Part shown: positions 1-64,000 of the stretch, one piece after another
How the letters are laid out: the number at the start of each line of letters is the position of its first letter
How positions within the stretch are numbered: position 1 is the stretch's first letter
NCBI GenBank assembly: GCA_947501555.1
Contig: CANMWG010000001.1
Coordinates: forward strand, 1,612,001 to 1,676,000
DNA from: an uncultured Paracoccaceae bacterium
GTDB lineage: Bacteria; Pseudomonadota; Alphaproteobacteria; Rhodobacterales; Rhodobacteraceae
Direction: 5' to 3'
DNA length: 64,000 nucleotides
The notes under the pieces: generated by a model
What the model saw: only the letters and a program-made list of their open reading frames with translations
What the model was told of the DNA's origin: nothing
Databases searched by the model: none
Made by a program: the position numbers and the translations under genes

Positions 1-1559
1 TCGTCCGTACCGATGTGCCGCAGAATGACCGACTGCAGGTCTTTGTGCATCGGGTCGCGGCAATCAAGTTGCTCAAGCGCCGTTTCAAACTCGGCCGCCA
101 CACCGGGTGATGTTATCAAGGTCGCAAGGATCACGGCTTCGCGCAAATGGTCCTCGGGCGCGGCCCCGGTCCCAAGCGCCGAGTTTTTACTGCTGGCCAC
201 GGGGCTGACATCCCGTTTCCACGGGTCTTGTCGCGGGTTCCAGGCCCGCCCTGGCCCCTTCCGCGGTCCAGTTTTTGCGGGGCTGAAGAGCGCCCAGCGC
301 ATGTCTTTAATGGCTTGACCGTAGTGCGCCCGAATTGATGGGTCCGCGATCAGTTTAATCTTTTCCCGCAAGGTCTTATCGAGGGCAGCTTTCCGTTCCG
401 GGCTGTCGAAATTCGTGCCTTCGGTTTCACGCCGCCAGAGCAATTCCACCATTGGGATCGCCTGATCCAATAGCTTTTGCATTGCCCCGGCCCCTTGGGT
501 CTTAATCAGATCATCCGGGTCCATCCCTTCGGGCATCAGTGCGAAACGCAGCGATTGCCCCGCCTCGAGCAGTGGCAAGGCGATATCGATCACCCGCATG
601 GCCGCGCGCAGCCCGGCGGTGTCGCCATCCAATGCGATGATCGGCTCGGGTGCGATCCGCCACAAAAGCCGCAGTTGATCTTCGGTAATCGCTGTCCCCA
701 AAGGGGCCACTGTCGCCGTAAACCCCGCCTCGGAAAGGGCGATCACATCCATATAGCCTTCGGCCACGATCAGCGGTTTGCCTTTGCCCGCCGCTTCGCG
801 GGCGGGCCCGTGGTTGAACAGGCTGCGCCCTTTGTCAAACAGCGCCGTTTCGGGTGAATTATAGTATTTGGCAGGGTGGTTCGGGTCCATCGCGCGGCCG
901 CCAAAACCAATCGCCCGCCCACGCGCATCCCGGATCGGGAACATGATCCGCCCCCGGAACCTGTCATAGGGCGCGCCACCCCGGTCGCTTTCTGCAGCGA
1001 GCCCGGCGTCGATGACATGCTTTTGTTCAACACCCTTCCCGGTCAGTGCGGACAGCACACCGCCATTGGCCGGCGCGAAGCCGATTTCCCAGCGGGCCTG
1101 TGCCTCGGGGCTCAATCCGCGTCGTTCCAGATAATCGCGCGCCTCAGCGGCGGCCCCGGTTTGCAATTGCAGCCGGTGCCATTGCACGGCTTGTTCCATC
1201 ACGTCCGTCAGAACGGTCCGATGATCCGCCTTCTGTTGGGCTTGCGGGTCGCGTTCGGGCACGGGCATCCCTGCCTCATTCGCGAGGATCTTGACAGCCT
1301 CCATAAAGTCCACATTTTCAGTTTCCCGCACAAAGGAAATCGCATCTCCTTTGGCGTGACAGCCGAAGCAGTAGTAATACCCCTTGCGGTCATCCACGTG
1401 GAAGCTGGCCGTTTTTTCCTGATGGAAGGGGCAAGGTGCCCAAAGGTCGCCCTTACCCTGGTTGGATTTACGCGTGTCCCACATGACCTTGCGCCCGACG
1501 ACCTGCCCCAGGGACAGCCGGTTGCGTAATTCATCCAAGAAACCAGGGGGCAGACTCAT
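1..1559 (-). CDS. dnaG: DNA primase DnaG (3' part missing at window edge)
   Basis: This is the replication primase that makes RNA primers for DNA polymerase III. Reading the minus strand from the ATG at 1557-1559 gives an open frame of about 519 residues to the window edge. The N-terminal zinc finger is clear (CPFHQEK, then YYYCFGCHAKGDA). It is followed by the catalytic TOPRIM core with LIVAEGYMDVIAL and the acidic IALDGDTAG segment. Only the start of the C-terminal DnaB-interacting region is present; full-length alphaproteobacterial DnaG is about 620-660 residues. A 24-bp palindrome lies between this start and the end of soxG upstream. Identification is secure. Confidence 0.96.
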   Translation of the reverse strand, partial: MSLPPGFLDELRNRLSLGQVVGRKVMWDTRKSNQGKGDLWAPCPFHQEKTASFHVDDRKGYYYCFGCHAKGDAISFVRETENVDFMEAVKILANEAGMPVPERDPQAQQKADHRTVLTDVMEQAVQWHRLQLQTGAAAEARDYLERRGLSPEAQARWEIGFAPANGGVLSALTGKGVEQKHVIDAGLAAESDRGGAPYDRFRGRIMFPIRDARGRAIGFGGRAMDPNHPAKYYNSPETALFDKGRSLFNHGPAREAAGKGKPLIVAEGYMDVIALSEAGFTATVAPLGTAITEDQLRLLWRIAPEPIIALDGDTAGLRAAMRVIDIALPLLEAGQSLRFALMPEGMDPDDLIKTQGAGAMQKLLDQAIPMVELLWRRETEGTNFDSPERKAALDKTLREKIKLIADPSIRAHYGQAIKDMRWALFSPAKTGPRKGPGRAWNPRQDPWKRDVSPVASSKNSALGTGAAPEDHLREAVILATLITSPGVAAEFETALEQLDCRDPMHKDLQSVILRHIGTD

Positions 1560-1602
1560 CCGCGCAGTATCCGCCAAATCGCAGCAAAATGCCAACGGCT
1601 CG

Positions 1603-1626
1603 GATCAAAATTCTAGAATTTTGATC
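1603..1626. repeat. 24-bp perfect palindrome centred on CTAG, at the 3' end of soxG
   Basis: The core AAAATTCTAGAATTTT is flanked by GATC on both sides, giving a perfect 24-bp palindrome. It abuts the soxG TAG stop codon on the minus strand. The same core recurs at 16048-16071 just after the hom stop, there flanked by GCCC and GGGC, so outer bases differ but pairing is kept. In both places the plus strand continues as CTACC followed by GGG or CGG. It is probably an RNA 3'-end hairpin or terminator element; this is inferred from position. Confidence 0.75.
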
Positions 1627-2159
1627 TACCGGGCCGCAACCCCACGCGTCGCCGCTTCAAGGTCATGCACCAAAGTGCCTGCCATGGACCGCATCACCAT
1701 AATTTCGAAGGCCCGCGCATCCTTTCGTGTGATCGCGACATTCATGTGCCCCAGCATCGTTCGCGCCGTAGAACCAACGCCGAAATGTGAAGCGCGCAGA
1801 TCAATCGGTACGAGGCGCGCCAGTACATCTTCGATCCCACCGCCGGCAATCGCGATAACCGCCCACGCATCCGTTTGATCCGTCACCGCCGCAAGCCCAT
1901 TCAGCGCCACATCCGCATTCACAAGCCAAACCCCGTGCCCGAACCACCACACCGTCACATTATCCTTGCTTACACAACGGTTCGCGGCAGGCAGACCTAT
2001 GCCAACTTGTACTTTCAATTGGGCCGTCACCGCCTTTTGCTTTCCTGCGAAGGGGGCAATCGACATCAGTTGCGCTGGTGTGATTTCGGTGACAGAGATC
2101 CGCCCTATAGTCACCGGCAATAGGGCGTGGCAAGGCGTCAGAGCAATCAAATTAGCCAC
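1626..2159 (-). CDS. soxG: Sarcosine oxidase gamma subunit
   Basis: This is the small gamma subunit of heterotetrameric sarcosine oxidase, about 177 residues, helping assemble the alpha-beta-gamma-delta complex in the cytoplasm. I chose the GTG at 2157-2159 because the protein then begins VANLIALTPCHALLP, as expected for the family. It overlaps the soxA stop by 8 bases, indicating translational coupling. An upstream in-frame ATG at 2219 would add 20 residues encoded inside soxA and is less likely. SoxG is poorly conserved, so identification relies on the operon position plus the GTVHDLEA-like C-terminal region. The stop runs directly into the CTAG palindrome. Confidence 0.85.
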   Translation of the reverse strand: MANLIALTPCHALLPVTIGRISVTEITPAQLMSIAPFAGKQKAVTAQLKVQVGIGLPAANRCVSKDNVTVWWFGHGVWLVNADVALNGLAAVTDQTDAWAVIAIAGGGIEDVLARLVPIDLRASHFGVGSTARTMLGHMNVAITRKDARAFEIMVMRSMAGTLVHDLEAATRGVAAR

Positions 2160-5058
2160 GGGCGCGCCCTCCGTTTGGATCAAAGAACACCGGATCGCAA
2201 ACCTCGGCCCGTGTTTCAACTCCGCGCAGGTGATCGACCATGCGGATCACTTCGCCATGGCGCGCCCGTCCGGAGTGCAGGAAACCCAACCCGATGTTAC
2301 CTTGCAGAGTGGGCGAATAACAAACAGACGTCATGTAGCCCTGACTGTTCACACGCGAGGCCACGGCGTCCTCTTCAAACAAATGCGCACCAGCCATCAG
2401 CTCATCCTTGGACCCTACCGCCCGCAGTCCAACCAATTGTTCGCGTGTCTCATCCATCAGCCCTGGCCGCGCCGCCGCTGCCTGCCCGATGCAATCCTTC
2501 TTGCGGCTGATCATCCGGTCCATCCCAATGTCAAAGGCGGTCGTCCGTCCATGGATTTCCGCATGGGTGATAAATCCCTTCTCAATGCGCAGCACATTCA
2601 GCGCTTCCATGCCGTAAGGTCCGCCCCCCAACACGGCAGCTTGTGCCGTCAACTGCCGAAACAGGCTTTCACCATAACGGGCAGGCACAGCGATTTCATA
2701 GGCATGCTCGCCTGAGAATGAGATCCGGAATAGCCGCGCTTGGACGCCAGACACGTCCACAGTACCGCAAGCCATGAACGGCCAGGTGTCATCAGTAATC
2801 TCTTGATCGAAAGCACTATTAAGCAACAACCGCGCTTGCGGTCCTGCCACCGCAAACTGCGCCCATTGCTCCGTGACCGACATGATCTTCGCATCCAGAT
2901 CAGGGCGTAACACCTGCAGCACAAACTCCAGATAGCGCATCACCAGACCAGCGGCAGCAGTCGTGGTTGTCATCACAAAATGGTCCGGGCCAAGCCGTGC
3001 GGTGGTCCCGTCGTCCATAACATGCCCGTCCTCACGCAGCATCAATCCATAGCGGACCCGGCCAATCTTTAGCGTTGAAAACGTATTTACATATACGAAA
3101 TCCAACAAGGCCGCCGCATCTGGCCCTTGAATATCGATCTTGCCGAGTGTGGAGACATCGCAAACCCCCACCGCATTGCGCACGTAGCCCACTTCACGGT
3201 CGCAAGATTGCTGCCAATGGGTCTCGCCCGGCATTGGGAAATAGCTGGGGCGATACCACAACCCCGCTTCGATCATCGGCGCACCCGCGGCAAGACTTGC
3301 TTTATGCGAAGTCGTCAGTCGTTCGGGCGCAAAACCCTTGCCCTGACTGCCCGCACCCATTGCGGCGATGGGCACCGGCACGTAAGGGGGACGGAAAGTT
3401 GTTGTACCGGTCTCGGGAATGCCGCGCCCTGTTGCATCGGCCAACACAGCCAGTGCCACAACATTCGATGATTTGCCCTGATCCGGCGCCATGCCTTGGG
3501 TGGTATAGCGCTTCATATGCTCGACCGAGCGGAAGTTTTCCTGTGCGGCCTGCTGGATATCTTTCACATGGACATCGTTCTGGAAATCGACCCACTTACG
3601 CCCTTTGCCAGGAACTGCCCAAAGCGGCTTCATTGCGAAAGCACTGGCATCAGCCGGCGGCACCGTCACCTTGGGTTTTAACCCAAGGCCCCTTGCCACA
3701 TCCGCCGCCACATTGGCCCCTTCTTCCAAACAGCCCGCCGTGCTGAAAACCCCGTTGCAAGCGCCCGCCGCAACCAAACCCGGGATACTGCCCGGGGTCG
3801 GCACAAAGGACGCAATGTCTTCGCGCCAAATTGGTCGCCCGTTCATATGACAGGTCAAATGCACGCTCGGGTTCCACCCGCCCGAGACCGCAAGGCAATC
3901 CGTGATAATCTCGTGGTGTCCACCACTATGAACCACCGTGATGCTTTTCAGCCCATGCCGCCCGCGGGTCCCCACGACCTGTCCGCCTGTAAAGACCGGA
4001 TAGTCCGCGTTCACCTCCACCTCTTCACGGCTATCGATCAAGGCCGCAATTTTCACACCGACCGCCGCGAGATCGCGCGCGGTCCTGTGGGCATCATCGT
4101 TGTTGCCAAAAACCGTCACGGCCTTGCCCGGCACAACGCCCCAGCGGTTCACATAGGCCCGCACAGCGCCTGCCATCATGATCCCCGGTCGGTCGTTGTT
4201 GGGAAAGGCAATAGGCCGTTCCAACGCCCCGGCGCAAAGGATCGCGCGTTTTGCGACGATCCGCCAGAAACACTCCAACGGCTTATCCGGCGCGCGCGGG
4301 CCCGCCACCCGTTCCAAAGCACCAAAAGTTCCCTGATCATAGGCCCCTGTCACGGTTGTGCGGGTCATCAGTCGGACGTTTGGCATCGCCTCAAGTTCAA
4401 CCAAAGCATCCGCCACCCAAGCGGCCCCCGGCTTGCCATCAACCTCTTCCACCTCACGCAAGAGCCGCCCACCCATTGCGCTGTCTTCATCGGCAATGAT
4501 CACATCCGCCCCGGCTCGCCCCGCAGTCAGGGCCGCCATCAGTCCGGTCGGTCCCGCGCCAATCACCAGCACATCGCAAAACGCGAATGCCTTTTCATAT
4601 GTATCGAGGTTCGTCTCACCGTTCAGCTCGCCAAGCCCGGCAGCGCGGCGGATGATCGGTTCATAAAGCTTTTCCCAGAACGCGCGTGGCCACATGAAGG
4701 TCTTGTAGTAAAACCCCGCCCCCAGAAAGGGCGCTAAAATGTCATTCACGCCCATCATGTCATAGTGCAGACTGGGCCAAGCATTTTGGCTAAAGACCTC
4801 TAGCCCTTCAGCGACCTCAAGCATTGTCGCGCGGATGTTGGGTTCGCTCTGTACGCCACGCCTCACGGTCACCAGTGCATTTTGTTCCTCCGAACCGGCT
4901 GACATCACTCCGCGCGGGCGGTGATATTTAAACGACCGCGCAACCAGCTTGATGCCATTGGCGATCAAGGCTGCAGCCACAGGTTCCCCCGGAACACCTT
5001 CAACCGGACGTCCGTCAAAAGTGAATGTGACGGTATTTTCGGGGCGGCGCAGCCTCAT
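2152..5058 (-). CDS. soxA: Sarcosine oxidase alpha subunit
   Basis: This 968-residue protein is the large subunit of the sarcosine oxidase complex. It binds NAD+ and channels the one-carbon unit from sarcosine to tetrahydrofolate. Visible parts: an N-terminal ferredoxin-like region (VTFTFDGRPVEGVPGEPVAAAL), a Rossmann dinucleotide-binding motif near residue 164 (VLVIGAGPTGLMAALTAG), a second pyridine nucleotide domain, and a C-terminal GcvT-like folate-binding half (GMEALNVLRIEKGFI). Its length is typical. The start overlaps the soxD stop as ATGA and the end overlaps soxG, so soxD-soxA-soxG are coupled. The identification is firm. Confidence 0.95.
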   Translation of the reverse strand: MRLRRPENTVTFTFDGRPVEGVPGEPVAAALIANGIKLVARSFKYHRPRGVMSAGSEEQNALVTVRRGVQSEPNIRATMLEVAEGLEVFSQNAWPSLHYDMMGVNDILAPFLGAGFYYKTFMWPRAFWEKLYEPIIRRAAGLGELNGETNLDTYEKAFAFCDVLVIGAGPTGLMAALTAGRAGADVIIADEDSAMGGRLLREVEEVDGKPGAAWVADALVELEAMPNVRLMTRTTVTGAYDQGTFGALERVAGPRAPDKPLECFWRIVAKRAILCAGALERPIAFPNNDRPGIMMAGAVRAYVNRWGVVPGKAVTVFGNNDDAHRTARDLAAVGVKIAALIDSREEVEVNADYPVFTGGQVVGTRGRHGLKSITVVHSGGHHEIITDCLAVSGGWNPSVHLTCHMNGRPIWREDIASFVPTPGSIPGLVAAGACNGVFSTAGCLEEGANVAADVARGLGLKPKVTVPPADASAFAMKPLWAVPGKGRKWVDFQNDVHVKDIQQAAQENFRSVEHMKRYTTQGMAPDQGKSSNVVALAVLADATGRGIPETGTTTFRPPYVPVPIAAMGAGSQGKGFAPERLTTSHKASLAAGAPMIEAGLWYRPSYFPMPGETHWQQSCDREVGYVRNAVGVCDVSTLGKIDIQGPDAAALLDFVYVNTFSTLKIGRVRYGLMLREDGHVMDDGTTARLGPDHFVMTTTTAAAGLVMRYLEFVLQVLRPDLDAKIMSVTEQWAQFAVAGPQARLLLNSAFDQEITDDTWPFMACGTVDVSGVQARLFRISFSGEHAYEIAVPARYGESLFRQLTAQAAVLGGGPYGMEALNVLRIEKGFITHAEIHGRTTAFDIGMDRMISRKKDCIGQAAAARPGLMDETREQLVGLRAVGSKDELMAGAHLFEEDAVASRVNSQGYMTSVCYSPTLQGNIGLGFLHSGRARHGEVIRMVDHLRGVETRAEVCDPVFFDPNGGRARG

Positions 5059-5318
5059 CGTTTGACCTTTTCTGCCAAGACCGCACCTTGCACGGTGTGG
5101 GTCACCGTATTGCGTTCAACAACGAGCCACGCACCACAGCCTGCCTCGTGAAACCACAGATCCTTGGTTTCACCTGCCGGATTATCGCGATTGTGCAGAT
5201 AATCATCCCAGGCTTGTTCCCCCGCATCGACCGCAGGCCGACGCAACGCCAACGCATCCCCTTGATAGGTAAACTCGCGCCGATCCCGTTCGCCGCAATT
5301 CGGGCATTCAATTCTCAT
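5055..5318 (-). CDS. soxD: Sarcosine oxidase delta subunit
   Basis: This 87-residue zinc-binding delta subunit of sarcosine oxidase starts MRIECPNCGERDRREF, showing the CxxC pair near residues 5-8. The later HEAGCGAWL supplies the remaining His and Cys ligands. The family length is 85-100 residues. It overlaps soxA by four bases and lies 53 bp downstream of soxB in the same direction. The C-terminal VTHTVQGAVLAEK is typical of the family. Confidence 0.94.
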   Translation of the reverse strand: MRIECPNCGERDRREFTYQGDALALRRPAVDAGEQAWDDYLHNRDNPAGETKDLWFHEAGCGAWLVVERNTVTHTVQGAVLAEKVKR

Positions 5319-5371
5319 CCCCGCCCCCCATCATCATTTTGCCAAAAATACTCAAAGAACACTGCAAGCCA

Positions 5372-6628
5372 TCAATGCAAGTTATGCTGAGAGCCGGTGC
5401 CCTCTTCATCCATCAACCCCACGCCTGTCGCGAACCGGTCAAGCCGGAACTTCGCCGCAGGAGCGTGATAATCCCCCGTCGCCATCAAATGCGCAAAACT
5501 GAAGCCTGATCCCGGCACCGCCTTGAACCCGCCGTAGCACCAACCGCAATCGATAAAGAGCCCCTTGGTCGGGGTCTTGTCGATAATCGGGGACCCATCG
5601 GGCGTCATATCCATGATCCCACCCCAGGATCGCAGCACCCGTGCCTTGCCGATCATCGGCATTAGCGTCATCGCCGCCTCCATCACATGTTCCTTCATCG
5701 GTAGGTTTCCACGGGATGCATAAGAGCTGTAGAAATCAATATCCCCACCGAACACAAGCCCGCCCTTATCCGACTGGCTGATATAAAAGTGCCCCATGCC
5801 AAAGCTGACAACATGGTCGATGATGGGTTTCAGCCCTTCGGTCACAAAGGCCTGCAGAACATGGCTTTCAATCGGCAATCGCATGCCCGCCATCGCGGCC
5901 ACTTGGCCTGAACGGCCCGCGACGACGATCCCGACTTTCTTGGCCTTGATCGCACCGCGCGTGGTTTGCACGCCTTTGACGACGCCGCCTTCGATATCGA
6001 TGCCGGTGACTTCGCAGTTTTGGATAATATCCACCCCGCGCTGATCAGCCCCGCGCGCATAACCCCAGGCAACGGCATCATGCCGGGCGGTCCCGCCACG
6101 CGGATGATAAAGCCCGCCATAGATCGGGAACCGGGAAGTGTCGAAATCCAGATAAGGCAGGTGTTCGCGCACCCCGTCCCGGTCCAGCAGGATCGCGTCA
6201 TCGCCCTGATTGATCATCGCATTACCACGCCGGGCAAAGGCATCGCGCTGCCCGTCTGAGTGGAACAGATTGATCAGCCCGCGTTGAGAATGCATGACGT
6301 TGTAGTTCAGATCTTGCTCCATCCCTTCCCATAGTTTCAGGGAATGCGAATAGAACTCAGAATTGCCGGGCAGAAAGTAGTTGGCGCGAACAATCGTCGT
6401 GTTTCGACCCACATTGCCGCCGCCGATATAGCCTTTTTCGAGCACCGCGATGTTGGTCAACCCATGTTCTTTCGCCAGATAATAGGCCGTTGAAAGCCCA
6501 TGTCCGCCGCCGCCGATAATGATCGCTTCATATTCCGGCTTTGGATCCGGATCACGCCAGACAGGTTTCCAGCCCTTCTGGCCAAACAACCCTTCTTTGA
6601 TGACCTGCAACCCAGAATAGCGCATCAT
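5372..6628 (-). CDS. soxB: Sarcosine oxidase beta subunit
   Basis: This is the catalytic flavoprotein subunit that oxidises sarcosine to glycine, giving H2O2 and a one-carbon unit taken up by folate. The 418-residue protein has a DAO-type FAD-binding motif near residue 36 (AIIIGGGGHGLSTAYYLA) and ends with the family's DGSPIIDKTP and GWCYGGFKAVPGSG segments. An ATG three bases further in is equally possible. It is the first gene of soxB-D-A-G, which supports use of sarcosine or glycine betaine breakdown products. It is preceded by 228 bp without a gene, which should contain the operon promoter. Confidence 0.95.
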   Translation of the reverse strand: MMRYSGLQVIKEGLFGQKGWKPVWRDPDPKPEYEAIIIGGGGHGLSTAYYLAKEHGLTNIAVLEKGYIGGGNVGRNTTIVRANYFLPGNSEFYSHSLKLWEGMEQDLNYNVMHSQRGLINLFHSDGQRDAFARRGNAMINQGDDAILLDRDGVREHLPYLDFDTSRFPIYGGLYHPRGGTARHDAVAWGYARGADQRGVDIIQNCEVTGIDIEGGVVKGVQTTRGAIKAKKVGIVVAGRSGQVAAMAGMRLPIESHVLQAFVTEGLKPIIDHVVSFGMGHFYISQSDKGGLVFGGDIDFYSSYASRGNLPMKEHVMEAAMTLMPMIGKARVLRSWGGIMDMTPDGSPIIDKTPTKGLFIDCGWCYGGFKAVPGSGFSFAHLMATGDYHAPAAKFRLDRFATGVGLMDEEGTGSQHNLH

Positions 6629-6856
6629 TGAACCTCGTATTTGAACCTAGTTTAACGAGGCGTTCAGGCAAGGAAAGCTCATTTGCGTCATACGACGTCG
6701 CGAATGAGGGCATGTGACGCTGACGTGCAATCACCGTCGGACTTCAAATTTGCGCGGGCGCACATGATGTAAATCGAAAACAAGACCCAAGGATACGCAC
6801 AGATGGTCCGGCAGGCAAAAACACGCATGGCCGTCAATAAGCAGCCATGCCCAACA
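6629..6856. other. Intergenic region upstream of soxB
   Basis: No gene is seen in these 228 bases. The region must hold the soxB promoter on the minus strand and the 3' end of the YcxB-like gene's transcript. I see no convincing hairpin terminator or named operator. Confidence 0.5.
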
Positions 6857-7366
6857 TCAAAAATAGCGCCGTGGTAGCCGTTTCAGGTGCCGCGCTACGA
6901 TCCCTTCAAATGCATCTGCCTGCTGTTTGATTTCAAAGGCATCCAGCGGAATCATCGAAAACTGGCGTTGATCAATGATCAGATAGATGAACGCGTCAGT
7001 GCGCAGAAAACTGCGAAAATGCGACCATGGCAGTTCGTTTTGCCCTTCGGCCCCGTCAACCTGCACACCGTCCTGACTGACGGTCGCGGTCAATGGCCCC
7101 GCATATTTGGCAAGGCCACGGTAGTAGCGCCGCCATAACCGGTCGCGCAAAACATCCAACACAACAAAGACCGCCACGCCACCAAACATGAGCCACGCCC
7201 AAGGACCTGGCACCCCTTGCCAGATCAGAAATCCAGCGCAGGAGCTGACAACGGCGGCCACGATGTGATTGCCGAAGCGGCCAACGCCGCGATAGGCCCA
7301 TAATGCATGACACCCCCGCAAAAAGCGCGCTTCATCAACTTCATATGTCACAGAAATTTCGCCCAC
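6857..7366 (-). CDS. YcxB-like membrane protein
   Basis: This 169-residue protein has two adjacent membrane segments at about residues 35-72 (IVAAVVSSCAGFLIW and WAWLMFGGVAVFVVLDVL). The C-terminal cytoplasmic domain contains ELPWSHFRSFLRTDAFIYLII and MIPLDAF. That pattern, a TM pair followed by a small PH-like beta domain with a W-x-x-F-x-x-F start, matches the YcxB-like C-terminal domain family. Function is unknown. It lies alone between soxB and the divergent aquaporin gene. The ATG at 7364-7366 is the only good start. Confidence 0.7.
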   Translation of the reverse strand: MGEISVTYEVDEARFLRGCHALWAYRGVGRFGNHIVAAVVSSCAGFLIWQGVPGPWAWLMFGGVAVFVVLDVLRDRLWRRYYRGLAKYAGPLTATVSQDGVQVDGAEGQNELPWSHFRSFLRTDAFIYLIIDQRQFSMIPLDAFEIKQQADAFEGIVARHLKRLPRRYF

Positions 7367-7526
7367 GCTGTGGCCTATACCCTCATTGCTTAGACATTGT
7401 CAGCGGCTTTTCGAAACGGGCAGCATCGGTTCATCCCGCCAAGAATGACTGAAAATAATGAAACTTCCCCGTTTCTTGGTCACTTGATGCGCCTAAGGTC
7501 GCGACCAGTTTAGGGGAGAATCTGTT

Positions 7527-8606
7527 ATGAACAAACAAGCTGCCGAATTCATTGGCACATTTACATTGGTACTATTTGGTTGTGGCGCCGCCGTTATCGC
7601 GGGGGGCGACATTGGCCTGACCGGTATCAGCTTTGCATTTGGTCTGACCCTGATTGGCATGGCCTACGGCATCGGATCGGTGTCGGGCTGCCACATTAAC
7701 CCGGCTGTTTCGCTGGGTATGGTTGCCGCCGGACGCATGGAAATGCCTGAGGCCATTCAATACATCATCGCGCAAGTCGCAGGCGCCATCGCCGCCGCAC
7801 TTGTTTTGCTCATCATCGCAAATGGAACCGCTGATTACACCGTCGCAGGCAATGGCCTTGGTCAGAACGGCTGGGGAGAAGGATATCTGGGTGAATACGG
7901 GATCATCTCGGCTTTTGTGTTCGAACTGGTCGCCACGTTCCTCTTCATGGTTGTCATTTTGGGCGCGACCGGCGCGGGTGCCCCCGCTGCGATCGCCGGT
8001 CTCGCCATTGGCCTGACGCTTGTGGTGATCCACTTGGTCGGGATCAACATCACAGGCGTTTCTGTAAACCCTGCTCGGTCCATCGGGCCTGCACTATTCT
8101 CGGGCTGGTGGTCGATTGTCCAACTGCCGCTGTTCCTGATTGCACCAGTTCTGGGTGCGGTTGGTGCCGGTCTGCTATTTAAAACCGGGCAGCTTGACGG
8201 TCCTGTGGAAGACGCGAACCCAACTGAAAACAGCGCCGCACTGCGGATCAAATGTGATGATCTGCAGGCAGAATGTGACAGATTGTCAGCCGATCTGGCT
8301 GCATGCCAGAGCGCGAAAGAAGCCTCGGCTCAAATGGCGCCTGAGATTTTCACAGGCGAAGCCGCCAAACCCGAAGGTCTGACCGCACCGCGCGACGGCG
8401 TTGCAGATGATCTGAAAACGATCAACGGCGTTGGCCCAGCCATGGAGAAAATGTTGCATGGCCTTGGTTACTATCACTTTGATCAAATCGCTGCTTGGAG
8501 CCCCGCTGAAGTTGCCTGGGTGGATGACAATTTAGAAGGTTTCAAGGGGCGTGCGACACGGGACAATTGGATCGCACAGGCTAAAAAGCTGAGCACGCAA
8601 AAGTAA
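7527..8606 (+). CDS. aqpZ: Aquaporin with C-terminal coiled-coil and helix-hairpin-helix-like domain
   Basis: Residues 1-232 form a complete MIP channel with six membrane helices and both NPA boxes (HINPAVSLG and VSVNPARSIG), so it should conduct water in the inner membrane. It does not stop where AqpZ normally does (about 230 residues). Residues 238-270 form a short coiled coil (ALRIKCDDLQAECDRLSADL). Residues 292-357 form a soluble domain with DDLKTINGVGPAMEKMLHGL and FKGRATRDNWIAQAKKL. That end resembles the extra tails I associate with Rhodobacteraceae NuoE and ribosomal L21. A Shine-Dalgarno (GGGGAGAA) precedes the ATG and a strong terminator follows. The fusion is in one uninterrupted frame. 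Confidence 0.88.
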   Translation: MNKQAAEFIGTFTLVLFGCGAAVIAGGDIGLTGISFAFGLTLIGMAYGIGSVSGCHINPAVSLGMVAAGRMEMPEAIQYIIAQVAGAIAAALVLLIIANGTADYTVAGNGLGQNGWGEGYLGEYGIISAFVFELVATFLFMVVILGATGAGAPAAIAGLAIGLTLVVIHLVGINITGVSVNPARSIGPALFSGWWSIVQLPLFLIAPVLGAVGAGLLFKTGQLDGPVEDANPTENSAALRIKCDDLQAECDRLSADLAACQSAKEASAQMAPEIFTGEAAKPEGLTAPRDGVADDLKTINGVGPAMEKMLHGLGYYHFDQIAAWSPAEVAWVDDNLEGFKGRATRDNWIAQAKKLSTQK

Positions 8607-8654
8607 CCTAAGATAGATTTTGACGATTATTGGCAGTTCGCCAAACCAAACAAG

Positions 8655-8688
8655 ACGGCCCTTCATTGATGTGAAGGGCCGTTTTTTT
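8655..8688 (+). terminator. Rho-independent terminator after the aquaporin gene
   Basis: The arms ACGGCCCTTCA and TGAAGGGCCGT pair perfectly over 11 bp around a 5-6 base loop and are followed by seven T residues. This is a classic intrinsic terminator for plus-strand transcription, located 49 bases after the aquaporin stop. Confidence 0.92.
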
Positions 8689-8697
8689 GGATCGCGG

Positions 8698-10137
8698 CTA
8701 AAGCCCTTTCGCCCGGTAGCTATCAGCGACTTTTCGGATAGAAACCAGATAGGCCGCAGTCCGCAAATCTAACACGTCATCACGGCTGCGCCAGACCTCA
8801 CGCATCGCCTGATAGGCCGCGCGCATTGTGTCATCGAGACCCGAACGCACCAGTTCCAACTCTCCTGCCCCGCGCAAGTAGCGTTCTTTGAAGTCCGGGC
8901 TCAGCTCCCACCCTAGATCTTTGTTCGCTGAGAGTCGTTCCAGTTCGTCCACAACCAATTGATGCCGGCTTTCTTCGGCTCGGCGTTGCATCCGGCCAAA
9001 GCGGATGTGGCTGAGGTTCTTGACCCACTCAAAGTAAGACACGGTGACCCCACCCGCATTGGCATACATATCCGGGATGATGATGCAGCCCTTGTCCCGC
9101 AGAATATCATCAGCACCAGCAGTGACAGGACCATTCGCAGCTTCAATAATGATGGGGGCCTTGATCCGATCGGCGTTGCCCAAATTGATCACACCCTCCA
9201 AGGCGGCAGGGATCAGGATGTCGCATTCGGCCTCAAGCAAACCCGCACCATCTGTGTGATGATTGGCATCTGGATAGCCGGTCACGCCGCCATGTTTAAC
9301 GATCCAGTCACGCACGGCTTCGACATCCAACCCGGCCTCATTGTGCAAAGCACCATCGCGTTCGATAATGCCGGTGATGATCGCCCCATCTTCCTCGGAT
9401 AGGAATTTGGCGGCGTGATAACCAACATTTCCCAGACCTTGGACAATCACGCGTTTTCCGTCGAGTTTCCCCGATAGATTTGCCGCAGCCACATCCTCGG
9501 GATATCGAAAAAACTCTTGCAGCGCGTATTGCACGCCGCGACCCGTGGCCTCAACCCGGCCCGCGATGCCACCGGCGTTAGTCGGTTTGCCCGTCACGCA
9601 AGCCGCCCCGTTGATATCCGTTGTATTCATGCGTTTGTATTGGTCCGCAATCCAGGCCATTTCCCGTTCGCCCGTACCCATATCGGGAGCAGGCACGTTC
9701 TGGGCCGGGTTGATCAGGTCGCGCTTTACAAGTTCATAGGCAAAACGGCGGGTGATCAGCTCCATCTCGTGCTCTTCCCATTCGCGGGGATCAACACAAA
9801 GCCCCCCCTTAGAGCCGCCAAAGGGGGCTTCGACCAACGCACATTTATAGGTCATCAGCGCAGCAAGTGCTTCAACCTCATCTTGGTGGACCGCCGTGGA
9901 AAAACGTATGCCACCCTTTACGGGTTCCATATGTTCGGAATGCACGGATCTGTACCCAGTAAAGGTGTGAATTGCACCGCGCAAACGCACCCCAAAGCGC
10001 ACCGTATAAGTTGCATTGCAAACGCGGATCTTCTCTTCCAGCCCTGGGCTAAGGTCCATCAAGGCAACAGCACGGTTAAACATCAAGTCCACGGACTCAC
10101 GAAAACTCGGCTCTTTGATTGTATCTTGCGCAGTCAT
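8698..10137 (-). CDS. Glutamate dehydrogenase (Glu/Leu/Phe/Val dehydrogenase family)
   Basis: This enzyme reversibly deaminates glutamate to 2-oxoglutarate with NAD(P)+. The 479-residue protein has the substrate lysine motif APFGGSKGGL, the catalytic AP(D)MGTGEREMAW region, and the cofactor Rossmann motif VIVQGLGNVG. I selected the ATG at 10135-10137 because an AGGAAGGAAA ribosome site lies just upstream; the longer in-frame start at 10200 lacks one. Length and sequence fit the NAD-type GDHs of about 470-480 residues rather than the 450-residue NADP enzyme, but cofactor choice is not certain. The start faces a nested inverted repeat in the divergent region. Confidence 0.92.
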   Translation of the reverse strand: MTAQDTIKEPSFRESVDLMFNRAVALMDLSPGLEEKIRVCNATYTVRFGVRLRGAIHTFTGYRSVHSEHMEPVKGGIRFSTAVHQDEVEALAALMTYKCALVEAPFGGSKGGLCVDPREWEEHEMELITRRFAYELVKRDLINPAQNVPAPDMGTGEREMAWIADQYKRMNTTDINGAACVTGKPTNAGGIAGRVEATGRGVQYALQEFFRYPEDVAAANLSGKLDGKRVIVQGLGNVGYHAAKFLSEEDGAIITGIIERDGALHNEAGLDVEAVRDWIVKHGGVTGYPDANHHTDGAGLLEAECDILIPAALEGVINLGNADRIKAPIIIEAANGPVTAGADDILRDKGCIIIPDMYANAGGVTVSYFEWVKNLSHIRFGRMQRRAEESRHQLVVDELERLSANKDLGWELSPDFKERYLRGAGELELVRSGLDDTMRAAYQAMREVWRSRDDVLDLRTAAYLVSIRKVADSYRAKGL

Positions 10138-10213
10138 GTATTTTCCTTCCTGAGCGGGGCGAAACCCGCTGATGTGGGCGACGTTTGGCCCTAAAATCAC
10201 ACTAGGACCGATT

Positions 10214-10277
10214 CGTGAAATTTGGTTGAAAGGGACTGCGGCTCACAAAACGGCCAAAATGTGAGCCGAATTTCACG
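10214..10277. promoter_or_regulatory. Nested inverted repeats between GDH and the Tad-like genes
   Basis: An inner inverted repeat (CGGCTCACA at 10239 and TGTGAGCCG at 10260) lies inside an outer one (CGTGAAATT at 10214 and AATTTCACG at 10269). All arms are perfect 9-mers, and on the right side the inner and outer arms are contiguous. The element sits in the 355-bp divergent region between the GDH start and the first Tad-like gene. It may be a regulator-binding site or an RNA hairpin; which promoter it serves is unknown. Confidence 0.55.
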
Positions 10278-10492
10278 GCGAAGTTTCGCCAATGCCCATA
10301 TTTTGTTTCTATTACGCAAACAGTTATGGCCCTACAGTCACAATGTATGCTGTTCACAAGATTTTGTGGCGCCACTCCGCCCACTTGCCCAACTTTCGCC
10401 ACAGCAAAATGTTTTTTTATGATAAATCCTTCTAAAGAAACTGTAGTTAGAAGATCGGGGCGCAAGCGCTAGTGCCGTCAAGAGGATAGATA

Positions 10493-12082
10493 ATGTTTGA
10501 ACGTTTTAAGGCTGCCAAAATCGACATAGATAAACCAAGCCCGAGGGAGCGATACTTACGTGCGTTCGCGCGCGATGAGAATGGTGAAATCGTTATCCTG
10601 ACGCTGATCCTGCTAGTTGTAATGCTTGTCATGGGCGGCATGGCCGTTGACTTCATGCGGTTTGAATCCAAACGTGTTGCTTTGCAGGATGTGTCCGATC
10701 GGGCTGTTTTGGCTGCTGCCGAACTTGATCAAACAGTCGACGCACAAGATTTGATCGTCAGCTACTTTGAATCAGAGGGTCTTGAGAGCTCGATCGTTGG
10801 GACGCCGGTCGTCAGTATTGAGCCGGGATCGCGCGAAATTTCTGTGCAGTCAGCTGTTGATATGAATACCATTTTTCTCCGCTTAGTCGGCATGGACGAG
10901 CTTACAGCGCCCGCCGCGTCTGAAGCCGTTGAAGGCGCCAGCAGTGTAGAAATTTCACTGATCTTGGACATCTCTGGCTCCATGGCAAGTTCCGTAACCG
11001 ACGCCGATACAGGCATTACAACTACGCGAATTGCGGCCGTGAAAGCCGCCGCCCGCGAATTTGTTGACGATGTAATCAACAACGATTCAAACCCTGACGA
11101 AGTGTCGGTATCTTTAATAACCTATTCGCAACAGGTGAACATTGGCAACGGCATCTATGAGCAATTGAACACAACACCAGATTCACTTTGGTTGGATACT
11201 TCCGGAAACGTCGATGTCGTGCGCGAAGTCGACACGACCGACGCAAACTTTTCCTCTTACGATAAAGAGTATATCACCACGAACGAAGCCCGCTGCGTCG
11301 AATTCAATGCGTCAGAATTTAACACTACTGTTTTTGATGTGAACCGGACTTATCAGCAGGTAGAAACGCTCGAATATTACGCTGGTGAGAGTGGAGTCAA
11401 TTTCAAGCGGCCCCTGTGCCCTCATGATGAAGAAGAAGGAATAATCGCGCACAGCCAGGATGTTGACCAGTTGCAAGACGCTATTGATCTACTAGACGAT
11501 ACAACTTTCACATCAATCCAATTGGGCATGAAATGGGGCGTGTCATTGCTTGATCCATCCATGCGTCCCCTGCTTGCCAACCTCGATGATATGGATCCTG
11601 CCTTTGCGGGTGTACGCCCCATGGAGTACCGCGATGACGCACCTGACAGTGAGAACAATCTCAAGTATGTTATCTTGATGACCGATGGCGTTAACGTTCG
11701 CGGGAACCGTTTGGACGAAAACTATGGTGACGATTTTTACTACCGTCGTGCGATGAACACCTTTCCTTGGAATTACTATATCAGTGACAGAAACGTCTTT
11801 GATCACCCCAATGTTAGTTGGAGAAACAAACCTAGCCTGAACAACATTCTCGACAATGATGACTATAACGCGAGCACAATGGACTCCCAACTGGAAAGCA
11901 TCTGCGATGCTGCGAAAGATAAAGGCATCATTGTGTTTTCAATTGCGATGGGTTTGACAAGTGACGTGCTCAGCTACTGCGCGAGCGGCGCAAATCGCTA
12001 TCATGAAACCGATGGCAGTGACGTTGGCGACGTATTTGACGAAATCGCCAGCCAGATTACTGATTTGCGATTGAGCCTGTGA
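10493..12082 (+). CDS. TadG-like pilus-assembly protein with VWA domain
   Basis: This 529-residue protein has an N-terminal Tad-type hydrophobic segment (residues 35-58, NGEIVILTLILLVVML...GGMAVDFMR). A von Willebrand factor A domain follows with an intact MIDAS (DISGSM near residue 162). It ends in the usual ADRYHETDGS-like TadG C-terminus (YCASGANRYHETDGSDV). Such proteins are anchored in the inner membrane, face the periplasm, and accompany Flp pili or related secretion. An AGAGGATAG ribosome site precedes the ATG. The gene overlaps the next by TGATG. No TadA, TadB, TadC, RcpA or pilin gene is in the window, so this is an orphan set. The internal acidic region (residues 230-330) is low in similarity to anything I recognise. 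Confidence 0.85.
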   Translation: MFERFKAAKIDIDKPSPRERYLRAFARDENGEIVILTLILLVVMLVMGGMAVDFMRFESKRVALQDVSDRAVLAAAELDQTVDAQDLIVSYFESEGLESSIVGTPVVSIEPGSREISVQSAVDMNTIFLRLVGMDELTAPAASEAVEGASSVEISLILDISGSMASSVTDADTGITTTRIAAVKAAAREFVDDVINNDSNPDEVSVSLITYSQQVNIGNGIYEQLNTTPDSLWLDTSGNVDVVREVDTTDANFSSYDKEYITTNEARCVEFNASEFNTTVFDVNRTYQQVETLEYYAGESGVNFKRPLCPHDEEEGIIAHSQDVDQLQDAIDLLDDTTFTSIQLGMKWGVSLLDPSMRPLLANLDDMDPAFAGVRPMEYRDDAPDSENNLKYVILMTDGVNVRGNRLDENYGDDFYYRRAMNTFPWNYYISDRNVFDHPNVSWRNKPSLNNILDNDDYNASTMDSQLESICDAAKDKGIIVFSIAMGLTSDVLSYCASGANRYHETDGSDVGDVFDEIASQITDLRLSL

Positions 12083-12645
12083 TGTCTAGACTAAGCTCGC
12101 TCGTTGGAGGCATGCGCGATTTCCGCAAGGAAGATGATGGCGTCGTTACGCTTGAATTCATGATCGTTTTTCCGGTGTTTTTCTTCTTCTTCTTGATGAC
12201 CGTCGAGAATGGCATCATCCAATTGCAGCATGTGATGCTTGAGCGTGGGGTCGATGTGACAGTTCGTGAAATTCGGATTGGACGGATGACCGACCTGACG
12301 CGCGGTGATCTGAAGGAAGCCATCTGCGACGCGGCAGGGGTTATCGCCGATTGCGAAGCACAGATGGACATCGAAATGTTGGAAAACGATCTGCGCGCGT
12401 GGTCAGTGATTGACACCGCAGCGACATGCGTCGATCGTGGAGCCGCGCCTATACCAGACGATCTTACGGTGCCGACTGGTGGTAACAATGCTTTGATGTT
12501 CATTCGGGTCTGTGTCCGGATTGATCCTCTGATGCCTACAACAGGCCTAGGCAAAACGATTGTTGAGGCCAACTCAGGATCAGCTGCGGCTGGTTCCCAT
12601 GCGCTTGTGTCGACAGCGGCATTCGTGATTGAACCGTTTGATTGA
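12082..12645 (+). CDS. TadE-like pseudopilin family protein
   Basis: The 187-residue protein has an N-terminal cytoplasmic stretch ending in FRKEDDGVVTLEFMIVFPVFFFFFLMTVE. This is a TadE signature: an acidic residue pair and a Glu at the start of a membrane helix. The rest is periplasmic. The ATG at 12082 overlaps the stop of the VWA gene (TGATG), so the two are translationally coupled. The RGAAPIPDDLTVP and CVRIDPLMPTTG segments recur in Rhodobacteraceae TadE-like proteins. Role: minor pseudopilin or assembly partner, inferred. Confidence 0.8.
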   Translation: MSRLSSLVGGMRDFRKEDDGVVTLEFMIVFPVFFFFFLMTVENGIIQLQHVMLERGVDVTVREIRIGRMTDLTRGDLKEAICDAAGVIADCEAQMDIEMLENDLRAWSVIDTAATCVDRGAAPIPDDLTVPTGGNNALMFIRVCVRIDPLMPTTGLGKTIVEANSGSAAAGSHALVSTAAFVIEPFD

Positions 12646-12654
12646 GGTAGATTG

Positions 12655-13254
12655 ATGTATCTTTCAAGTTTTACTCGGCGTTTTCGCGACGACGAAAGTG
12701 GTGCGATGTCAATCGGACTTGTCTTTGCGGTGCCTATTTTGGTTTGGGCTTTGCTTTCGACATATGTCTATTTTGATGTGTTCCGTGCTGAACTCATCTC
12801 TCAGAAGGCTGGCATGACAATCGCGGACATGCTGAGCCGCGAAGAATTGCCGATCACCGAAGACTATATAGACGGCGCTGCAGAGTTACTTACACTGCTT
12901 ACGGAGGTGGACGAAGATCCTGAACTCCGCGTGACGGTCTTCTGGTATGACGAAGACAATGACAGTTACGAGTTGTCATGGTCGTTTAACCGTGAATATG
13001 GAGTGAATCTGGACCGCGTAGATCTGAACAATATGGCAGACCGCATACCGCTCATGGCGGACGAGGATCGTCTTATTTTGGTTGAGACCCGGACTGATTA
13101 TCAACAGCCAATTTCCTACTCGATTGGGCCATTTTCCGGGGCTGATTTGAATGATGTCCAGTTCGAAACCTTTACAGTTATCAAACCTCGGTTCGTATCG
13201 CAGTTTTGCTATGACGATCAGCCAAACTCAGCTACGAACACGCTGGACTGCTAG
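12655..13254 (+). CDS. TadE/TadG-like membrane-anchored protein
   Basis: This 199-residue protein resembles the gene before it: FRDDESGAMSIGLVFAVPILVWALLSTYVYFDVF places Glu15 immediately before the transmembrane helix, as in TadE/TadG. A GAGGTAG ribosome site lies just before the ATG at 12655, 9 bases after the previous stop. The periplasmic part contains a TRTDYQQPISYSIGP motif but no VWA MIDAS. It closes a three-gene operon and ends against the convergent gene at 13251, overlapping by four bases. Confidence 0.72.
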   Translation: MYLSSFTRRFRDDESGAMSIGLVFAVPILVWALLSTYVYFDVFRAELISQKAGMTIADMLSREELPITEDYIDGAAELLTLLTEVDEDPELRVTVFWYDEDNDSYELSWSFNREYGVNLDRVDLNNMADRIPLMADEDRLILVETRTDYQQPISYSIGPFSGADLNDVQFETFTVIKPRFVSQFCYDDQPNSATNTLDC

Positions 13255-13739
13255 GTCGCGTCGGGGTCATTCAGGCGAAATGCAATCTGCTCTGCCATAA
13301 ACTTGGATTGCCCCGCAGATGTGACCCCCCCTACCCCAACACGGTGCCCTAAGCGCCACCAAAGCCCCGGAGCCCAGCTTCGGGGCTTCTTGCTTTTCAT
13401 CACCAAGGTGAACCCATTCGATGGCTTGAACGCAAAAGCGCCCCTGTCGACGCCCTTGATGTCGTCAATCCGCGCAAGTACCTCGCCGCTGCTGTCACGC
13501 ACTTCAGTGTCAGTCAGCTCAATCACCAACATCGTCGCGCGCCGGAGCCGTTCGGCCAAGAGCAAAACCCCAAACCCAAAAAGCAGCATAAACACCAGCC
13601 AAGGTGCACTGGGTGGTTGCGAAATTGTGGTAAACAGCACCAAAGCACCTAATGAAAACAAGATGCCATAGGCAAAAATCCGTCGCACAGGTGACGCGGC
13701 GACCGTCGCATAAATTCCATTCTCATCTGGCTTGAACAT
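13251..13739 (-). CDS. Conserved membrane protein of unknown function
   Basis: This 162-residue protein has two membrane helices (about residues 20-40, IFAYGILFSLGALVLFTTI; and 47-66, WLVFMLLFGFGVLLLAERL). A soluble domain follows that looks PH-like (MLVIELTDTEVRDSSGEVLARIDDI ... GFTLVMKSKKP). It ends GQSKFMAEQIAFRLNDPDAT. I do not recognise a named family. The architecture is similar to the YcxB-like protein at 6857. It is convergent with the Tad-like operon. Confidence 0.7.
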   Translation of the reverse strand: MFKPDENGIYATVAASPVRRIFAYGILFSLGALVLFTTISQPPSAPWLVFMLLFGFGVLLLAERLRRATMLVIELTDTEVRDSSGEVLARIDDIKGVDRGAFAFKPSNGFTLVMKSKKPRSWAPGLWWRLGHRVGVGGVTSAGQSKFMAEQIAFRLNDPDAT

Positions 13740-13794
13740 GGTGCAGTCACCCTCTTGTCATTTCATCCCTTCTAGCGGGTTGCCTTTCGATTGC

Positions 13795-14382
13795 CTAGGC
13801 TGCGACGGATTTGCGCACCATGTCCCAATAGATCGACTCAATCGCGTCCATCCCCAACCGTCCGTCGCCTCTGTACCAATGGCTCAGCCCGGTCAGCATC
13901 GCGATGATCGCCATTGTGGCAACACGCGTGTCGGATACTGAAAAGACACCTTCAGCCTCACCCGCGCGCAGGATGTCTTCCAATGCGTCCTCATAATTGC
14001 GGCGCATCCGTTCGACGATAGCGAAGTTCTTGGGCGCAAGATTGCGCAGCTCCATATAGGACACAAACACCTGGTCAGAACGTGGAAGGTGAAAGCGGAT
14101 GTGAAACTGCGTGAATCCCTTAAGCCGGGTCAGCGCGTCCCCATGTAGCTCTTCTGTCCGCAACGCATCCAGCAAATCGACCATATGTCCCTGCATCAAG
14201 TCAAACAAAAGGCTCTGTTTGTCGGGTGTGTAATTGTAGAGCGCACCTGCCTGTACCCCAACTTCGGATGCGATCTGCCGCATCGAGACGGCCGCAAACC
14301 CGTGTCGCGCGATCAACCGCAATGCGGTATCCTGCACCCGTGGGCCGGTGATATCAGAATGGGAACCTTGTTTGCGCGCCAT
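13795..14382 (-). CDS. TetR family transcriptional regulator
   Basis: The 195-residue protein has an N-terminal TetR helix-turn-helix (residues 20-60: RLIARHGFAAVSMRQIASEVGVQAGALYNYTPDKQ, recognition helix VQAGALYNY). A C-terminal ligand domain with HIRFHLPRSDQVFVSYMELRNL follows. That C-terminal family is common near acyl-CoA metabolism regulators, but the ligand is not deducible here. A short palindrome at 14396, 14 bases upstream of its start, is a likely operator for autoregulation and control of the divergent lipoprotein gene. Confidence 0.88.
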   Translation of the reverse strand: MARKQGSHSDITGPRVQDTALRLIARHGFAAVSMRQIASEVGVQAGALYNYTPDKQSLLFDLMQGHMVDLLDALRTEELHGDALTRLKGFTQFHIRFHLPRSDQVFVSYMELRNLAPKNFAIVERMRRNYEDALEDILRAGEAEGVFSVSDTRVATMAIIAMLTGLSHWYRGDGRLGMDAIESIYWDMVRKSVAA

Positions 14383-14395
14383 AGGATCATCTAAC

Positions 14396-14409
14396 TGAAC
14401 GTTTGTTCA
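14396..14409. promoter_or_regulatory. Candidate TetR operator
   Basis: The sequence TGAACGTTTGTTCA is an inverted repeat (TGAAC / GTTCA with a four-base centre). It lies between the TetR gene start and the divergent lipoprotein gene. TetR regulators of this type often bind GAAC-GTTC palindromes at such positions. Confidence 0.5.
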
Positions 14410-14471
14410 TTTGGAAACCCCTTGTGATGTGGTCTTGCACCTTCTGCGTCGTGCTGATTAACCTGCGCCAC

Positions 14472-14702
14472 ATGCGTATGTGCCTTGTCCTGACCCTCTG
14501 CCTCGCCGCTTGCGCAGATTTTCCAGCACTTGATGGGACCATCAGCGATGCTGCCCGGGACGCACCCTATCCAAAGCTGCAGGCACTCCCGGATGCGAAC
14601 ATCGGCCTGCCCGTGGCAGATGTCACGTTGAATGACCGTATCGCCGCATTGCGCGCCCGCGCAGCCCGGTTGCGCAAGCTTGATATCAACGCGTTGCAGT
14701 AG
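14472..14702 (+). CDS. Small lipoprotein
   Basis: This 76-residue product starts MRMCLVLTLCLAACADF. It has a short signal peptide and a lipobox LAAC, so the mature lipoprotein would begin at Cys14. The mature part (about 63 residues) has PYPKLQALPDANIGLPV and an Arg-rich helix RIAALRARAARLRKLD. No named family is recognised. An upstream in-frame ATG at 14427 would disrupt the signal peptide. It is 54 bp upstream of hom and may be cotranscribed. Confidence 0.72.
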   Translation: MRMCLVLTLCLAACADFPALDGTISDAARDAPYPKLQALPDANIGLPVADVTLNDRIAALRARAARLRKLDINALQ

Positions 14703-14756
14703 CCACCCCTATTGGGTAGTACCCGACCACAACACCGGCAACCACAGGATCACCCC

Positions 14757-16043
14757 ATGACCACACCACTGCGCCTCGGAATTGCGGGACTGGGCACCGT
14801 TGGCGTTGGGATCGTCCGGATCGTCCAGAAACATGCTGAATTGCTGGAACTACGCAGCGGTCGCCGGATTGAGATCGTAGCAGTCTCGGCCCGGTCAAAG
14901 ACCAAGAACCGCGATGTTGATCTGTCCGGTTACGCTTGGGAGAACGACCCGGTGGCCTTGGCAAAACGCGATGACATCGATGTCTTTGTCGAAGTCATGG
15001 GGGGGCATGAAGGACCGGCCAAGGACGCCACCGAAGCAGCTATTGCGTCAGGTAAAGATGTGGTGAGCGCCAATAAGGCACTCTTGGCGATCCACGGGCA
15101 AGCCTTGGCCGAAGCCGCCGAGAAAGCGGGTCAAGTGATCCGGTTTGAAGCGGCCGTCGCGGGGGGCATCCCCGTTGTGAAAGCCTTGACCGAAGGGTTG
15201 GCCGGCAACGAAATTACGCGTGTTATGGGCGTGATGAACGGCAGCTGTAACTACATTTTGACCCGTATGCAGGACGCGGGTCTCAGTTATGAAGCCGTTT
15301 TTGATGAGGCGAACCAATTGGGCTATCTGGAAGCGGACCCCGAATTGGATGTGGGCGGGATTGATGCAGGGCACAAGCTGGCCCTGCTCTCATCGATCGC
15401 CTTCGGCACGCAGGTCAACTTTGATGCGGTCGAGTTGGAAGGAATTGGTGCGGTAACGATTGAAGATATCAATCAAGCCGCTGATATGGGCTATAAGATC
15501 AAGCTTCTGGGTGTGGCGCAGTTGACCGGCCGGGGGTTAGAGCAGCGCATGTCACCCTGCCTTGTGCCTGACACGTCCCCCTTGGGACAGCTTCAGGGTG
15601 GGACCAATATGGTCGTGCTAGAAGGTGACGCCGTCACGCAGATTGTACTGCGCGGACCAGGTGCAGGCGAGGGCCCAACCGCAAGTGCGGTGATGGGTGA
15701 CGTAATGGATATCGCACGAGGTCTGCGGATTTCGACTTTTGGGCAGCCCGCGAGAACACTACGCAAGGCCCGGGCAGCCCGGGCGGCTGTCGCCGCACCC
15801 TATTATCTGCGGATGCAACTTTTGGACAAACCGGGTGCTTTGGCCAAGGTCGCTCATGTTTTGGGTGAGGCTGGGATTTCCATTGATCGGATGCGCCAAT
15901 ATGGGCATGAAGATACCGCAGCACCTGTGTTGATCGTGACGCATAAGACAACCCGGACGGCTTTGGATGAGGCTTTGGCAGCCTTCAAAGCCACCGGAGT
16001 GGTCTCCGGTGATCCTGTGGCTATTCGCATCGAAGCGGTGTGA
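14757..16043 (+). CDS. hom: Homoserine dehydrogenase
   Basis: This enzyme reduces aspartate semialdehyde to homoserine, the branch point for threonine and methionine. The 428-residue protein has the NAD(P)-binding motif GIAGLGTVGVGIV at its N-terminus, the SANKALLA catalytic region, the GVMNGSCNYILTRM signature, and a C-terminal ACT domain from about residue 350 (YYLRMQLLDKPGALAKVAHVL) for feedback control. The ATG at 14757 follows an AGGAT site. It heads hom-glpX-recJ, an order common in Rhodobacteraceae, but a palindrome after its stop suggests at least partial transcript ending. Confidence 0.95.
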   Translation: MTTPLRLGIAGLGTVGVGIVRIVQKHAELLELRSGRRIEIVAVSARSKTKNRDVDLSGYAWENDPVALAKRDDIDVFVEVMGGHEGPAKDATEAAIASGKDVVSANKALLAIHGQALAEAAEKAGQVIRFEAAVAGGIPVVKALTEGLAGNEITRVMGVMNGSCNYILTRMQDAGLSYEAVFDEANQLGYLEADPELDVGGIDAGHKLALLSSIAFGTQVNFDAVELEGIGAVTIEDINQAADMGYKIKLLGVAQLTGRGLEQRMSPCLVPDTSPLGQLQGGTNMVVLEGDAVTQIVLRGPGAGEGPTASAVMGDVMDIARGLRISTFGQPARTLRKARAARAAVAAPYYLRMQLLDKPGALAKVAHVLGEAGISIDRMRQYGHEDTAAPVLIVTHKTTRTALDEALAAFKATGVVSGDPVAIRIEAV

Positions 16044-16047
16044 CTCT

Positions 16048-16071
16048 GCCCAAAATTCTAGAATTTTGGGC
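16048..16071. repeat. 24-bp perfect palindrome centred on CTAG, after hom
   Basis: This is the second copy of the AAAATTCTAGAATTTT core, here with GCCC and GGGC outer arms, starting four bases after the hom stop codon. The core is identical to the copy at 1603-1626, and the flanks change in a pairing-preserving way. It probably forms an mRNA 3'-end hairpin. Confidence 0.75.
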
Positions 16072-16168
16072 TACCCGGAAGGCTAGTCGACGCCCTTTAG
16101 CGCAAACAGTCTTGTAGCTGTCACGCGGACAAGCTTTAGGTGAGGCAAGCCAAACAAAGGACTGCCAA

Positions 16169-17134
16169 ATGCCCAAAGCCGCCGACTTTAATGACCGCAA
16201 CCTGTCACTCGGGCTAGCCCGGGTGTCCGAGGCCGCCGCCATCGCATGCGCCCCACTTATCGGGCGCGGAGACGAAAAGGCGGCCGATCAGGCGGCTGTC
16301 GATGCCATGCGCACACAGCTCAATAAACTTGATATCGCAGGCGTTGTCGTCATTGGCGAAGGCGAACGCGACGAAGCCCCAATGTTATTTATCGGCGAAG
16401 AGGTTGGCACTGGCGAAGGGCCCGGCGTGGACATCGCCCTCGATCCGCTTGAAGGCACCACCCTCACGGCCAAAGACATGCCCAACGCCTTGGCGGTCAT
16501 CGCAATGGGTCCACGCGGCTCGATGTTGCACGCACCCGATGTCTATATGGACAAACTGGCCATCGGTCCCGCCTTCCGCCCCGGCGTTGTAACACTTGAT
16601 ATGTCACCTTCTGAGCGCGTCTCTGCCCTTGCCGCAGCCAAGGGGTGTTCCACCAATGACATCACCGTCTGCGTGCTCGAACGGCCCCGTCATGAAGACA
16701 TGATCGCCGAGCTGCGCAGCACGGGTGCTGCGATTCGCCTGATCACCGATGGCGATGTGGCCGGTGTGATGCATTGCGCTGAACCTGACTTGACCGGGAT
16801 CGACATGTACATGGGCTCGGGCGGCGCACCCGAGGGGGTTTTGGCCGCGGCCGCGTTGAAATGCATGGGCGGGCAAATTTACGGTCGGCTGTTGTTCCGG
16901 AACGACGACGAGCGCGGGCGTGCAACCAAGGCTGGCATCACCAATTTTGACCGGGTCTATACCCGCGATGATCTGGTCACGAGTGATGTGATCTTTGCCG
17001 CCACTGGCGTCACCGACGGATCGCTTGTGCCAGGCATCAAGCGCGAGGTTGGGTTTGTAACGGCTGAAACGATTCTAATGCGCTCTAAGACCGGCTCGGT
17101 CCGGCGCATGATTTATCGTAACCCAGTCAGTTAG
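16169..17134 (+). CDS. glpX: Class II fructose-1,6-bisphosphatase GlpX
   Basis: This gluconeogenic enzyme hydrolyses fructose-1,6-bisphosphate. The 321-residue protein shows the class II metal and substrate motifs GEGERDEAPM and DIALDPLEGTT, the LITDGDVAGVM segment and GSGGAPEGVLAAAA. The length is typical. It follows hom by 125 bp that include the CTAG palindrome and precedes recJ by 41 bp. Confidence 0.96.
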   Translation: MPKAADFNDRNLSLGLARVSEAAAIACAPLIGRGDEKAADQAAVDAMRTQLNKLDIAGVVVIGEGERDEAPMLFIGEEVGTGEGPGVDIALDPLEGTTLTAKDMPNALAVIAMGPRGSMLHAPDVYMDKLAIGPAFRPGVVTLDMSPSERVSALAAAKGCSTNDITVCVLERPRHEDMIAELRSTGAAIRLITDGDVAGVMHCAEPDLTGIDMYMGSGGAPEGVLAAAALKCMGGQIYGRLLFRNDDERGRATKAGITNFDRVYTRDDLVTSDVIFAATGVTDGSLVPGIKREVGFVTAETILMRSKTGSVRRMIYRNPVS

Positions 17135-17175
17135 GGCGTGGCATCCCGGGCACCCTTCCTATAGTGTGCCCCGCG

Positions 17176-18936
17176 ATGACACAGACACAAGATCATGCGT
17201 TTCTCGGGGTTGCGACGTCCAGCACAGGGCGCCGCTGGATTGGACCATCGGTCGAGGAAGACCGCCTTTCCGAAGCCATGGCCCAAGCCACTGACATGCC
17301 CATCCCTCTGTGCCGCACGTTGGTCAAGCGGGGCGTTGAGACTGACGCAGTCACCAGTTTTCTGGCCCCTACACTGCGCGACTTGCTCCCCGACCCGCAC
17401 GATCTGCGCGACATGGAAAAAGCAGCCAAGCGCTTCCTCAAGTCTGTCGCTACCGGTGAAAAAATTGCGGTTTTTGCCGACTATGACGTTGACGGTGGAA
17501 CCTCTGCAGCACTGTTGATCACATGGCTGCGCGACATGGGGCTGTCTGCGACACTCTACATTCCAGACCGGATTGACGAAGGCTACGGCCCAAACGACGA
17601 AGCCATGGCAATGCTCGCCGCTGATCACGACCTGATCATCTGCGTTGATTGCGGAACGCTGTCACATGGACCTATCGCAGCGGCTAAAGGGGCGGATGTA
17701 CTCGTGCTCGACCACCATTTAGGCGGCGAAACCCTGCCCCCTGCCCTCGCTATTGTGAACCCGAACAGGCAGGACGAAGATGGTGCACTCGGGCATCTAT
17801 GTGCGGCGGGCGTAGTGTTCTTGATGCTGGTTGAAGCGAACCGGCAGCTGCGCACGCAAGACACCAAGGGCCCGGATCTGATGGCCATGCTCGACCTCGT
17901 CGCACTCGCCACAGTTGCCGATGTCGCCCCACTTACAGGTGTGAACCGGGCCTTTGTCCGTCAGGGGCTGGCCGTTATGGCCCGCAGGCAACGGATCGGC
18001 GTGACCGCTTTGGCGGATGTGGCCGGGTTGGATCAGACGCCAAACAGCTATCACCTTGGCTTTCTTCTTGGGCCACGGGTGAATGCCGGCGGGCGGATTG
18101 GCAAGGCGGACCTTGGCGCGCGGCTTTTGTCAACAAACGACCGGCACGAGGCACAAGCTTTGGCTGAGAAGTTGGACCAGCTGAACACCGAGCGGCGCGA
18201 AGTCGAAGCCCAAGTGCGTGATCTGGCCTTGGAACAGGCGACCGAACGGGGTGTCGACGGACCGCTGGTCTGGGCGGCCGGTGAAGGCTGGCACCCTGGT
18301 GTTGTGGGCATTGTCGCGGCCCGGCTGAAAGAGGCCACAAACCGGCCGGCTGTCGTGATTGGGCTAGAGGGAGGTGAGGGTAAGGGATCGGGCCGCTCTG
18401 TCTCGGGCATCGATCTGGGCGCTTCGATCCAACGGGTAGCCAGCGAAGGGCTGTTGATCAAAGGCGGCGGGCACAAGATGGCCGCGGGGCTGACAGTTAA
18501 GCGTGACCAACTTGAGGCAGCGATGGCCCGCCTTGGCGCGTTACTGGCCAAGCAAGGGGCGGCTGATATGGGCCCTGCCGACCTGCGCATCGACAGTCTG
18601 TTGATGCCTGGTGCCGCAACAATTGAGCTGGTCCACCAAATGGAAGAGGCCGGGCCCTTTGGGGCGGGTGCCCCTGCCCCACGGTTCGCCTTTCCAGACG
18701 TGCAAATCCTTTTTGCAAAACAGGTCGGTGCAAACCATTTGAAGATCAGCTTTGGGGACGGGATGGGCGCCCGGATCGACGCGATCAGTTTTGGCGCGAT
18801 GGACGGACCGATTGGCCCAATGCTGATGAAACACAACGGAGCGCGGTTCCATTTAGCAGGGCGATTGGAAATCAACACCTGGCAAGGACAGCAATCGGTC
18901 CAATTGCGCCTGGAAGATGCCGCACCCGCGCATTGA
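17176..18936 (+). CDS. recJ: Single-stranded-DNA-specific exonuclease RecJ
   Basis: RecJ is the 5'-3' ssDNA exonuclease of recombination and mismatch repair. The 586-residue protein has the DHH-family motifs: IAVFADYDVDGGTSAALL (motif I), LIICVDCGT (II), VLVLDHHLGGE (III), and the DHHA1 GKGSGRSVSGIDLG and IKGGGHKMAAGLTV segments. It is a normal length. I chose the ATG at 17176 rather than the in-frame GTG at 17164, since MTQTQDHAFLGV is the usual N-terminus. tRNA-Glu lies 75 bp downstream. Confidence 0.95.
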   Translation: MTQTQDHAFLGVATSSTGRRWIGPSVEEDRLSEAMAQATDMPIPLCRTLVKRGVETDAVTSFLAPTLRDLLPDPHDLRDMEKAAKRFLKSVATGEKIAVFADYDVDGGTSAALLITWLRDMGLSATLYIPDRIDEGYGPNDEAMAMLAADHDLIICVDCGTLSHGPIAAAKGADVLVLDHHLGGETLPPALAIVNPNRQDEDGALGHLCAAGVVFLMLVEANRQLRTQDTKGPDLMAMLDLVALATVADVAPLTGVNRAFVRQGLAVMARRQRIGVTALADVAGLDQTPNSYHLGFLLGPRVNAGGRIGKADLGARLLSTNDRHEAQALAEKLDQLNTERREVEAQVRDLALEQATERGVDGPLVWAAGEGWHPGVVGIVAARLKEATNRPAVVIGLEGGEGKGSGRSVSGIDLGASIQRVASEGLLIKGGGHKMAAGLTVKRDQLEAAMARLGALLAKQGAADMGPADLRIDSLLMPGAATIELVHQMEEAGPFGAGAPAPRFAFPDVQILFAKQVGANHLKISFGDGMGARIDAISFGAMDGPIGPMLMKHNGARFHLAGRLEINTWQGQQSVQLRLEDAAPAH

Positions 18937-19011
18937 AAAAACCGATCAAAAAAGCGCAAAAACCCTCTTGCGCAAACCCCGCGGTTTCCCTAAAAGCGGC
19001 GCACCAACTGC

Positions 19012-19086
19012 GGTCCCTTCGTCTATCGGTTAGGACGCCAGGTTTTCAACCTGGAAAGAGGGGTTCGATTCCCCTAGGGACTGCCA
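19012..19086 (+). tRNA. tRNA-Glu (UUC)
   Basis: A complete cloverleaf: acceptor GGTCCCT pairs with AGGGACT (a G-U at the first pair), the anticodon stem CCAGG/CCTGG holds loop TTTTCAA with anticodon TTC, and the T arm is GGGGTTCGATTCCCC. The discriminator G and CCA are encoded. Accessory sequence with an IS66 remnant begins directly after it, so it may have served as an integration site. Confidence 0.96.
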
Positions 19087-19334
19087 TTGGTTTACCGTAA
19101 ATTACTGTAATCATTAGACTATCCTGATTGGCATTATGTTTGCTGGGTCAATTGCTGGGCCACTTCGTGTTTTTTCTGAGCATTTTGCCCTCACCCGCCT
19201 TGAACAGCTTGTCTCGCTTTACAACGAATTCTTAACCATTCGTTGCAATCCTGTTTTTGTCTATGACTGGCTGCTGCAATCGCTGCATTCGCTGCAGACC
19301 CTTGATCTTCACGAGACCGGGAGGGCGGCATCTG

Positions 19335-19495
19335 TCCGATGAAGGGCCTTTGCAGCCATCATCTATACTTTGATTGAAACCGCCAAGCTGAACAGGGTCG
19401 ATCCGCAAGCATGACTTACCGACACCCTCAACCGCATCGCCGACCACCAGATCAACAGGATTGATGAGCTGCTCCCGTGGAACTATGAGGGATGA
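19335..19495 (+). pseudogene. IS66-family transposase (TnpC) C-terminal remnant
   Basis: Reading frames joined by one frameshift near 19346 give SDEG, then AAIIYTLIETAKLN, VDPQA, a TGA where Trp is expected, LTDTLNRIADHQINRIDELLPWNYEG and a stop at 19493. This is the characteristic C-terminus of IS66 transposases. The frameshift, the in-frame stop and the absence of the upstream domain show it is dead. No insertion-sequence ends were found. It sits 250 bp after tRNA-Glu and marks a site of past mobile-element activity. Confidence 0.82.
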
Positions 19496-19525
19496 AAGGG
19501 GCGCTTGCCAGAAAAGGTGGTTGGC

Positions 19526-20125
19526 ATGAGATTGATACGAAAAATTGCTATGGTGCTTGGCTTTGCCGCCTATGCGACATCAGCACATGCTTGTTTTGCC
19601 AATCTCGGATACACAGACCTACATGATGCCTTAGAGGCTGACGCAGTTGTTCATGCAAGGCTGCAGGGTATCGAATTTCTTGAATTGAGCGAAGTCAGAC
19701 GTCACCCAATGCTGGCGCTCGTCAAGTTGCGGACACTTGATGTATTGCACGGTGCGCTTCCTGAAAATTACGTCTCAGCAGGGCCTACGTTCGATGCGTT
19801 GGTACTTGTTGATCGGGCGGAAAATTATCTGCGTGGTTTGGAGAATAATGTCAGTGTTGTTGTCGCTCTTCATGACGGTCGCGGCACGGTGTGGCGTGAT
19901 GGTGTTATCGGCAATCCTAATTTTCCAATCGACCCGAGCCTGCTTCCGGATGACCCAGAGAATATGCTTCGGATCTCCCACGACATTTGCGGCGCTCTTT
20001 GGCTATTCGAGCAACAAAGCCCAATTGGACGCGCGTTGCTTCAGATATTTGACGGCGAAGGTGACCGTGATGCGGAAATCGATGTTTTTGCGAGATACCT
20101 AAACATGAATGGTTCTAACGACTAG
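19526..20125 (+). CDS. Secreted protein of unknown function
   Basis: The 199-residue product starts MRLIRKIAMVLGFAAYATSAHACF, a good Sec signal peptide cleaved after AHA. An AAAGGTGG ribosome site precedes the ATG at 19526; an in-frame TTG at 19505 is less likely. The mature protein has no recognised domain. Noticeable segments are LVKLRTLDVLHGALPENYVSAGP and VVALHDGRGTVWRDG, which suggest a beta-rich fold. It stands alone between the IS66 remnant and a gene-free region. Confidence 0.65.
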   Translation: MRLIRKIAMVLGFAAYATSAHACFANLGYTDLHDALEADAVVHARLQGIEFLELSEVRRHPMLALVKLRTLDVLHGALPENYVSAGPTFDALVLVDRAENYLRGLENNVSVVVALHDGRGTVWRDGVIGNPNFPIDPSLLPDDPENMLRISHDICGALWLFEQQSPIGRALLQIFDGEGDRDAEIDVFARYLNMNGSND

Positions 20126-20667
20126 ATCAGCAAAAGAACAAATCGTCAGTGCGGGTTTACCAAACGCTTACCCAACACGCGCCGTTAGGTCGGGTTTACC
20201 GAACGTTTACGATGTTCATACTTTGTTAACCAATCTAGGACCTAATTTCTGTAGGTCGGCGCCAATCGGTAACCCCTCCTCGATTGGTGCTCTGACCGCG
20301 CGCACAGTTTCTCATCCGCTGTGCGGCGCTTTGCTGCCACGGCTTCATAGTAGGTCAGGGCCGTGGCAGCCCCCAAATATCTCGCTTTGGCACTTGCGCT
20401 TGCTTGTTGCACCCCTACGTGCGTCCCGCTATTTCCCGTTAAGAAGCGGCTGATGATGGCTAAAATCTTAACCTAACGCCGTCCAGATCCGGCATTCCTC
20501 TTATCCCAACCAAACGTTGTGACAGGGTTTTTTTGAGATATTGCGCACAGGACCGTCTCAGTTGAAAAGCAAATGACAACTCTTGTTCAAACCTGCCTTA
20601 TTATGGCTGCAAATTTGGCGTCAAATTCTCTTTGATACTTGGGTACCTACACGCGATACACGACACC
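20126..20667. other. Gene-free region upstream of the SWIM-MoxR-VWA operon
   Basis: No gene is supported in these 540 bases. It holds two 20-bp direct repeats (20152-20171 and 20191-20210), an inverted repeat CCAATCG/CGATTGG (20262-20287), and a perfect 11-bp inverted repeat GCTGCCACGGC/GCCGTGGCAGC (20333-20343 and 20360-20370). The promoter of the downstream operon should be here. Confidence 0.6.
20152..20210. promoter_or_regulatory. Two 20-bp direct repeats, possible operator pair
   Basis: CGGGTTTACCAAACGCTTAC at 20152 and CGGGTTTACCGAACGTTTAC at 20191 differ at only two positions, and their starts are 39 bases apart. Each contains a GTTTAC half-site. They lie in the gene-free region before the SWIM-MoxR-VWA operon and could be regulator sites; no regulator gene is adjacent. 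Confidence 0.45.
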
Positions 20668-22044
20668 ATGACAATCTCTTCAGAAACGGTAGCAGCTCTC
20701 GCCCCAGATCAGGCTTCATTGAAAGCTGCTTCGAAGTTGATGAAAGCTGCCAAATGGCCTGTCCGGAGGATGAATGAGACCTCGCACCTGGTTTGGGGTG
20801 AATGCCAGGGATCGGGGGCTAATCCTTATCTCACGGTATTTGATCTGTCTGATCACGGGTATAAATGTACATGTCCCTCACGAAAGTTCCCGTGCAAACA
20901 TTCTTTGGCATTGATGTGGATGTATGCCGAAAGCCCAACCGAATTTGAGACAGCCGCAGATATTCCGCAGTGGGTGACGGATTGGCTGGGACGCCGCCGA
21001 AAGACGCCAGGCAACAAGGCGGAAAAGCCGTCTACGCAGGGCAAAGATCTGTCCCTTGCCCGGGCAGAAGAGCCGGAAAAACCCGAAGATCCCAAGGCCA
21101 TAGCCCGCAAAGAGGCCGCCGTTCAAAAGCGCGCCGCCGACACGCAAACCGCTATTTTGGGCGCGATCGATGACTTGGAAACCTGGATCGAAGATCAGTT
21201 ACGTACCGGCGTGGGTGCATTGATGAATGATCTCCCTGGTCGTTGCCGGGCGATTGCAGCGCGGATGGTGGATGGTAAGGCCGCTGGGCTGGCTGGCAGG
21301 CTAGACGAAATGCCCGGGCAAATTTTATCGCTTCCCGGCGAAGAGCGGCTGGATGCGCTAACCGCCGGCCTGAGCAAACTTATCATTCTGGCCCGCGCTT
21401 ATCGTATTGACCCCAAGTCACCGGAAATCCGACGCGCGATTGCCACGTCCGAAACCGCCGAAGCGGTTTTGCAGAACCCGGATGCCCCCCGTTACAAAAG
21501 CACGTGGGAGGTCGTCGGAGAGCGGATTACCACCCGCAGGGATGATCTGGTCAGTCAATCCACCTGGCTTTTGAACCTTGGCACAACAGGACCGCAATTT
21601 GCCCTTTTACTGGATTTTTTTCCTGTGTCGCTTGGAAGGCGCTCAGGTGCCTTCACCAGTGGCGAACAGTTCACCGCAGAGTTGGTGTTTTACCCCGGCA
21701 ACGCACCGATGCGCGCTTTGATCAATGAACGCACTGCTTGCGATACCGTCGCGTGGCCTCAGGCCGATACAACCCCCTTGGCAGATGCCGCGCGGTTTGA
21801 AACGCGTGCCCCATGGAACGATATGGCGCCTGTGTTGTTGCCCACAGGCCGTGTAGGGCTGTCAAGCAAAGGCACCGCTTGGTGGATAGAAGCAGAAGGC
21901 GACCTAGTGTTACCGATTGATCAGATACCGCCTGACGCTGTGACTGGTATGGTTTTGGACAAAACAGCCGCAATTTGGAATGGCACACGTCTTTCGATTT
22001 TGTCCGCGCAAACCAAATGGGGCCGGGTGGGATTGGATGCATAA
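20668..22044 (+). CDS. SWIM zinc-finger protein (first gene of MoxR-VWA operon)
   Basis: This 458-residue protein contains a SWIM zinc finger near residues 63-80 (YKCTCPSRKFPCKHSLALM, the CxC-xn-CxH pattern), a fold usually used for nucleic-acid or protein binding. After an Ala/Lys/Glu-rich linker (residues 115-165) the C-terminal 290 residues are of unknown fold. I chose the ATG at 20668 (MTISSETVAALAPDQASL); an in-frame TTG lies 36 bases upstream. It overlaps the DUF5691 gene by eight bases. Proteins of this kind occur with DUF5691, MoxR, DUF5682 and VWA partners. Confidence 0.85.
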   Translation: MTISSETVAALAPDQASLKAASKLMKAAKWPVRRMNETSHLVWGECQGSGANPYLTVFDLSDHGYKCTCPSRKFPCKHSLALMWMYAESPTEFETAADIPQWVTDWLGRRRKTPGNKAEKPSTQGKDLSLARAEEPEKPEDPKAIARKEAAVQKRAADTQTAILGAIDDLETWIEDQLRTGVGALMNDLPGRCRAIAARMVDGKAAGLAGRLDEMPGQILSLPGEERLDALTAGLSKLIILARAYRIDPKSPEIRRAIATSETAEAVLQNPDAPRYKSTWEVVGERITTRRDDLVSQSTWLLNLGTTGPQFALLLDFFPVSLGRRSGAFTSGEQFTAELVFYPGNAPMRALINERTACDTVAWPQADTTPLADAARFETRAPWNDMAPVLLPTGRVGLSSKGTAWWIEAEGDLVLPIDQIPPDAVTGMVLDKTAAIWNGTRLSILSAQTKWGRVGLDA

Positions 22045-23392
22045 GACCCTTGACGACATCAATGCCCTGAAAGCCCGCTGGATGACTGGCAGCGGGAACG
22101 AAAAAGCATGTCCGCAAGAATGGGAAGGCTTAGACGAACTTTCGCTTCTGGCTTTGGCCGGGCAGTTTTCACGCATTGCAACGCGACCGGTATCACCGGG
22201 TGATCTGCAGGTGCGTCCGGACATTCCCTCCCTTCCACTGCCCACAATGCCCCCGGAATTACGCCCGCAATTTCGGCGTATCCTCAGTGGCAAACTGACC
22301 AGTCCAGAGCAGGTGGTCAGTCTAATCACGGCACGGGGATATTGCGTCAATCCAATTGACTGGATGCCAAAGCGATCCGACGTTGATCTTCCACGTGTCT
22401 ATGATAGCTGGCGGGATTGGCTGGATGGCAATACCGTTGATGCGGCGCATGATGTGCTGAGCGCCGAGACATGGGATAGCTTCCCAGCCCATTCGCGCTA
22501 CAGCGAGCTGACGGTAATGCATGGCGCCCATTCAGACGCCGCGCGCGGCCTAATTGTAAAGGTTGCCCCGTCACTGCCAGCAGAGCAACGATTGCGGATG
22601 CTTGAATGCTTGCGAAGCGGGCTTTCAGAGGCTGACAAACCCCTTTTAGAAACATTTTCTGGTGATCGGTCCTCAAAAGTTCAGGCGTTCGTCAAATTGC
22701 AATTGGCCCGGCTTGGCCACAACGCGGTATCCGATCGCGAAGCATCGGCCGAATTAACTGATTTCATCGAGCTCCAGCGAGCAGGGATGCTGTCGCGACG
22801 CAAGGTGGTAAGGGCACGTAAGCTAAAGAACGATGCGCAACGCAAACGACGTAAAGCCGTCTTGGGGCGAATGTCGTTGCAAGGGATTTCAGATATGCTG
22901 GATCTGGACGCAAATGACATCGTTGAGATGTGGGACTTTGGCGGTGCAACTGATGAGATTGCAGAGGTGATTGCCACTTCAGGAACCGATGATCAGGTAG
23001 ACCGCTTTGCAGAACGGCTTGTTGAACATGATACCACGGTATCTCAGTCTTTCATTGACCGGATATCACCCGCACAGCAAAGGGTCTTGGGCTTGCGTGT
23101 CATGATGAAAGATGACTGGCGATTGGCCCAAACCATGCCGTGGTTCACGGATCCAGATGGGTCTGTCCCCCTGCCCCAAGCCGACAAATGCGACGCCTTG
23201 ACCGAATTGATCGCCTTGGCGGTACAGACCGAAAAACCGGCACAAGAACAAGCCGTTGCAGCGGCTTTGAACTTTCTAGGTCTCATTGCAGCGCGCGAAG
23301 CGGCTGCGTCTTTGGTTGAACGTTTGACTGCCGCAGGCGTCATGACAGTCGACCACCGTCTTACCCTTTTGCGCCTCAATGCCGCGCTCTGA
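22037..23392 (+). CDS. DUF5691 family protein
   Basis: This 451-residue protein of unknown function fits the DUF5691 family by its context and by the segment PELRPQFRRIL ... LITARGYCVNPIDWMP ... WDSFPAHSRYSELTVMHGAHSDAARGL. It is largely helical, with HEAT-like stretches, suggesting a scaffold or substrate-adaptor role. It starts inside the SWIM gene's last codons (ATG at 22037) and ends 12 bases before the MoxR ATPase. No catalytic motif is visible. Confidence 0.75.
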   Translation: MHKTLDDINALKARWMTGSGNEKACPQEWEGLDELSLLALAGQFSRIATRPVSPGDLQVRPDIPSLPLPTMPPELRPQFRRILSGKLTSPEQVVSLITARGYCVNPIDWMPKRSDVDLPRVYDSWRDWLDGNTVDAAHDVLSAETWDSFPAHSRYSELTVMHGAHSDAARGLIVKVAPSLPAEQRLRMLECLRSGLSEADKPLLETFSGDRSSKVQAFVKLQLARLGHNAVSDREASAELTDFIELQRAGMLSRRKVVRARKLKNDAQRKRRKAVLGRMSLQGISDMLDLDANDIVEMWDFGGATDEIAEVIATSGTDDQVDRFAERLVEHDTTVSQSFIDRISPAQQRVLGLRVMMKDDWRLAQTMPWFTDPDGSVPLPQADKCDALTELIALAVQTEKPAQEQAVAAALNFLGLIAAREAAASLVERLTAAGVMTVDHRLTLLRLNAAL

Positions 23393-23404
23393 CTGGAGAA
23401 CACT

Positions 23405-24484
23405 ATGTCTGACAAGCTTCGATTGCCCGTTGAAGAAACCTATGCCGCTGAACTGGCAGCGTTGAAGGCAAGCGATGATGGCGCGAAACCCGTGGGTTGG
23501 GCGATGTCTCCACAGTCTGTTGTCACCTACTTGCTGGGCGGTAAGGCCAAAGACGGAACCGAAATTTCCGCAAAATATGTCGGCAAACGTCGGCTGATCG
23601 AAACAGCCGTGGCAACCTTGGCCACAGACCGTGCCCTGTTGCTGTTGGGGGTTCCCGGAACGGCGAAATCCTGGGTTTCTGAACATATTGCGGCAGCCGT
23701 TTCGGGTGACTCAACCATGGTTATTCAATGCACGGCGGGAACCGATGAAAATCAAGTACGGTATTCGTGGAACTACGCCGAACTTCTGGCCAAAGGTCCC
23801 AGCCGCGAGGCTTTGGTACCTACGCCATTGTTCCGCGCAATGGAAATGGGCAAGACCTGCCGCCTTGAAGAACTCACACGCATGGGATCGGACGTGCAGG
23901 ACACGTTGATCACGGTCTTATCCGAAAAGATGCTGCCAATCCCAGAGCTGAATGACGCGGTTTATGCCTCGCGTGGATTTAATGTGATCGCAACGGCCAA
24001 TGACCGTGACAAAGGCGTCAATGACCTCTCTGCCGCTTTGAAACGTCGTTTCAATGTTGTCGTTCTGCCGCTGCCTGATGACATGGATGAAGAAATTGCC
24101 ATCGTCACAAAACGGGTCGGTGAAATGGCTGACACGCTGGCTTTGCCAGCCCCAAAGAACGTCCAACAAGAAGTGGCCCGCGTTTTGTCCATTTTCCGCG
24201 AATTGCGGCAGGGCGAAACATTGGACGGGAAGACGACACTCAAATCACCGTCTTCAACACTGTCCACAGCCGAAGCAATTGCTGTGATGGTCGGCGGGCT
24301 GTCCCATGCCACTTTCTTTGCCAAAGGTGATCTTTCCGCCGAAGGGCTTGGCCCAACCGTTTTGGGCGCAATTGTCAAAGACCCTGTTCAAGATAAGGCT
24401 ATTCTTGAAGAATATCTTGAGACCGTCCTGAAAAGCCGTCGCGATTATTCCGACTATTACAGCGTTTTGACCGAATTGCTCTGA
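23405..24484 (+). CDS. MoxR-type AAA+ ATPase
   Basis: This 359-residue AAA+ ATPase has Walker A LLLLGVPGTAKSWVSE (near residue 77), a Walker B-like ACRLEELTRMGSDVQDTL region, sensor-1 FNVIATANDRDKGVNDLSAALKRRF and the C-terminal helical lid. MoxR ATPases act with VWA-domain partners as chaperones that remodel or load cofactors into protein complexes. A GGAGAACACT site precedes its ATG. Its TGA overlaps the next gene (CTGATGG). The VWA partner is two genes downstream. Confidence 0.9.
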   Translation: MSDKLRLPVEETYAAELAALKASDDGAKPVGWAMSPQSVVTYLLGGKAKDGTEISAKYVGKRRLIETAVATLATDRALLLLGVPGTAKSWVSEHIAAAVSGDSTMVIQCTAGTDENQVRYSWNYAELLAKGPSREALVPTPLFRAMEMGKTCRLEELTRMGSDVQDTLITVLSEKMLPIPELNDAVYASRGFNVIATANDRDKGVNDLSAALKRRFNVVVLPLPDDMDEEIAIVTKRVGEMADTLALPAPKNVQQEVARVLSIFRELRQGETLDGKTTLKSPSSTLSTAEAIAVMVGGLSHATFFAKGDLSAEGLGPTVLGAIVKDPVQDKAILEEYLETVLKSRRDYSDYYSVLTELL

Positions 24485-26742
24485 TGGTTGCTGATGTCAC
24501 ATATCTGGGAATTCGACACCACGGCCCAGGTTCGGCGCGACGGGTCGTGGAAGCCCTTGATGCCCTGCAACCCGTTGAGGTGCTGATTGAAGGGCCCATT
24601 GATCTGTCGGATCAATTGCCGCTTCTGGCGGATGACGCGATGCTGCCCCCTGTTGCGCAATTGGCCTATCCCAAAGATGCACCACATCAAGCGTTCTTTT
24701 GGCCCTTTGCTGTCTTTTCACCAGAGTATCAGGCGGTGAAATGGGCTCTCGCTGCGGATGTCGCAGTGCGGTATATCGACCTTCCGGTTGCTTGGCGGCT
24801 TCCGGACGCAGAAGCTGAAGCAGAAACCACTTCAATCATCGACCAGGAAGCATATCGCGAACCACCACAAGATGACATGCCTGGGCAAAACATCCGACAG
24901 GACCCTATTGGTGCATTGGCCCATGCCGCTGGCTATGAAGATGGCGAAAGTTGGTGGCGTGATGTGATCGAAGAAAACCCCGACCCTGGGCCGGTGTTTG
25001 CCGCAGTCACAGATGCGATGACTGCACTGCGCGAACAAGAGGGCGGACTGGACAGGATTGAAGCTGCCCGCGAAGCACATATGCGTCTTGAAATAGCGAA
25101 GTCGGCCAAGACCGCAGAGGGACCTATTGCCGTGGTATGCGGGGCTTTTCATGTTCCCGCACTGAAGGCCAAGCATACTGCAAAGGATGATCGCGCTCTG
25201 CTAAAAGGCGCGCCCAAGGTCAAGATCATGGCAACATGGGCACCTTGGACCTCTCCACGCTTAGCCTTCACAAGCGGGTACGGGGCCGGGGTCGCAGCCC
25301 CGGGATGGTGCAAACATCTTTGGGAAAACCCAGGATCAGATCAGGCCAGCATTTGGGTGGCCCGTATTGCCCGCACATTGCGCAAAGAAGGCCAAGTCGT
25401 CTCAACGGCATCGCTGATCGAAACGGAACGATTGGCGAAAACGCTCGCGGCGGTGCGTGGTCGCCCACGGCCCGGATTTGAAGAACTGCGCGACGCGACG
25501 ATTTCATGCCTTTGCTATGGTGACCCAATTCTATGGCATTTGATCGAAAGCAAACTGATCCTGGGTAATGAGGTCGGCTGCATTCCAGAAAATGTCCCGG
25601 CCGCCCCGCTGTTAGAGGATTTGCAAAAGCAACAGAAAAAAGCACGGCTTAAGCCCGAAGCGCTTGAACGAGACCTGTCTTTGGACCTGCGGACAGAGAG
25701 CGGGTTATTTCGGTCAACGCTTCTACATCGGCTGCTTGCCTTGAACGTGCCTTGGGGCAAGTTGGCGGATGCGGGGCGCAGCCGAGGCACCTTCCGCGAG
25801 AAATGGAAGCTGCAATGGCAGCCCGAATTTGCGGTGCAACTGGTCGAAAACCTTGTCTACGGAACCAGTATTGAGAACGCGGCATCCGGTCGACTGACAG
25901 CAAACCTTAGTGAGGCACAGACTTTGCCCGCGCTTGCAGATCTTGTTTTCGCAGCGTTGACAGCGCAGTTACCACTTGCCGCGCAATCTGGCATTGATCG
26001 ATTGGGCGAACGCGCGGCCCAAACGAACGACTGCCGCGAATTACTTGGATCGTTGCGCCCAATGGTTGACATCATAAGGTACGGCAAGGCGCGCAAGACT
26101 GACACCGCAAAATTTGGGACCCTTTTTGAACGGATTGCCACGCAAGGCGCTGTCCAGTTGCATTATGCGGCCCGCAACCTTGATGCAGAGGCATCACGTG
26201 CCTTCTCGAAAATACTAGCCGATGCAGATGGCGCTATCCGGCTTGCGGATATGAACGCCGATCTGACAGACACATGGGTCAGCGCGTTGCGCAAAGTCAC
26301 CTATGACGAACAAGCCGCAAGACTTGTGATGGGATCGGCAAGCCGGCTGTTGTACCAAGCAGAGGCAATGAGTCCCGAAGCAGCAACGCTTCTGTTGGAA
26401 CGAATGTTGTCACCGGGCACCGCCGTTGCAGATGCTGCCGCGTTTTTTGAAGGGTTTTTTGAAGGTGCGGGGCAACGCCTGCTTTATGATGAGGCCTTGC
26501 GAGACTGTGTGAATGATTGGCTTGTCTCACTTGATGATGACACCTTTATGGAACACTTACCCTTGTTTCGTCGTGTGCTGTCTGCCCTCGACAAAACCGA
26601 AAAAAAGCGTTTGCTGGACGTGCTGTTTGGGCGTCGTTCGTCAGGAACCGGGCGGGTTTTGTCAGAACATGCGGACGCGCTATGGCCTGATCATTTTGAG
26701 GCCCTCAAAGAAATCCTGATTAAGGGTGCGCGAAATGGATGA
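24484..26742 (+). CDS. DUF5682 family protein
   Basis: This 752-residue protein is the largest of the operon. The N-terminal third has GIRHHGPGSARRV, VLIEGPIDLSD and later VVCGAFHVPAL, conserved His/Glu-containing motifs resembling those of TraB/TIKI-like hydrolases. That similarity is only by eye. The rest is helical with no known domain. It matches the DUF5682 family, whose members sit beside MoxR and VWA genes. It is coupled to the MoxR gene by a one-base overlap, and its end overlaps the VWA gene by eight bases. Confidence 0.78.
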   Translation: MVADVTYLGIRHHGPGSARRVVEALDALQPVEVLIEGPIDLSDQLPLLADDAMLPPVAQLAYPKDAPHQAFFWPFAVFSPEYQAVKWALAADVAVRYIDLPVAWRLPDAEAEAETTSIIDQEAYREPPQDDMPGQNIRQDPIGALAHAAGYEDGESWWRDVIEENPDPGPVFAAVTDAMTALREQEGGLDRIEAAREAHMRLEIAKSAKTAEGPIAVVCGAFHVPALKAKHTAKDDRALLKGAPKVKIMATWAPWTSPRLAFTSGYGAGVAAPGWCKHLWENPGSDQASIWVARIARTLRKEGQVVSTASLIETERLAKTLAAVRGRPRPGFEELRDATISCLCYGDPILWHLIESKLILGNEVGCIPENVPAAPLLEDLQKQQKKARLKPEALERDLSLDLRTESGLFRSTLLHRLLALNVPWGKLADAGRSRGTFREKWKLQWQPEFAVQLVENLVYGTSIENAASGRLTANLSEAQTLPALADLVFAALTAQLPLAAQSGIDRLGERAAQTNDCRELLGSLRPMVDIIRYGKARKTDTAKFGTLFERIATQGAVQLHYAARNLDAEASRAFSKILADADGAIRLADMNADLTDTWVSALRKVTYDEQAARLVMGSASRLLYQAEAMSPEAATLLLERMLSPGTAVADAAAFFEGFFEGAGQRLLYDEALRDCVNDWLVSLDDDTFMEHLPLFRRVLSALDKTEKKRLLDVLFGRRSSGTGRVLSEHADALWPDHFEALKEILIKGARNG

Positions 26743-27922
26743 AAATGAAGCGCGTGAACGCCGGTGGCGCTTGGCCATCGGTGGTGAAGATGACCAGCTT
26801 CCACCGGGTGACCAGCGGCTGTCAGCCGCGCTGACCATGTTGTACGGAGCCGAAGAAGACGGCGATCCAAACGCAAAAAGCCAAAAGCGGCGGGGCGGAC
26901 TTGGCAGGTCAGCCCCCGCCGTTTCAAAGTGGATGGGCGATATCCGCGAATTTTTCCCAACACCTGTTGTTCAGGTTGTCCAAAAGGACGCATTTGAAAG
27001 GCTGGGGCTTCAACAAATGCTGATGGAACCCGAGTTTTTGCAAGCAGTTGAAGCGGACGTTAATCTTGTGGCCGACCTTGTGTCGCTGCGCAACGTCATG
27101 CCCGAAAAAACCAAAGAAACAGCACGCGAGGTTATTGCAAAAGTCGTCGCCGAGTTGATGGAGCGTCTTGAACGCAAAACCGCCGAAGCCCTGCGAGGTG
27201 CCGTCGATAAATCCCGGCGCACCAATCGCCCCCGCTTTGCTGATATCGATTGGCCGCGCACAATCCAGAAAAACCTACACACGTGGCAGCCTGATCATCA
27301 AACAGTCATCCCTGAGCGCTTGGTCGGCTTCATGCGCAAACAACGCCGCATCGTTGACTTGGATGAAGTGATCCTCTGCGTTGATCAATCTGGCTCCATG
27401 GCGCCGTCGGTGATCTATGCGTCAATTTTTTCGGCCGTCATGGCCTCTTTGCCGGTGGTCAAGACCAAGCTTGTTTGCTTTGACACGGCAATTTTAGATC
27501 TAACAGACCAGTTGCAGGATCCGGTTGATGTACTGTTTGGTGTGCAGCTTGGCGGTGGCACCGATATCAATCAAGCTGTCGCCTATTGCGAGGACAAAAT
27601 CGAAGCCCCGTCCAAGGCACATCTTGTCCTGATCACCGATTTGTATGAAGGCGGCAACAAACAGGAGTTGCTGGCACGTGTGGCGCGCTTGATTGGGCTC
27701 GGCGTGAATGTCATCGTCCTGCTGGCGCTCTCGGATCAAGGCAAACCCTTTTACGATCCGTCACTATCAAGCAAAATCGCGGCACTTGGCGCACCTGTTT
27801 TTGCCTGCACACCGGACCAATTTCCGGACTTAATGGCCGCGGCGCTGCGACGAGATGATATATTGGCATGGGCGGCCTCCGAAGATATCAAAGTTATCGC
27901 CGAAGAGGTCGAGGCGGGATAA
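26735..27922 (+). CDS. VWA-domain protein (MoxR partner)
   Basis: The 395-residue protein has an N-terminal helical region and a C-terminal VWA domain from about residue 205 with an intact MIDAS: LCVDQSGSM, the later Thr in GGGTDINQAV, and LITDLYEGG. There is no signal peptide or membrane helix, so it acts in the cytoplasm. It closes the five-gene operon, and is the likely metal-dependent adaptor of the MoxR ATPase. The ATG at 26735 overlaps the DUF5682 stop. Confidence 0.88.
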   Translation: MDENEARERRWRLAIGGEDDQLPPGDQRLSAALTMLYGAEEDGDPNAKSQKRRGGLGRSAPAVSKWMGDIREFFPTPVVQVVQKDAFERLGLQQMLMEPEFLQAVEADVNLVADLVSLRNVMPEKTKETAREVIAKVVAELMERLERKTAEALRGAVDKSRRTNRPRFADIDWPRTIQKNLHTWQPDHQTVIPERLVGFMRKQRRIVDLDEVILCVDQSGSMAPSVIYASIFSAVMASLPVVKTKLVCFDTAILDLTDQLQDPVDVLFGVQLGGGTDINQAVAYCEDKIEAPSKAHLVLITDLYEGGNKQELLARVARLIGLGVNVIVLLALSDQGKPFYDPSLSSKIAALGAPVFACTPDQFPDLMAAALRRDDILAWAASEDIKVIAEEVEAG

Positions 27923-28041
27923 GCATCACCACATTCGCATAATCAGGATAATACTGCCCCGCCGCCCAGTAAACCGAACATCCGTTGCAAACGCAAAATC
28001 GGAACCACGAGAAATCATCCAAGGCACACAAGGCAACCGTC

Positions 28042-29799
28042 CTACACCGCGAGCGCTTGCCTTTGTCGCAGCGCACGGTACAGACCGTCCTTGCGGCCCA
28101 TCAGTGCGGCAGGCGTGTCATCTTCGACGATGCGCCCTTGATCAAATACAAGAATGCGATCCATACGTTCAACAGTCGCCAACCGGTGCGCGATGACCAG
28201 CGTTGTACGCCCCTCCATCAGTCGTTCGGCGGCCTCAGCAACCCGCTCTTCCGCTTCTGAATCAAGCGATGACGTTGCCTCATCCATGACCAAAACAGGT
28301 GCGTCAGACAGGAAGGCGCGCGCGATCGCTACGCGTTGACGCTCACCACCTGATAGTTTCACACCACGTTCGCCAACCTCTGTGCCATATCCTTTGGCCA
28401 AGCGCGCAATGAAGTCGGCAGCGCCCGCCTGTTTGGCGGCTTTGTGGATGTCTTCTTCGGTCGCACCGGGGCGCGCATACGCAATGTTCTCGGCAAGCGA
28501 GCGATGAAACAAGATCGGCTCTTGCGGAACGAGGGCAATCTGGCGACGCAGTTGTGCCAATGGCACCCGAGCAATATCGACGCCGTCCAATGTGATGGTC
28601 CCGTCTGACACTTCGTGGATCCGCTGGATCAACTTCACAAATGTTGTCTTCCCTGATCCTGATCGACCGACAAGGCCAACCTTTTGACCACTAGGAATGT
28701 CAACATCAAGATCGGTAAACAAAGGTGTCGGTGCGCCATTATACCCATAGTTAACATGCGCAAAAGCCAGCGCCCCTGCCCGCTCGGGCAAGGCCACTGC
28801 CGGCAGGCGCGCGACCTCTTGTTCCGGGGTGACCTGCATCAGATCGACCAGTTCTTCGGCGTCATTGACCGCCTTTTGCAAGGTCCGCACATGGTTCCCG
28901 ATCTGGCGCAGATACCCGTCAAGCATACCCAGTGCTGAAACGACAAAAGCAATTTCGCCCGCGTCGGCCAGGCCGGCCGTATAAGTCAGCAAGGCACCAC
29001 CCAACACGGCGGCACGTAGCCCCCAGATGGAGGCATCCTGCGCCAAACCAGACCACGTCCCGCGCCGCCACGTGCGCCGCGTACGATGTGCCCATTTATC
29101 CAGAACACGCTGCAGCCGCATATCTTCACGCGCCTCGCCTGCATGGGCCCGGACAACCGCATTCGATGTGATCGCGTCGGCTAACGCACCAGACACGCGA
29201 CTATCCTGCGCATTTGCAAGCCGGGCTGCAGGGGCAACCCATTTGAGCGTCAGCACAAGCGACAAACTCAAGAACAGCACAGCGCCGATTAACGCAATGA
29301 GACCCACTTCCCAGCGGAACGCGGTCAACGTCCCGATTGTTCCCATCAGGATCAGGACCGACGGCAACAAAGCCAGCAAAAGGACATCGCCTAACTCATC
29401 CAATGCCCATGCCCCGCGCGTGATTTTGCGGACGGTGGATCCCGCAAATGCATTGGCGTGCCAGTCCGCTGGTAGCCGCTGAATGTGGGCGAATGCCTCA
29501 GCTTCTGCCGAACGCATTGTGGGTACGGTCAAATCGATAATGCAAAAATAGCTGAGTATTTTTGCAGCAACCGAAACGATGCCTAACGCCAAAAGTGTCG
29601 CAAATGCAGCCCAAGGGGTGTTTCCCTCGGCAACGGCGGCAACTAAACGACCTGTTATGACGGGGATCGCGATATCAGCCGCGATCGAGGCCAGCATGAG
29701 CACCAAAATAGCAACGGCAAGGCCGCGAAGGCGCAGCCATAAGCGAAATGTGAATGAAAGGACGCGCGCAAACGCGCTGTCGGTCGCAAAATAAGACAT
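28042..29799 (-). CDS. ABC exporter (fused membrane and ATPase domains)
   Basis: This 585-residue half-transporter has six membrane helices in residues 20-300 (LAVAILVLMLASIAADIAIPVITG; LLLALLPSVLILMGTIGTL). The ATPase domain shows Walker A GLVGRSGSGKTT, Q-loop LVPQEPILF, signature LSGGERQRVAIARAFL, Walker B VLVMDEATSSLD and the switch His in VIAHRL. It forms a homodimer in the inner membrane; the substrate is unknown (lipid or drug exporter class). It converges with the VWA operon and is preceded by a small inverted repeat. Confidence 0.9.
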   Translation of the reverse strand: MSYFATDSAFARVLSFTFRLWLRLRGLAVAILVLMLASIAADIAIPVITGRLVAAVAEGNTPWAAFATLLALGIVSVAAKILSYFCIIDLTVPTMRSAEAEAFAHIQRLPADWHANAFAGSTVRKITRGAWALDELGDVLLLALLPSVLILMGTIGTLTAFRWEVGLIALIGAVLFLSLSLVLTLKWVAPAARLANAQDSRVSGALADAITSNAVVRAHAGEAREDMRLQRVLDKWAHRTRRTWRRGTWSGLAQDASIWGLRAAVLGGALLTYTAGLADAGEIAFVVSALGMLDGYLRQIGNHVRTLQKAVNDAEELVDLMQVTPEQEVARLPAVALPERAGALAFAHVNYGYNGAPTPLFTDLDVDIPSGQKVGLVGRSGSGKTTFVKLIQRIHEVSDGTITLDGVDIARVPLAQLRRQIALVPQEPILFHRSLAENIAYARPGATEEDIHKAAKQAGAADFIARLAKGYGTEVGERGVKLSGGERQRVAIARAFLSDAPVLVMDEATSSLDSEAEERVAEAAERLMEGRTTLVIAHRLATVERMDRILVFDQGRIVEDDTPAALMGRKDGLYRALRQRQALAV

Positions 29800-29807
29800 G
29801 GAATTTT

Positions 29808-29826
29808 CGCGGTGTCACGCACCGCG
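29808..29826. promoter_or_regulatory. Inverted repeat upstream of the ABC exporter
   Basis: CGCGGTG and CACCGCG form a 7-bp inverted repeat with a five-base centre, located 8 bases upstream of the exporter's ATG on the minus strand. It could be an operator or a leader hairpin. Confidence 0.35.
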
Positions 29827-30068
29827 CCCTGCAAAAAAAATGTCCGAAGGTAGAACAAAAACAGCTGATACTTGGGCCAACTCGGCCGAATGTTATCAGG
29901 TGCCGATGGATCCTATGCGGATGCCATTCGGGAGGAAACGGTTGCCAATTCTCATGATCGCCCTCCTTGCAGGGGTTGTGTGCTGCCAATTAAGGCGAGC
30001 GGTGCCGCTAAGTCAAGCCTGATGTCCCACGGCCCGCTTGGGCGAAGCCAAGTCCCCCGCGAACCAGT

Positions 30069-30132
30069 CATGTTCAAAGGGATCAGCGTTAGCCCCGTTG
30101 GGTCCGTCGCAAAGCACCGTAGGCGTCCGCAC
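30069..30132 (-). pseudogene. Decayed partial copy of rtcB
   Basis: A stretch of about 64 bases resembles the part of rtcB at 30663-30729. Its first 28 or so bases have one or two mismatches (on the minus strand the reading GLTLIPLNM is shared), and similarity fades over the next 40 bases with small gaps. It lies in the otherwise gene-free 29800-30307 interval, about 600 bases downstream of the intact copy in the same orientation. It is too short to be functional and points to a past duplication or recombination at the end of the repair operon. Confidence 0.55.
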
Positions 30133-30307
30133 AAATATCCGTCGAAATGGCCCTAACCATTGTGTTTGGAGCGCTACGGCAGCTCAATGAGCTCATGCCA
30201 CACCTTCCCGTCAAAGGCATAGGCTTGCCGCGCGGTATAAGCGACAAGACAGTCTTCACATGCGGCAGCGTGACCTTCTGCCAGCCGACCGTTGTGGAAA
30301 GGGCGAC

Positions 30308-31747
30308 CTAGCGCCGCCCTTTGCGTTTTTTCTTATCCTTCCAAAATGGCGGGATATCCCCCGCCATCATGCAGCCGTAAGGGTCGATGTAATCGACGAT
30401 CTCGGCCAAATCGAAGGTGCCGATCTGGCGCACCACATTCGCTGCGTTTTTGTAGGACGACGGCAGCTCAGACGCATCAATCGGACCCGCCGGAAAGCGG
30501 ACATCAAGGCCTTTTGTCTCAGCTTCCAACGCCTCTTGCGCGGTCATCTCGCCCATCCGGCGCTTGTGCTCAGAGCGCGAGAAGTTCCGGCCCGCCCCAT
30601 GCGGTGAAAAGCCCAGAGCATGATCGGCGTCTGACCCACGCACGACCAAGACAGGCTCGGCCATGTTCAAAGGGATCAGCGTCAGCCCTGTGGCATCAGC
30701 TGCATAGTCACCCCACGCAGGCGTCGCCCCCTTGCCATGATAGTAAAGATCACCACGTTTGAAGACAAAGTTATGCTCGTTCCAGAACCGCTCACCCGGT
30801 TGCGCACCAGACATTTCCACAGTCGCCTGATGGATCGCGTTATGGTTGGCTTTGGTCCATTTGCGGATCAGCTGCAACGCCTCCCAATAGTCTCGGCCAT
30901 CCTCGGTGTCTGCCGGGATCCAGGCGTTCTGCTTCAGCGTATCGGGCGAAAGCTTGCGGCGATACTTCTCCGCCACTTCCATGCCCAGCTTATACAGCAC
31001 GGCCCCCGGCCCGCGAGAACCATGATGCGTGACCACAGCCGTCCGGCCCGTATTGCGGGATTTGCCCACAAACAGGAAATGGTTGCCGTCTCCTTGGGTG
31101 CCCAAATGCTCCACCGCCATGCGCTGGATCTTGGGGTTTTGCAGGAACCGGTTCTCACGGAACGCGTCCATCAGTTTTTGCGACAGGGTATAGCGCTTGC
31201 CATTCGGGCGGCCGCCGGGGCCGAAATGGGTGGCTTTCTCAGCCGCATCCAAGACCGCCTTTGGGTCAATATCGCCCATATCGGTCATCATGACCGAACA
31301 GCAGATATCAGCCGAATGCATCCCCGGATGGATCGCGTTCTTGGCCGCAACAACGCCGCCGACGGGGATCGTGCCCATCGGACCAGCAGGGCAAGCATCG
31401 GGCATCACCGCCGCAGACGCGACTGTGGGTGTGCGAACAACCGCCTTCATCGTTTCGCGAACGTCTTCAAGGTTCTTGGCCTCATCCGCGTTCCCCTCTG
31501 TGACCTCAATATTGAAAGTCAAAGGCACATCACCCGCCTTCTGCAATGGCAGTGTCGGTGGCGGGGGCGGGGGTTTCATCCCTTCCAATTTGGCGCGGAT
31601 CTGATCCGCAGCATAGCCAGCCGCCGCGGCGGCTTGCGCGATTTCAAGCAAACGCCGGAAGTCCTTGCCGGGGATATGGCCCCAGTCTTTGAGTGTTTCG
31701 CCAGTGATTTCGATCTGTGTCATGTCTTCATCTTCCATCTGACCCAT
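30308..31747 (-). CDS. rtcB: RtcB family RNA ligase
   Basis: RtcB joins RNA 3'-phosphate or 2',3'-cyclic phosphate ends to 5'-OH ends using GTP and manganese, repairing cleaved tRNAs. The 479-residue protein keeps the metal and catalytic residues: SADICCSV (Asp147, Cys150), GDGNHF, THHGSRG, WNEHNFVF, and the guanylylated His383 in SPHGAGRNFSR. It carries an N-terminal extension of about 95 residues with a six-Pro run (residues 59-64) that E. coli RtcB lacks. Starts at 31738 or 31723 are also possible. It is the last gene of the rsr-RNA array-kptA-rtcB operon. No RtcA cyclase gene is present. Confidence 0.93.
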   Translation of the reverse strand: MGQMEDEDMTQIEITGETLKDWGHIPGKDFRRLLEIAQAAAAAGYAADQIRAKLEGMKPPPPPPTLPLQKAGDVPLTFNIEVTEGNADEAKNLEDVRETMKAVVRTPTVASAAVMPDACPAGPMGTIPVGGVVAAKNAIHPGMHSADICCSVMMTDMGDIDPKAVLDAAEKATHFGPGGRPNGKRYTLSQKLMDAFRENRFLQNPKIQRMAVEHLGTQGDGNHFLFVGKSRNTGRTAVVTHHGSRGPGAVLYKLGMEVAEKYRRKLSPDTLKQNAWIPADTEDGRDYWEALQLIRKWTKANHNAIHQATVEMSGAQPGERFWNEHNFVFKRGDLYYHGKGATPAWGDYAADATGLTLIPLNMAEPVLVVRGSDADHALGFSPHGAGRNFSRSEHKRRMGEMTAQEALEAETKGLDVRFPAGPIDASELPSSYKNAANVVRQIGTFDLAEIVDYIDPYGCMMAGDIPPFWKDKKKRKGRR

Positions 31748-31762
31748 TCCTTTGTGCCAGTT

Positions 31763-32302
31763 TTATGTGTTCAAGTATTTTGGGGGCACGTGATCTGTCA
31801 GCCAAACCCCATTGTCAGCTTGATAAAATGCAAAGCCGTCACTGCTCATCCGTCCTGCATCAACAGTCAAAATAACCGGTTTGCCGTGGCGCTGTCCGAC
31901 CTTCAGCGCGGTGTCACGATCTGCCGACAAATGCACCTGCTGCCGCCCGCCGGGTTTGAGCCCCTGTTCCGTGATTGGGGCGATATTCTGGACCGCCGTG
32001 CCGTGATACAAAACTTCCGGTGGCTGCTTGGCGGGCACGCCCAGAACTACCGGGACCGAATGGCCCTGTGCCGCACGGATTTGGGTGCCATCACCCGACA
32101 GCGTGAACCGCTTCTTGTCGCTTGTGGCGACAATCTGTTCCAGGTCCGCACGGGAAATCCTATGCCCGAATGCTGCAAGCCGGGGCAGCAGGGTGTTAAC
32201 TTCGACCCATCCTTGCGGGTCAAGGGTCACCCCGATTTTTTCTGGCGCATGGCGTAGTACCTGTGCCAACAACCGGCTAGTTTTTTGCAATGTTTTTGTC
32301 AT
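31763..32302 (-). CDS. kptA: RNA 2'-phosphotransferase KptA/Tpt1
   Basis: Tpt1-family enzymes remove an internal RNA 2'-phosphate by transferring it to NAD+, giving ADP-ribose cyclic phosphate. The 179-residue protein has the N-terminal winged-helix part (LQKTSRLLAQVLRHAPEKIGVTLDPQGWV) and the NAD domain with ALYHGT-like VLYHGTA, VHLSADRDTALKVG and VILTVDA. The conserved Arg, His and Arg residues are present. It lies 15 bp upstream of rtcB and just downstream of the tRNA-like array. RtcB ligation leaves no 2'-phosphate, so the substrate in this operon is not obvious. Confidence 0.93.
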   Translation of the reverse strand: MTKTLQKTSRLLAQVLRHAPEKIGVTLDPQGWVEVNTLLPRLAAFGHRISRADLEQIVATSDKKRFTLSGDGTQIRAAQGHSVPVVLGVPAKQPPEVLYHGTAVQNIAPITEQGLKPGGRQQVHLSADRDTALKVGQRHGKPVILTVDAGRMSSDGFAFYQADNGVWLTDHVPPKYLNT

Positions 32303-32329
32303 TCTTAAACTCTCAAATCAAACCATGGC

Positions 32330-32455
32330 CGGAACAAGGTGGTTGCAGGATGTTTTTCCGCCACCAGATTGCTCTGGGCTGGGTTTGAACCAGCACGGGC
32401 CCGAAGGCCCACCCACGAAGGGCTGCGTCTACCTGTAATCCTGCAGGCATTTCTG
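32330..32455 (-). ncRNA. Y RNA-like unit 8 with tRNA-like module
   Basis: The most kptA-proximal unit. The conserved loop strands ATGC (32450-32447) and CTTG (32338-32335) are flanked by a weak outer helix CAGAA/TTCCG (4 of 5 pairs) and a perfect inner helix TGCAGGAT/ATCCTGCA. Inside lie a GGGCC-TTCG-GGCCC hairpin, a T arm GCTGG-TTCAAAC-CCAGC, and a closed acceptor-like stem CCAGA-GCAA-TCTGG with a GNRA loop. The D arm is reduced to TGGCGGAAA. Order is T arm before acceptor, as in the other units. Confidence 0.6.
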
Positions 32456-32463
32456 ACTATGGG

Positions 32464-32542
32464 TCCGGGGGACAAAAGATGCGTGAGATGCCTTTCGGCG
32501 ACCGATTTTGCGCGATGTATTCCCACGAGGCATTCCCCCGGA
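32464..32542 (-). ncRNA. Y RNA-like unit 7, short form without T arm
   Basis: The outer helix TCCGGGGGA/TCCCCCGGA is perfect over 9 bp, the internal loop is ATGC opposite TTTG, and the inner helix is CGTGGGA/TCTCACG. The enclosed part (about 30 bases) has no tRNA T arm. It keeps only the putative Ro-binding stem. Confidence 0.6.
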
Positions 32543-32578
32543 TGTTTCCTTTCTATTTTGTGAGGTGCACAGGGCATT

Positions 32579-32651
32579 GCCTGGACCTCGGGGTGGGTGC
32601 GAAGCGCTCTCCCCATGGGGGAGGTCCAGGCGCTGCCCGGCGGGGCCGGGC
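32579..32651 (-). ncRNA. Structured RNA element in the array, not Y-like
   Basis: On the minus strand a GCCCGG-CCCCG-CCGGGC hairpin (32651-32635) is followed by a perfect 11-bp stem GCCTGGACCTC/GAGGTCCAGGC enclosing 31 bases that include CCCCATGGGG and GCGCTTCGC. It lacks the ATGC/CTTG loop and T arm, so it is a different structure, lying between tRNA-Gln and Y-like unit 7. Role unknown. Confidence 0.5.
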
Positions 32652-32686
32652 GGGATGTGACATCTTGCGCTGCGCTTCAGTTCATT

Positions 32687-32762
32687 TGGCTGGAAGGGTA
32701 GGATTCGAACCTACAGCCGACGAGATCAAAACCCGTTGCTCTACCAATTGAGCTACCTTCCA
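32687..32762 (-). tRNA. tRNA-Gln (UUG)
   Basis: A complete cloverleaf: acceptor TGGAAGG/CCTTCCA, D arm GCTC...GAGC, anticodon stem ACGGG/CTCGT with loop TTTTGAT (anticodon TTG), and T arm GTAGG-TTCGAAT-CCTAC. Discriminator G and CCA are encoded. U1-A72 and the UUG anticodon fit tRNA-Gln. It lies 4 bases downstream of tRNA-Asn inside the rsr-kptA interval. Confidence 0.92.
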
Positions 32763-32766
32763 TTAT

Positions 32767-32841
32767 TGGCTCGGCTGGCTGGATTCGAACCAGCGACATC
32801 CTGATTAACAGTCAGGCGCTCTGCCACTGAGCTACAGCCGA
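32767..32841 (-). tRNA. tRNA-Asn (GUU)
   Basis: A complete cloverleaf: acceptor TCGGCTG/CAGCCGA, D arm GCTCAGTGGCAGAGC, anticodon stem CCTGA/TCAGG with loop CTGTTAA (anticodon GTT), and T arm GCTGG-TTCGAAT-CCAGC. Discriminator G and CCA are encoded. It begins 5 bases after Y-like unit 6 and is followed at once by tRNA-Gln. Confidence 0.93.
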
Positions 32842-32846
32842 ATGGG

Positions 32847-32906
32847 GGAGGACAAGGGATTGATGAGACATCTCTTTGGCTGATGTAGTCCCACCGGCAT
32901 TCCTCC
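32847..32906 (-). ncRNA. Y RNA-like unit 6, minimal stem-loop
   Basis: A 60-base unit with outer helix GGAGGA/TCCTCC, internal loop ATGC/CTTG, inner helix GGTGGGAC/GTCTCATC (with G-U pairs) and a short apical part. It has the full conserved stem but no tRNA-like module. It lies directly upstream of tRNA-Asn. Confidence 0.65.
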
Positions 32907-33017
32907 GGTTTGATGCATTTCGATTTCGTATCGCGCCGCCAATCGCTGTCTTTCGCCTGCGGCTCAAACGCAATTGGTGACATTTGATTTCGCAAGATGA
33001 AATCGAAACGCGTTGAT

Positions 33018-33095
33018 TGGTTAGGGATGGAGGATTTGAACCTCCGGCCTCCGCAGTCCAAGTGCGGCACTCTGACCAGCCTGAGCTAATCCCTG
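33018..33095 (-). tRNA. Atypical tRNA-Pro (UGG) with C1-A72 mismatch
   Basis: The cloverleaf is complete: D arm GCTC...GAGT, anticodon stem CCGCA/TGCGG with loop CTTGGAC (anticodon TGG), T arm GGAGG-TTCAAAT-CCTCC, encoded A73 and CCA. The acceptor CAGGGAT/ATCCCTA leaves C1 opposite A72, a feature of initiator tRNAs; ordinary bacterial tRNA-Pro has C1-G72, which the synthetase reads. Decoding of Pro is therefore likely by anticodon but charging is doubtful. Confidence 0.8.
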
Positions 33096-33105
33096 TGATG
33101 TAAAT

Positions 33106-33237
33106 CCCCGGCGACAAGGGGGGCTGAAACGTTACGCGCTCTATCCATCTGAGCTACCCCGGCATGGTACCAGGGGTGGGGCTCGAACCCACGACCTCGA
33201 CATCCAAAATGTAGTTCCAACCGGCATTCGCCAGGGG
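33106..33237 (-). ncRNA. Y RNA-like unit 5 with tRNA-like module
   Basis: Outer helix CCCCTGGCGA/TCGCCGGGG (one bulged T), internal loop ATGC/CTTG, inner helix GGTTGGAAC/GTTTCAGCC. The module has T arm GTGGG-TTCGAGC-CCCAC, then an acceptor-like stem CCCTGG/CCGGGG closed by TACCATG, then D arm TAGCTCAGATGGATAGAGC. The loop contains ACCA, as if a tRNA 3' end had been joined to a tRNA 5' end: the circularly permuted order. Confidence 0.78.
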
Positions 33238-33248
33238 GTGGATTCGGG

Positions 33249-33371
33249 TCCGGCAACAAGGGGTGGGCGAAACAAAGGTGAATTGCTCTACCAACTGAGC
33301 TACCCCGAAACGGGGGCGGGATTCGAACCCGCGACCTATCCATTAATGTAGTTCCACCAGCATTTGCCGGA
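33249..33371 (-). ncRNA. Y RNA-like unit 4 with tRNA-like module
   Basis: Outer helix TCCGGCAA/TTGCCGGA (perfect 8 bp), internal loop ATGC/CTTG, inner helix GGTGGAAC/GTTTCGCC. The module holds T arm GCGGG-TTCGAAT-CCCGC, a closed acceptor-like stem CCCCG-TTT-CGGGG, and D arm TAGCTCAGTTGGTAGAGC. Confidence 0.78.
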
Positions 33372-33382
33372 TGTTTTTTTGC

Positions 33383-33530
33383 CCTGACGACAAGGATGTA
33401 AGAAACAGTCTGGGGCCCCGCCCCCATCCCCTTTGGAGATGGTTTTCCGTCTGGACGTTTCGCATGAGGGGAGTTGAACCCTCGGGTGATCCCACTTTGG
33501 AGCGATGTAGTTCCTTAAGCATTCGTCAGG
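33383..33530 (-). ncRNA. Y RNA-like unit 3, T arm but no standard D arm
   Basis: Outer helix CCTGACGA/TCGTCAGG (perfect 8 bp), internal loop ATGC/CTTG, inner helix TAAGGAAC/GTTTCTTA. The module has a T arm-like GAGGG-TTCAACTC-CCCTC with an 8-base loop, then a CATCTCC-AAA-GGGGATG hairpin in place of the acceptor and D arm. The inner-helix change from GGTG to TAAG is matched on the other strand. Confidence 0.72.
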
Positions 33531-33540
33531 TTGTTTTGGT

Positions 33541-33680
33541 CCTGGCAACAAGGGCTGGATGAAACATGGGGGAGGTGCTCTACCATCTGAGCTACATCGC
33601 TCCGGTTGTCCCGGTTGCGATGGCGGGGCTCGAACCCGCGACATCATCCGTGCATGTAGTTCCATCGGCATTTGCCAAGG
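33541..33680 (-). ncRNA. Y RNA-like unit 2 with tRNA-like module
   Basis: Outer helix CCTTGGCAA/TTGCCAGG (one bulged T), internal loop ATGC/CTTG, inner helix GATGGAAC/GTTTCATC. The module has T arm GCGGG-TTCGAGC-CCCGC, an acceptor-like stem CATCGC/GCGATG extended by CCGG/CCGG around GACAA, and D arm TAGCTCAGATGGTAGAGC. Confidence 0.78.
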
Positions 33681-33695
33681 TGTTTGTCTGTCGGT

Positions 33696-33825
33696 CCCGG
33701 CGACAAGGGTGGGTGAAACATTTTTCGCGCGTCTACCATTTCCGCCACATGGCCGAAGCCACGACAGGATTCGAACCTGCAATGTACGAGCATTTGAAGC
33801 TGTAGTTCCACCAGCATTCGCCGGG
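33696..33825 (-). ncRNA. Y RNA-like unit 1 with tRNA-like module (class II type)
   Basis: Outer helix CCCGGCGA/TCGCCGGG (perfect 8 bp), internal loop ATGC/CTTG, inner helix GGTGGAAC/GTTTCACC. The module has a variable-arm-like hairpin AATG-CTCGTA-CATT, T arm GCAGG-TTCGAAT-CCTGT, closed acceptor-like stem CGTGGC-TTCG-GCCATG, and a Leu-type D arm TGGCGGAAATGGTAGACGCG. It is the unit nearest rsr. The CGAA and CUUG strands recall the Ro60-binding stem of animal Y RNAs. Confidence 0.8.
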
Positions 33826-33934
33826 GTGTGTTCCTTTCATTTCAATCGGCGTCCTACGATCATTTGGACGACAAGACGTTTCGCCGGGGCGTGACGTAAC
33901 CCACGCATTTCCGAGAGTTTCTATTCCTTTGGTT

Positions 33935-33958
33935 GGGCCAGGCGTTTCCGCCTGACCC
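33935..33958 (-). other. GAAA-tetraloop hairpin just after rsr
   Basis: GGGTCAGGCG and CGCCTGGCCC form a 10-bp stem (one G-U) closed by GAAA, starting 6 bases after the rsr stop. There is no T run, so it is more likely an mRNA stabiliser or processing boundary between rsr mRNA and the RNA array than a terminator. Confidence 0.6.
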
Positions 33959-33964
33959 GCTACT

Positions 33965-35521
33965 TTAGACTTCGACAGCCTCGATCTGACCAACCCAGTG
34001 GTCTGGGCCCATCTCGCCGCTCGCAAAAGCTGCGATCTGGTCAAATACCGTGTCCGAGAACCCGCCGATGTTCAGAACATCGGCCCGTTCCTTGGCCTGG
34101 GTCGTCCCATAAGGGGCGATGTCGATGCAGACCAATTTGGCCTTTGGGTTCCGCTGCTTCAGCTTCTCCCAAGCACGCATCATCACCGTCCCGTTGTTGC
34201 CATAGGCGGCATGCGCCCAGGACTGGTTGTCCGAAACGATGATCACCAGATCAGGAGCACGCCCCTTGGCCAGCAACCATTCCAGCGGTGCCGCACAGTT
34301 GGTCCCGCCGCCCCACTTCTCTGCCAAACGCGCGGCGTTTGTCATGATCGTGTCGCGTGGTTCCAGCCGCACATCACGGACCTTCACCTCAAACGGCAGA
34401 ACCGTTGCGGAGGGGTTGCGCCGCAGCACAGCCGCCGAGACAAGCCCGGCCACATCAACGAACCGCGTCGCTGTGGTAGCCCCTTTACGGTAGCCAGTCA
34501 CAGCGCCGGACATGGACCCCGAAACATCTGGGGCAACCACAACCTGACCGCGCAGCTTTGGTACGTTTTGCACCGAAAGCTCCATCGCGTCATGCAGTGC
34601 CGACTGGATCTGCGCAGGCATATCCGAAGACATCGCCTGATAGGCCGTCATCAGCTGGTACGGGAAGACCCGCGCCTTAGCGATCAGCTCTGGGTTCCGC
34701 AAACGATCCGCAATCAGCTTGCGCATCTTCGGCAAAGCCAGAACCCCATGCCGCTGAAACGTGTTCAGGTTCATACGGGTCATCTGCCAGGATGACTTTT
34801 CAGCGATCCCTGTCCATTGTTTCGTGGACAGCTCAAGCTGTGTCAGCATCTGGAACGGAACATCAGGCACACGCCCACGCCCCGTTTTCTTGAACCGCAT
34901 GTAGTCCTGAACTGCCGCAGGCAGCATGTCTACATCGCAAGGCTTCCCGATGATCCAGGCGAACAAGGCCGCGCGGGCTTTGCTGTCTGGTTTCGGGTGA
35001 ACCATCTTGATCACATCCGCCAGCGACGGATCGTTCCCGACATTGGCCTGCAGGATCGCCCGGTCGGACGCACCTATCAGCCAATTCGCAACCATCCGCT
35101 TTGGTGCAGAGCCCAGCGATTTCCGCCCGGTCTGCCCAGACCGCATGATCTGAACGAAGGTCCGCAGCATCTTGCCGTTGTCCACAACGCGGCCGAAGAC
35201 GCGCTGGAACAGGATCGGATCGCGCGCCGACAGAACCGCCAGCAACAGCGCGGGCATGTCTTTCATATGCCCCTTCTGCCGCGTGTAGATTGCCGCCTTC
35301 GCCAGGAAGGACGGATCAACCTTATTCGCCAGTTCAAGTACGCGCTGCAGCTCCTGCATCGGATCTTGATAGAATGTCTGCCCGAACGTGCCGGTCATCG
35401 CCAGCTGCGTCAGGGCATGTGCATCGTCATATGCGTAGGCCGGAGCCCCCGCCAAGTTTGTGGCGCGAGCCGCCGGAAGCAACCGGCCTTTCATCGATGC
35501 AAACACGGATTTGTTTGCCAT
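33965..35521 (-). CDS. rsr: Ro60-like TROVE-VWA RNA-binding protein Rsr
   Basis: This 518-residue bacterial Ro60 orthologue would bind Y RNAs and misfolded or fragmented RNAs. Residues 20-310 form the helical TROVE ring (ALTQLAMTGTFGQTFY, YTRQKGHMKDMPALLLA, FVQIMRSGQTGRKSLG). Residues 335-518 form a VWA domain with MIDAS VVAPDVSGSMSG and later VSDNQSW. The length fits the family (510-540). It is the first gene of the operon with the Y-like RNA array, kptA and rtcB, and diverges from rtcR. An AGAAGGACG ribosome site precedes the ATG. The pairing of Rsr with neighbouring Y RNAs is the known arrangement in other bacteria. Confidence 0.94.
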   Translation of the reverse strand: MANKSVFASMKGRLLPAARATNLAGAPAYAYDDAHALTQLAMTGTFGQTFYQDPMQELQRVLELANKVDPSFLAKAAIYTRQKGHMKDMPALLLAVLSARDPILFQRVFGRVVDNGKMLRTFVQIMRSGQTGRKSLGSAPKRMVANWLIGASDRAILQANVGNDPSLADVIKMVHPKPDSKARAALFAWIIGKPCDVDMLPAAVQDYMRFKKTGRGRVPDVPFQMLTQLELSTKQWTGIAEKSSWQMTRMNLNTFQRHGVLALPKMRKLIADRLRNPELIAKARVFPYQLMTAYQAMSSDMPAQIQSALHDAMELSVQNVPKLRGQVVVAPDVSGSMSGAVTGYRKGATTATRFVDVAGLVSAAVLRRNPSATVLPFEVKVRDVRLEPRDTIMTNAARLAEKWGGGTNCAAPLEWLLAKGRAPDLVIIVSDNQSWAHAAYGNNGTVMMRAWEKLKQRNPKAKLVCIDIAPYGTTQAKERADVLNIGGFSDTVFDQIAAFASGEMGPDHWVGQIEAVEV

Positions 35522-35697
35522 TGTCTTCGTCCTTCTTAACGTTTGGTGAGGCTGTTTTCGCTGATTGCGTGGCGATCACGAAGAAAAAATGATTTTCGGA
35601 TAAGTGCATGTTTTTATTTGAGTATTTTTTGAAATAAGAGATTGGGAAGAAAAATTATGATTTGCATGTATCGTATTTTATCCGTATGGATAGCTCT
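35522..35697. promoter_or_regulatory. Divergent rsr / rtcR promoter region
   Basis: This 176-bp AT-rich region separates the two start codons and must contain the rsr operon promoter and the RtcR-binding site. I looked for a sigma-54 pair (TGGCAC, five bases, TTGC) toward rsr and found no good match, which fits with the altered GAFTGA loop of RtcR but does not prove it. Confidence 0.5.
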
Positions 35698-37272
35698 ATG
35701 AAAAGAAACGTGGTCATCGGTTTTTTGGGAACGAATCTGGATGCGGGCAAACGCCGCCGTTGGCGCCCCTCTGTCCAGATCAACGACCATCCGGATTTAC
35801 CAATTGATCGCCTTGAATTGATCCATGACCGGCGCTGGACAGGGCTGGCGACCAAGATCAGGGCGGAAGTGCGCGACCGCAATCCGCAGACCGAAGTGTT
35901 GTTGCATCAGATCGATATTTCCAATCCGTGGGACTTCGAGGAAATGTATGGTGCGATGTTCGACTTTGCCCGCGACTACGGCTTTGACGAAGAGCGTGAA
36001 GATTACCACGTGCATCTGACCACCGGCACCCATGTGGCCCAGATCTGCTGGTTCCTGCTGACCGAGGCGCGCCATATCCCGGCAAAACTGGTACAAACCG
36101 GCCCGCCGCGCGGCGAAGACCCGGGCCCGGGCACATTGCAGATCGTGGATCTGGACCTGTCCAAATACAACGCATTGCAGCAGCGGTTCGATCTGGTCAC
36201 CAAGGAATACAACACCCTCCTGAAGGGCGGTATCAATACACGCAACGCAGCCTTCAATGCGATGATCGACCGGGTAGAAGTGGTGACCTCGAACTCAGAC
36301 GCCCCCTTGCTTTTGATGGGGCCGACCGGGGCAGGCAAATCTGATCTTGCCGAACGGGTATACGAACTCAAGCTGCAACGGCGCCGTATCAAAGGGCGTT
36401 TGGTGCATGTGAATTGTTCAACCCTAAAAGGGGAACGCGCGATGTCGACGTTGTTCGGGCATCGTCGTCAAGCGATCCCTGGGGCGGGTGCTGACAGACG
36501 CGGTTTGCTGCAAGAGGCAGATGGCGGCGTCCTCTTTCTGGATGAAATTGACGAGTTGGGCTTAGATGAGCAGGCCATGATCCTACATGCGATTGAAACC
36601 GGTAAATATTTTCCGCTTGGCTCCGACTACGAGGTCACCAGCCGTTTTCACTTGATCGCAGGCGCGGGCAAAAACCTTGCTGAAATGGTTGCCGATCAAC
36701 GTTTTCGGGCGGATCTGTTCGCGCGGCTGAACCTCTGGACGTTTAAATTGCCGGCCCTTCGTGATCGCCCCGAGGATATCGCGCCTAACATTGCGTTTGA
36801 GCTTGATCGCATGGAAAAGTTGCTTGGTAGCCGCATCGCATTCAATGCTGATGCGCAGGCTGCTTACCACAAATTCGCGACAGACCCTGGGACGCATTGG
36901 CCCGGCAACTTTCGAGACCTCAGCGCATCAATCCAGCGGATGTGCACGCTTGCCCCACGCGGGCGGATCACTCACACGATGGTCACCTCCGAGATCGAGA
37001 CCCTAAAAACAACGTGGCATCAAGCAAGCAACGATCCTGACATGCAAATCCTCACAACCTATATTGGCGAAGCGGCCGCGCGCATTGATGAATTCGATCG
37101 CGTTCAATTGGCCGCCGTGATCCGCGTTTGCCGGGAAAGCGCCAGCCTGAGTGCAGCAGGCAGACGCCTTTTTGCAGCGTCCAGGGCTGCAAAAGAAAGC
37201 CGAAATGACGCGGATCGGTTGCGCAAATATCTTGCCAAGTTCGGGCTGGATTGGGGAAGTTGTCAGATCTGA
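35698..37272 (+). CDS. rtcR: RNA repair operon activator RtcR (CARF + AAA+)
   Basis: RtcR senses damaged RNA ends through a CARF-type N-terminal domain and activates the rtc operon. The 524-residue protein begins MKRNVVIGFLGTNLDAGKR. It has the CARF ligand motif HVHLTTGTHVAQICWFLLTEAR (residues 104-125), Walker A GPTGAGKS (208-215), Walker B GVLFLDEI (277-284), and a C-terminal helix-turn-helix region ending in SASLSAAGRRLFAASR. In the sigma-54 contact loop, where E. coli RtcR has GAFTGA, this protein has QAIPGA (258-263). I chose the ATG at 35698 by homology; in-frame ATGs at 35662 and 35686 are unlikely. Confidence 0.93.
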   Translation: MKRNVVIGFLGTNLDAGKRRRWRPSVQINDHPDLPIDRLELIHDRRWTGLATKIRAEVRDRNPQTEVLLHQIDISNPWDFEEMYGAMFDFARDYGFDEEREDYHVHLTTGTHVAQICWFLLTEARHIPAKLVQTGPPRGEDPGPGTLQIVDLDLSKYNALQQRFDLVTKEYNTLLKGGINTRNAAFNAMIDRVEVVTSNSDAPLLLMGPTGAGKSDLAERVYELKLQRRRIKGRLVHVNCSTLKGERAMSTLFGHRRQAIPGAGADRRGLLQEADGGVLFLDEIDELGLDEQAMILHAIETGKYFPLGSDYEVTSRFHLIAGAGKNLAEMVADQRFRADLFARLNLWTFKLPALRDRPEDIAPNIAFELDRMEKLLGSRIAFNADAQAAYHKFATDPGTHWPGNFRDLSASIQRMCTLAPRGRITHTMVTSEIETLKTTWHQASNDPDMQILTTYIGEAAARIDEFDRVQLAAVIRVCRESASLSAAGRRLFAASRAAKESRNDADRLRKYLAKFGLDWGSCQI

Positions 37273-37877
37273 CCGTTTTTGGGGCAAGGGCGTGTTAGGT
37301 TTTGGCTACGCGAGTTTCCGCGGCAAGCCAGACTTCCAAAAGCTCTAAGGCGGGCAGACGACACACCGCGTGGTGATTCTCAGTTTCGAACACAAAGCAT
37401 GCGAATCAATGACTTATAAGACGGTCCCTAGAGGCGCGCATCCATCCCAACACCCGACTTCTTCAATGAAATAAGGTGTGCCAGACCAGCTCCTGATCCG
37501 ACAGATATTAGCGCAAAAATGTCCAGTGGCGGGTATCGGATTTTCGACCGCGTTGCGCGCAGCGTTTTCCGACTTTGGAAAACGGTCACCGGTTGCGGAT
37601 GGTGCTGCAAAATGCCGCTTATCATAGGAGGAAATACGCCTATACTCTTGAACGAAAAGGTTTCAAAAAATCATTAAATATCTGTTTTAAAAAAATAAAT
37701 TACGACGCAACCATACATGAGTGGGAATTTGCCGACGACACCCTGTGCAACTTCTCTCAAATCCGGGGCTAGTATACCAGTTGAGGTGTGGGGTGAAATG
37801 CGTCGTGGTTATCTGTGAAATAGCTGATTGGTTTTGACCGTCGCAAAAGCCGAGAATTTCATATTTAGGAGCCGAAG
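37273..37877. other. Gene-free region upstream of the GH5 protein
   Basis: No convincing gene lies in these 605 bases. A perfect inverted repeat CGTTTTCC/GGAAAACG is found at 37563-37584, and the ribosome site AGGAGCC stands directly before the next ATG. The promoter of the large GH5 gene should be here. A 65-codon frame at 37575 has no ribosome site and no recognisable content. Confidence 0.5.
37563..37584. promoter_or_regulatory. Inverted repeat, candidate operator upstream of the GH5 gene
   Basis: CGTTTTCC and GGAAAACG are perfect 8-bp arms around GACTTT, 290 bases before the start of the large GH5 gene. The shape (8-6-8) suits a dimeric regulator; no regulator gene adjoins it. Confidence 0.4.
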
Positions 37878-40800
37878 ATGAATGATATGGACATGAGTGG
37901 GTATGACACCGAGACAGGTGCAACCACAACATCCAGCGCAGCAACGCTGTTAGCAGATGGGGGGACTGTTTATTACGTTGGATCGACCACCGTCGTGACA
38001 GACTTTAACCCTGCGACAGATATGCTCGATTTGGGCTCTGATTCCATTCACAATCAATTCCCGGTCGATACCCCCGAGGGATTGATGTTCCTGCATATGT
38101 TCGACGACAGCAAATCCCTGTTGCTTGAGGGCGTGTATCTCGAAGATCTGACTGCCGCGAATTTTGCTCCTGTTGCGGATGCCCACCTACAGCAAGACCT
38201 CAGCGCCGCATTGGCTTGGGAAAACGGGACCGGCCTTGTCCGTGAAAACACTGTTTACGTCCGCTCTCACGAAGAGGGTCTGGAAGAAATCGTCGATTTC
38301 AACCCGGCGACTGACAAGATCAGCATGTTCTATCTCAGCGTTCGTGGGGATGGCCAGCTGAACTTCTCTGTGGAAGAAACCGCCGAAGGTGTCCGCTTCT
38401 TCAGCCCGATTACCGGCCAAAGCCTCACACTGCGCGACACAACATTCGACGATCTGGACAGCTCGCATTTTGAGTGGCGCGCCAACCAGCTTGAAGACAA
38501 TGTCGCCGGTCGCATGGGTCTGTCAGACGCCATCGATGGGTTTGAATATGTGACCGAAAACATCTTCAGCGGGAAAAGTGTTGAGATGGCAGGCCTCGTT
38601 GATCGCGCGCCCTACCATAGCCAGCCAGACTACACTGGCACGCCCATCGGTTCCGATGGCACTGACGATGACGGCGATACCGGCGGTGGCGACGACGACG
38701 GCGACACTGGTGGTGGTGATGACGACGGCGACACCGGCGGTGGTGACGACGATGGTGACACTGGTGGTGGTGATGACGACGGCGACACCGATGGCGGTGA
38801 CGACGGCGATACCGACACACCAGACACCGTCGCAGGCTTCGATCCAGTCATTCAATCCGCATGGGATTCAGGCTATGTTGTTGAAACCAGCTTTACGCCG
38901 GAAGAGTCGGTTGATGGTTGGACGGTTCAGCTGCGGATCACAGGTGAAATCACCAACATCTGGAACGCCGATATTCTGTCCGTGGATGGTGACATCTACA
39001 CGATTACAGCCAAGGATTATAACGCGAGCGTCGCAGCAGGTCAGACAATTAGCTTTGGTTTTCAAGCCAATGGTAGTGATGCCTCGGTTGAGGTCATCGG
39101 CCAAGATGACACCGGTGACACTGACGACGGTGATACAGACACCCCACCAATCGGTGTGACGGTGACTGGCGGCTCAACCACCGAAGGCGACCCCGGAGAA
39201 GATCACGTCCATGACGATGGCACCACACATGTCCATGATGACGGCCACAGGTTCATCATCTTTGAGGTCACGCTGGACGAACCGGCCACCGAAGAGGTGA
39301 CGCTGACCTACACCACAGCGGACGGTACTGCGGTTGCAGATACCACCAGTGACGTTGCATGGGACTACCATGAAACCACAGGAACGCTTGTCTTTGCCGC
39401 CGGTGAGCAAACACAAATCGTGACTGTCATGGTCCACCCAGATACCATCGTTGAAGACACTGAAACTTTCACCTTCGAAGTCTCAGGCGAGAACATCACC
39501 GGACAGCTTGAGGCGACCGGCACGATCATCGACAACGACGTTGAAGACCCAGACGGCGGATCGGATGATGACGACGACGACGATGATGATGGCGACAACG
39601 GTGGCATGGACGGCGGCGACGACGGTGGCGACGGCGACGGTGATACAGTCACTGAAGGCGGCGATATTCTGAACGGTCCATTGTCCACAGTTGGCACTGA
39701 CATTGTTGATGCTGACGGTGCGAAGGTTGACCTGAAAGGTGTGAACTGGTTCGGCTTTGAAACCGATGTTGGCGCCCCGCACGGTCTCTGGGCCCGCAAC
39801 ATGGAAGACATGTTGGATGAAATCGCTGATTTCGGTTTCAACATGATCCGTTTGCCATTCGCAGGCGAACTGGCCACAAACGGCGGCTTGGCAAGCAGCA
39901 TTAATACGGCTGAGAACCCTGAGCTGGCTGGTCTGACCTCGCTTGAAGTGATGGGTGAGTTCCTGGATGCGGCCGCAGAACGTGGGATCGGTGTGCTTCT
40001 CGATATGCACCGGACAACGCCGGGGAATGGACCAGAAGATGGCGGCACAATTCCTGACGTTGATGTCTTCCTGGAACAATGGGCCGCGATGGCTGACATG
40101 TTTGGGGATCACCCAGCGGTCATCGGCTTTGATCTGTACAATGAACCACATGGCTATGAATGGGACGAATGGGCCAGCATCGCCGAGCAAGCGGGGAATA
40201 TGCTGCTTGAAAGCCATCCGGATGAGCTGATCATCGTGGAAGGTGTCGAAACTTACCAAGGCGAAAGCCACTGGTGGGGCGGCAACCTACAAGGTGTGGC
40301 AGATCGCCCGGTTGAGCTGGATGTGGATAACAAGCTGGTCTATTCACCGCATGAATACGCCACATCAGTCTTTGAGCAGCCTTACTTTACCGAAGCAGGC
40401 TACGATCCTGAAACAACCCTGCCACAGATCTTCTCAGAGAACTGGGGGTTCATCGAAGAGCAAGGCATCGCGCCGCTGTTGGTCGGTGAATTTGGATCTA
40501 CCTTCGAAAGCACCATCGATCAGGAATGGGGTCCGGTTCTGGCAGAATACCTACTGGACAATGACATCGACTGGTCCGTCTGGTCTTGGAACCCGAACTC
40601 TGGTGACACCGGTGGTGTTGTGCTGGACGATTGGGAAACTGCACGTGAAGAAGCGTTTACCTTCCTGCTCGACATGCTGCTGGCCGAAGCGCCCGACGGC
40701 ACCGTCGACGACGGTGGTGACGGCGATGGCATGGGCGACGATGGCGGTGATGACGACGGCATGGGTGACGATGGTGGCGACACTGACGACACCCCGGTCA

Positions 40801-42368
40801 ACGTGACAGTCACTGGCGGCTACGTCACCGAGGGTGATCCGACGGATGCTGACCACATGCATGATGACGACGATATGCATGCCGATGGCCATCAGATGAT
40901 CACGTTTGAGGTCACATTGGCCGCACCTGCAACAGAAGAACTGACACTGACCTACGCGACAGCGGACGGCACAGCGGTTGCAGATACAACCAATGGCACG
41001 GAATGGGATTACCACGAAGCCACTGGCGAGCTTGTCTTTGCCGTGGGCGAGCAAACCCAGACCGTTACGGTCCTGGTGCACCCTGATACGTTGGTTGAGA
41101 ACACAGAAACCTTCACCTTCACGGTCTCTGGTGAGAATATCACCGGTCAACTGGAAGCCACTGGCATCATCTATGACAACGATGTCGCAGACGACGATGG
41201 TGGCGATGACGATGGTATGGGCGACGGTGAAGGCACAACCTACTACGTCGGCGAGACCAATGTTGTCACAGACTTTGATCCTGCAACGGATGTGCTCGAT
41301 GTGGGTGGGGCGTCCATCCACAACCAGATCGGCGTCGACACTGCCGAAGGCTTCATGATGTTGCACATGTTCGACGACAGCAACTCATTGCTGCTGGAAG
41401 GTGTCTTTCTTGCAGACCTGACCGCTGCGAATTTCGCACCAATCGCAGATGCCCACCTACAGCAAGACCTCAGCGCCTCGTTGGCGTGGGAAAATGGAAC
41501 AGGCCTGGTGCGTGACAACACCGTCTACGTTCGGTCCCACGAAGAGGGCCTGGAAGAAATCGTCGACTTCAACCCGGCGACTGACAAGATCAGCATGTTC
41601 TATCTCAGCGTCCGCGGAGATAGTGAGTTGAACTTCTCGGTCGAAGAGACAGCTGACGGTGTGCGCTTCTTTAGCCCGATCACAGGTCAAAGCCTCACAC
41701 TGCGCGACACAACATTCGACGATTTGGACAGCTCGCATTTTGAGTGGCGCGCCAACCAGCTCGAAGACAATGTCGCCGGTCGCATGGGTCTGGCAGATGC
41801 AATCGATGGCTTTGAGTATGTCACCGAGAACATCTTCAGCGGCAAGAGCGTCGAAATGGCCGGTCTGGTTGACCGTGCCCCATATCATAGCCAGCCAGAA
41901 TACACTGGCACACCTATCGGGTCCGACGGCACCGATGACGACATGGGTGGCATGGACGATGATGCCACTGACGACGATGGCATGGGCGATGACGGCATGG
42001 ATGACGATACCGACACTGATGACGGTATGGTTGGCGATACTGCCGATGACGGGTCCGATAGCCTGGACGCGCAGCTCAGCATCGTGAGTGACTGGGGTGC
42101 AGGTGCAATCCTGCAACTCGAAATCACCAACACTGATGGCATGGGCCATGATGGCGGCTGGGAACTTGACCTTGCCCTTGACGCACAGCTCCTGAACTTC
42201 TGGGATGGTGATGTGGCCGACAATGGCGATGGTACAGTGACTGTCAGCAGCCTTGACTACAACGGTGGTGTCAGCGCTGGCGAAACCGTCACAGTCGGGT
42301 TCCAGATCGACCAAGGCGGCCTGAACCAGGAAACGCTGAACGACCTTGCAGACTTTATGTTCCTGTAA
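37878..42368 (+). CDS. Large modular GH5 glycoside hydrolase with Calx-beta and CBM2-like domains
   Basis: This 1496-residue protein likely degrades or remodels beta-glucans or cellulose. In order: repeated block A (about residues 30-260), Asp/Gly-rich linker (264-313), CBM2-like domain (315-415), Calx-beta domain (424-556), acidic linker, GH5 catalytic domain (about 598-945) with acid/base Glu756 in DLYNEPHG and nucleophile Glu871 in LLVGEFGSTF, a second Calx-beta domain (about 975-1110), block A again (about 1118-1352), an acidic linker and a terminal CBM2-like domain. No signal peptide or RTX nonapeptides are visible, so the export route is unclear. The acidic linkers and Calx-beta domains suggest calcium-dependent extracellular folding. 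An intrinsic terminator follows. Confidence 0.85.
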   Translation: MNDMDMSGYDTETGATTTSSAATLLADGGTVYYVGSTTVVTDFNPATDMLDLGSDSIHNQFPVDTPEGLMFLHMFDDSKSLLLEGVYLEDLTAANFAPVADAHLQQDLSAALAWENGTGLVRENTVYVRSHEEGLEEIVDFNPATDKISMFYLSVRGDGQLNFSVEETAEGVRFFSPITGQSLTLRDTTFDDLDSSHFEWRANQLEDNVAGRMGLSDAIDGFEYVTENIFSGKSVEMAGLVDRAPYHSQPDYTGTPIGSDGTDDDGDTGGGDDDGDTGGGDDDGDTGGGDDDGDTGGGDDDGDTDGGDDGDTDTPDTVAGFDPVIQSAWDSGYVVETSFTPEESVDGWTVQLRITGEITNIWNADILSVDGDIYTITAKDYNASVAAGQTISFGFQANGSDASVEVIGQDDTGDTDDGDTDTPPIGVTVTGGSTTEGDPGEDHVHDDGTTHVHDDGHRFIIFEVTLDEPATEEVTLTYTTADGTAVADTTSDVAWDYHETTGTLVFAAGEQTQIVTVMVHPDTIVEDTETFTFEVSGENITGQLEATGTIIDNDVEDPDGGSDDDDDDDDDGDNGGMDGGDDGGDGDGDTVTEGGDILNGPLSTVGTDIVDADGAKVDLKGVNWFGFETDVGAPHGLWARNMEDMLDEIADFGFNMIRLPFAGELATNGGLASSINTAENPELAGLTSLEVMGEFLDAAAERGIGVLLDMHRTTPGNGPEDGGTIPDVDVFLEQWAAMADMFGDHPAVIGFDLYNEPHGYEWDEWASIAEQAGNMLLESHPDELIIVEGVETYQGESHWWGGNLQGVADRPVELDVDNKLVYSPHEYATSVFEQPYFTEAGYDPETTLPQIFSENWGFIEEQGIAPLLVGEFGSTFESTIDQEWGPVLAEYLLDNDIDWSVWSWNPNSGDTGGVVLDDWETAREEAFTFLLDMLLAEAPDGTVDDGGDGDGMGDDGGDDDGMGDDGGDTDDTPVNVTVTGGYVTEGDPTDADHMHDDDDMHADGHQMITFEVTLAAPATEELTLTYATADGTAVADTTNGTEWDYHEATGELVFAVGEQTQTVTVLVHPDTLVENTETFTFTVSGENITGQLEATGIIYDNDVADDDGGDDDGMGDGEGTTYYVGETNVVTDFDPATDVLDVGGASIHNQIGVDTAEGFMMLHMFDDSNSLLLEGVFLADLTAANFAPIADAHLQQDLSASLAWENGTGLVRDNTVYVRSHEEGLEEIVDFNPATDKISMFYLSVRGDSELNFSVEETADGVRFFSPITGQSLTLRDTTFDDLDSSHFEWRANQLEDNVAGRMGLADAIDGFEYVTENIFSGKSVEMAGLVDRAPYHSQPEYTGTPIGSDGTDDDMGGMDDDATDDDGMGDDGMDDDTDTDDGMVGDTADDGSDSLDAQLSIVSDWGAGAILQLEITNTDGMGHDGGWELDLALDAQLLNFWDGDVADNGDGTVTVSSLDYNGGVSAGETVTVGFQIDQGGLNQETLNDLADFMFL
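37964..38661 (+). repeat. Repeated block A, copy 1 (about 700 bp)
   Basis: This stretch, encoding the N-terminal 230-residue block of the GH5 protein, is repeated at 41234-41931 (offset 3270). Protein identity is very high and parts are identical at the DNA level, for instance 38430-38510 versus 41700-41780, including synonymous sites, which points to recent duplication or gene conversion. Confidence 0.85.
38670..38804 (+). repeat. 27-bp tandem repeats encoding DGDTGGGDD
   Basis: Five 27-bp units encode the nine-residue linker motif DGDTGGGDD. Codon choice alternates between neighbouring units (units 1 and 3 use more GGC, units 2 and 4 more GGT), so the array also has a 54-bp period. It is a length-variable acidic linker, probably calcium-binding. 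Confidence 0.8.
41234..41931 (+). repeat. Repeated block A, copy 2 (about 700 bp)
   Basis: Second copy of the block at 37964-38661, near the C-terminus of the GH5 protein. It again starts TYYVGETNVVTDFDPATD and ends SQPEYTGTPIGSDGTDD. Its function is not recognised; use at both ends suggests surface attachment, oligomerisation or secretion. Confidence 0.85.
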
Positions 42369-42390
42369 GCGCAGATCATAAGAAATATGG

Positions 42391-42422
42391 GGGCGGCCGA
42401 CGTATGTTGGTCGCCCTTTTTT
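42391..42422 (+). terminator. Rho-independent terminator after the GH5 gene
   Basis: GGGCGGCC pairs with GGTCGCCC (one G-U) around a 10-base loop, followed by six T residues. It starts 22 bases after the stop. Confidence 0.88.
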
Positions 42423-42529
42423 GTGCCCGCAGCCTGCCACGGGAGCAGTCACCGACTTGTGACTTGTACGTCGGGCCCCTGCCGCCACTAATGCGCCCAA
42501 TGACGTGTAATGCGGCCACTGGATAGAGA

Positions 42530-42997
42530 ATGATCAACCGACGTAAATTGATGATAGGTGGTGGCGTGCTGGCCTTGGGCGGCGCGGGCTTTGTCGCGGC
42601 AGATGGCCAAAACCTGTTTTACGCCGCATTGACCGAGGATGTTTTGGGCGACACACTGTCCCCAGACCAAGCGCATGCGCAGGCGGTGACGGGCCAAATC
42701 ACCTTGATCGACATAAGGCGCCCCGATGAATGGTCCAAAACTGGATCCGGCGAAGGGGCCCTCAGGCTGGATATGCGCCGTGACGATTTCACACAAGCGC
42801 TCAACACAATCGTCTCAGGCGACTTGGATGCACCCATTGCCCTGATTTGTGCCCGCGGCGTGCGCTCGGCCCGGCTGACAAACCAGCTTGTGGACGCAGG
42901 TTTCACCAATATCATCGATATACCCGAAGGGATGCTTGGCTCTGCTGCGGGTCCCGGCTGGTTGGGCAGAGGATTACCCGTTGTCAAAGATAACTAA
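42530..42997 (+). CDS. Exported rhodanese-like protein
   Basis: The 155-residue protein starts MINRRKLMIGGGVLALGGAGFVAA, a signal peptide or anchor resembling a short Tat type. A single rhodanese domain follows, with ITLIDIRRPDEW and the active loop LICARGVRSARL, whose Cys is the sulfur carrier. It ends EGMLGSAAGPGWLGRGLPV, typical of periplasmic single-domain rhodaneses. It overlaps the next gene by 17 bases. The sulfur acceptor is unknown. Confidence 0.87.
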   Translation: MINRRKLMIGGGVLALGGAGFVAADGQNLFYAALTEDVLGDTLSPDQAHAQAVTGQITLIDIRRPDEWSKTGSGEGALRLDMRRDDFTQALNTIVSGDLDAPIALICARGVRSARLTNQLVDAGFTNIIDIPEGMLGSAAGPGWLGRGLPVVKDN

Positions 42998-43811
42998 GCT
43001 GCAAGCGGCGTTAGCCTGTTGTTTGATCACCACCACCGCGCAAGCTGGATGCAATGACGACGGACCGCCCTGCGAAGTCCCACTGGGCACCTACCACATC
43101 CTTGTCCCCGAAGACGCAGCGGGCCCCCTACCCGCCGTCATGTTCTTGCATGGTGCAGGCGGCGCGGGAACGGGGGCTGTCAATCCAAACGGTATGGGGC
43201 AGAGCTTGAATGCGCGGGGGTACGTTGCGATTGGGCCCAACGGGTTGGACCGTGAAGGCCGGTTTGGGACGGGTTGGTCTTTTCATCCCGAACGCCCAAA
43301 GATGCGCGACGAAATTGCTTTCCTGGAACAGGTGGCCGATGATGCCTCTGCCCGGTTTGGGGTGGACAGGGACAGTATCATGCTTGCTGGCTTTTCGATT
43401 GGGGGATCAATGGCAAGCTATGTCGCATGCGATGCCCCTGACACATTCGCAGCCTACGCCCCCGTCGCCGGTAGCTTTTGGCGCCCTCACCCAGAAGCGT
43501 GCGCAGGACCGGTCCATCTGCTGCATACACATGGCTGGCGCGACAAGACCGTGCCACTGGAAGGGCGACCGCTGGGCAATGGGACCATCTATCAAGGCGA
43601 TGTCTGGTACGCGATGCAGGTCTGGCGAGAGACAAACAGTTGCGACGGATTGCGCGCAGATAGCTTTGATACCATCGACGCCTTCATGATCCGGCGCTGG
43701 GACACCTGCGCTGCAGACACCGCGCTTGAATTTGCCCTACATCCGGGCGGGCATGGGATACCCCGCGGGTGGTCAAATCTCGCCTTGGATTGGTGGGAAA
43801 ACCTGGGCTGA
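42981..43811 (+). CDS. Secreted esterase/polyhydroxyalkanoate depolymerase-like protein
   Basis: This alpha/beta hydrolase of about 276 residues belongs to the LpqC/PHB-depolymerase/feruloyl esterase group. The oxyanion region is VMFLHGAGGAGTG, the nucleophile elbow is LAGFSIGGSMA (GFSIG), and HTHGWRDKTVP with HPGGHGIPRGW supplies the Asp and His. I start it at the TTG at 42981, giving LSKITKLQAALACCLITTTAQAG as signal peptide, with AGAGGA upstream; longer starts would lie in the rhodanese gene. Cysteines after the signal suggest disulfides. Substrate unknown. Confidence 0.82.
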   Translation: MSKITKLQAALACCLITTTAQAGCNDDGPPCEVPLGTYHILVPEDAAGPLPAVMFLHGAGGAGTGAVNPNGMGQSLNARGYVAIGPNGLDREGRFGTGWSFHPERPKMRDEIAFLEQVADDASARFGVDRDSIMLAGFSIGGSMASYVACDAPDTFAAYAPVAGSFWRPHPEACAGPVHLLHTHGWRDKTVPLEGRPLGNGTIYQGDVWYAMQVWRETNSCDGLRADSFDTIDAFMIRRWDTCAADTALEFALHPGGHGIPRGWSNLALDWWENLG

Positions 43812-45710
43812 TTACTCAGCCGCCATGACTTCAGGCGCGGCGACCACCGCCGCGAAGCGGCGACGTTCAATCATGGCGTTGCGAATGATGCGCGGCGCGT
43901 TGAGGTGCTCGGGCGTGCCCATCTGACGGGCAGACCAGCGCTGCGCACCAAGGTTCACACCGCTCAGCATCGACAGCGGCACGGATAGCGCCAGGCTGAC
44001 CGTAATAGGCAGCAACCAAAGCGTGACAAACCCGTTGACCATGCCGATCATCAGCAAAGTGCCGATGACGGTCTCAAGGATGTGGAACTTCACCATGACG
44101 CCCACTGTGTAGTTCTTTCCGCGGCGCTGTTGCGGAGTCCATTTTTCACGGATCCCAAAGATGGTGCGCCCAACCGCAATGGTTTGCTGCACCATCAGAA
44201 CAGGGGCATAGGCAATCGAAAGCAGGATTTCCGCAGTCAATGACGCCAGGAATTGACGCAAGCCCCCCACGTCGCGCATTTCGATACCAGCACGGCGGGC
44301 GGCCACAGCGCTCATCATTTTTGGGGCAAGCAACATCGCATACATAAAGCCCAATAGCAACAGTGCGTTGCCCGTACTCATGCTGGGCCAGCTGACTTGT
44401 GGATTGTAGCCACTGAAATACGTCAGCGCGTTGGTTTCCATACCATCGCCAATCAAGGCCCAGACCAACAGCAACGCAAACCACGCAGGCGATGTCAGAT
44501 AGCCCATTGCCCCGCTAAGCAGATGAAAGCGCGACACCGCATGAAAGCCGCGCGCGCGCAGAAGTTCCAGGTGCTGCAGGTTACCCTGACACCAGCGTCG
44601 GTCCCGCAGAACGTAATCAATCAGGGTAGCAGGGACCTCTTCATAGCTGCCTTCGATTTGGGGCAAAAAGCGCACAGACCACCCTGCCCTGCGCAAAAGC
44701 CCCGCCTCGACAAAGTCATGCGACAGGATCAAGCGGCCCGGACCGCGACGTGACTTCAGGCGCGGCAGGCCCGCACAAGCGGCAAATGCGCGGCAACGGA
44801 TGATCGCGTTATGGCCCCAATAGTTCCCGTCGCGGTCGGTCCATTTGGCCAACCCCTCGGCCAGAGCGGCCCCGTAGATCCGGTTTGAAAACTGTTGCAC
44901 GCGGCCAAAAACCGTCTGCGCACCGAAAAGCGTCGGGAAGGATTGGATCAGACCTGCCGCAGGGTCACAGGCCAAAGCATCAGCTAAGGCAACAACCGCA
45001 TCACCGCTCATCAAGCTGTCAGCATCCAACACAAGCATCGCACTATAGGCACCGCCATGGTGTTCCACCCAATCGGCCAAGTTGCCGACTTTGCGGTCGA
45101 TATTGTCGGCGCGGCGGCGATAGAAAACCGCCCCCGGAAAGCTGGCCCGCAGCGCATAAAACGCTCGCAGCTCTTGGGCCGCAATGTCATCGTCACGAGT
45201 ATCCGATAGGACAAACAGATCGAACTTATGTGCGCTGTCGGTCGCATGCAAAGCAGCCATCATCGCGGCAGCATTGCCAAACACATCTGCAGGGTCTTCG
45301 TTATAGATGGGAACCAACAATGCCACATCCAACGCAGGAACCGGCCCCTCTCTCCCGCGTTTTGGTGCACTGAGAAAAAGTGTGACGACCCCTAGAAAGG
45401 CGGTGCTGACAGCAAGTGAGATCCAAAAGAAAGTAAAGCCAACCAGTGCGATCACAACGCCTTCAAAGAAGACAAACCCATCCATCGCAAACCAATCCAC
45501 GAAGGCCATGATCAGTGCCAACGTTGAAATTATCGCAGGCAAAAACGCCACCATGCGCCACAGATTGGTGTGGGCATGGCTTCGGGTCAATGGAACGGTT
45601 TCATCACGATAGGGCCGCTCAAAATGCTGCACAGGTTGCGGCAATGGCGCCAATGCGGGCATTTCGCCCGATTTATGGAGCGGCGTCATACGGTCCATCT
45701 GTAAAGCCAA
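43812..45710 (-). CDS. opgH: Osmoregulated periplasmic glucan glucosyltransferase OpgH (MdoH)
   Basis: This inner-membrane GT2 enzyme polymerises the beta-1,2-glucan backbone from UDP-glucose. The 632-residue protein has membrane helices at about 50-110 and 395-570. The GT2 domain between them shows the DAD motif (MLVLDADSLMSG), VEAGLLRRAGW and the RDRRWCQGN (QxxRW-like) signature. It overlaps opgG by 25 bases and is the last gene of opgC-opgG-opgH. At 632 residues it is shorter than the 847-residue E. coli MdoH, as usual in alphaproteobacteria. Confidence 0.92.
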   Translation of the reverse strand: MALQMDRMTPLHKSGEMPALAPLPQPVQHFERPYRDETVPLTRSHAHTNLWRMVAFLPAIISTLALIMAFVDWFAMDGFVFFEGVVIALVGFTFFWISLAVSTAFLGVVTLFLSAPKRGREGPVPALDVALLVPIYNEDPADVFGNAAAMMAALHATDSAHKFDLFVLSDTRDDDIAAQELRAFYALRASFPGAVFYRRRADNIDRKVGNLADWVEHHGGAYSAMLVLDADSLMSGDAVVALADALACDPAAGLIQSFPTLFGAQTVFGRVQQFSNRIYGAALAEGLAKWTDRDGNYWGHNAIIRCRAFAACAGLPRLKSRRGPGRLILSHDFVEAGLLRRAGWSVRFLPQIEGSYEEVPATLIDYVLRDRRWCQGNLQHLELLRARGFHAVSRFHLLSGAMGYLTSPAWFALLLVWALIGDGMETNALTYFSGYNPQVSWPSMSTGNALLLLGFMYAMLLAPKMMSAVAARRAGIEMRDVGGLRQFLASLTAEILLSIAYAPVLMVQQTIAVGRTIFGIREKWTPQQRRGKNYTVGVMVKFHILETVIGTLLMIGMVNGFVTLWLLPITVSLALSVPLSMLSGVNLGAQRWSARQMGTPEHLNAPRIIRNAMIERRRFAAVVAAPEVMAAE

Positions 45711-47200
45711 ACTTCAGATGCCGCTTCGCCATCCTTGAACAGCTGCGCACGCAGCTCGACAGACGTGGCCTCTTCTGGGAGCAAGGAAAACGCAAGGCGC
45801 ACCCCACCGGTGCCCGGATTGTGCTGTAACACACCGGGCGATACCGTGCCTGCGTTTGACGTGATGACTGTCTTGAAAGCAGACAGATCGTCGTCAAACG
45901 TCGCATGTTCGGCGAAATCGATGGCAATCACGGTTTTCACCTGATCAAAACCCTTGCCGATACGGGTGTTCAAAACATGCGGCACATCCGGCAGACCCTG
46001 TGGGGTGTCGCCCCACATCATCGTATAGCTGAAGCTGTGCTCGGACCCGGCAGGAATGGGGTCGGCCGGACGCCAGTAGGCCACGATATTGTCGTAGATT
46101 TCCTTATCTGTCGGGATTTCGACCAGCTCAACGGCACCGCGCCCCCAATCCTCTTGCGGGGTGATCCAAAGGGACGGTCTGTTTTGGTAATGGGCTTCCA
46201 GATCGGCATAACGTTCAGGATCACGGGTGCGCTGCATCAGACCAAAACCTTGCGGGTTTCTGTCGTAAAAGGCGCTGATCTCAACTTTGTTGGGGTTGGC
46301 CAAAGGACGCCACAGGCGCTCACCATTGCCGTTGACGACCATAAGGCCTTCGCTGTCATGCACGGCAGGGCGGAAATCATCAAACCGGTGCCGGTTTGTT
46401 TCGTCAAAAAAGAACATCGAGGTCAGCGATCCAAGACCCACGTGATCCAGCTCCACGCGCGGGAAAAGCGTAGCTGTCACAGTCACACGTGTCGGACGCC
46501 CAGCAAGAATGCGGAAGGTATACACGCCGGTTGTTGAAGGCCCGTCAAGCAGCGCATGCACAACCGTCGTCAGCTGGTCAGGGGCTGGGGCTTCGATCCA
46601 GAAATGGGTGAAATCGGGGAACTCTTCCCCACTGGGATCACCCGTGCGCAACGCCAGGCCGCGGGCGGACAGCCCATAGGACTGGCCATTGGCAATCGCC
46701 CGGAAATAGCTGGCCCCATGAAAGACCATGTATTCTTCAAATATCTGGGCCGTGTTCAATTCGCGGCGTAGGCGAAAGCCAGCATACCCCATCGTTTCAT
46801 CAACCGGCAGGTCGGGAAATTGGTCGGTCTTTTCAAACAAAGACGGGTCATAGCCCAAGGTCTTGGCAATACCGTCCTCGACAATATTGATCTGCGCCGG
46901 CCGGTCTACATAAAGGCCTGCGGTGAACAAATCCAGCCTCACAGGGCGCTCATCATCCACCCAGATCGCTTTGCGCGGATCAAACCAGATATGGTTGAAC
47001 TCATCATACGACAGCGTGCGCCAAGGTTCCGGGATTTGAGGGACCGGCGCATAGTCTTCGCGGGCCAAGGCACGCGCTTTTTCAAAAAGCCAATCCATGC
47101 TGAAGGGCGTTTCAGCGGTAATCAAATTCTCTGCCGACCAACCGAAGGTCGCAGTGCTGGCAGCCATACCAGCCAAAAGGGCGCGTCTTGAAATCATCAT
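45686..47200 (-). CDS. opgG: Periplasmic glucan biosynthesis protein OpgG (MdoG)
   Basis: OpgG acts in the periplasm on nascent glucans. The protein of about 505 residues begins MMISRRALLAGMAASTATFGWSA, a twin-arginine-type signal peptide, followed by the beta-sandwich MdoG domain (EEYMVFHGASYFRAIANGQ; WIEAPAPDQL; GWGRGAVELVEIPTDKE-like DWGRGAVELVEIP). The start at 47200 overlaps the opgC stop by four bases; a longer frame to 47275 lies inside opgC. It ends inside opgH, so the genes are coupled. Confidence 0.91.
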   Translation of the reverse strand: MMISRRALLAGMAASTATFGWSAENLITAETPFSMDWLFEKARALAREDYAPVPQIPEPWRTLSYDEFNHIWFDPRKAIWVDDERPVRLDLFTAGLYVDRPAQINIVEDGIAKTLGYDPSLFEKTDQFPDLPVDETMGYAGFRLRRELNTAQIFEEYMVFHGASYFRAIANGQSYGLSARGLALRTGDPSGEEFPDFTHFWIEAPAPDQLTTVVHALLDGPSTTGVYTFRILAGRPTRVTVTATLFPRVELDHVGLGSLTSMFFFDETNRHRFDDFRPAVHDSEGLMVVNGNGERLWRPLANPNKVEISAFYDRNPQGFGLMQRTRDPERYADLEAHYQNRPSLWITPQEDWGRGAVELVEIPTDKEIYDNIVAYWRPADPIPAGSEHSFSYTMMWGDTPQGLPDVPHVLNTRIGKGFDQVKTVIAIDFAEHATFDDDLSAFKTVITSNAGTVSPGVLQHNPGTGGVRLAFSLLPEEATSVELRAQLFKDGEAASEVWLYRWTV

Positions 47201-48441
47201 GCTACTGCAGGCCTTTTCCAAGGTTGGCTTTTGAACCATGCCGCTATGTAAGCAACACAGATCAACAATGCCCAACCAATTAGATTTGCAGAGGTCACGA
47301 CGGCAATAGAACGCTCAGTCTGATCCATCAGCATGCCCAAAATCCGCCCAAGCACCATGGAAAAGATAAAGACAGCAAGGGATTGTTGACCAACCTTCGT
47401 TGCAAAAGTCACCAGCCATTTCCAGACCCTTGAAATGCCCTGTTTGCCGATCGGCAACAGACGGCGGCCGCCATCACCTGCGATGACATAGCCAAGGTAG
47501 GCCAGCCCGAGGAAATGAACGTAGCGCAGGATGCCAAAATCAGTCTTGGTGATCAGCATTGTGCTTGGTTTCCACTGTGCGTTGACAACATCCAACCACT
47601 CATAGCGGCCGCCGACGCTGGAAAACGGCATATTCCCGATAACGACAACAAGGGCTGCAATGATCAGCACGGGATGAATAGGCGGTCTTGGCAGCCAGCC
47701 ACGTACGAAGGCAAAGCCGGTAAAGAAGATCAACTGCCAGGCAAATGGGTTAAAGAACCATTCGCGGTGCGACCACGGCTCGGCGTTGAAATGCAGATCA
47801 ATCGCGGCAATGCCTAGCCAATCAAGGATGCGGGATTGTGCAAAAAACCAAAGGGCAATTGAAAATGCAAAGACCAACGCGACGTGGATGCGGGCCAATC
47901 CCATCACAACCGGCATCAGGCATAGGATCACGATATACATCGGCAAAATGTCAAAATAGTTGGGCACGTAAGACAGTGTCATCAAACCGATCAAGTTATC
48001 CGACGTCACGGCTACAATCCCCGTCTCACTGCCTGTCCTGCCGGTAAAGAAAGGGGTCAGGTTCAAACTGTTGATATAACTTTTGTCACTAAACCCGATC
48101 TGATCCCACCATGCGACCATCATCGCGATGAACAAGAACAGACAAATATGGGCCCAATAGACCTGCCACACCCGAAACAGAACCCGTGCGGAGCCGATCA
48201 ACCAACCCCGGCGGTCATAGCTGGCGCCAAAGGCAATGGCCGAGGCCATCCCAGAACAGAAAACGAAAATTTCTGTTGCGTCCGAAAAGCCCCAGCGTGC
48301 AGGGATCCAGCGCGTAAAGAAATTGCCCGGCGTATGTGCGGTCAGAATGATAAACATCGCAATACCGCGATAAAAATCAAGTCTTGGGTCACGCACGCGT
48401 GGCCCGGCTCCGGGGGTTGTGTTTTGCATATTCGTAAACAA
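47197..48441 (-). CDS. opgC: OpgC membrane acyltransferase (glucan succinylation)
   Basis: This integral membrane protein of about 414 residues belongs to the OpgC family, which adds succinyl groups to periplasmic glucans. It starts RDPRLDFYRGIAMFIILTAHTPGNFF, the family's conserved first helix, and has about ten membrane helices. Two starts compete: TTG at 48441, with AGAG five bases upstream, and ATG at 48429, with worse spacing. It follows the TPR gene by two bases and overlaps opgG. Confidence 0.9.
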   Translation of the reverse strand: MFTNMQNTTPGAGPRVRDPRLDFYRGIAMFIILTAHTPGNFFTRWIPARWGFSDATEIFVFCSGMASAIAFGASYDRRGWLIGSARVLFRVWQVYWAHICLFLFIAMMVAWWDQIGFSDKSYINSLNLTPFFTGRTGSETGIVAVTSDNLIGLMTLSYVPNYFDILPMYIVILCLMPVVMGLARIHVALVFAFSIALWFFAQSRILDWLGIAAIDLHFNAEPWSHREWFFNPFAWQLIFFTGFAFVRGWLPRPPIHPVLIIAALVVVIGNMPFSSVGGRYEWLDVVNAQWKPSTMLITKTDFGILRYVHFLGLAYLGYVIAGDGGRRLLPIGKQGISRVWKWLVTFATKVGQQSLAVFIFSMVLGRILGMLMDQTERSIAVVTSANLIGWALLICVAYIAAWFKSQPWKRPAVA

Positions 48442-48443
48442 AC

Positions 48444-49817
48444 TTACTCTGCAGGAATGGACACACCTTGGCCTGAGGCATCGCGTCCCTTTGCAATTAG
48501 GTCGCGGCGGGCCGCAGCATATCCGTCTTCATGCCCCTTACGCAGGTTTGTACGCTCTGCCAAGATCAATTCAGCCTCATCTAGGAAACCGGCACGTATC
48601 CCGCAATCAATGGTCAACCGCTCAAACACGTCGCGTTGGGCATGGCTGCCACCTGCGTTCTGGATATGGCTACGGGCCTGAGAAAGATTGACAAAGGCCT
48701 TTTCAAATTCGGCCTCACCAAAAGCCTCCAAACCGCAGGCGGCGGCCACACCAGGGTCAGCCATGGCTCGTTGAATATCAGTCTTGGCCTCGCGGGCATC
48801 GCGATGCAGCCGCCCCATCAGGGTCTTGATTTCCGCCTCGCGATTGTCACCAACAAGCGCCAGCATATAGTGCAAGTCCGCAAAAATCAGGCAGCCATCT
48901 TCGGTCCGAGTGGCCGAAATATCTGCAAGCTCTTCCCAGCGATCTGCGACATCGATGCCCTCAAGCTCCAAACGGCTCAGCAATGAGGTCGCATTTGAGA
49001 TATCGCGGTAGTCATCGGTTTTGTCGCTGCGGATCTCGCGGTCGTAAAGATCAAGCACGACATCATGTTGGCCCAGATCAAGGTGCATCAGCGCCTTGTG
49101 CCACCAGACATGATAGCGAAAGTTGTTGCAATGGGCCCAGGCGTTTTCACGTCCGGTCAGCCATTCGATACCACCCGCAGCATCTGCGGTCATGTCGTGC
49201 ACATGTGCGACAGCATGCAGGCCCCACGCATCATCAGGGGAAATCAGCATCCCTTCGCGACCCATGCTTTGGGCGCGGACATACTCTCCTGTTTCTTCCA
49301 GCGCAAATGCATAACAGCCCATCAGATAACCGCGACCGGGGTGATCTGCGCTGTAGGCTGGCATTACCTTTTCGATCATGCGGCGCATGCCAGTGCTGTC
49401 GCCAAGGATAAAGCGCGTCGCGTGATCCAGCTTCATCGCCAGAACGTCTGAAGGGCTTGCCGCCAACAAGGCTTCGAAATGTGTCAGTGCGCGGCGCGGC
49501 TGGCCGGCAAGCCATAGCCCCAACGCATCAATAAAGTGCTGTTCGCGCGTGCTGACAGGGCTGTTCTGCGCAGCAGTGCGCGCGGTGGCCAAGGCTTCAC
49601 GGGCGGTTTCCGTCAGCTCTTTGCGGCCCAAGAGCACGTAGAACATGCCTTTAATTGCATTGCCCAGCGCGAAATCCGGCGCTGCGGTCAACACGTCACC
49701 CAAGTGAACCGGCGTCGCGGCACCATGGGCCAAAAAAGCCAGTTGGGTCTTGTTCCAGCTGTCCAAAGCTGGCCCCGCTGCCAAACTGGTCGTTTGTCCA
49801 AAGATATCCTGCATCAT
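48444..49817 (-). CDS. TPR protein, TTC38-like
   Basis: This 457-residue soluble protein has helical tetratricopeptide-like repeats (ALGLWLAGQPRRALTHFEALL; YAFALEETGEYVRAQSMGREGM; VHDMTADAAGGIEWLTGREN; FRYHVWWHKALMHLDLGQHDVVLDLYD). The WGLHAVAHV and HVWWHKALMHLDLG motifs are those of the TTC38 family, conserved from bacteria to animals and of unknown function. It is upstream of and in line with opgCGH, but no link to glucan synthesis is known. Confidence 0.85.
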   Translation of the reverse strand: MMQDIFGQTTSLAAGPALDSWNKTQLAFLAHGAATPVHLGDVLTAAPDFALGNAIKGMFYVLLGRKELTETAREALATARTAAQNSPVSTREQHFIDALGLWLAGQPRRALTHFEALLAASPSDVLAMKLDHATRFILGDSTGMRRMIEKVMPAYSADHPGRGYLMGCYAFALEETGEYVRAQSMGREGMLISPDDAWGLHAVAHVHDMTADAAGGIEWLTGRENAWAHCNNFRYHVWWHKALMHLDLGQHDVVLDLYDREIRSDKTDDYRDISNATSLLSRLELEGIDVADRWEELADISATRTEDGCLIFADLHYMLALVGDNREAEIKTLMGRLHRDAREAKTDIQRAMADPGVAAACGLEAFGEAEFEKAFVNLSQARSHIQNAGGSHAQRDVFERLTIDCGIRAGFLDEAELILAERTNLRKGHEDGYAAARRDLIAKGRDASGQGVSIPAE

Positions 49818-49934
49818 TCACCTGTTCGTCCCATAGTGAGGTTGGCGGCTTGCCAACCTTTCGTATTGGCATACTACCTCCACCCGGCAGGGCAACCTCA
49901 CAGCTCCGTGAATGACGCCCATGTGAGCTACATT

Positions 49935-51140
49935 TCACTCAGAAATGGGCGGTTTTCCCTTGTTTTTAGGCGACATGCCGCGCAAAACGGCGTCTGTGTC
50001 CTGCCCGAAACGGGGCGGCGCACGCCGATATGTAACAGGTGTCTTTGATAGATTGAGCGGATTGCCTATCAAACGCACACGACCTTCCGCTACGTCATCT
50101 CTGGGAATATCCACAACCATGTCGCGCGCTGCGACCTGATCTGTCTCAAAAACCTGATCAAGCGTGTTGACCGGACCAACCGGCACTTTCACCGCCTCCA
50201 ACCCCGCAACGATGTCGGAAAGCGGTCTTTCCGCCAAAAGCGGCACCAAGATTGCGTTCAATGCGTCGCGGTGCGCCAGTCTTGCCGGATTGGTTGCATA
50301 ATCAGGATCATCTGCCAGATGGGCGACATCCAAAAAGGTGCAAAAGCGGCGGAATTGGCTGTCATTGCCAACAGCGACGATCACATGGCCGTCCAAAGTT
50401 TGGTAAACGTTGTATGGGACGATATTGGGATGGCCGTTGCCGCGCCGGATTGGCACCTTGCCCGTGGTCAGTTGATTGACACCTTCATTGATCAACCATG
50501 CGATCTGGCTATCGACCAAAGAGACGTCAATATGCTGCCCCTCGCCCGTTTTGTCGCGATGACGTAGTGCTGCCAAAATGCCGACAGTCGCATACATGCC
50601 GCACATGACATCGGCGATACCAACGCCAACCTTCATCGGACTGCCCTCAGGCTCGCCGGTCAGAGACATCATCCCACCGTACCCCTGCGCCATTAGATCA
50701 TAGCCAGGCTTGGCGGCATTTGGTCCGGTTTGGCCATATCCAGAGATTGAACAGTAGACCAGGCCGGGGTTATCCTTCAGCATGCTATCCGCATCCAGCC
50801 CGTATTTCTTCAGACCACCGGGTTTAAAATTCTCGATCATGACATCGCTATCAGCGGCTAAGGCGCGGATGATGGCCTGCCCTTCCGGCGTTGCGATATC
50901 CACGGCAACGGACAGCTTGTTGCGGTTCGCGCTCATGAAGTAGGCCGATAGATCCGTCGGGTGTCCGTCGGCACCGGCGACAAAGGGCGGCCCCCAACTG
51001 CGCGTGTCATCGCCTTGTGTTGCGGGGTTTTCGATCTTGATCACCTCGGCCCCCAGATCACCCAGCAATTGCGTGCATGTGGGTCCAGCCAATATGCGGC
51101 TCAGATCAAGAACCCGCAGCCCGTCCAGTGCGCCTACCAT
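49935..51140 (-). CDS. CaiB/BaiF family CoA-transferase
   Basis: This class III CoA-transferase of 401 residues begins MVGALDGLRVLDLSRILAGPTCTQLLGDLGAEVIKIE. It keeps the catalytic Asp in the YDLMAQGYGGMMSLTGEPEGSP region and ends with FGQDTDAVLRGM. It swaps CoA between acyl-CoA and a free acid. An in-frame GTG stands just before the chosen ATG. It is 9 bp downstream of the TPP enzyme gene; the pairing recalls oxalate loci (Frc with Oxc), but the TPP partner looks like an acetolactate-synthase-type protein, so the substrate is open. Confidence 0.9.
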   Translation of the reverse strand: MVGALDGLRVLDLSRILAGPTCTQLLGDLGAEVIKIENPATQGDDTRSWGPPFVAGADGHPTDLSAYFMSANRNKLSVAVDIATPEGQAIIRALAADSDVMIENFKPGGLKKYGLDADSMLKDNPGLVYCSISGYGQTGPNAAKPGYDLMAQGYGGMMSLTGEPEGSPMKVGVGIADVMCGMYATVGILAALRHRDKTGEGQHIDVSLVDSQIAWLINEGVNQLTTGKVPIRRGNGHPNIVPYNVYQTLDGHVIVAVGNDSQFRRFCTFLDVAHLADDPDYATNPARLAHRDALNAILVPLLAERPLSDIVAGLEAVKVPVGPVNTLDQVFETDQVAARDMVVDIPRDDVAEGRVRLIGNPLNLSKTPVTYRRAPPRFGQDTDAVLRGMSPKNKGKPPISE

Positions 51141-51149
51141 CACCGCCCC

Positions 51150-52781
51150 CTATATCCGACCATCATAGGCTTTGCGATCAATCACAGCCGCAATCACGGT
51201 AAACCCGGTTGCCTGCATGGCCTCTGTCAAGGCGGCGCGCAGATCAGCACGGTTAGTCACGGTCACGCCATTGCCGCCAAAGGCCTGTCCGATCGCCGCA
51301 TAATCATGACCGCAGAAATCAACACCCGTATTGGTCAATTGCCGTTGGCGTTGCTTCAGCTCGATCAAGGCAAGCGATTGGTCCACAAAGACCACAAAGA
51401 TCGTGTTGTGACCCAATTCGGCAGCGGTCGACATCTCGCCCGCGACCATCAAAAACCCGGCATCCCCCGAGAAACTGACGACGGTCTTTTCAGGGGCCGC
51501 AACCTTGGCGCCGATAGCAAGCGGGACAGCGCAGCCCATGGTGCAAAGACCCGACGACTGCAGCAATGTGCGTGGGGCAGCACAGGTCCACATCTGCGAT
51601 AGCAAAATGCGGTGGGCCCCACTGTCGACGGTCGCAATGGTATCAGGCGGCAACACATCGCGACATTCAGCAATGACACCCGCAGGACCCCAGGCATCAT
51701 CTGCGGGAAACGCCTCGGACAATTGCGATTGTAACGTTGCAACCTCACCATCCGGCCATGTTGCTATTGGGGTGATATCACGGGACAAGGCGGCCAAGGC
51801 AGCACCCGTATCAGCAATAAAACTCAACGTGGCCTGATGCATGAAATGATGGTTTGGCGTGGCATGAATGTCGATGACATTGGTTACCTCCGGGTCCCAG
51901 ATATCCTGCCAACCGGGGCGCATCTCAATCGGGTCATACCCCACACAAAGTACCAGATCGGACTGGTGGATAAAGGGCACAAGATGTCTGTCTGCCAAGG
52001 GCGACAGACCTGCACCGCCCAGGCACAAAGGATGATCCTCGGGGATCACGCCCTTGGCCTTATAGGTCGTGATCACGGGAATCGCATGGCGTTCCGCAAA
52101 GGTGCGTACCGTCTCGGCACTACCGTCTTTCAGCACATCTAATCCGACAACCATCACGGGACGTTGCGCATTAGACAACCAGCCCCGGGCGGTCGCCAGA
52201 TCCACACCTGCAGGGGCAACGGGGCTTGCGGGGGCGCGGCGGGCAGCATTGGGCACCGCTGGGGCATCCGCAACCGAAATCGGCACGTCGATATGGACCG
52301 GACCACAGCGGCCCTCAGTCGCGATGCCCAGCGCTTTTTCAACCATAGTGCCAGCGACAGCGGCATCCAGCGTAAAGGTGGCCTTGGTAATCGGGGCAAA
52401 CACCGCACGATGATCCAGAACCTGATGGGTATAGCTTTGCGCCTCAGCGGCATCGACGCATCCGGACAGCACGATCAAGGGCACCCGGTCCTGCTCGGCA
52501 TTGGCAACGACATTGACACCGTTCATGGCACCGGGGCCAACGGTGGCCACAAGGATTGCAGGTGCGCCATCTACATGATGCACACCTTCGGCCATAAAGC
52601 CTGCGGCATTCTCATGGCGGGCCAGGATGAACCTGATCCCCGCCTTTTCCAAAGCATCAATCAGCGTCAGAACTTCACCGCCGGGCATACCAAAAGCGGT
52701 GCGACATCCGGCTTCATATAATCTGCGTGCAAGAACATCTGCCGCGCGAAGGGGCTGCGTCATAGGGTGTGATCCATTCAT
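51150..52781 (-). CDS. Thiamine pyrophosphate enzyme, acetolactate synthase-like
   Basis: The 543-residue protein has all three TPP-enzyme domains: PYR (AGCRTAFGMPGGEVLTLIDALE, with the catalytic Glu in ARHENAAGFMAEG), a central domain (VMVVGLDVLKDG), and PP with the metal-binding GDAGFLMVAGEMSTAAELGHN. It decarboxylates or ligates a 2-oxo acid; the exact reaction is not deducible. An ATG at 52763 (MTQPLRAADVL) may be the true start. No small regulatory subunit is nearby, so a catabolic rather than biosynthetic role is likely. The CoA-transferase follows at 9 bp. Confidence 0.86.
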   Translation of the reverse strand: MNGSHPMTQPLRAADVLARRLYEAGCRTAFGMPGGEVLTLIDALEKAGIRFILARHENAAGFMAEGVHHVDGAPAILVATVGPGAMNGVNVVANAEQDRVPLIVLSGCVDAAEAQSYTHQVLDHRAVFAPITKATFTLDAAVAGTMVEKALGIATEGRCGPVHIDVPISVADAPAVPNAARRAPASPVAPAGVDLATARGWLSNAQRPVMVVGLDVLKDGSAETVRTFAERHAIPVITTYKAKGVIPEDHPLCLGGAGLSPLADRHLVPFIHQSDLVLCVGYDPIEMRPGWQDIWDPEVTNVIDIHATPNHHFMHQATLSFIADTGAALAALSRDITPIATWPDGEVATLQSQLSEAFPADDAWGPAGVIAECRDVLPPDTIATVDSGAHRILLSQMWTCAAPRTLLQSSGLCTMGCAVPLAIGAKVAAPEKTVVSFSGDAGFLMVAGEMSTAAELGHNTIFVVFVDQSLALIELKQRQRQLTNTGVDFCGHDYAAIGQAFGGNGVTVTNRADLRAALTEAMQATGFTVIAAVIDRKAYDGRI

Positions 52782-52794
52782 AATTTAGGGTGGA

Positions 52795-53259
52795 TTACCG
52801 CGCGGCTTCGGCAATCGCCAGAAAAATTGCATCCAGCTCAGCGGCGGTTTCGGCCAATGCGGGGCCTGCCTCGGGAATATAGGGGGCAAAGACAAAGGAC
52901 GGGGTCTTGTAAGATAGGGTTGCGTTGCCCGCTTCATCTTCGGTCAGATAAAGCCGGATCGGGGCTTCGATCATCGCGGCTGTGGACAGGCCAAGGACCT
53001 TGACTGCAAAGATATTGTTGAACACGCCAACCACGCGGTTGTTGGGAATTGTGATGCCACGGTTGGCAGCAGCGCCTGTCGGACCGGCCTGGGTGACAAC
53101 GGCCATACCATTTGCACTGACGGCCGCTCTGGTGTCTGCCAACAGCACATCAAAGGGCTTGTCGCTGTCCATCACAACCCAGCCATCACGAGGAGTGAGG
53201 GATTGGGCGGCCGCAGCACAGCCCCAGATCATCAGGCACAAACCTATGAGTAACCGCAT
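52795..53259 (-). CDS. Secreted DUF302 domain protein
   Basis: The 154-residue product has a signal peptide (MRLLIGLCLMIWGCAAAAQS) and a DUF302 domain with FDVLLADTRAAVSANGMAVVTQAG, VVGVFNNIFAVKVLGLS and a C-terminal LDAIFLAIAEAA helix. DUF302 proteins are small periplasmic or cytoplasmic proteins of unknown role. The cysteine near the signal cleavage site is not in a lipobox context. It ends 13 bp before the TPP enzyme gene in the same direction. Confidence 0.82.
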   Translation of the reverse strand: MRLLIGLCLMIWGCAAAAQSLTPRDGWVVMDSDKPFDVLLADTRAAVSANGMAVVTQAGPTGAAANRGITIPNNRVVGVFNNIFAVKVLGLSTAAMIEAPIRLYLTEDEAGNATLSYKTPSFVFAPYIPEAGPALAETAAELDAIFLAIAEAAR

Positions 53260-53443
53260 GGGAACCTCTCGTTCTTTTCAAACCCTTATCATCCGGTGCA
53301 ATGGGCAAGGGGTAAACTCACAATATCGACAGACATTGAAACCAAAACCGCGCGGATGTGACCGGGATTTTTTCAGCCCAAGGCATTTACTGTGACGCGG
53401 CAAAGGTTACCTTCCCCGCAATCGCATTAAAAGGAGCCTCCCT

Positions 53444-53872
53444 ATGCCGCTTACCTATCTGCACACGATGGTCCGGGTCAAAGATTTGGAAAAATCGATG
53501 GCCTTTTACGCCCTACTGGGACTGAAGGAAATCCGACGCCATGACAGCGAAGGTGGACGGTTTAGCCTTATTTTCATGGCGCCTCCAGGACAAGAGGACT
53601 GCCCGGTTGAGCTGACCTACAATTGGGACGGGGACGATGCCTTGCCTACGGATGGGCGGCATTTTGGGCATTTGGCCTACCGGGTCGATAACATCTACGA
53701 CATGTGCCAACATCTGATGGACAACGGGGTCACGATCAACCGACCACCGCGCGACGGGCACATGGCATTCGTGCGATCACCGGACAATATCTCAATTGAG
53801 TTGTTGCAAGCCGGCGATAACCTGCCACCCGCAGAGCCATGGGCAAGCATGGAAAACACCGGACATTGGTAA
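53444..53872 (+). CDS. gloA: Lactoylglutathione lyase (glyoxalase I)
   Basis: This enzyme converts the methylglyoxal-glutathione adduct to lactoylglutathione in the cytoplasm. The 142-residue protein has LHTMVRVKDLEKSMAFYALLGLKEIRR (metal His near residue 6), the mid-protein Glu in VELTYNW, HLAYRVDNIY (His) and ISIELLQ (Glu): the four metal ligands of a VOC-fold glyoxalase I. An AAAAGGAGCC ribosome site precedes the ATG. It converges with dctM. Confidence 0.93.
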   Translation: MPLTYLHTMVRVKDLEKSMAFYALLGLKEIRRHDSEGGRFSLIFMAPPGQEDCPVELTYNWDGDDALPTDGRHFGHLAYRVDNIYDMCQHLMDNGVTINRPPRDGHMAFVRSPDNISIELLQAGDNLPPAEPWASMENTGHW

Positions 53873-53917
53873 CACTTAGGGGCGCATGCCACTGCCTGCG
53901 CCCCTCCATCTGCGACA

Positions 53918-55318
53918 TCAAGCCAGGCTTGGCAACCAAAGGACGATGGATGGAAAGGCCACCAACAGGGCAATCGTGATCCCATCCGCAATAAAGAACG
54001 GCGTCACTCCTTTGAACACATCCTGCACGGTCAGATCATCGCGCACACCGGCCACAACGAAACAGTTCAAGCCGATGGGCGGGGTGATCAAACAAAACTC
54101 GGCCATTTTGACCACCAAAATACCAAACCAGATGGCACACATCGGGCCGGACATCCCAAATGCACTGTCTGCGGCACTGACCGCCTCGCCACCGTTTAGG
54201 GCCATCACGGCGGGATAAACCACAGGCAAGGTCAACAGCAGCATGCCAATCGCATCCATGAACATACCCAAAACGGCATAGGCCAGCAGAATACAGATCA
54301 AGATCAGCATGGGCGACATGGTCAGCGATGTGATCCAATCCGAAAAGGCACTCGGCAGATCAGCAAAGCCAAGGAAGCGCACATAGATCAAAACGCCCCA
54401 GATGATTGTGAAGATCATGACGCTCAGTTTTGCCGTTTCCAGCAACGCATCTTTCAGTTGTGACCAGCGCATCCCTTGATAAAGGGCCATCAAGAACACC
54501 ACGAAGGCGCCGATGGCGCCCCCCTCGGTAGGCGTGCCCCAAGCGTCACCGCCAAAGGGGTTGTAGACAAAACAGATGATCGTCACGACGACAAAGACGA
54601 TGGGCAGCGCGGGTGGCAAGGACGCAAAACGTTCACGCCATGTAAAGCCGGACACGGGCGGGCCGAAGTCCTTGATCGTGAGTGCCATTCCCACGATCAA
54701 CCCCGCATAAATCAGTGCCGAGAAAGCACCGGGGATGAACCCCGCAAGCAGCAATTTGCCCACGTCTTGTTCGACGATGATGGCATAGATCACAAGGATC
54801 GCAGAGGGCGGGATCAGCGACGCCAAAGTCCCACCCGCCGCCACAACACCTGCTGCGAATTGCTTGTTATAGCCTATCTTCAGCATCTCGGGGATCGCGA
54901 TACGCGCGAAGACAGCCGAGGTTGCAACAGAGGCGCCCGAGACCGCAGCAAAGCCCGCCGTGGCAAAGACGGTCGAGACCGCCAAACCACCAGGCACCCA
55001 GGCGATCCAGCGTTTCGCTGCCTCGAACAACGCCTTGGTCAGCCCGGCATAATAGGCCAGATAGCCAATCAAGATGAACGTCGGGATCAAGGACAGCGCC
55101 TGCGAGGCCACCTTTGAATGGGGCACCTGCCCTGCTGTCTTGACGGCAACGCCCAAAGCCCAGCCGAAATCGTCTATGCCATAGTCCTTTCGGGCCCAAA
55201 AAATCCAAATCAAGCCGATCATTCCGGCAAGGCCCGCGGCAAAGGCCACACGCATGCCAAGCACCACCAGCACCAGCATCCCGCCAGTGACCCAAAGCCC
55301 GATATCAATGGGTTCCAT
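53918..55318 (-). CDS. dctM: TRAP transporter large permease DctM
   Basis: This is the twelve-helix large membrane subunit (466 residues) of a TRAP transporter, coupling sodium entry to solute uptake. Motifs: VSGASVATSAVFARIAIPEMLKIGYNK, AAGGTLASLIPPSAILVIYAII, and MCAIWFGILVVKMAEFCLITPPIGLN. Its start overlaps the dctQ stop by one base. It is the last gene of dctP-dctQ-dctM. The solute is unknown; neighbours (CoA-transferase, TPP enzyme) suggest an organic acid. Confidence 0.93.
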   Translation of the reverse strand: MEPIDIGLWVTGGMLVLVVLGMRVAFAAGLAGMIGLIWIFWARKDYGIDDFGWALGVAVKTAGQVPHSKVASQALSLIPTFILIGYLAYYAGLTKALFEAAKRWIAWVPGGLAVSTVFATAGFAAVSGASVATSAVFARIAIPEMLKIGYNKQFAAGVVAAGGTLASLIPPSAILVIYAIIVEQDVGKLLLAGFIPGAFSALIYAGLIVGMALTIKDFGPPVSGFTWRERFASLPPALPIVFVVVTIICFVYNPFGGDAWGTPTEGGAIGAFVVFLMALYQGMRWSQLKDALLETAKLSVMIFTIIWGVLIYVRFLGFADLPSAFSDWITSLTMSPMLILICILLAYAVLGMFMDAIGMLLLTLPVVYPAVMALNGGEAVSAADSAFGMSGPMCAIWFGILVVKMAEFCLITPPIGLNCFVVAGVRDDLTVQDVFKGVTPFFIADGITIALLVAFPSIVLWLPSLA

Positions 55319-55941
55319 CAGTTATTCTCACTCAATTGATCGGCTTCCATACGGGCCTGTGTTGCGGCATCCGCGATTAGGGGAACAGCGATGGTTTCTC
55401 CGGTCACCACAGCGCGTCCATATGCCCAGACCTGCAGCACAAGGCGGAGGCACAATACCGCAAAAGCAATCGGGGCCATCAGTTTGGCCGGCCAGAGCGG
55501 CAGCGCAATATCCATCGAACTGTCACGGCTCCACATTGGGGCTGCAAAATCAAAGCTGCGTTGGAAATGCGCCCATGATCCCCAGACCAGCAGCAACATC
55601 AACACCAAAACGGCAAGTGTCGTAACGAGCTCGACGATATAGAGCAACCGGCCACGTAATTGCCCGACCACGATATCCATGCGGATATGGCCACCTTCGC
55701 GCATGACAAATGAAATGCCCATGAAGGCAATCAAGGGCATCGCCTGTTCGATCCAATCCACATACCCCGGCAAGGGGGCATTCATCAGGTTGCGACCGGT
55801 GACCGAAAACACGGCCAGCAGCATCAAAGAGAACACAGCAAGACCACTCACCAGCGCCAGAACGCGTTCCAGCCGCAGCAATAGGTGGTCGAGTTTGCTA
55901 AGCGTGCTGTCGTCGCTCAGCACCATAGATGCAGTTGCCAT
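55318..55941 (-). CDS. dctQ: TRAP transporter small permease DctQ
   Basis: The four-helix small subunit, 207 residues, has LALVSGLAVFSLMLLAVFSVTGRNLMNAPLPGYVDWIEQAMPLIAFMGISFVMREGGHIRMD, the hallmark GxxHxxxD-like region (GGHIRMD). A C-terminal tail of about 35 residues extends past the last helix. It is 76 bp downstream of dctP, separated by an intrinsic terminator-like hairpin, and overlaps dctM. Confidence 0.9.
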   Translation of the reverse strand: MATASMVLSDDSTLSKLDHLLLRLERVLALVSGLAVFSLMLLAVFSVTGRNLMNAPLPGYVDWIEQAMPLIAFMGISFVMREGGHIRMDIVVGQLRGRLLYIVELVTTLAVLVLMLLLVWGSWAHFQRSFDFAAPMWSRDSSMDIALPLWPAKLMAPIAFAVLCLRLVLQVWAYGRAVVTGETIAVPLIADAATQARMEADQLSENN

Positions 55942-55970
55942 AGGCCCCTCTTGGATTGGATAAGAATATT

Positions 55971-55999
55971 AAAAAGACCCCGCAGCAAGTGCTGCGAGG
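55971..55999 (-). terminator. Intrinsic terminator or attenuator between dctP and dctQ
   Basis: On the minus strand CCTCGCAGC and GCTGCGGGG (one G-U) pair around ACTT, followed by TC and TTTTT. It should end a share of transcripts after dctP, giving more binding protein than permease, a common arrangement in TRAP operons. Confidence 0.75.
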
Positions 56000-56017
56000 C
56001 CTTTCAGGGGGAGGAAC

Positions 56018-57028
56018 TCAGTTTGCGTCCGCGATCATGCCGGTGACAAGATCGTATAGCTCTTGCGCAGGCAAACCGGCGGCCGTGTTTTGTTCGATCC
56101 ATGCCGCAGCGGCTGGGGCGGCGGCCGCGTCTTTAAACGCTGCGATCTCTGCATCCGCGAAAGTCACCTCAGTGATTCCGCGTTCTTGCAATGCAGGACC
56201 CCAAGCTTCCATTGTTTCACCATTGTAGTTGGCGATGTAATAATCCAGCGCCTCATCCACGGACCCCATCAGGGCTTCACGGTGCTCATCGCTAAGACCT
56301 TCAAAAGCATCGGTGTTCACCACAACCGGGCAGTTTACGGTGCCGGGGTTTAGGTTGGTGGTCCACCAGGTCGCGTTTTCAATGGTACCGAAAGACATAT
56401 GGGCGTGCGGCGCAAAGCTGACGGCTTTGACAACACCTGAATCCATCGCCTGACGGACTTCGGTTGCGGACATGGACGTTGGGACAGCGCCAACAGCCTC
56501 CATCGCAGCCCCGATACCACCGGTTGCACGCACGCTCAGGCCATCGAAGTCAGCCAAAGTTGCTGGGACATCACCAACGCCAACAATGTTATATTGCGGC
56601 AGCGGCGATGGCATCAAAAGCTTCGCATTCCAGCGACCAAGGTCAGCCTCAACCGCGGGGTGGCCGTAGACAGCCATCGAAATTTCGACCTCTTGCTCCA
56701 GCGACGACACGCCAAGGAATGGCAGCTCAAGCACAGTGATCGAAGGGTTCTTGTCATTGTGATAGCCCGCACAGAACTGTGCCATCTCAAACGCACCGAT
56801 TGAGATGCCATCAAGGTTCTCACGGTTGCTGGACAAGCCGCCGTAGCTGATGTTCAAAGTGAATTCGCCAGCGGTCTTTTCTTCAACCAACTCGGCCAGT
56901 TTCTCAACATGTGCGGTAAAAGCCCGTGGTGCGCCCCAAAGGGAAACGTTCCACTCTTCGGCCACAGCTGTTGTTGCGATCCCGGTTGCGAGTGCCGCAA
57001 CAGCGGCGCGTGTCATGTATGTTTTCAT
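56018..57028 (-). CDS. dctP: TRAP transporter solute-binding protein DctP
   Basis: The periplasmic binding protein starts MKTYMTRAAVAALATGIATTAVAEEW, a signal peptide cleaved after AVA, and is 336 residues long. It has the DctP-family fold with LSVRATGGIGAAMEAVGAVPTSMSATEVRQAMDSGVVKAV, where the Arg binds the carboxylate of the ligand. GGAGGA precedes the ATG at 57028; a longer frame to 57046 has no ribosome site. The ligand is not identifiable from sequence. Confidence 0.92.
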   Translation of the reverse strand: MKTYMTRAAVAALATGIATTAVAEEWNVSLWGAPRAFTAHVEKLAELVEEKTAGEFTLNISYGGLSSNRENLDGISIGAFEMAQFCAGYHNDKNPSITVLELPFLGVSSLEQEVEISMAVYGHPAVEADLGRWNAKLLMPSPLPQYNIVGVGDVPATLADFDGLSVRATGGIGAAMEAVGAVPTSMSATEVRQAMDSGVVKAVSFAPHAHMSFGTIENATWWTTNLNPGTVNCPVVVNTDAFEGLSDEHREALMGSVDEALDYYIANYNGETMEAWGPALQERGITEVTFADAEIAAFKDAAAAPAAAAWIEQNTAAGLPAQELYDLVTGMIADAN

Positions 57029-57222
57029 AGTCAGGTTCCTCCCCAAAAATAGGATGGCTGAAGTTAAACCGATAAACCGCGGCAGGACTCATGAAGAAAA
57101 ACGCGCGCACCAATAGGCGCACCCTGCGGATTTCCGCAGGGTAATTTAGAGCCTACAAGATACAACCCCTGGCGCAAGGGATCACTGGCCAATTTTCGAA
57201 TTAACGGAACAGGCGCAAAGCG

Positions 57223-58515
57223 TTACAGCAATGCGTCCTTATCAAGACCCAGCTTCACAATTTTCTCGTTCAACGTGCGACGACCGATCCCCAACGCATC
57301 GGCAGTTTCATCCATCCGCCCGGCATGGTCCTTGATGGCCTTGCTGATCATCTGACGCTCAAAGGCGGCCACCGCATCACGCAACCCTGCGGGGGTAACA
57401 GGGTCAAGCGACGTCCCGGCCAGCGCCTCTGGCACAGAGCCAACGCCTTGCTTTGCCATCATGACAGTGCGTTCAGCGACACTGCGCAACTCGCGCACGT
57501 TGCCGGGCCAATCATGGGCCAGCAGCGTGGACATATCCGCTTCCGACAACTCCGGCACCTCTGTCTGATAGAGGCCCGCGAACTCTTGCAAAAAGCGCTG
57601 CATCAACAAGGCGATGTCATCCGGTCTTGCGCGCAGTGGCGGCAGATGCACCTCAAACCCGCTAAGGCGAAACAACAAATCCTGCCGAAACCTGCCTTGC
57701 GCAACGGCAAGCTTGGGGTCCTCATTGGTGGCCGCGACAATGCGCAGGTCAAATCTTTCGGGCTGGCCTTGACCCGGGTGAAGCACTTCACCTGCATCGA
57801 CCAGGCGCAAAAGCGATGTTTGCAGCTCGGCCGGACAGGCGCAAATCTCATCAAGGAATAGGGTACCCCCGGACGCACTGCGCGCAATCTCGGCCAAATT
57901 GCCAGCCGTCATTTGTGCCGCGTTGATCGCGATAAACGCGGCACCGCAACGGGCGGATAGATCGTGCACAGCCCGTGCAACCAGCTCTTTTCCACTGCCA
58001 GTCTCTCCTTGCACAAGGATGGCTGCAAGACCACCGGCGACCATCGCAATCGTGTCGCGTAACCGGTGCATCTCGGGTGTCTGGCCCAGCAGAACCCGGT
58101 CAAGACCAGAGAGCTGCTGCAAACGCTCCCGCAAATGCGCATTGCTCTTGCGCATTTGGTGGGCCTCACCCGCATGGGACAGGATCAACAACAGGCGTTT
58201 AGGATCATATGGCTTTTCAATAAAACTATAAGCTCCATGGCTCATGGCTTCGACGGCCGTGGGAATGTCGCCATGGGCAGAAATCAGAACAACGGGTGGG
58301 GCGGCTTCGAGGCTCTGCAACAGCTCAAGCCCTGTCATCTCGGGCATACGGACATCGGACAAGATCACATCGGGCTGAAATTGCGTGATCCACCGGGCCG
58401 CATCTGTGGCTCTGGCCAGTGACTTGGCAACCCAACCGGCCGCTTCAATCAGGTCAACCAGCGAATTTCGCATCAACCTGTCATCATCAATGATCAGGAC
58501 CCGATAGGCAGTCAT
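57223..58515 (-). CDS. dctD: Response regulator DctD lacking the sigma-54 GAFTGA loop
   Basis: The 430-residue NtrC-family regulator has a receiver domain (phosphoacceptor Asp54 in ILSDVRMPEM, Lys101), an AAA+ domain with Walker A GETGSGKE (170-177) and Walker B GGTLFLDEI, an arginine-finger region LFRLSGFEVHLPPLR and a Fis-type helix-turn-helix at the C-terminus (ETADALGIGRRTLNEKI). Between INAAQ and GGTLFLDEI only about 15 residues remain where sigma-54 activators have about 35 including GAFTGA. It therefore probably does not work with sigma-54. Its start overlaps dctB by ATGA. Confidence 0.9.
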   Translation of the reverse strand: MTAYRVLIIDDDRLMRNSLVDLIEAAGWVAKSLARATDAARWITQFQPDVILSDVRMPEMTGLELLQSLEAAPPVVLISAHGDIPTAVEAMSHGAYSFIEKPYDPKRLLLILSHAGEAHQMRKSNAHLRERLQQLSGLDRVLLGQTPEMHRLRDTIAMVAGGLAAILVQGETGSGKELVARAVHDLSARCGAAFIAINAAQMTAGNLAEIARSASGGTLFLDEICACPAELQTSLLRLVDAGEVLHPGQGQPERFDLRIVAATNEDPKLAVAQGRFRQDLLFRLSGFEVHLPPLRARPDDIALLMQRFLQEFAGLYQTEVPELSEADMSTLLAHDWPGNVRELRSVAERTVMMAKQGVGSVPEALAGTSLDPVTPAGLRDAVAAFERQMISKAIKDHAGRMDETADALGIGRRTLNEKIVKLGLDKDALL

Positions 58516-60230
58516 GTTGTCTCCATCCCGTGGCGCGGCAGACGAATATGAAACACTGCACCGCCCTCGGGCCGGTCAACGGCAGTGATCGTTCCGTTGT
58601 GATCCGCAATAATACCAGCCGAGATGGTCAAGCCAAGCCCCATACCCTGACCACTTTCACGGGTTGTCGCAAAAGGTTCGCGCAGATCGTCAAGCGTCTT
58701 GTCCCCCAGACCGTGGCCTGTGTCTGCCACGTCGCACCACACGTCTTGCGTGGTCCCGCCAGTCGTGATGACAACCCGCCTTTCGGCTGCCTCTTCCACA
58801 GCATCAAGCGCATTTCGCACGATATTGGTGATCATCTGCTCGATCCGCAATTTGTTAGCAACAAGGCGTAAATCTTCTTTTGGGGGGGCAAAGGCAACCT
58901 CTGCATCGCGCGCCTCAATGGTGGGCTGCAGCAATTCAAGCCCGCCTTGCACAGCATCTACCAAATCGAATTCCTCAAGGCTGTCACGACCCTTGCGGGA
59001 AAAGAATTTCAGTTGGCGGGTGATATTTTCCATGCGGGCCACAAGGCCTTGCATCTTGTCGTTCAATGGGGTCGGCCCAACGGTCATCTCGGACGCTGCA
59101 AGCTGGTTGCGCATGGCGGCAATGGGCTGGCCCAGCTCATGGGTGACCGATGATGCCAATTGCCCAAGTGCCGCGAGACGACCCGCACGTTCCAACTCAT
59201 CCTGGGTTTTCTTCAGCGTCTGCTCAGCAGTGCGGCGATCTTCAATTTCAATCGCCAAACGCTCATTCGCCAAACGAAGTGCGGCCTCTTCCCGCACAGA
59301 TGTGCGCAATGCCGTTTTGACACGGCGCAACCGGCTGACTTGAAATCCACTAAAACTGAGCAAAACAAATGTCAGGAATGTCCCAGATACAAGCCACGCG
59401 CGGGCGGCCACCTGATTATCGGATACAAAGAAATGAAGCGACCAACTGTTGGGAAGGTCCGCAGTGCGCAAATACAGAAGATCCTCTGTGCCGATACGAA
59501 CAGTTTTTTCGATCGGGTCTGGGGTCCAGTCCAAAGGTTGAAGGTCCTCAGAACCAAACTGACGCGAGGCGATGATCCTATTACTTTGGGCGTCCGACAA
59601 AGGTGAAAGCGTCTTGTACCGCCATGCGGGGTCAGACGCCAACAAGACAACACCATCCGCATTTGCTAAAAGAATGCGCTCGCCCGAGGCCTGCCAATCG
59701 TCTTGCATCCGCGACAAGTCAATCTTTATGGCAACCACCCCAGTTGTGTCTGCCTGAGGCACCCGAACTTCCATCGCATAGAAATACCCCGGAATACCGG
59801 TTGTAGTGCCAATGCCATAGAATTCGCCCAACTCGCCGTTCAAAGCGGCCTGAAAGTAAGGTCGGTACGCATAGTTCTGACCTTTGAAACTGCGTGCGCC
59901 CCGCGCATTTGAGGCCGCAATAGTGAGGCCCGTACCATCCATCAGAAAAATCGCGTCCAGCCCCGCGCTTTGTGAAAACCGTGCGAGCCGGTAGTCCAGC
60001 GCCTCGGATTCACCGAATTCCAAAGCGCGCGCGACAACCGGGTCAAGCGACAACAAGAAAGGCAAATGCGCAAAGTGACGTAATTCCGTCTCTAGGGTGC
60101 TGCGATATAGCGTCAGTCGCGCTGCGGCCTTTTCGATTTCTTGTGTTTTGAAATAGGCGGAAGCCGCCCAATGCAGGCCTCCCGCAAGCGCCAGAATAAC
60201 AGATAGAAAGAGCAGATGGACAGGACGCAT
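58512..60230 (-). CDS. dctB: C4-dicarboxylate-type sensor histidine kinase DctB
   Basis: The membrane kinase of about 572 residues has two helices flanking a periplasmic Cache-type sensor (first helix MRPVHLLFLSVILALAGGLHW; second near RAWLVSGTFLTFVLLSFSGF). Then come a coiled coil, a HisKA with SSVTHELGQPIAAMRNQLAAS and an HATPase (NIVRNALDAVEEAAE; DVADTGHGLGDK; GQGMGLGLTISAGII). The start is uncertain: the ATG at 60230 gives a proper signal-anchor, but an in-frame ATG at 60320 exists. It partners the adjacent DctD and is likely to control dctPQM just downstream. Confidence 0.9.
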   Translation of the reverse strand: MRPVHLLFLSVILALAGGLHWAASAYFKTQEIEKAAARLTLYRSTLETELRHFAHLPFLLSLDPVVARALEFGESEALDYRLARFSQSAGLDAIFLMDGTGLTIAASNARGARSFKGQNYAYRPYFQAALNGELGEFYGIGTTTGIPGYFYAMEVRVPQADTTGVVAIKIDLSRMQDDWQASGERILLANADGVVLLASDPAWRYKTLSPLSDAQSNRIIASRQFGSEDLQPLDWTPDPIEKTVRIGTEDLLYLRTADLPNSWSLHFFVSDNQVAARAWLVSGTFLTFVLLSFSGFQVSRLRRVKTALRTSVREEAALRLANERLAIEIEDRRTAEQTLKKTQDELERAGRLAALGQLASSVTHELGQPIAAMRNQLAASEMTVGPTPLNDKMQGLVARMENITRQLKFFSRKGRDSLEEFDLVDAVQGGLELLQPTIEARDAEVAFAPPKEDLRLVANKLRIEQMITNIVRNALDAVEEAAERRVVITTGGTTQDVWCDVADTGHGLGDKTLDDLREPFATTRESGQGMGLGLTISAGIIADHNGTITAVDRPEGGAVFHIRLPRHGMETT

Positions 60231-60909
60231 AGATGTGACTTGCAGGTTGAAGCATCGAAAATCAACCCGGATGTTCGTTTGTGTCTTTGGGCATTTCGGC
60301 GTCGACGTCCGGCGCTTCAATCGCTTTCAAGGGCTGCAGGACAGTGTGCCGATCGAATGGTTCGCAATCCTGGCATTGCATTCACATCTCGGTTTTCTAG
60401 CTGAAATGGCTCGGATCGTACTGCCACCAGAATGGGCCACCATCATCTCATTCAAGAGATTTGCCGTCCCCGTTTCAGCTTGCTGAGAAGGGGGTGGTGT
60501 CAGATCACATCGAGACTAATTCACATTAGCGGGACGGTGGCAGACCACGTCGCACCTTGTTCGGTGAGTGGGCAGAGTTCTTTCGCACGCTTGGTCCGCT
60601 TCATCGCGTTTGATGCGATACGCGATGGATTATGGATCATCCAAGGTGTTGAAGTAATTTCGGTAGTATATTGTGTTCACTTAAAGCGTTGAAATCTTTG
60701 ATTTGAGGTGCCGATAGGTGCTTCAGGTTCTTCGCATCACGCCATAAGGCGCCTCAATCTTTGATGTCAGGCGGTGTTAAATGGCTCAGGCGTCAGATGA
60801 ATGACTTTAGCGCGTTCTCGCCTCGGTTCTCAGGCGGCGCCCAAGTCGTCCCGGGCTTCGCATAGCGCTGCGATGCGCCACAATCCTATGCCATCCGCAA
60901 CAGCGCAGA
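60231..60909. other. Gene-free region between dctB and the MarR gene
   Basis: I find no supportable gene in about 680 bases. Short open frames occur on the plus strand (for example 60216-60486), but none has a ribosome site or recognisable content. A loose direct repeat (GGTG..TCAGATCACATCG near 60493 and GGTGGCAGACCACGTCG near 60536) and a loose inverted repeat around 60690-60770 hint at decayed mobile DNA. Confidence 0.45.
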
Positions 60910-61431
60910 TCAGTAGATATATCGGATCTGTTCCGTCCAATAACGCTCAACCCGGCGCAAGGACGACGTGATATCCTCGATGCCATTTTGATCCAGCACA
61001 CCGCGGTCGACCAACCCATCCGCATGGGTGGCAAACAGGCCGGACACCACAGTGCGCACATCGCGACCTTTTGGGGTCAAGCGAACCCGCACCGAGCGGC
61101 GATCAATTTCGCTGCGCTGGTGGTGCATATAGCCCATCTCCACCAGCTTTTTCAGGTTATACGACACGTTAGACCCTTGGTAATAACCACGCGTCTTCAG
61201 TTCCCCCGCGGTCACTTCATTTTCGCCCACATTGAAAAGCAACAAGGCCTGAACGGGGTTGATTTCTAGCATCCCCACCCGTTCGAATTCGTCTTTGATG
61301 ACGTCCAGCAACAGGCGATGCAGCCGTTCCACCAAGGTTAGCGCGTCAAGATAGGATGCCATGAACGCAGCAGTCCGTGCTGATGGCACACCGGGATTTG
61401 CGGTGTCATCAAGGTCTGTATGAATGCTCAT
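60910..61431 (-). CDS. MarR family transcriptional regulator
   Basis: This 173-residue winged-helix regulator has the MarR core at residues 60-130: NPVQALLLFNVGENEVTAGELKTRGYYQGSNVSYNLKKLVEMGYMHHQRSEIDRRSVRVRLTPKG, with the basic wing SEIDRRSVRVRL. The longer N-terminus and RGYYQGSNVSYNL recognition helix match the alphaproteobacterial PetP/LdtR-type subgroup. It lies alone. The target is unknown. Confidence 0.88.
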   Translation of the reverse strand: MSIHTDLDDTANPGVPSARTAAFMASYLDALTLVERLHRLLLDVIKDEFERVGMLEINPVQALLLFNVGENEVTAGELKTRGYYQGSNVSYNLKKLVEMGYMHHQRSEIDRRSVRVRLTPKGRDVRTVVSGLFATHADGLVDRGVLDQNGIEDITSSLRRVERYWTEQIRYIY

Positions 61432-61534
61432 TTATTGTACTCCGTCTTCTGCTCAAATAGAGGAATAAGACGAAACAAAGAAAATTCAGTTAAACAGTAA
61501 AATTGAGTCTTTTTAGGCGAAAATAGCGGGTTGA

Positions 61535-61803
61535 TCAGGCTGGGCGCGTCACACCATGCGCGTCCTTGGCAATCACTGCGATCAGGTCAGCATAGCGATC
61601 GGGCACAGCGAACTGGCCACCGACCCAGCCATAAATATCATGATCATTTTCGTTCAAGAGACGATCATAAAGCGCCAGATCATCGGGGCTCATGTCCGCC
61701 AGATGTTTCTCGGCAAAGGCCTGCAGGATCAGATCCATCTCTTTGATCCCGCGCCGCATTGAGCGCATGCGCAGCCGTTTGACCATATGTTCGTGGGGCT
61801 CAG

Positions 61804-61807
<4 letters not shown>
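61535..61807 (-). CDS. sdhE: FAD assembly factor SdhE
   Basis: This 90-residue protein of the SdhE/SDHAF2 family helps attach FAD covalently to succinate dehydrogenase. The signature is present: RLRMRSMRRGIKEMDLIL (the RGxxE motif) followed by LYDRLLNENDHDIYGWV. It overlaps the XRE regulator gene upstream by four bases (ATGA). Confidence 0.92.
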
Positions 61808-63481
<1,674 letters not shown>

Positions 63482-63549
63482 TTGGTCACGACCAGCGCTT
63501 CCCCGTTGGTGCGTATGACATCACTATTTCCGGAATTGTTGGACAAATC

Positions 63550-64000
63550 ATGGCGCAAAAAGCCACCATCTATAAAGTAGAACTTTCCGTTTCGGATATG
63601 GACCGGCACTACTATGAGACGCATAAATTGACCATTGCCAAACACCCGTCCGAGACGGACGAACGGCTCATGGTGCGGGTGCTTGCCTTTGCACTCCATG
63701 CGCATGCGCAACTGGAAATGACAAAGGGGCTTTCAACGGATGACGAACCCGACATCTGGCAGAAAAGCCTGAGCGGCGAGCTAAAGTTATGGATCGCATT
63801 GGGGCTTCCCAGTGAAAAGGTCGTGCGTCAATCCTGTGGGAAATCGGATGAGGTGATCATCTATTCCTACGGCGGCAGAACAGCGGACATGTGGTGGGAA
63901 AAGATCAAAAATAGCACCACCCGGTTTGATAACCTCCGGGTTGTCAATTTTTCAGATAAGGAAACCGGCGAACTGGGCAACCTGGCCAGCCGGTCGATGA
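63550..64000 (+). CDS. yaeQ: YaeQ family protein (cut at window edge)
   Basis: The first 150 residues of a protein starting MAQKATIYKVELSVSDMDRHYYETHKLTIAKHPSETDERLMVRVLAFAL, the YaeQ family signature. KSLSGELKLWIALGLPSEKVVRQSCGKSDEVIIYSYG follows. YaeQ has a PD-(D/E)XK nuclease-like fold; its role is not settled. Full length is about 180 residues, so about 30 are beyond the window. Confidence 0.92.
   Translation, partial: MAQKATIYKVELSVSDMDRHYYETHKLTIAKHPSETDERLMVRVLAFALHAHAQLEMTKGLSTDDEPDIWQKSLSGELKLWIALGLPSEKVVRQSCGKSDEVIIYSYGGRTADMWWEKIKNSTTRFDNLRVVNFSDKETGELGNLASRSM

What the first reader, a model, noticed from the sequence alone, without database searches (positions are those of the whole stretch)
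32329..33825. Tandem array of Y RNA-like units with permuted tRNA-like modules inside an rsr-kptA-rtcB operon
Seen: between rsr and kptA, same strand, eight units share an invariant internal loop (AUGC opposite CUUG, UUUG in one) between two helices. The helices vary yet stay paired: outer CCCGGCGA/TCGCCGGG, CCTGACGA/TCGTCAGG, TCCGGCAA/TTGCCGGA, GGAGGA/TCCTCC, TCCGGGGGA/TCCCCCGGA; inner GGTGGAAC/GTTTCACC, GATGGAAC/GTTTCATC, TAAGGAAC/GTTTCTTA, TGCAGGAT/ATCCTGCA. This is covariation within one locus. Units 1, 2, 4 and 5 enclose T arm, then an acceptor stem closed by a loop, then D arm: a circularly permuted tRNA order. Known: Rsr binds Y RNAs, and YrlA-type Y RNAs mimic tRNA. Inference: this is a multi-member Y RNA family acting with Rsr, perhaps to present different RNAs or recruit different partners. 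An array of this size with several tRNA types is, as far as I know, not described.
Basis: partly seen in the sequence, partly recalled or inferred. Interest (0 to 1): 0.95.

Follow-up and report, generated by a model that had tools for sequence, protein, structure and literature searches.

The report
Y RNA array displaying tRNA anticodons
Between the genes of a bacterial RNA-repair operon lie eight small Y RNA genes and three extra tRNA genes; many such RNAs, here and in related bacteria, carry rearranged tRNA bodies, and some carry loops that match or nearly match the anticodons of real tRNAs, so they are likely decoys that would shield the cell's tRNAs from enzymes that cut them.

Summary
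Eight Y RNA units (32328-33825, minus strand) lie between rsr and kptA-rtcB, opposite rtcR; Rfam YrlA matches four at E<=2e-10. All 26 Rhodobacteraceae rsr loci first examined carry 2-8 such units (134 in all; 0.8 per round in shuffled DNA). T-arm and acceptor helices covary strongly. Four things were missed. (1) Three real tRNA genes (Pro, Asn, Gln) sit in the array and differ in sequence from the genome's other copies. (2) Unit 8 belongs to a second permutation class, broken inside the D loop. (3) Some units carry a mini anticodon stem-loop right after the Y stem: 22 of 191 units have a 7-nt loop identical to a housekeeping anticodon loop (about 1 expected); a later set of loci confirmed it (6 of 29 loops against 0.13). 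Loops match while stems do not, and in 14 orthologous units the wobble base is the most variable column. (4) A third of anticodon-permuted modules keep an internal N73-CCA in register, mostly those with anticodon loops. In the window itself only units 1 and 5 have such loops, each one mismatch off. Best reading: Rsr-bound tRNA decoys for anticodon nucleases plus spare tRNAs; function is inferred. New variant of a known kind.

The parts
33696..33825 (-). Y unit 1: permuted at the anticodon, Leu-like D arm; mini anticodon loop UUCAAAU (CAA) at 33789-33801; acceptor capped by UUCG
   Evidence: RF02553 55.1 bits; folding gives the 7-nt loop on a 6-bp stem with one bulge
33541..33679 (-). Y unit 2: permuted at the anticodon (T arm, acceptor, D arm)
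   Evidence: RF02553 57.7 bits
33383..33530 (-). Y unit 3: class B, conserved unit with T arm and a GC-rich second hairpin, no D arm seen
   Evidence: 18 class members aligned and folded; RF02553 24.2 bits only
33249..33371 (-). Y unit 4: permuted at the anticodon, short capped acceptor
   Evidence: RF02553 71.4 bits, above gathering
33106..33236 (-). Y unit 5: permuted at the anticodon; mini anticodon hairpin ACA-UUUUGGA-UGU at 33200-33212 (not in the minimum-energy fold); native-register A73-CCA (33165-33168) joined by one U to the first acceptor base
   Evidence: RF02553 61.9 bits
33018..33095 (-). tRNA-Pro(TGG), A37 and C1-A72, unlike the housekeeping copy
   Evidence: ARAGORN, RF00005 61.4 bits, comparison with housekeeping copy
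32847..32906 (-). Y unit 6: mini Y RNA, 9-nt loop
   Evidence: R1 34.8 bits
32767..32841 (-). tRNA-Asn(GTT), CCA encoded, differs from housekeeping copy
32687..32762 (-). tRNA-Gln(TTG), CCA encoded, differs from housekeeping copy
32464..32542 (-). Y unit 7: mini Y RNA, 8-nt loop plus GCC-GAAA-GGC hairpin, UUUG in place of CUUG
32328..32457 (-). Y unit 8: permuted inside the D loop (Leu-like): D-stem 3' half, capped anticodon-arm hairpin, variable arm, T arm, GCAA-capped acceptor, D-stem 5' half (its own minimum-energy fold differs)
   Evidence: class covariation over 26 units
33965..35521 (-). rsr (Ro60/TROVE)
   Evidence: PF25045, PF05731
31763..32302 (-). kptA (RNA 2'-phosphotransferase)
   Evidence: PF01885
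30308..31747 (-). rtcB (RNA ligase)
   Evidence: PF01139
35662..37272 (+). rtcR (sigma-54 activator with RtcR sensor domain), divergent
   Evidence: PF06956, PF00158

Best explanation
This is an array of eight YrlA-type Y RNA units and three extra tRNA genes inside an rsr-kptA-rtcB RNA-repair locus, and it likely works as a set of Rsr-bound tRNA decoys that would draw tRNA-cutting nucleases away from real tRNAs. Shown by the sequence: each unit has the Y core (outer helix, AUGC/CUUG loop, inner helix), the predicted Rsr handle. On it sit swappable tRNA parts: bodies permuted at the anticodon or inside the D loop, capped or CCA-bearing acceptor stems, and, in about a tenth of units across relatives exactly (a quarter within one mismatch, some of those by chance), a mini anticodon stem-loop whose 7-nt loop is that of a real tRNA. 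Inferred: RtcR switches the operon on when tRNAs are cut; Rsr holds the Y RNAs; the displayed loops and elbows compete with tRNAs for anticodon nucleases or bind them; RtcB and KptA mend the cut tRNAs; the array tRNAs (Asn, Gln, Pro, in relatives Lys) top up the pool. Anticodons differ between orthologous units of different species, as expected if local nucleases differ.
For: Loops: 16 of 75 candidate hairpin loops in the first 26 loci equal one of 36 housekeeping anticodon loops (0.40 expected, at most 3 in 1000 letter shuffles; reversed loops 0 of 75; 9 of 54 distinct loops). The same rule on 14 further loci: 6 of 29 (0.13 expected, at most 2 in 2000; reversed 0). Against real DNA: 22 of 290 hairpins in units, 14 of 4639 in rtcR/rsr coding DNA of 14 loci (Fisher p 7e-19, relatedness not corrected, which mends). 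Not copied tRNA pieces: in the 22 exact units the flanking stems share 31 of 132 letters with the matching tRNA, 0 of 22 share all six. Exchange: in 14 orthologues of unit 5, chosen by eye, the stem ACA/UGU, U33 and A38 never vary while wobble position 34 is the most variable of 141 columns. Native-register CCA in 23 of 64 permuted units, 19 of 27 with an anticodon loop against 4 of 37 without (p 1e-6). Covariation of tRNA-body helices. Array tRNAs form sets of like sequence distinct from this genome's housekeeping copies. The operon setting fits: the Salmonella operon is activated when tRNAs are cut, and Hughes et al. suggested that YrlA's tRNA-like domain may competitively inhibit the nuclease (PMC7790460 and PMC8394870, passages).
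Against: No nuclease binding or cutting is shown anywhere. In Salmonella no YrlA fragments were seen when tRNAs were cut, so YrlA is at least not a cleaved bait there. In E. coli tRNA fragments bound the RtcR sensor domain but not full-length RtcR and did not activate it in vitro (PMC9650030, passages). The window's own loops are one mismatch off (units 1, 5) or 8-9 nt long (units 6, 7). Of 64 of 290 hairpin loops within one mismatch, about 10 are expected by chance. Of the first 134 units 59 have no 7-nt-loop hairpin under the rule, and 37 of 64 anticodon-permuted units have no anticodon loop within one mismatch. Most anticodon stems have only 3-4 pairs, and the minimum-energy fold of unit 5 does not show its hairpin. 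No sigma-54 promoter consensus was found upstream of rsr here. The enterobacterial array L143 has no hairpin loop within one mismatch of an anticodon loop.
Confidence: 0.4

Rival explanations
1. Classical Y RNA adaptors: each unit tethers Rsr to PNPase or another RNA-processing enzyme through its tRNA-like module (RYPER-like machine), and unit variety tunes which structured or damaged RNAs are degraded; anticodon loops serve to look like tRNA to partner proteins, not to nucleases.
For: YrlA/Rsr/PNPase assembly and tRNA-modifying enzymes acting on YrlA are described (PMC8394870 passages). The units keep the Y core. Many lack an anticodon loop (37 of 64 permuted ones).
Against: A PNPase tether does not explain exact copies of varied anticodon loops, their difference between orthologues, or real tRNA genes in the array.
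Confidence: 0.27
2. Sensor bait: anticodon nucleases cut the displayed loops, and the resulting fragments, like tRNA halves, feed RtcR and amplify operon expression.
For: RtcR's sensor domain binds tRNA fragments (PMC9650030 passages); loops copy anticodon loops.
Against: The units are made by the operon they would switch on; no YrlA fragments were seen in Salmonella; fragments did not activate E. coli RtcR in vitro.
Confidence: 0.1
3. Anticodon loops recruit tRNA anticodon-loop enzymes (modification enzymes, synthetases) so that Rsr particles gather tRNA-maturation or repair factors near damaged tRNAs.
For: YrlA is modified by DusA and TruB (PMC8394870 passages); U33 and purine 37 are kept in most matched loops; N73-CCA kept in 23 of 64.
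Against: The matched loops span 17 anticodons in 48 units, more than one such enzyme is expected to read.
Confidence: 0.13
4. Neutral capture: tRNA fragments and tRNA genes accumulated by recombination in a repeat-rich interval, without function for the loops.
For: Arrays differ in size and order between species; neighbouring tRNA genes give donors.
Against: Loops match but stems do not; stem, U33 and A38 are kept while anticodon bases change; CCA kept in register; compensatory changes in the T arm and acceptor.
Confidence: 0.05

Closest known systems
YrlA (Rfam RF02553; Salmonella YrlA, structure 6CU1)
   Same: Y core helix pair with the AUGC/CUUG loop, permuted T arm, acceptor, D arm module, position beside rsr
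   Different: Rfam consensus and the enterobacterial array (L143: three units before rtcB) show no anticodon-like 7-nt loop; here up to eight units, several classes, internal N73-CCA, and tRNA genes between units
rsr-yrlBA-rtcBA operon of Salmonella (Hughes et al. 2020, PMC7790460, passages)
   Same: rtcR divergent, rsr, Y RNAs, rtcB; response to cut tRNAs known there
   Different: kptA next to the array here (rtcA was not looked for); three tRNA genes; 8 units
Circularly permuted tRNA genes of algae and archaea (recalled, no call)
   Same: 3' half before 5' half, CCA internal in unit 5 and relatives
   Different: Anticodon arm replaced by the Y helix with a mini hairpin; not expected to yield a decoding tRNA
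Phage tRNAs that evade anticodon nucleases (van den Berg et al. 2023, PMC10264068, passages)
   Same: Extra tRNAs set against tRNA cutting; array tRNA-Pro has a changed anticodon loop (A37 in 10 of 10)
   Different: Cellular operon with repair enzymes; array Asn keeps the housekeeping loop in 9 of 11 and Gln in 8 of 12, so loop change is not the rule

Membership tests
YrlA / bacterial Y RNA | Match to the curated Rfam YrlA model | tested here: met
   Met at the curated score by unit 4 only; units 1, 2, 5 at E<=2e-10 but below it; units 3 and 6 weak (24-26 bits); units 7 and 8 not listed at E<=1
YrlA / bacterial Y RNA | Encoded beside rsr | tested here: met
   Units downstream of rsr in the window and 25 of 25 relatives with sequence there (L044 ends inside rsr); R1 hits 17 of 17 rsr genomes given (of 24 known), 9 rsr-less ones give none below 2.7e-4
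YrlA / bacterial Y RNA | tRNA-like module with T, acceptor and D helices | tested here: met
   Units 1, 2, 4, 5 and, with another break point, unit 8; not met by units 6 and 7 (mini) and only partly by unit 3
YrlA / bacterial Y RNA | Bound by Rsr in the cell | not testable with these tools
   Needs pull-down
RtcR-controlled RNA-repair operon | Divergent rtcR with rtcB | tested here: met
   Pfam, relatives
RtcR-controlled RNA-repair operon | Sigma-54 promoter upstream of rsr | tested here: inconclusive
   Strict patterns match 0 of 23 loci in 220 nt upstream; none between rtcR and rsr here at up to 3 mismatches. By eye the Rhizobium and Shinella loci shown have TGGCACG-N4-TTGAA there. A consensus scan cannot exclude a divergent site
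Functional tRNA genes (array Pro, Asn, Gln) | Full cloverleaf, anticodon, encoded CCA | tested here: met
   ARAGORN and RF00005 61-76 bits; tRNA-Pro here has C1-A72 and A37
Anticodon-nuclease decoy | Binding or inhibition of such a nuclease | not testable with these tools
   Only loop identity was tested

The most novel reading that the evidence does not exclude
RNA-repair operons of marine alphaproteobacteria carry an evolving panel of anticodon decoys: Y RNAs with exchangeable anticodon cassettes on permuted, CCA-bearing tRNA bodies, backed by spare tRNAs, forming an RNA-based cellular defence against anticodon nucleases whose anticodon set records which nucleases each lineage has met.
Probability: 0.35. 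Interest if true: 0.93.

Novelty: new variant of a known kind. Interest (0 to 1): 0.82.

Why it matters
What bacterial Y RNAs do with their tRNA-like part, and what Rsr adds to the RtcB repair operon, is open. Copies of specific anticodon loops that change between species name candidate partners that can be tested in a tube: each loop predicts which nuclease or anticodon-reading enzyme should bind it. If the decoy reading holds, bacteria defend tRNAs not only by repair but by displaying false targets. Whatever the function, the sequences look like natural circularly permuted tRNAs with an internal CCA in bacteria.

Tried and rejected
Nuclease-resistant spare tRNAs: considered because array tRNAs differ from housekeeping copies. 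Rejected as a general rule: the housekeeping anticodon loop is kept in 9 of 11 array Asn and 8 of 12 array Gln; only tRNA-Pro has a consistent loop change (A37 in 10 of 10). Copying of tRNA gene pieces: rejected by the stem comparison. Class B unit (window unit 3) as an anticodon display: by eye the Rhodobacteraceae copies close to a 6-nt loop, so it was not counted on; class-B-like units of two Rhizobium plasmids carry an exact CUCCAAA loop. Sigma-54 promoter search: no site. Colicin E5-type loops (U33-G34-U35) are 15 of 48 matched units; suggestive, but relatedness was not corrected for, and E5's target set is recalled. In one search the automatic choice for unit 5 of the window, L036 and L041 took another hairpin, so they count as misses there; one search lists them.

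Mended on checking: the real-DNA background (17 of 5018) took in the L043 array and short intergenic stretches by mistake; one search repeats it on coding DNA alone (14 of 4639), same conclusion.

Rows dropped: L044 (contig ends in rsr), L075-L077 and L128 (same contigs as L041, L035, L039, L038) were left out of the unit counts; alignment A1 holds 45 of 48 permuted units, three much like others left out. The fourth unit of L135 is probably spurious, as is one of four scan hits in L143 (it lies inside rsr). Units were sorted into classes by motif and by eye. Nine of the 17 rsr genomes gave sequences to the model. Housekeeping loops come from the window's genome alone (36 loops), also for other genera. 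Several loci are close relatives with the same loops (L031, L032, L045; L033, L034, L037; L138, L140). The scan selects on Y-stem pairing, so covariation of the Y stems is not used as evidence.
Full report
What is there. The window is G000:C1:1612001-1676000 of a 4.5-Mb genome; its Rsr is 90% identical to those of uncultured Rhodobacteraceae. On the minus strand run rsr, the RNA array, kptA and rtcB; rtcR faces away (Pfam). The array holds eight Y units (32328-33825) and three tRNA genes, Pro(TGG), Asn(GTT) and Gln(TTG). Rfam's YrlA model matches unit 4 at 71.4 bits (gathering score 69), units 5, 2 and 1 at 61.9, 57.7 and 55.1 bits.

More than chance. A scan for outer helix, AUGC, inner helix and CUUG/UUUG finds 8 units here, none on the reverse strand and none in 5 shuffles. 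A relaxed scan finds 134 units in 26 rsr loci (window and 25 relatives), against 0.8 per shuffled round for all 26 together, and 57 in 13 of 14 further loci (8 Rhodobacteraceae, one Methylosinus, three Rhizobium and one Shinella plasmid; none in Myxococcus phage Mx1). Each Rhodobacteraceae array has 2-8 units. Rsr itself is found in 24 of 394 family genomes. A covariance model built from 45 units hits 17 of 17 rsr genomes given to it at best E 1e-19 or lower, 8 of them unseen by the model, while of 9 rsr-less genomes 6 give no match and 3 a weak partial one, best 2.7e-4 (E-values rough).

Structure. The T-arm, acceptor and D-arm helices were not used to find the units. In 45 units permuted at the anticodon they pair in 98.1% of cells with a covariation score of 0.451 (shuffled 0.157; slid by 1-3 columns at most 0.119). 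The changes lie in the T arm and acceptor, while the D arm is nearly constant, and the count of pairs with a change on both sides does not beat shuffles (8 against 7.0). A second class is permuted inside the D loop: it starts with GGUAGAGC or GGUAGACGC, runs through a capped anticodon-arm hairpin, in Leu-like ones a variable arm, then T arm and capped acceptor, and ends with UAGCUCA or UGGCGGA. In 26 such units the split D stem, T arm and acceptor score 0.659 (shuffled 0.150), and one D-stem pair is A-U in 13 and C-G in 13. Unit 8 of the window belongs here, though its own minimum-energy fold differs. Other classes are mini Y RNAs (units 6, 7), class B (unit 3; 18 aligned) and a few with a T arm only. 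That a bacterial Y RNA is a circularly permuted tRNA likeness is known from structure 6CU1 (PMC11472068, passages).

Anticodon stem-loops. Just after the inner helix many units have a hairpin of 3-5 pairs with a 7-nt loop. Taking one hairpin per unit by a fixed rule, 75 of 134 units have one; 16 loops equal one of 36 housekeeping anticodon loops of this genome (0.40 expected from letter shuffles) and 32 are within one mismatch (3.4 expected); reversed loops give 0 and 0. The same rule on the later loci gave 6 of 29 exact (0.13 expected) and 13 of 29 within one (1.4 expected). Exhaustive enumeration gives 22 exact of 290 hairpins in 191 units, against 14 of 4639 in rtcR/rsr coding DNA of 14 loci, so about 0.9 expected; within one mismatch it is 64 of 290 against about 10 expected. 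Exact loops are those of Arg(ACG), Arg(UCU), Asn, Asp, His, Gln, Gly(UCC), Ser(UGA), Ser(GCU) and Trp. The flanking stems share only 31 of 132 letters with the matching tRNA, so the loop alone is matched. In 14 orthologues of unit 5, chosen by eye, the anticodon reads UUG, ACG, GUG, CAU, CUU or GUU; position 34 is the most variable of 141 columns, 35 ranks 11th and 36 34th, while the stem, U33 and A38 never change. In the window, units 1 (UUCAAAU) and 5 (UUUUGGA) have such loops, each one mismatch from Leu(CAA) and Gln(UUG); units 6 and 7 have 9- and 8-nt loops by eye.

Acceptor end. In 23 of 64 anticodon-permuted units with an intact T arm, CCA sits exactly where a tRNA has it (7 acceptor bases plus position 73 after the T arm); between T arm and D arm no other register exceeds 3 (14 more lie at offset -1, across the T-stem end). 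In 12 of the 14 unit-5 orthologues one U then leads to the first acceptor base (read from the alignment). CCA goes with the anticodon loop: 19 of 27 with, 4 of 37 without (p 1e-6). Other units cap the acceptor with tight loops (UUCG in unit 1, GCAA in unit 8).

Array tRNAs. In the first 26 loci ARAGORN finds Pro in 10, Asn in 11, Gln in 12 and Lys in 1; 18 of 26 loci have at least one. Six of the 8 later Rhodobacteraceae loci have Asn, Lys or Gln, and none of the 5 plasmid loci has any. They resemble each other and differ from this genome's housekeeping copies (other genomes' housekeeping copies were not fetched). They look able to decode, so spare tRNA supply is plausible; tRNA-Pro here has C1-A72 and A37.

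How it likely works (inferred). The Salmonella operon is switched on when tRNAs are cut, and YrlA's tRNA-like domain was proposed there as a possible competitive inhibitor of the anticodon nuclease (PMC7790460, PMC8394870, passages); in E. coli tRNA fragments alone did not activate RtcR in vitro (PMC9650030, passages). The array fits the inhibitor proposal in a way that can be read from sequence: Y cores for Rsr, tRNA bodies, and anticodon loops that differ between species. RtcB and KptA would mend cut tRNAs while decoys occupy the nuclease and extra tRNAs refill the pool. Not shown: transcription, Rsr binding, nuclease binding, promoter (none found). The main rival is the known adaptor role with PNPase (PMC8394870, passages).

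Novelty. In the held library, seven searches (terms around YrlA, Y RNA, Rsr, RtcB, Ro60, tRNA-like, decoy, anticodon nuclease, tRNA mimicry; most listings capped) show no title or abstract start that describes anticodon loops on Y RNAs; only passages of six papers were read, and the main Y RNA papers are not held. The enterobacterial array (L143) has three units before rtcB, one looking D-loop-permuted, so that class may be older than this family. I therefore file the array as a new variant of a known kind.

Noticed in passing
window 32543-32686 (- strand): Between tRNA-Gln and unit 7 lies a long hairpin (GGGCAGCGCC.GGACCUC ... GAGGUCC.GGCACUGCCC in relatives), strongly conserved in the five loci compared, without a Y core; unidentified structured RNA.
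   Followed up: partly
window 33826-33967 (- strand): After the rsr stop a GGGUCAGGCG/CGCCUGACCC-type hairpin and an 80-nt element follow, conserved in five loci compared; in other loci the same outer helix carries a mini Y unit.
   Followed up: partly
L042:6604-7077 (and, by eye only, the same place in L040): A small ORF between rsr and the array resembles calcineurin-like phosphoesterases (PF00149, 21.0 bits, just under the 21.5-bit cut-off); perhaps an RNA-end enzyme.
   Followed up: partly
L141 (Shinella plasmid) 8873-10697: A second RtcB-family ligase with peptide chain release factor H follows the rsr-array-rtcB locus.
   Followed up: no
most units, just after the inner helix: UACA is nearly invariant; a MazF toxin of Deinococcus is described as UACA-specific in a reference title seen. 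Possible link not tested.
   Followed up: no
L142 (Myxococcus phage Mx1): A phage carries an Rsr homologue (48% identity) with tRNA genes nearby but no Y unit by this scan.
   Followed up: no
L023 (G000:C1:2276312-2276384): The genome has a further odd tRNA-Gln(TTG) away from the array, unlike the housekeeping one.
   Followed up: no
L033:6996-7132 and L037:6942-7078: Between Y units sits a long hairpin (GCGUUGAAUGC ... GCAUUCAACGC in L033) holding a class-B-like T-arm module without the usual Y core (sequence shown).
   Followed up: no
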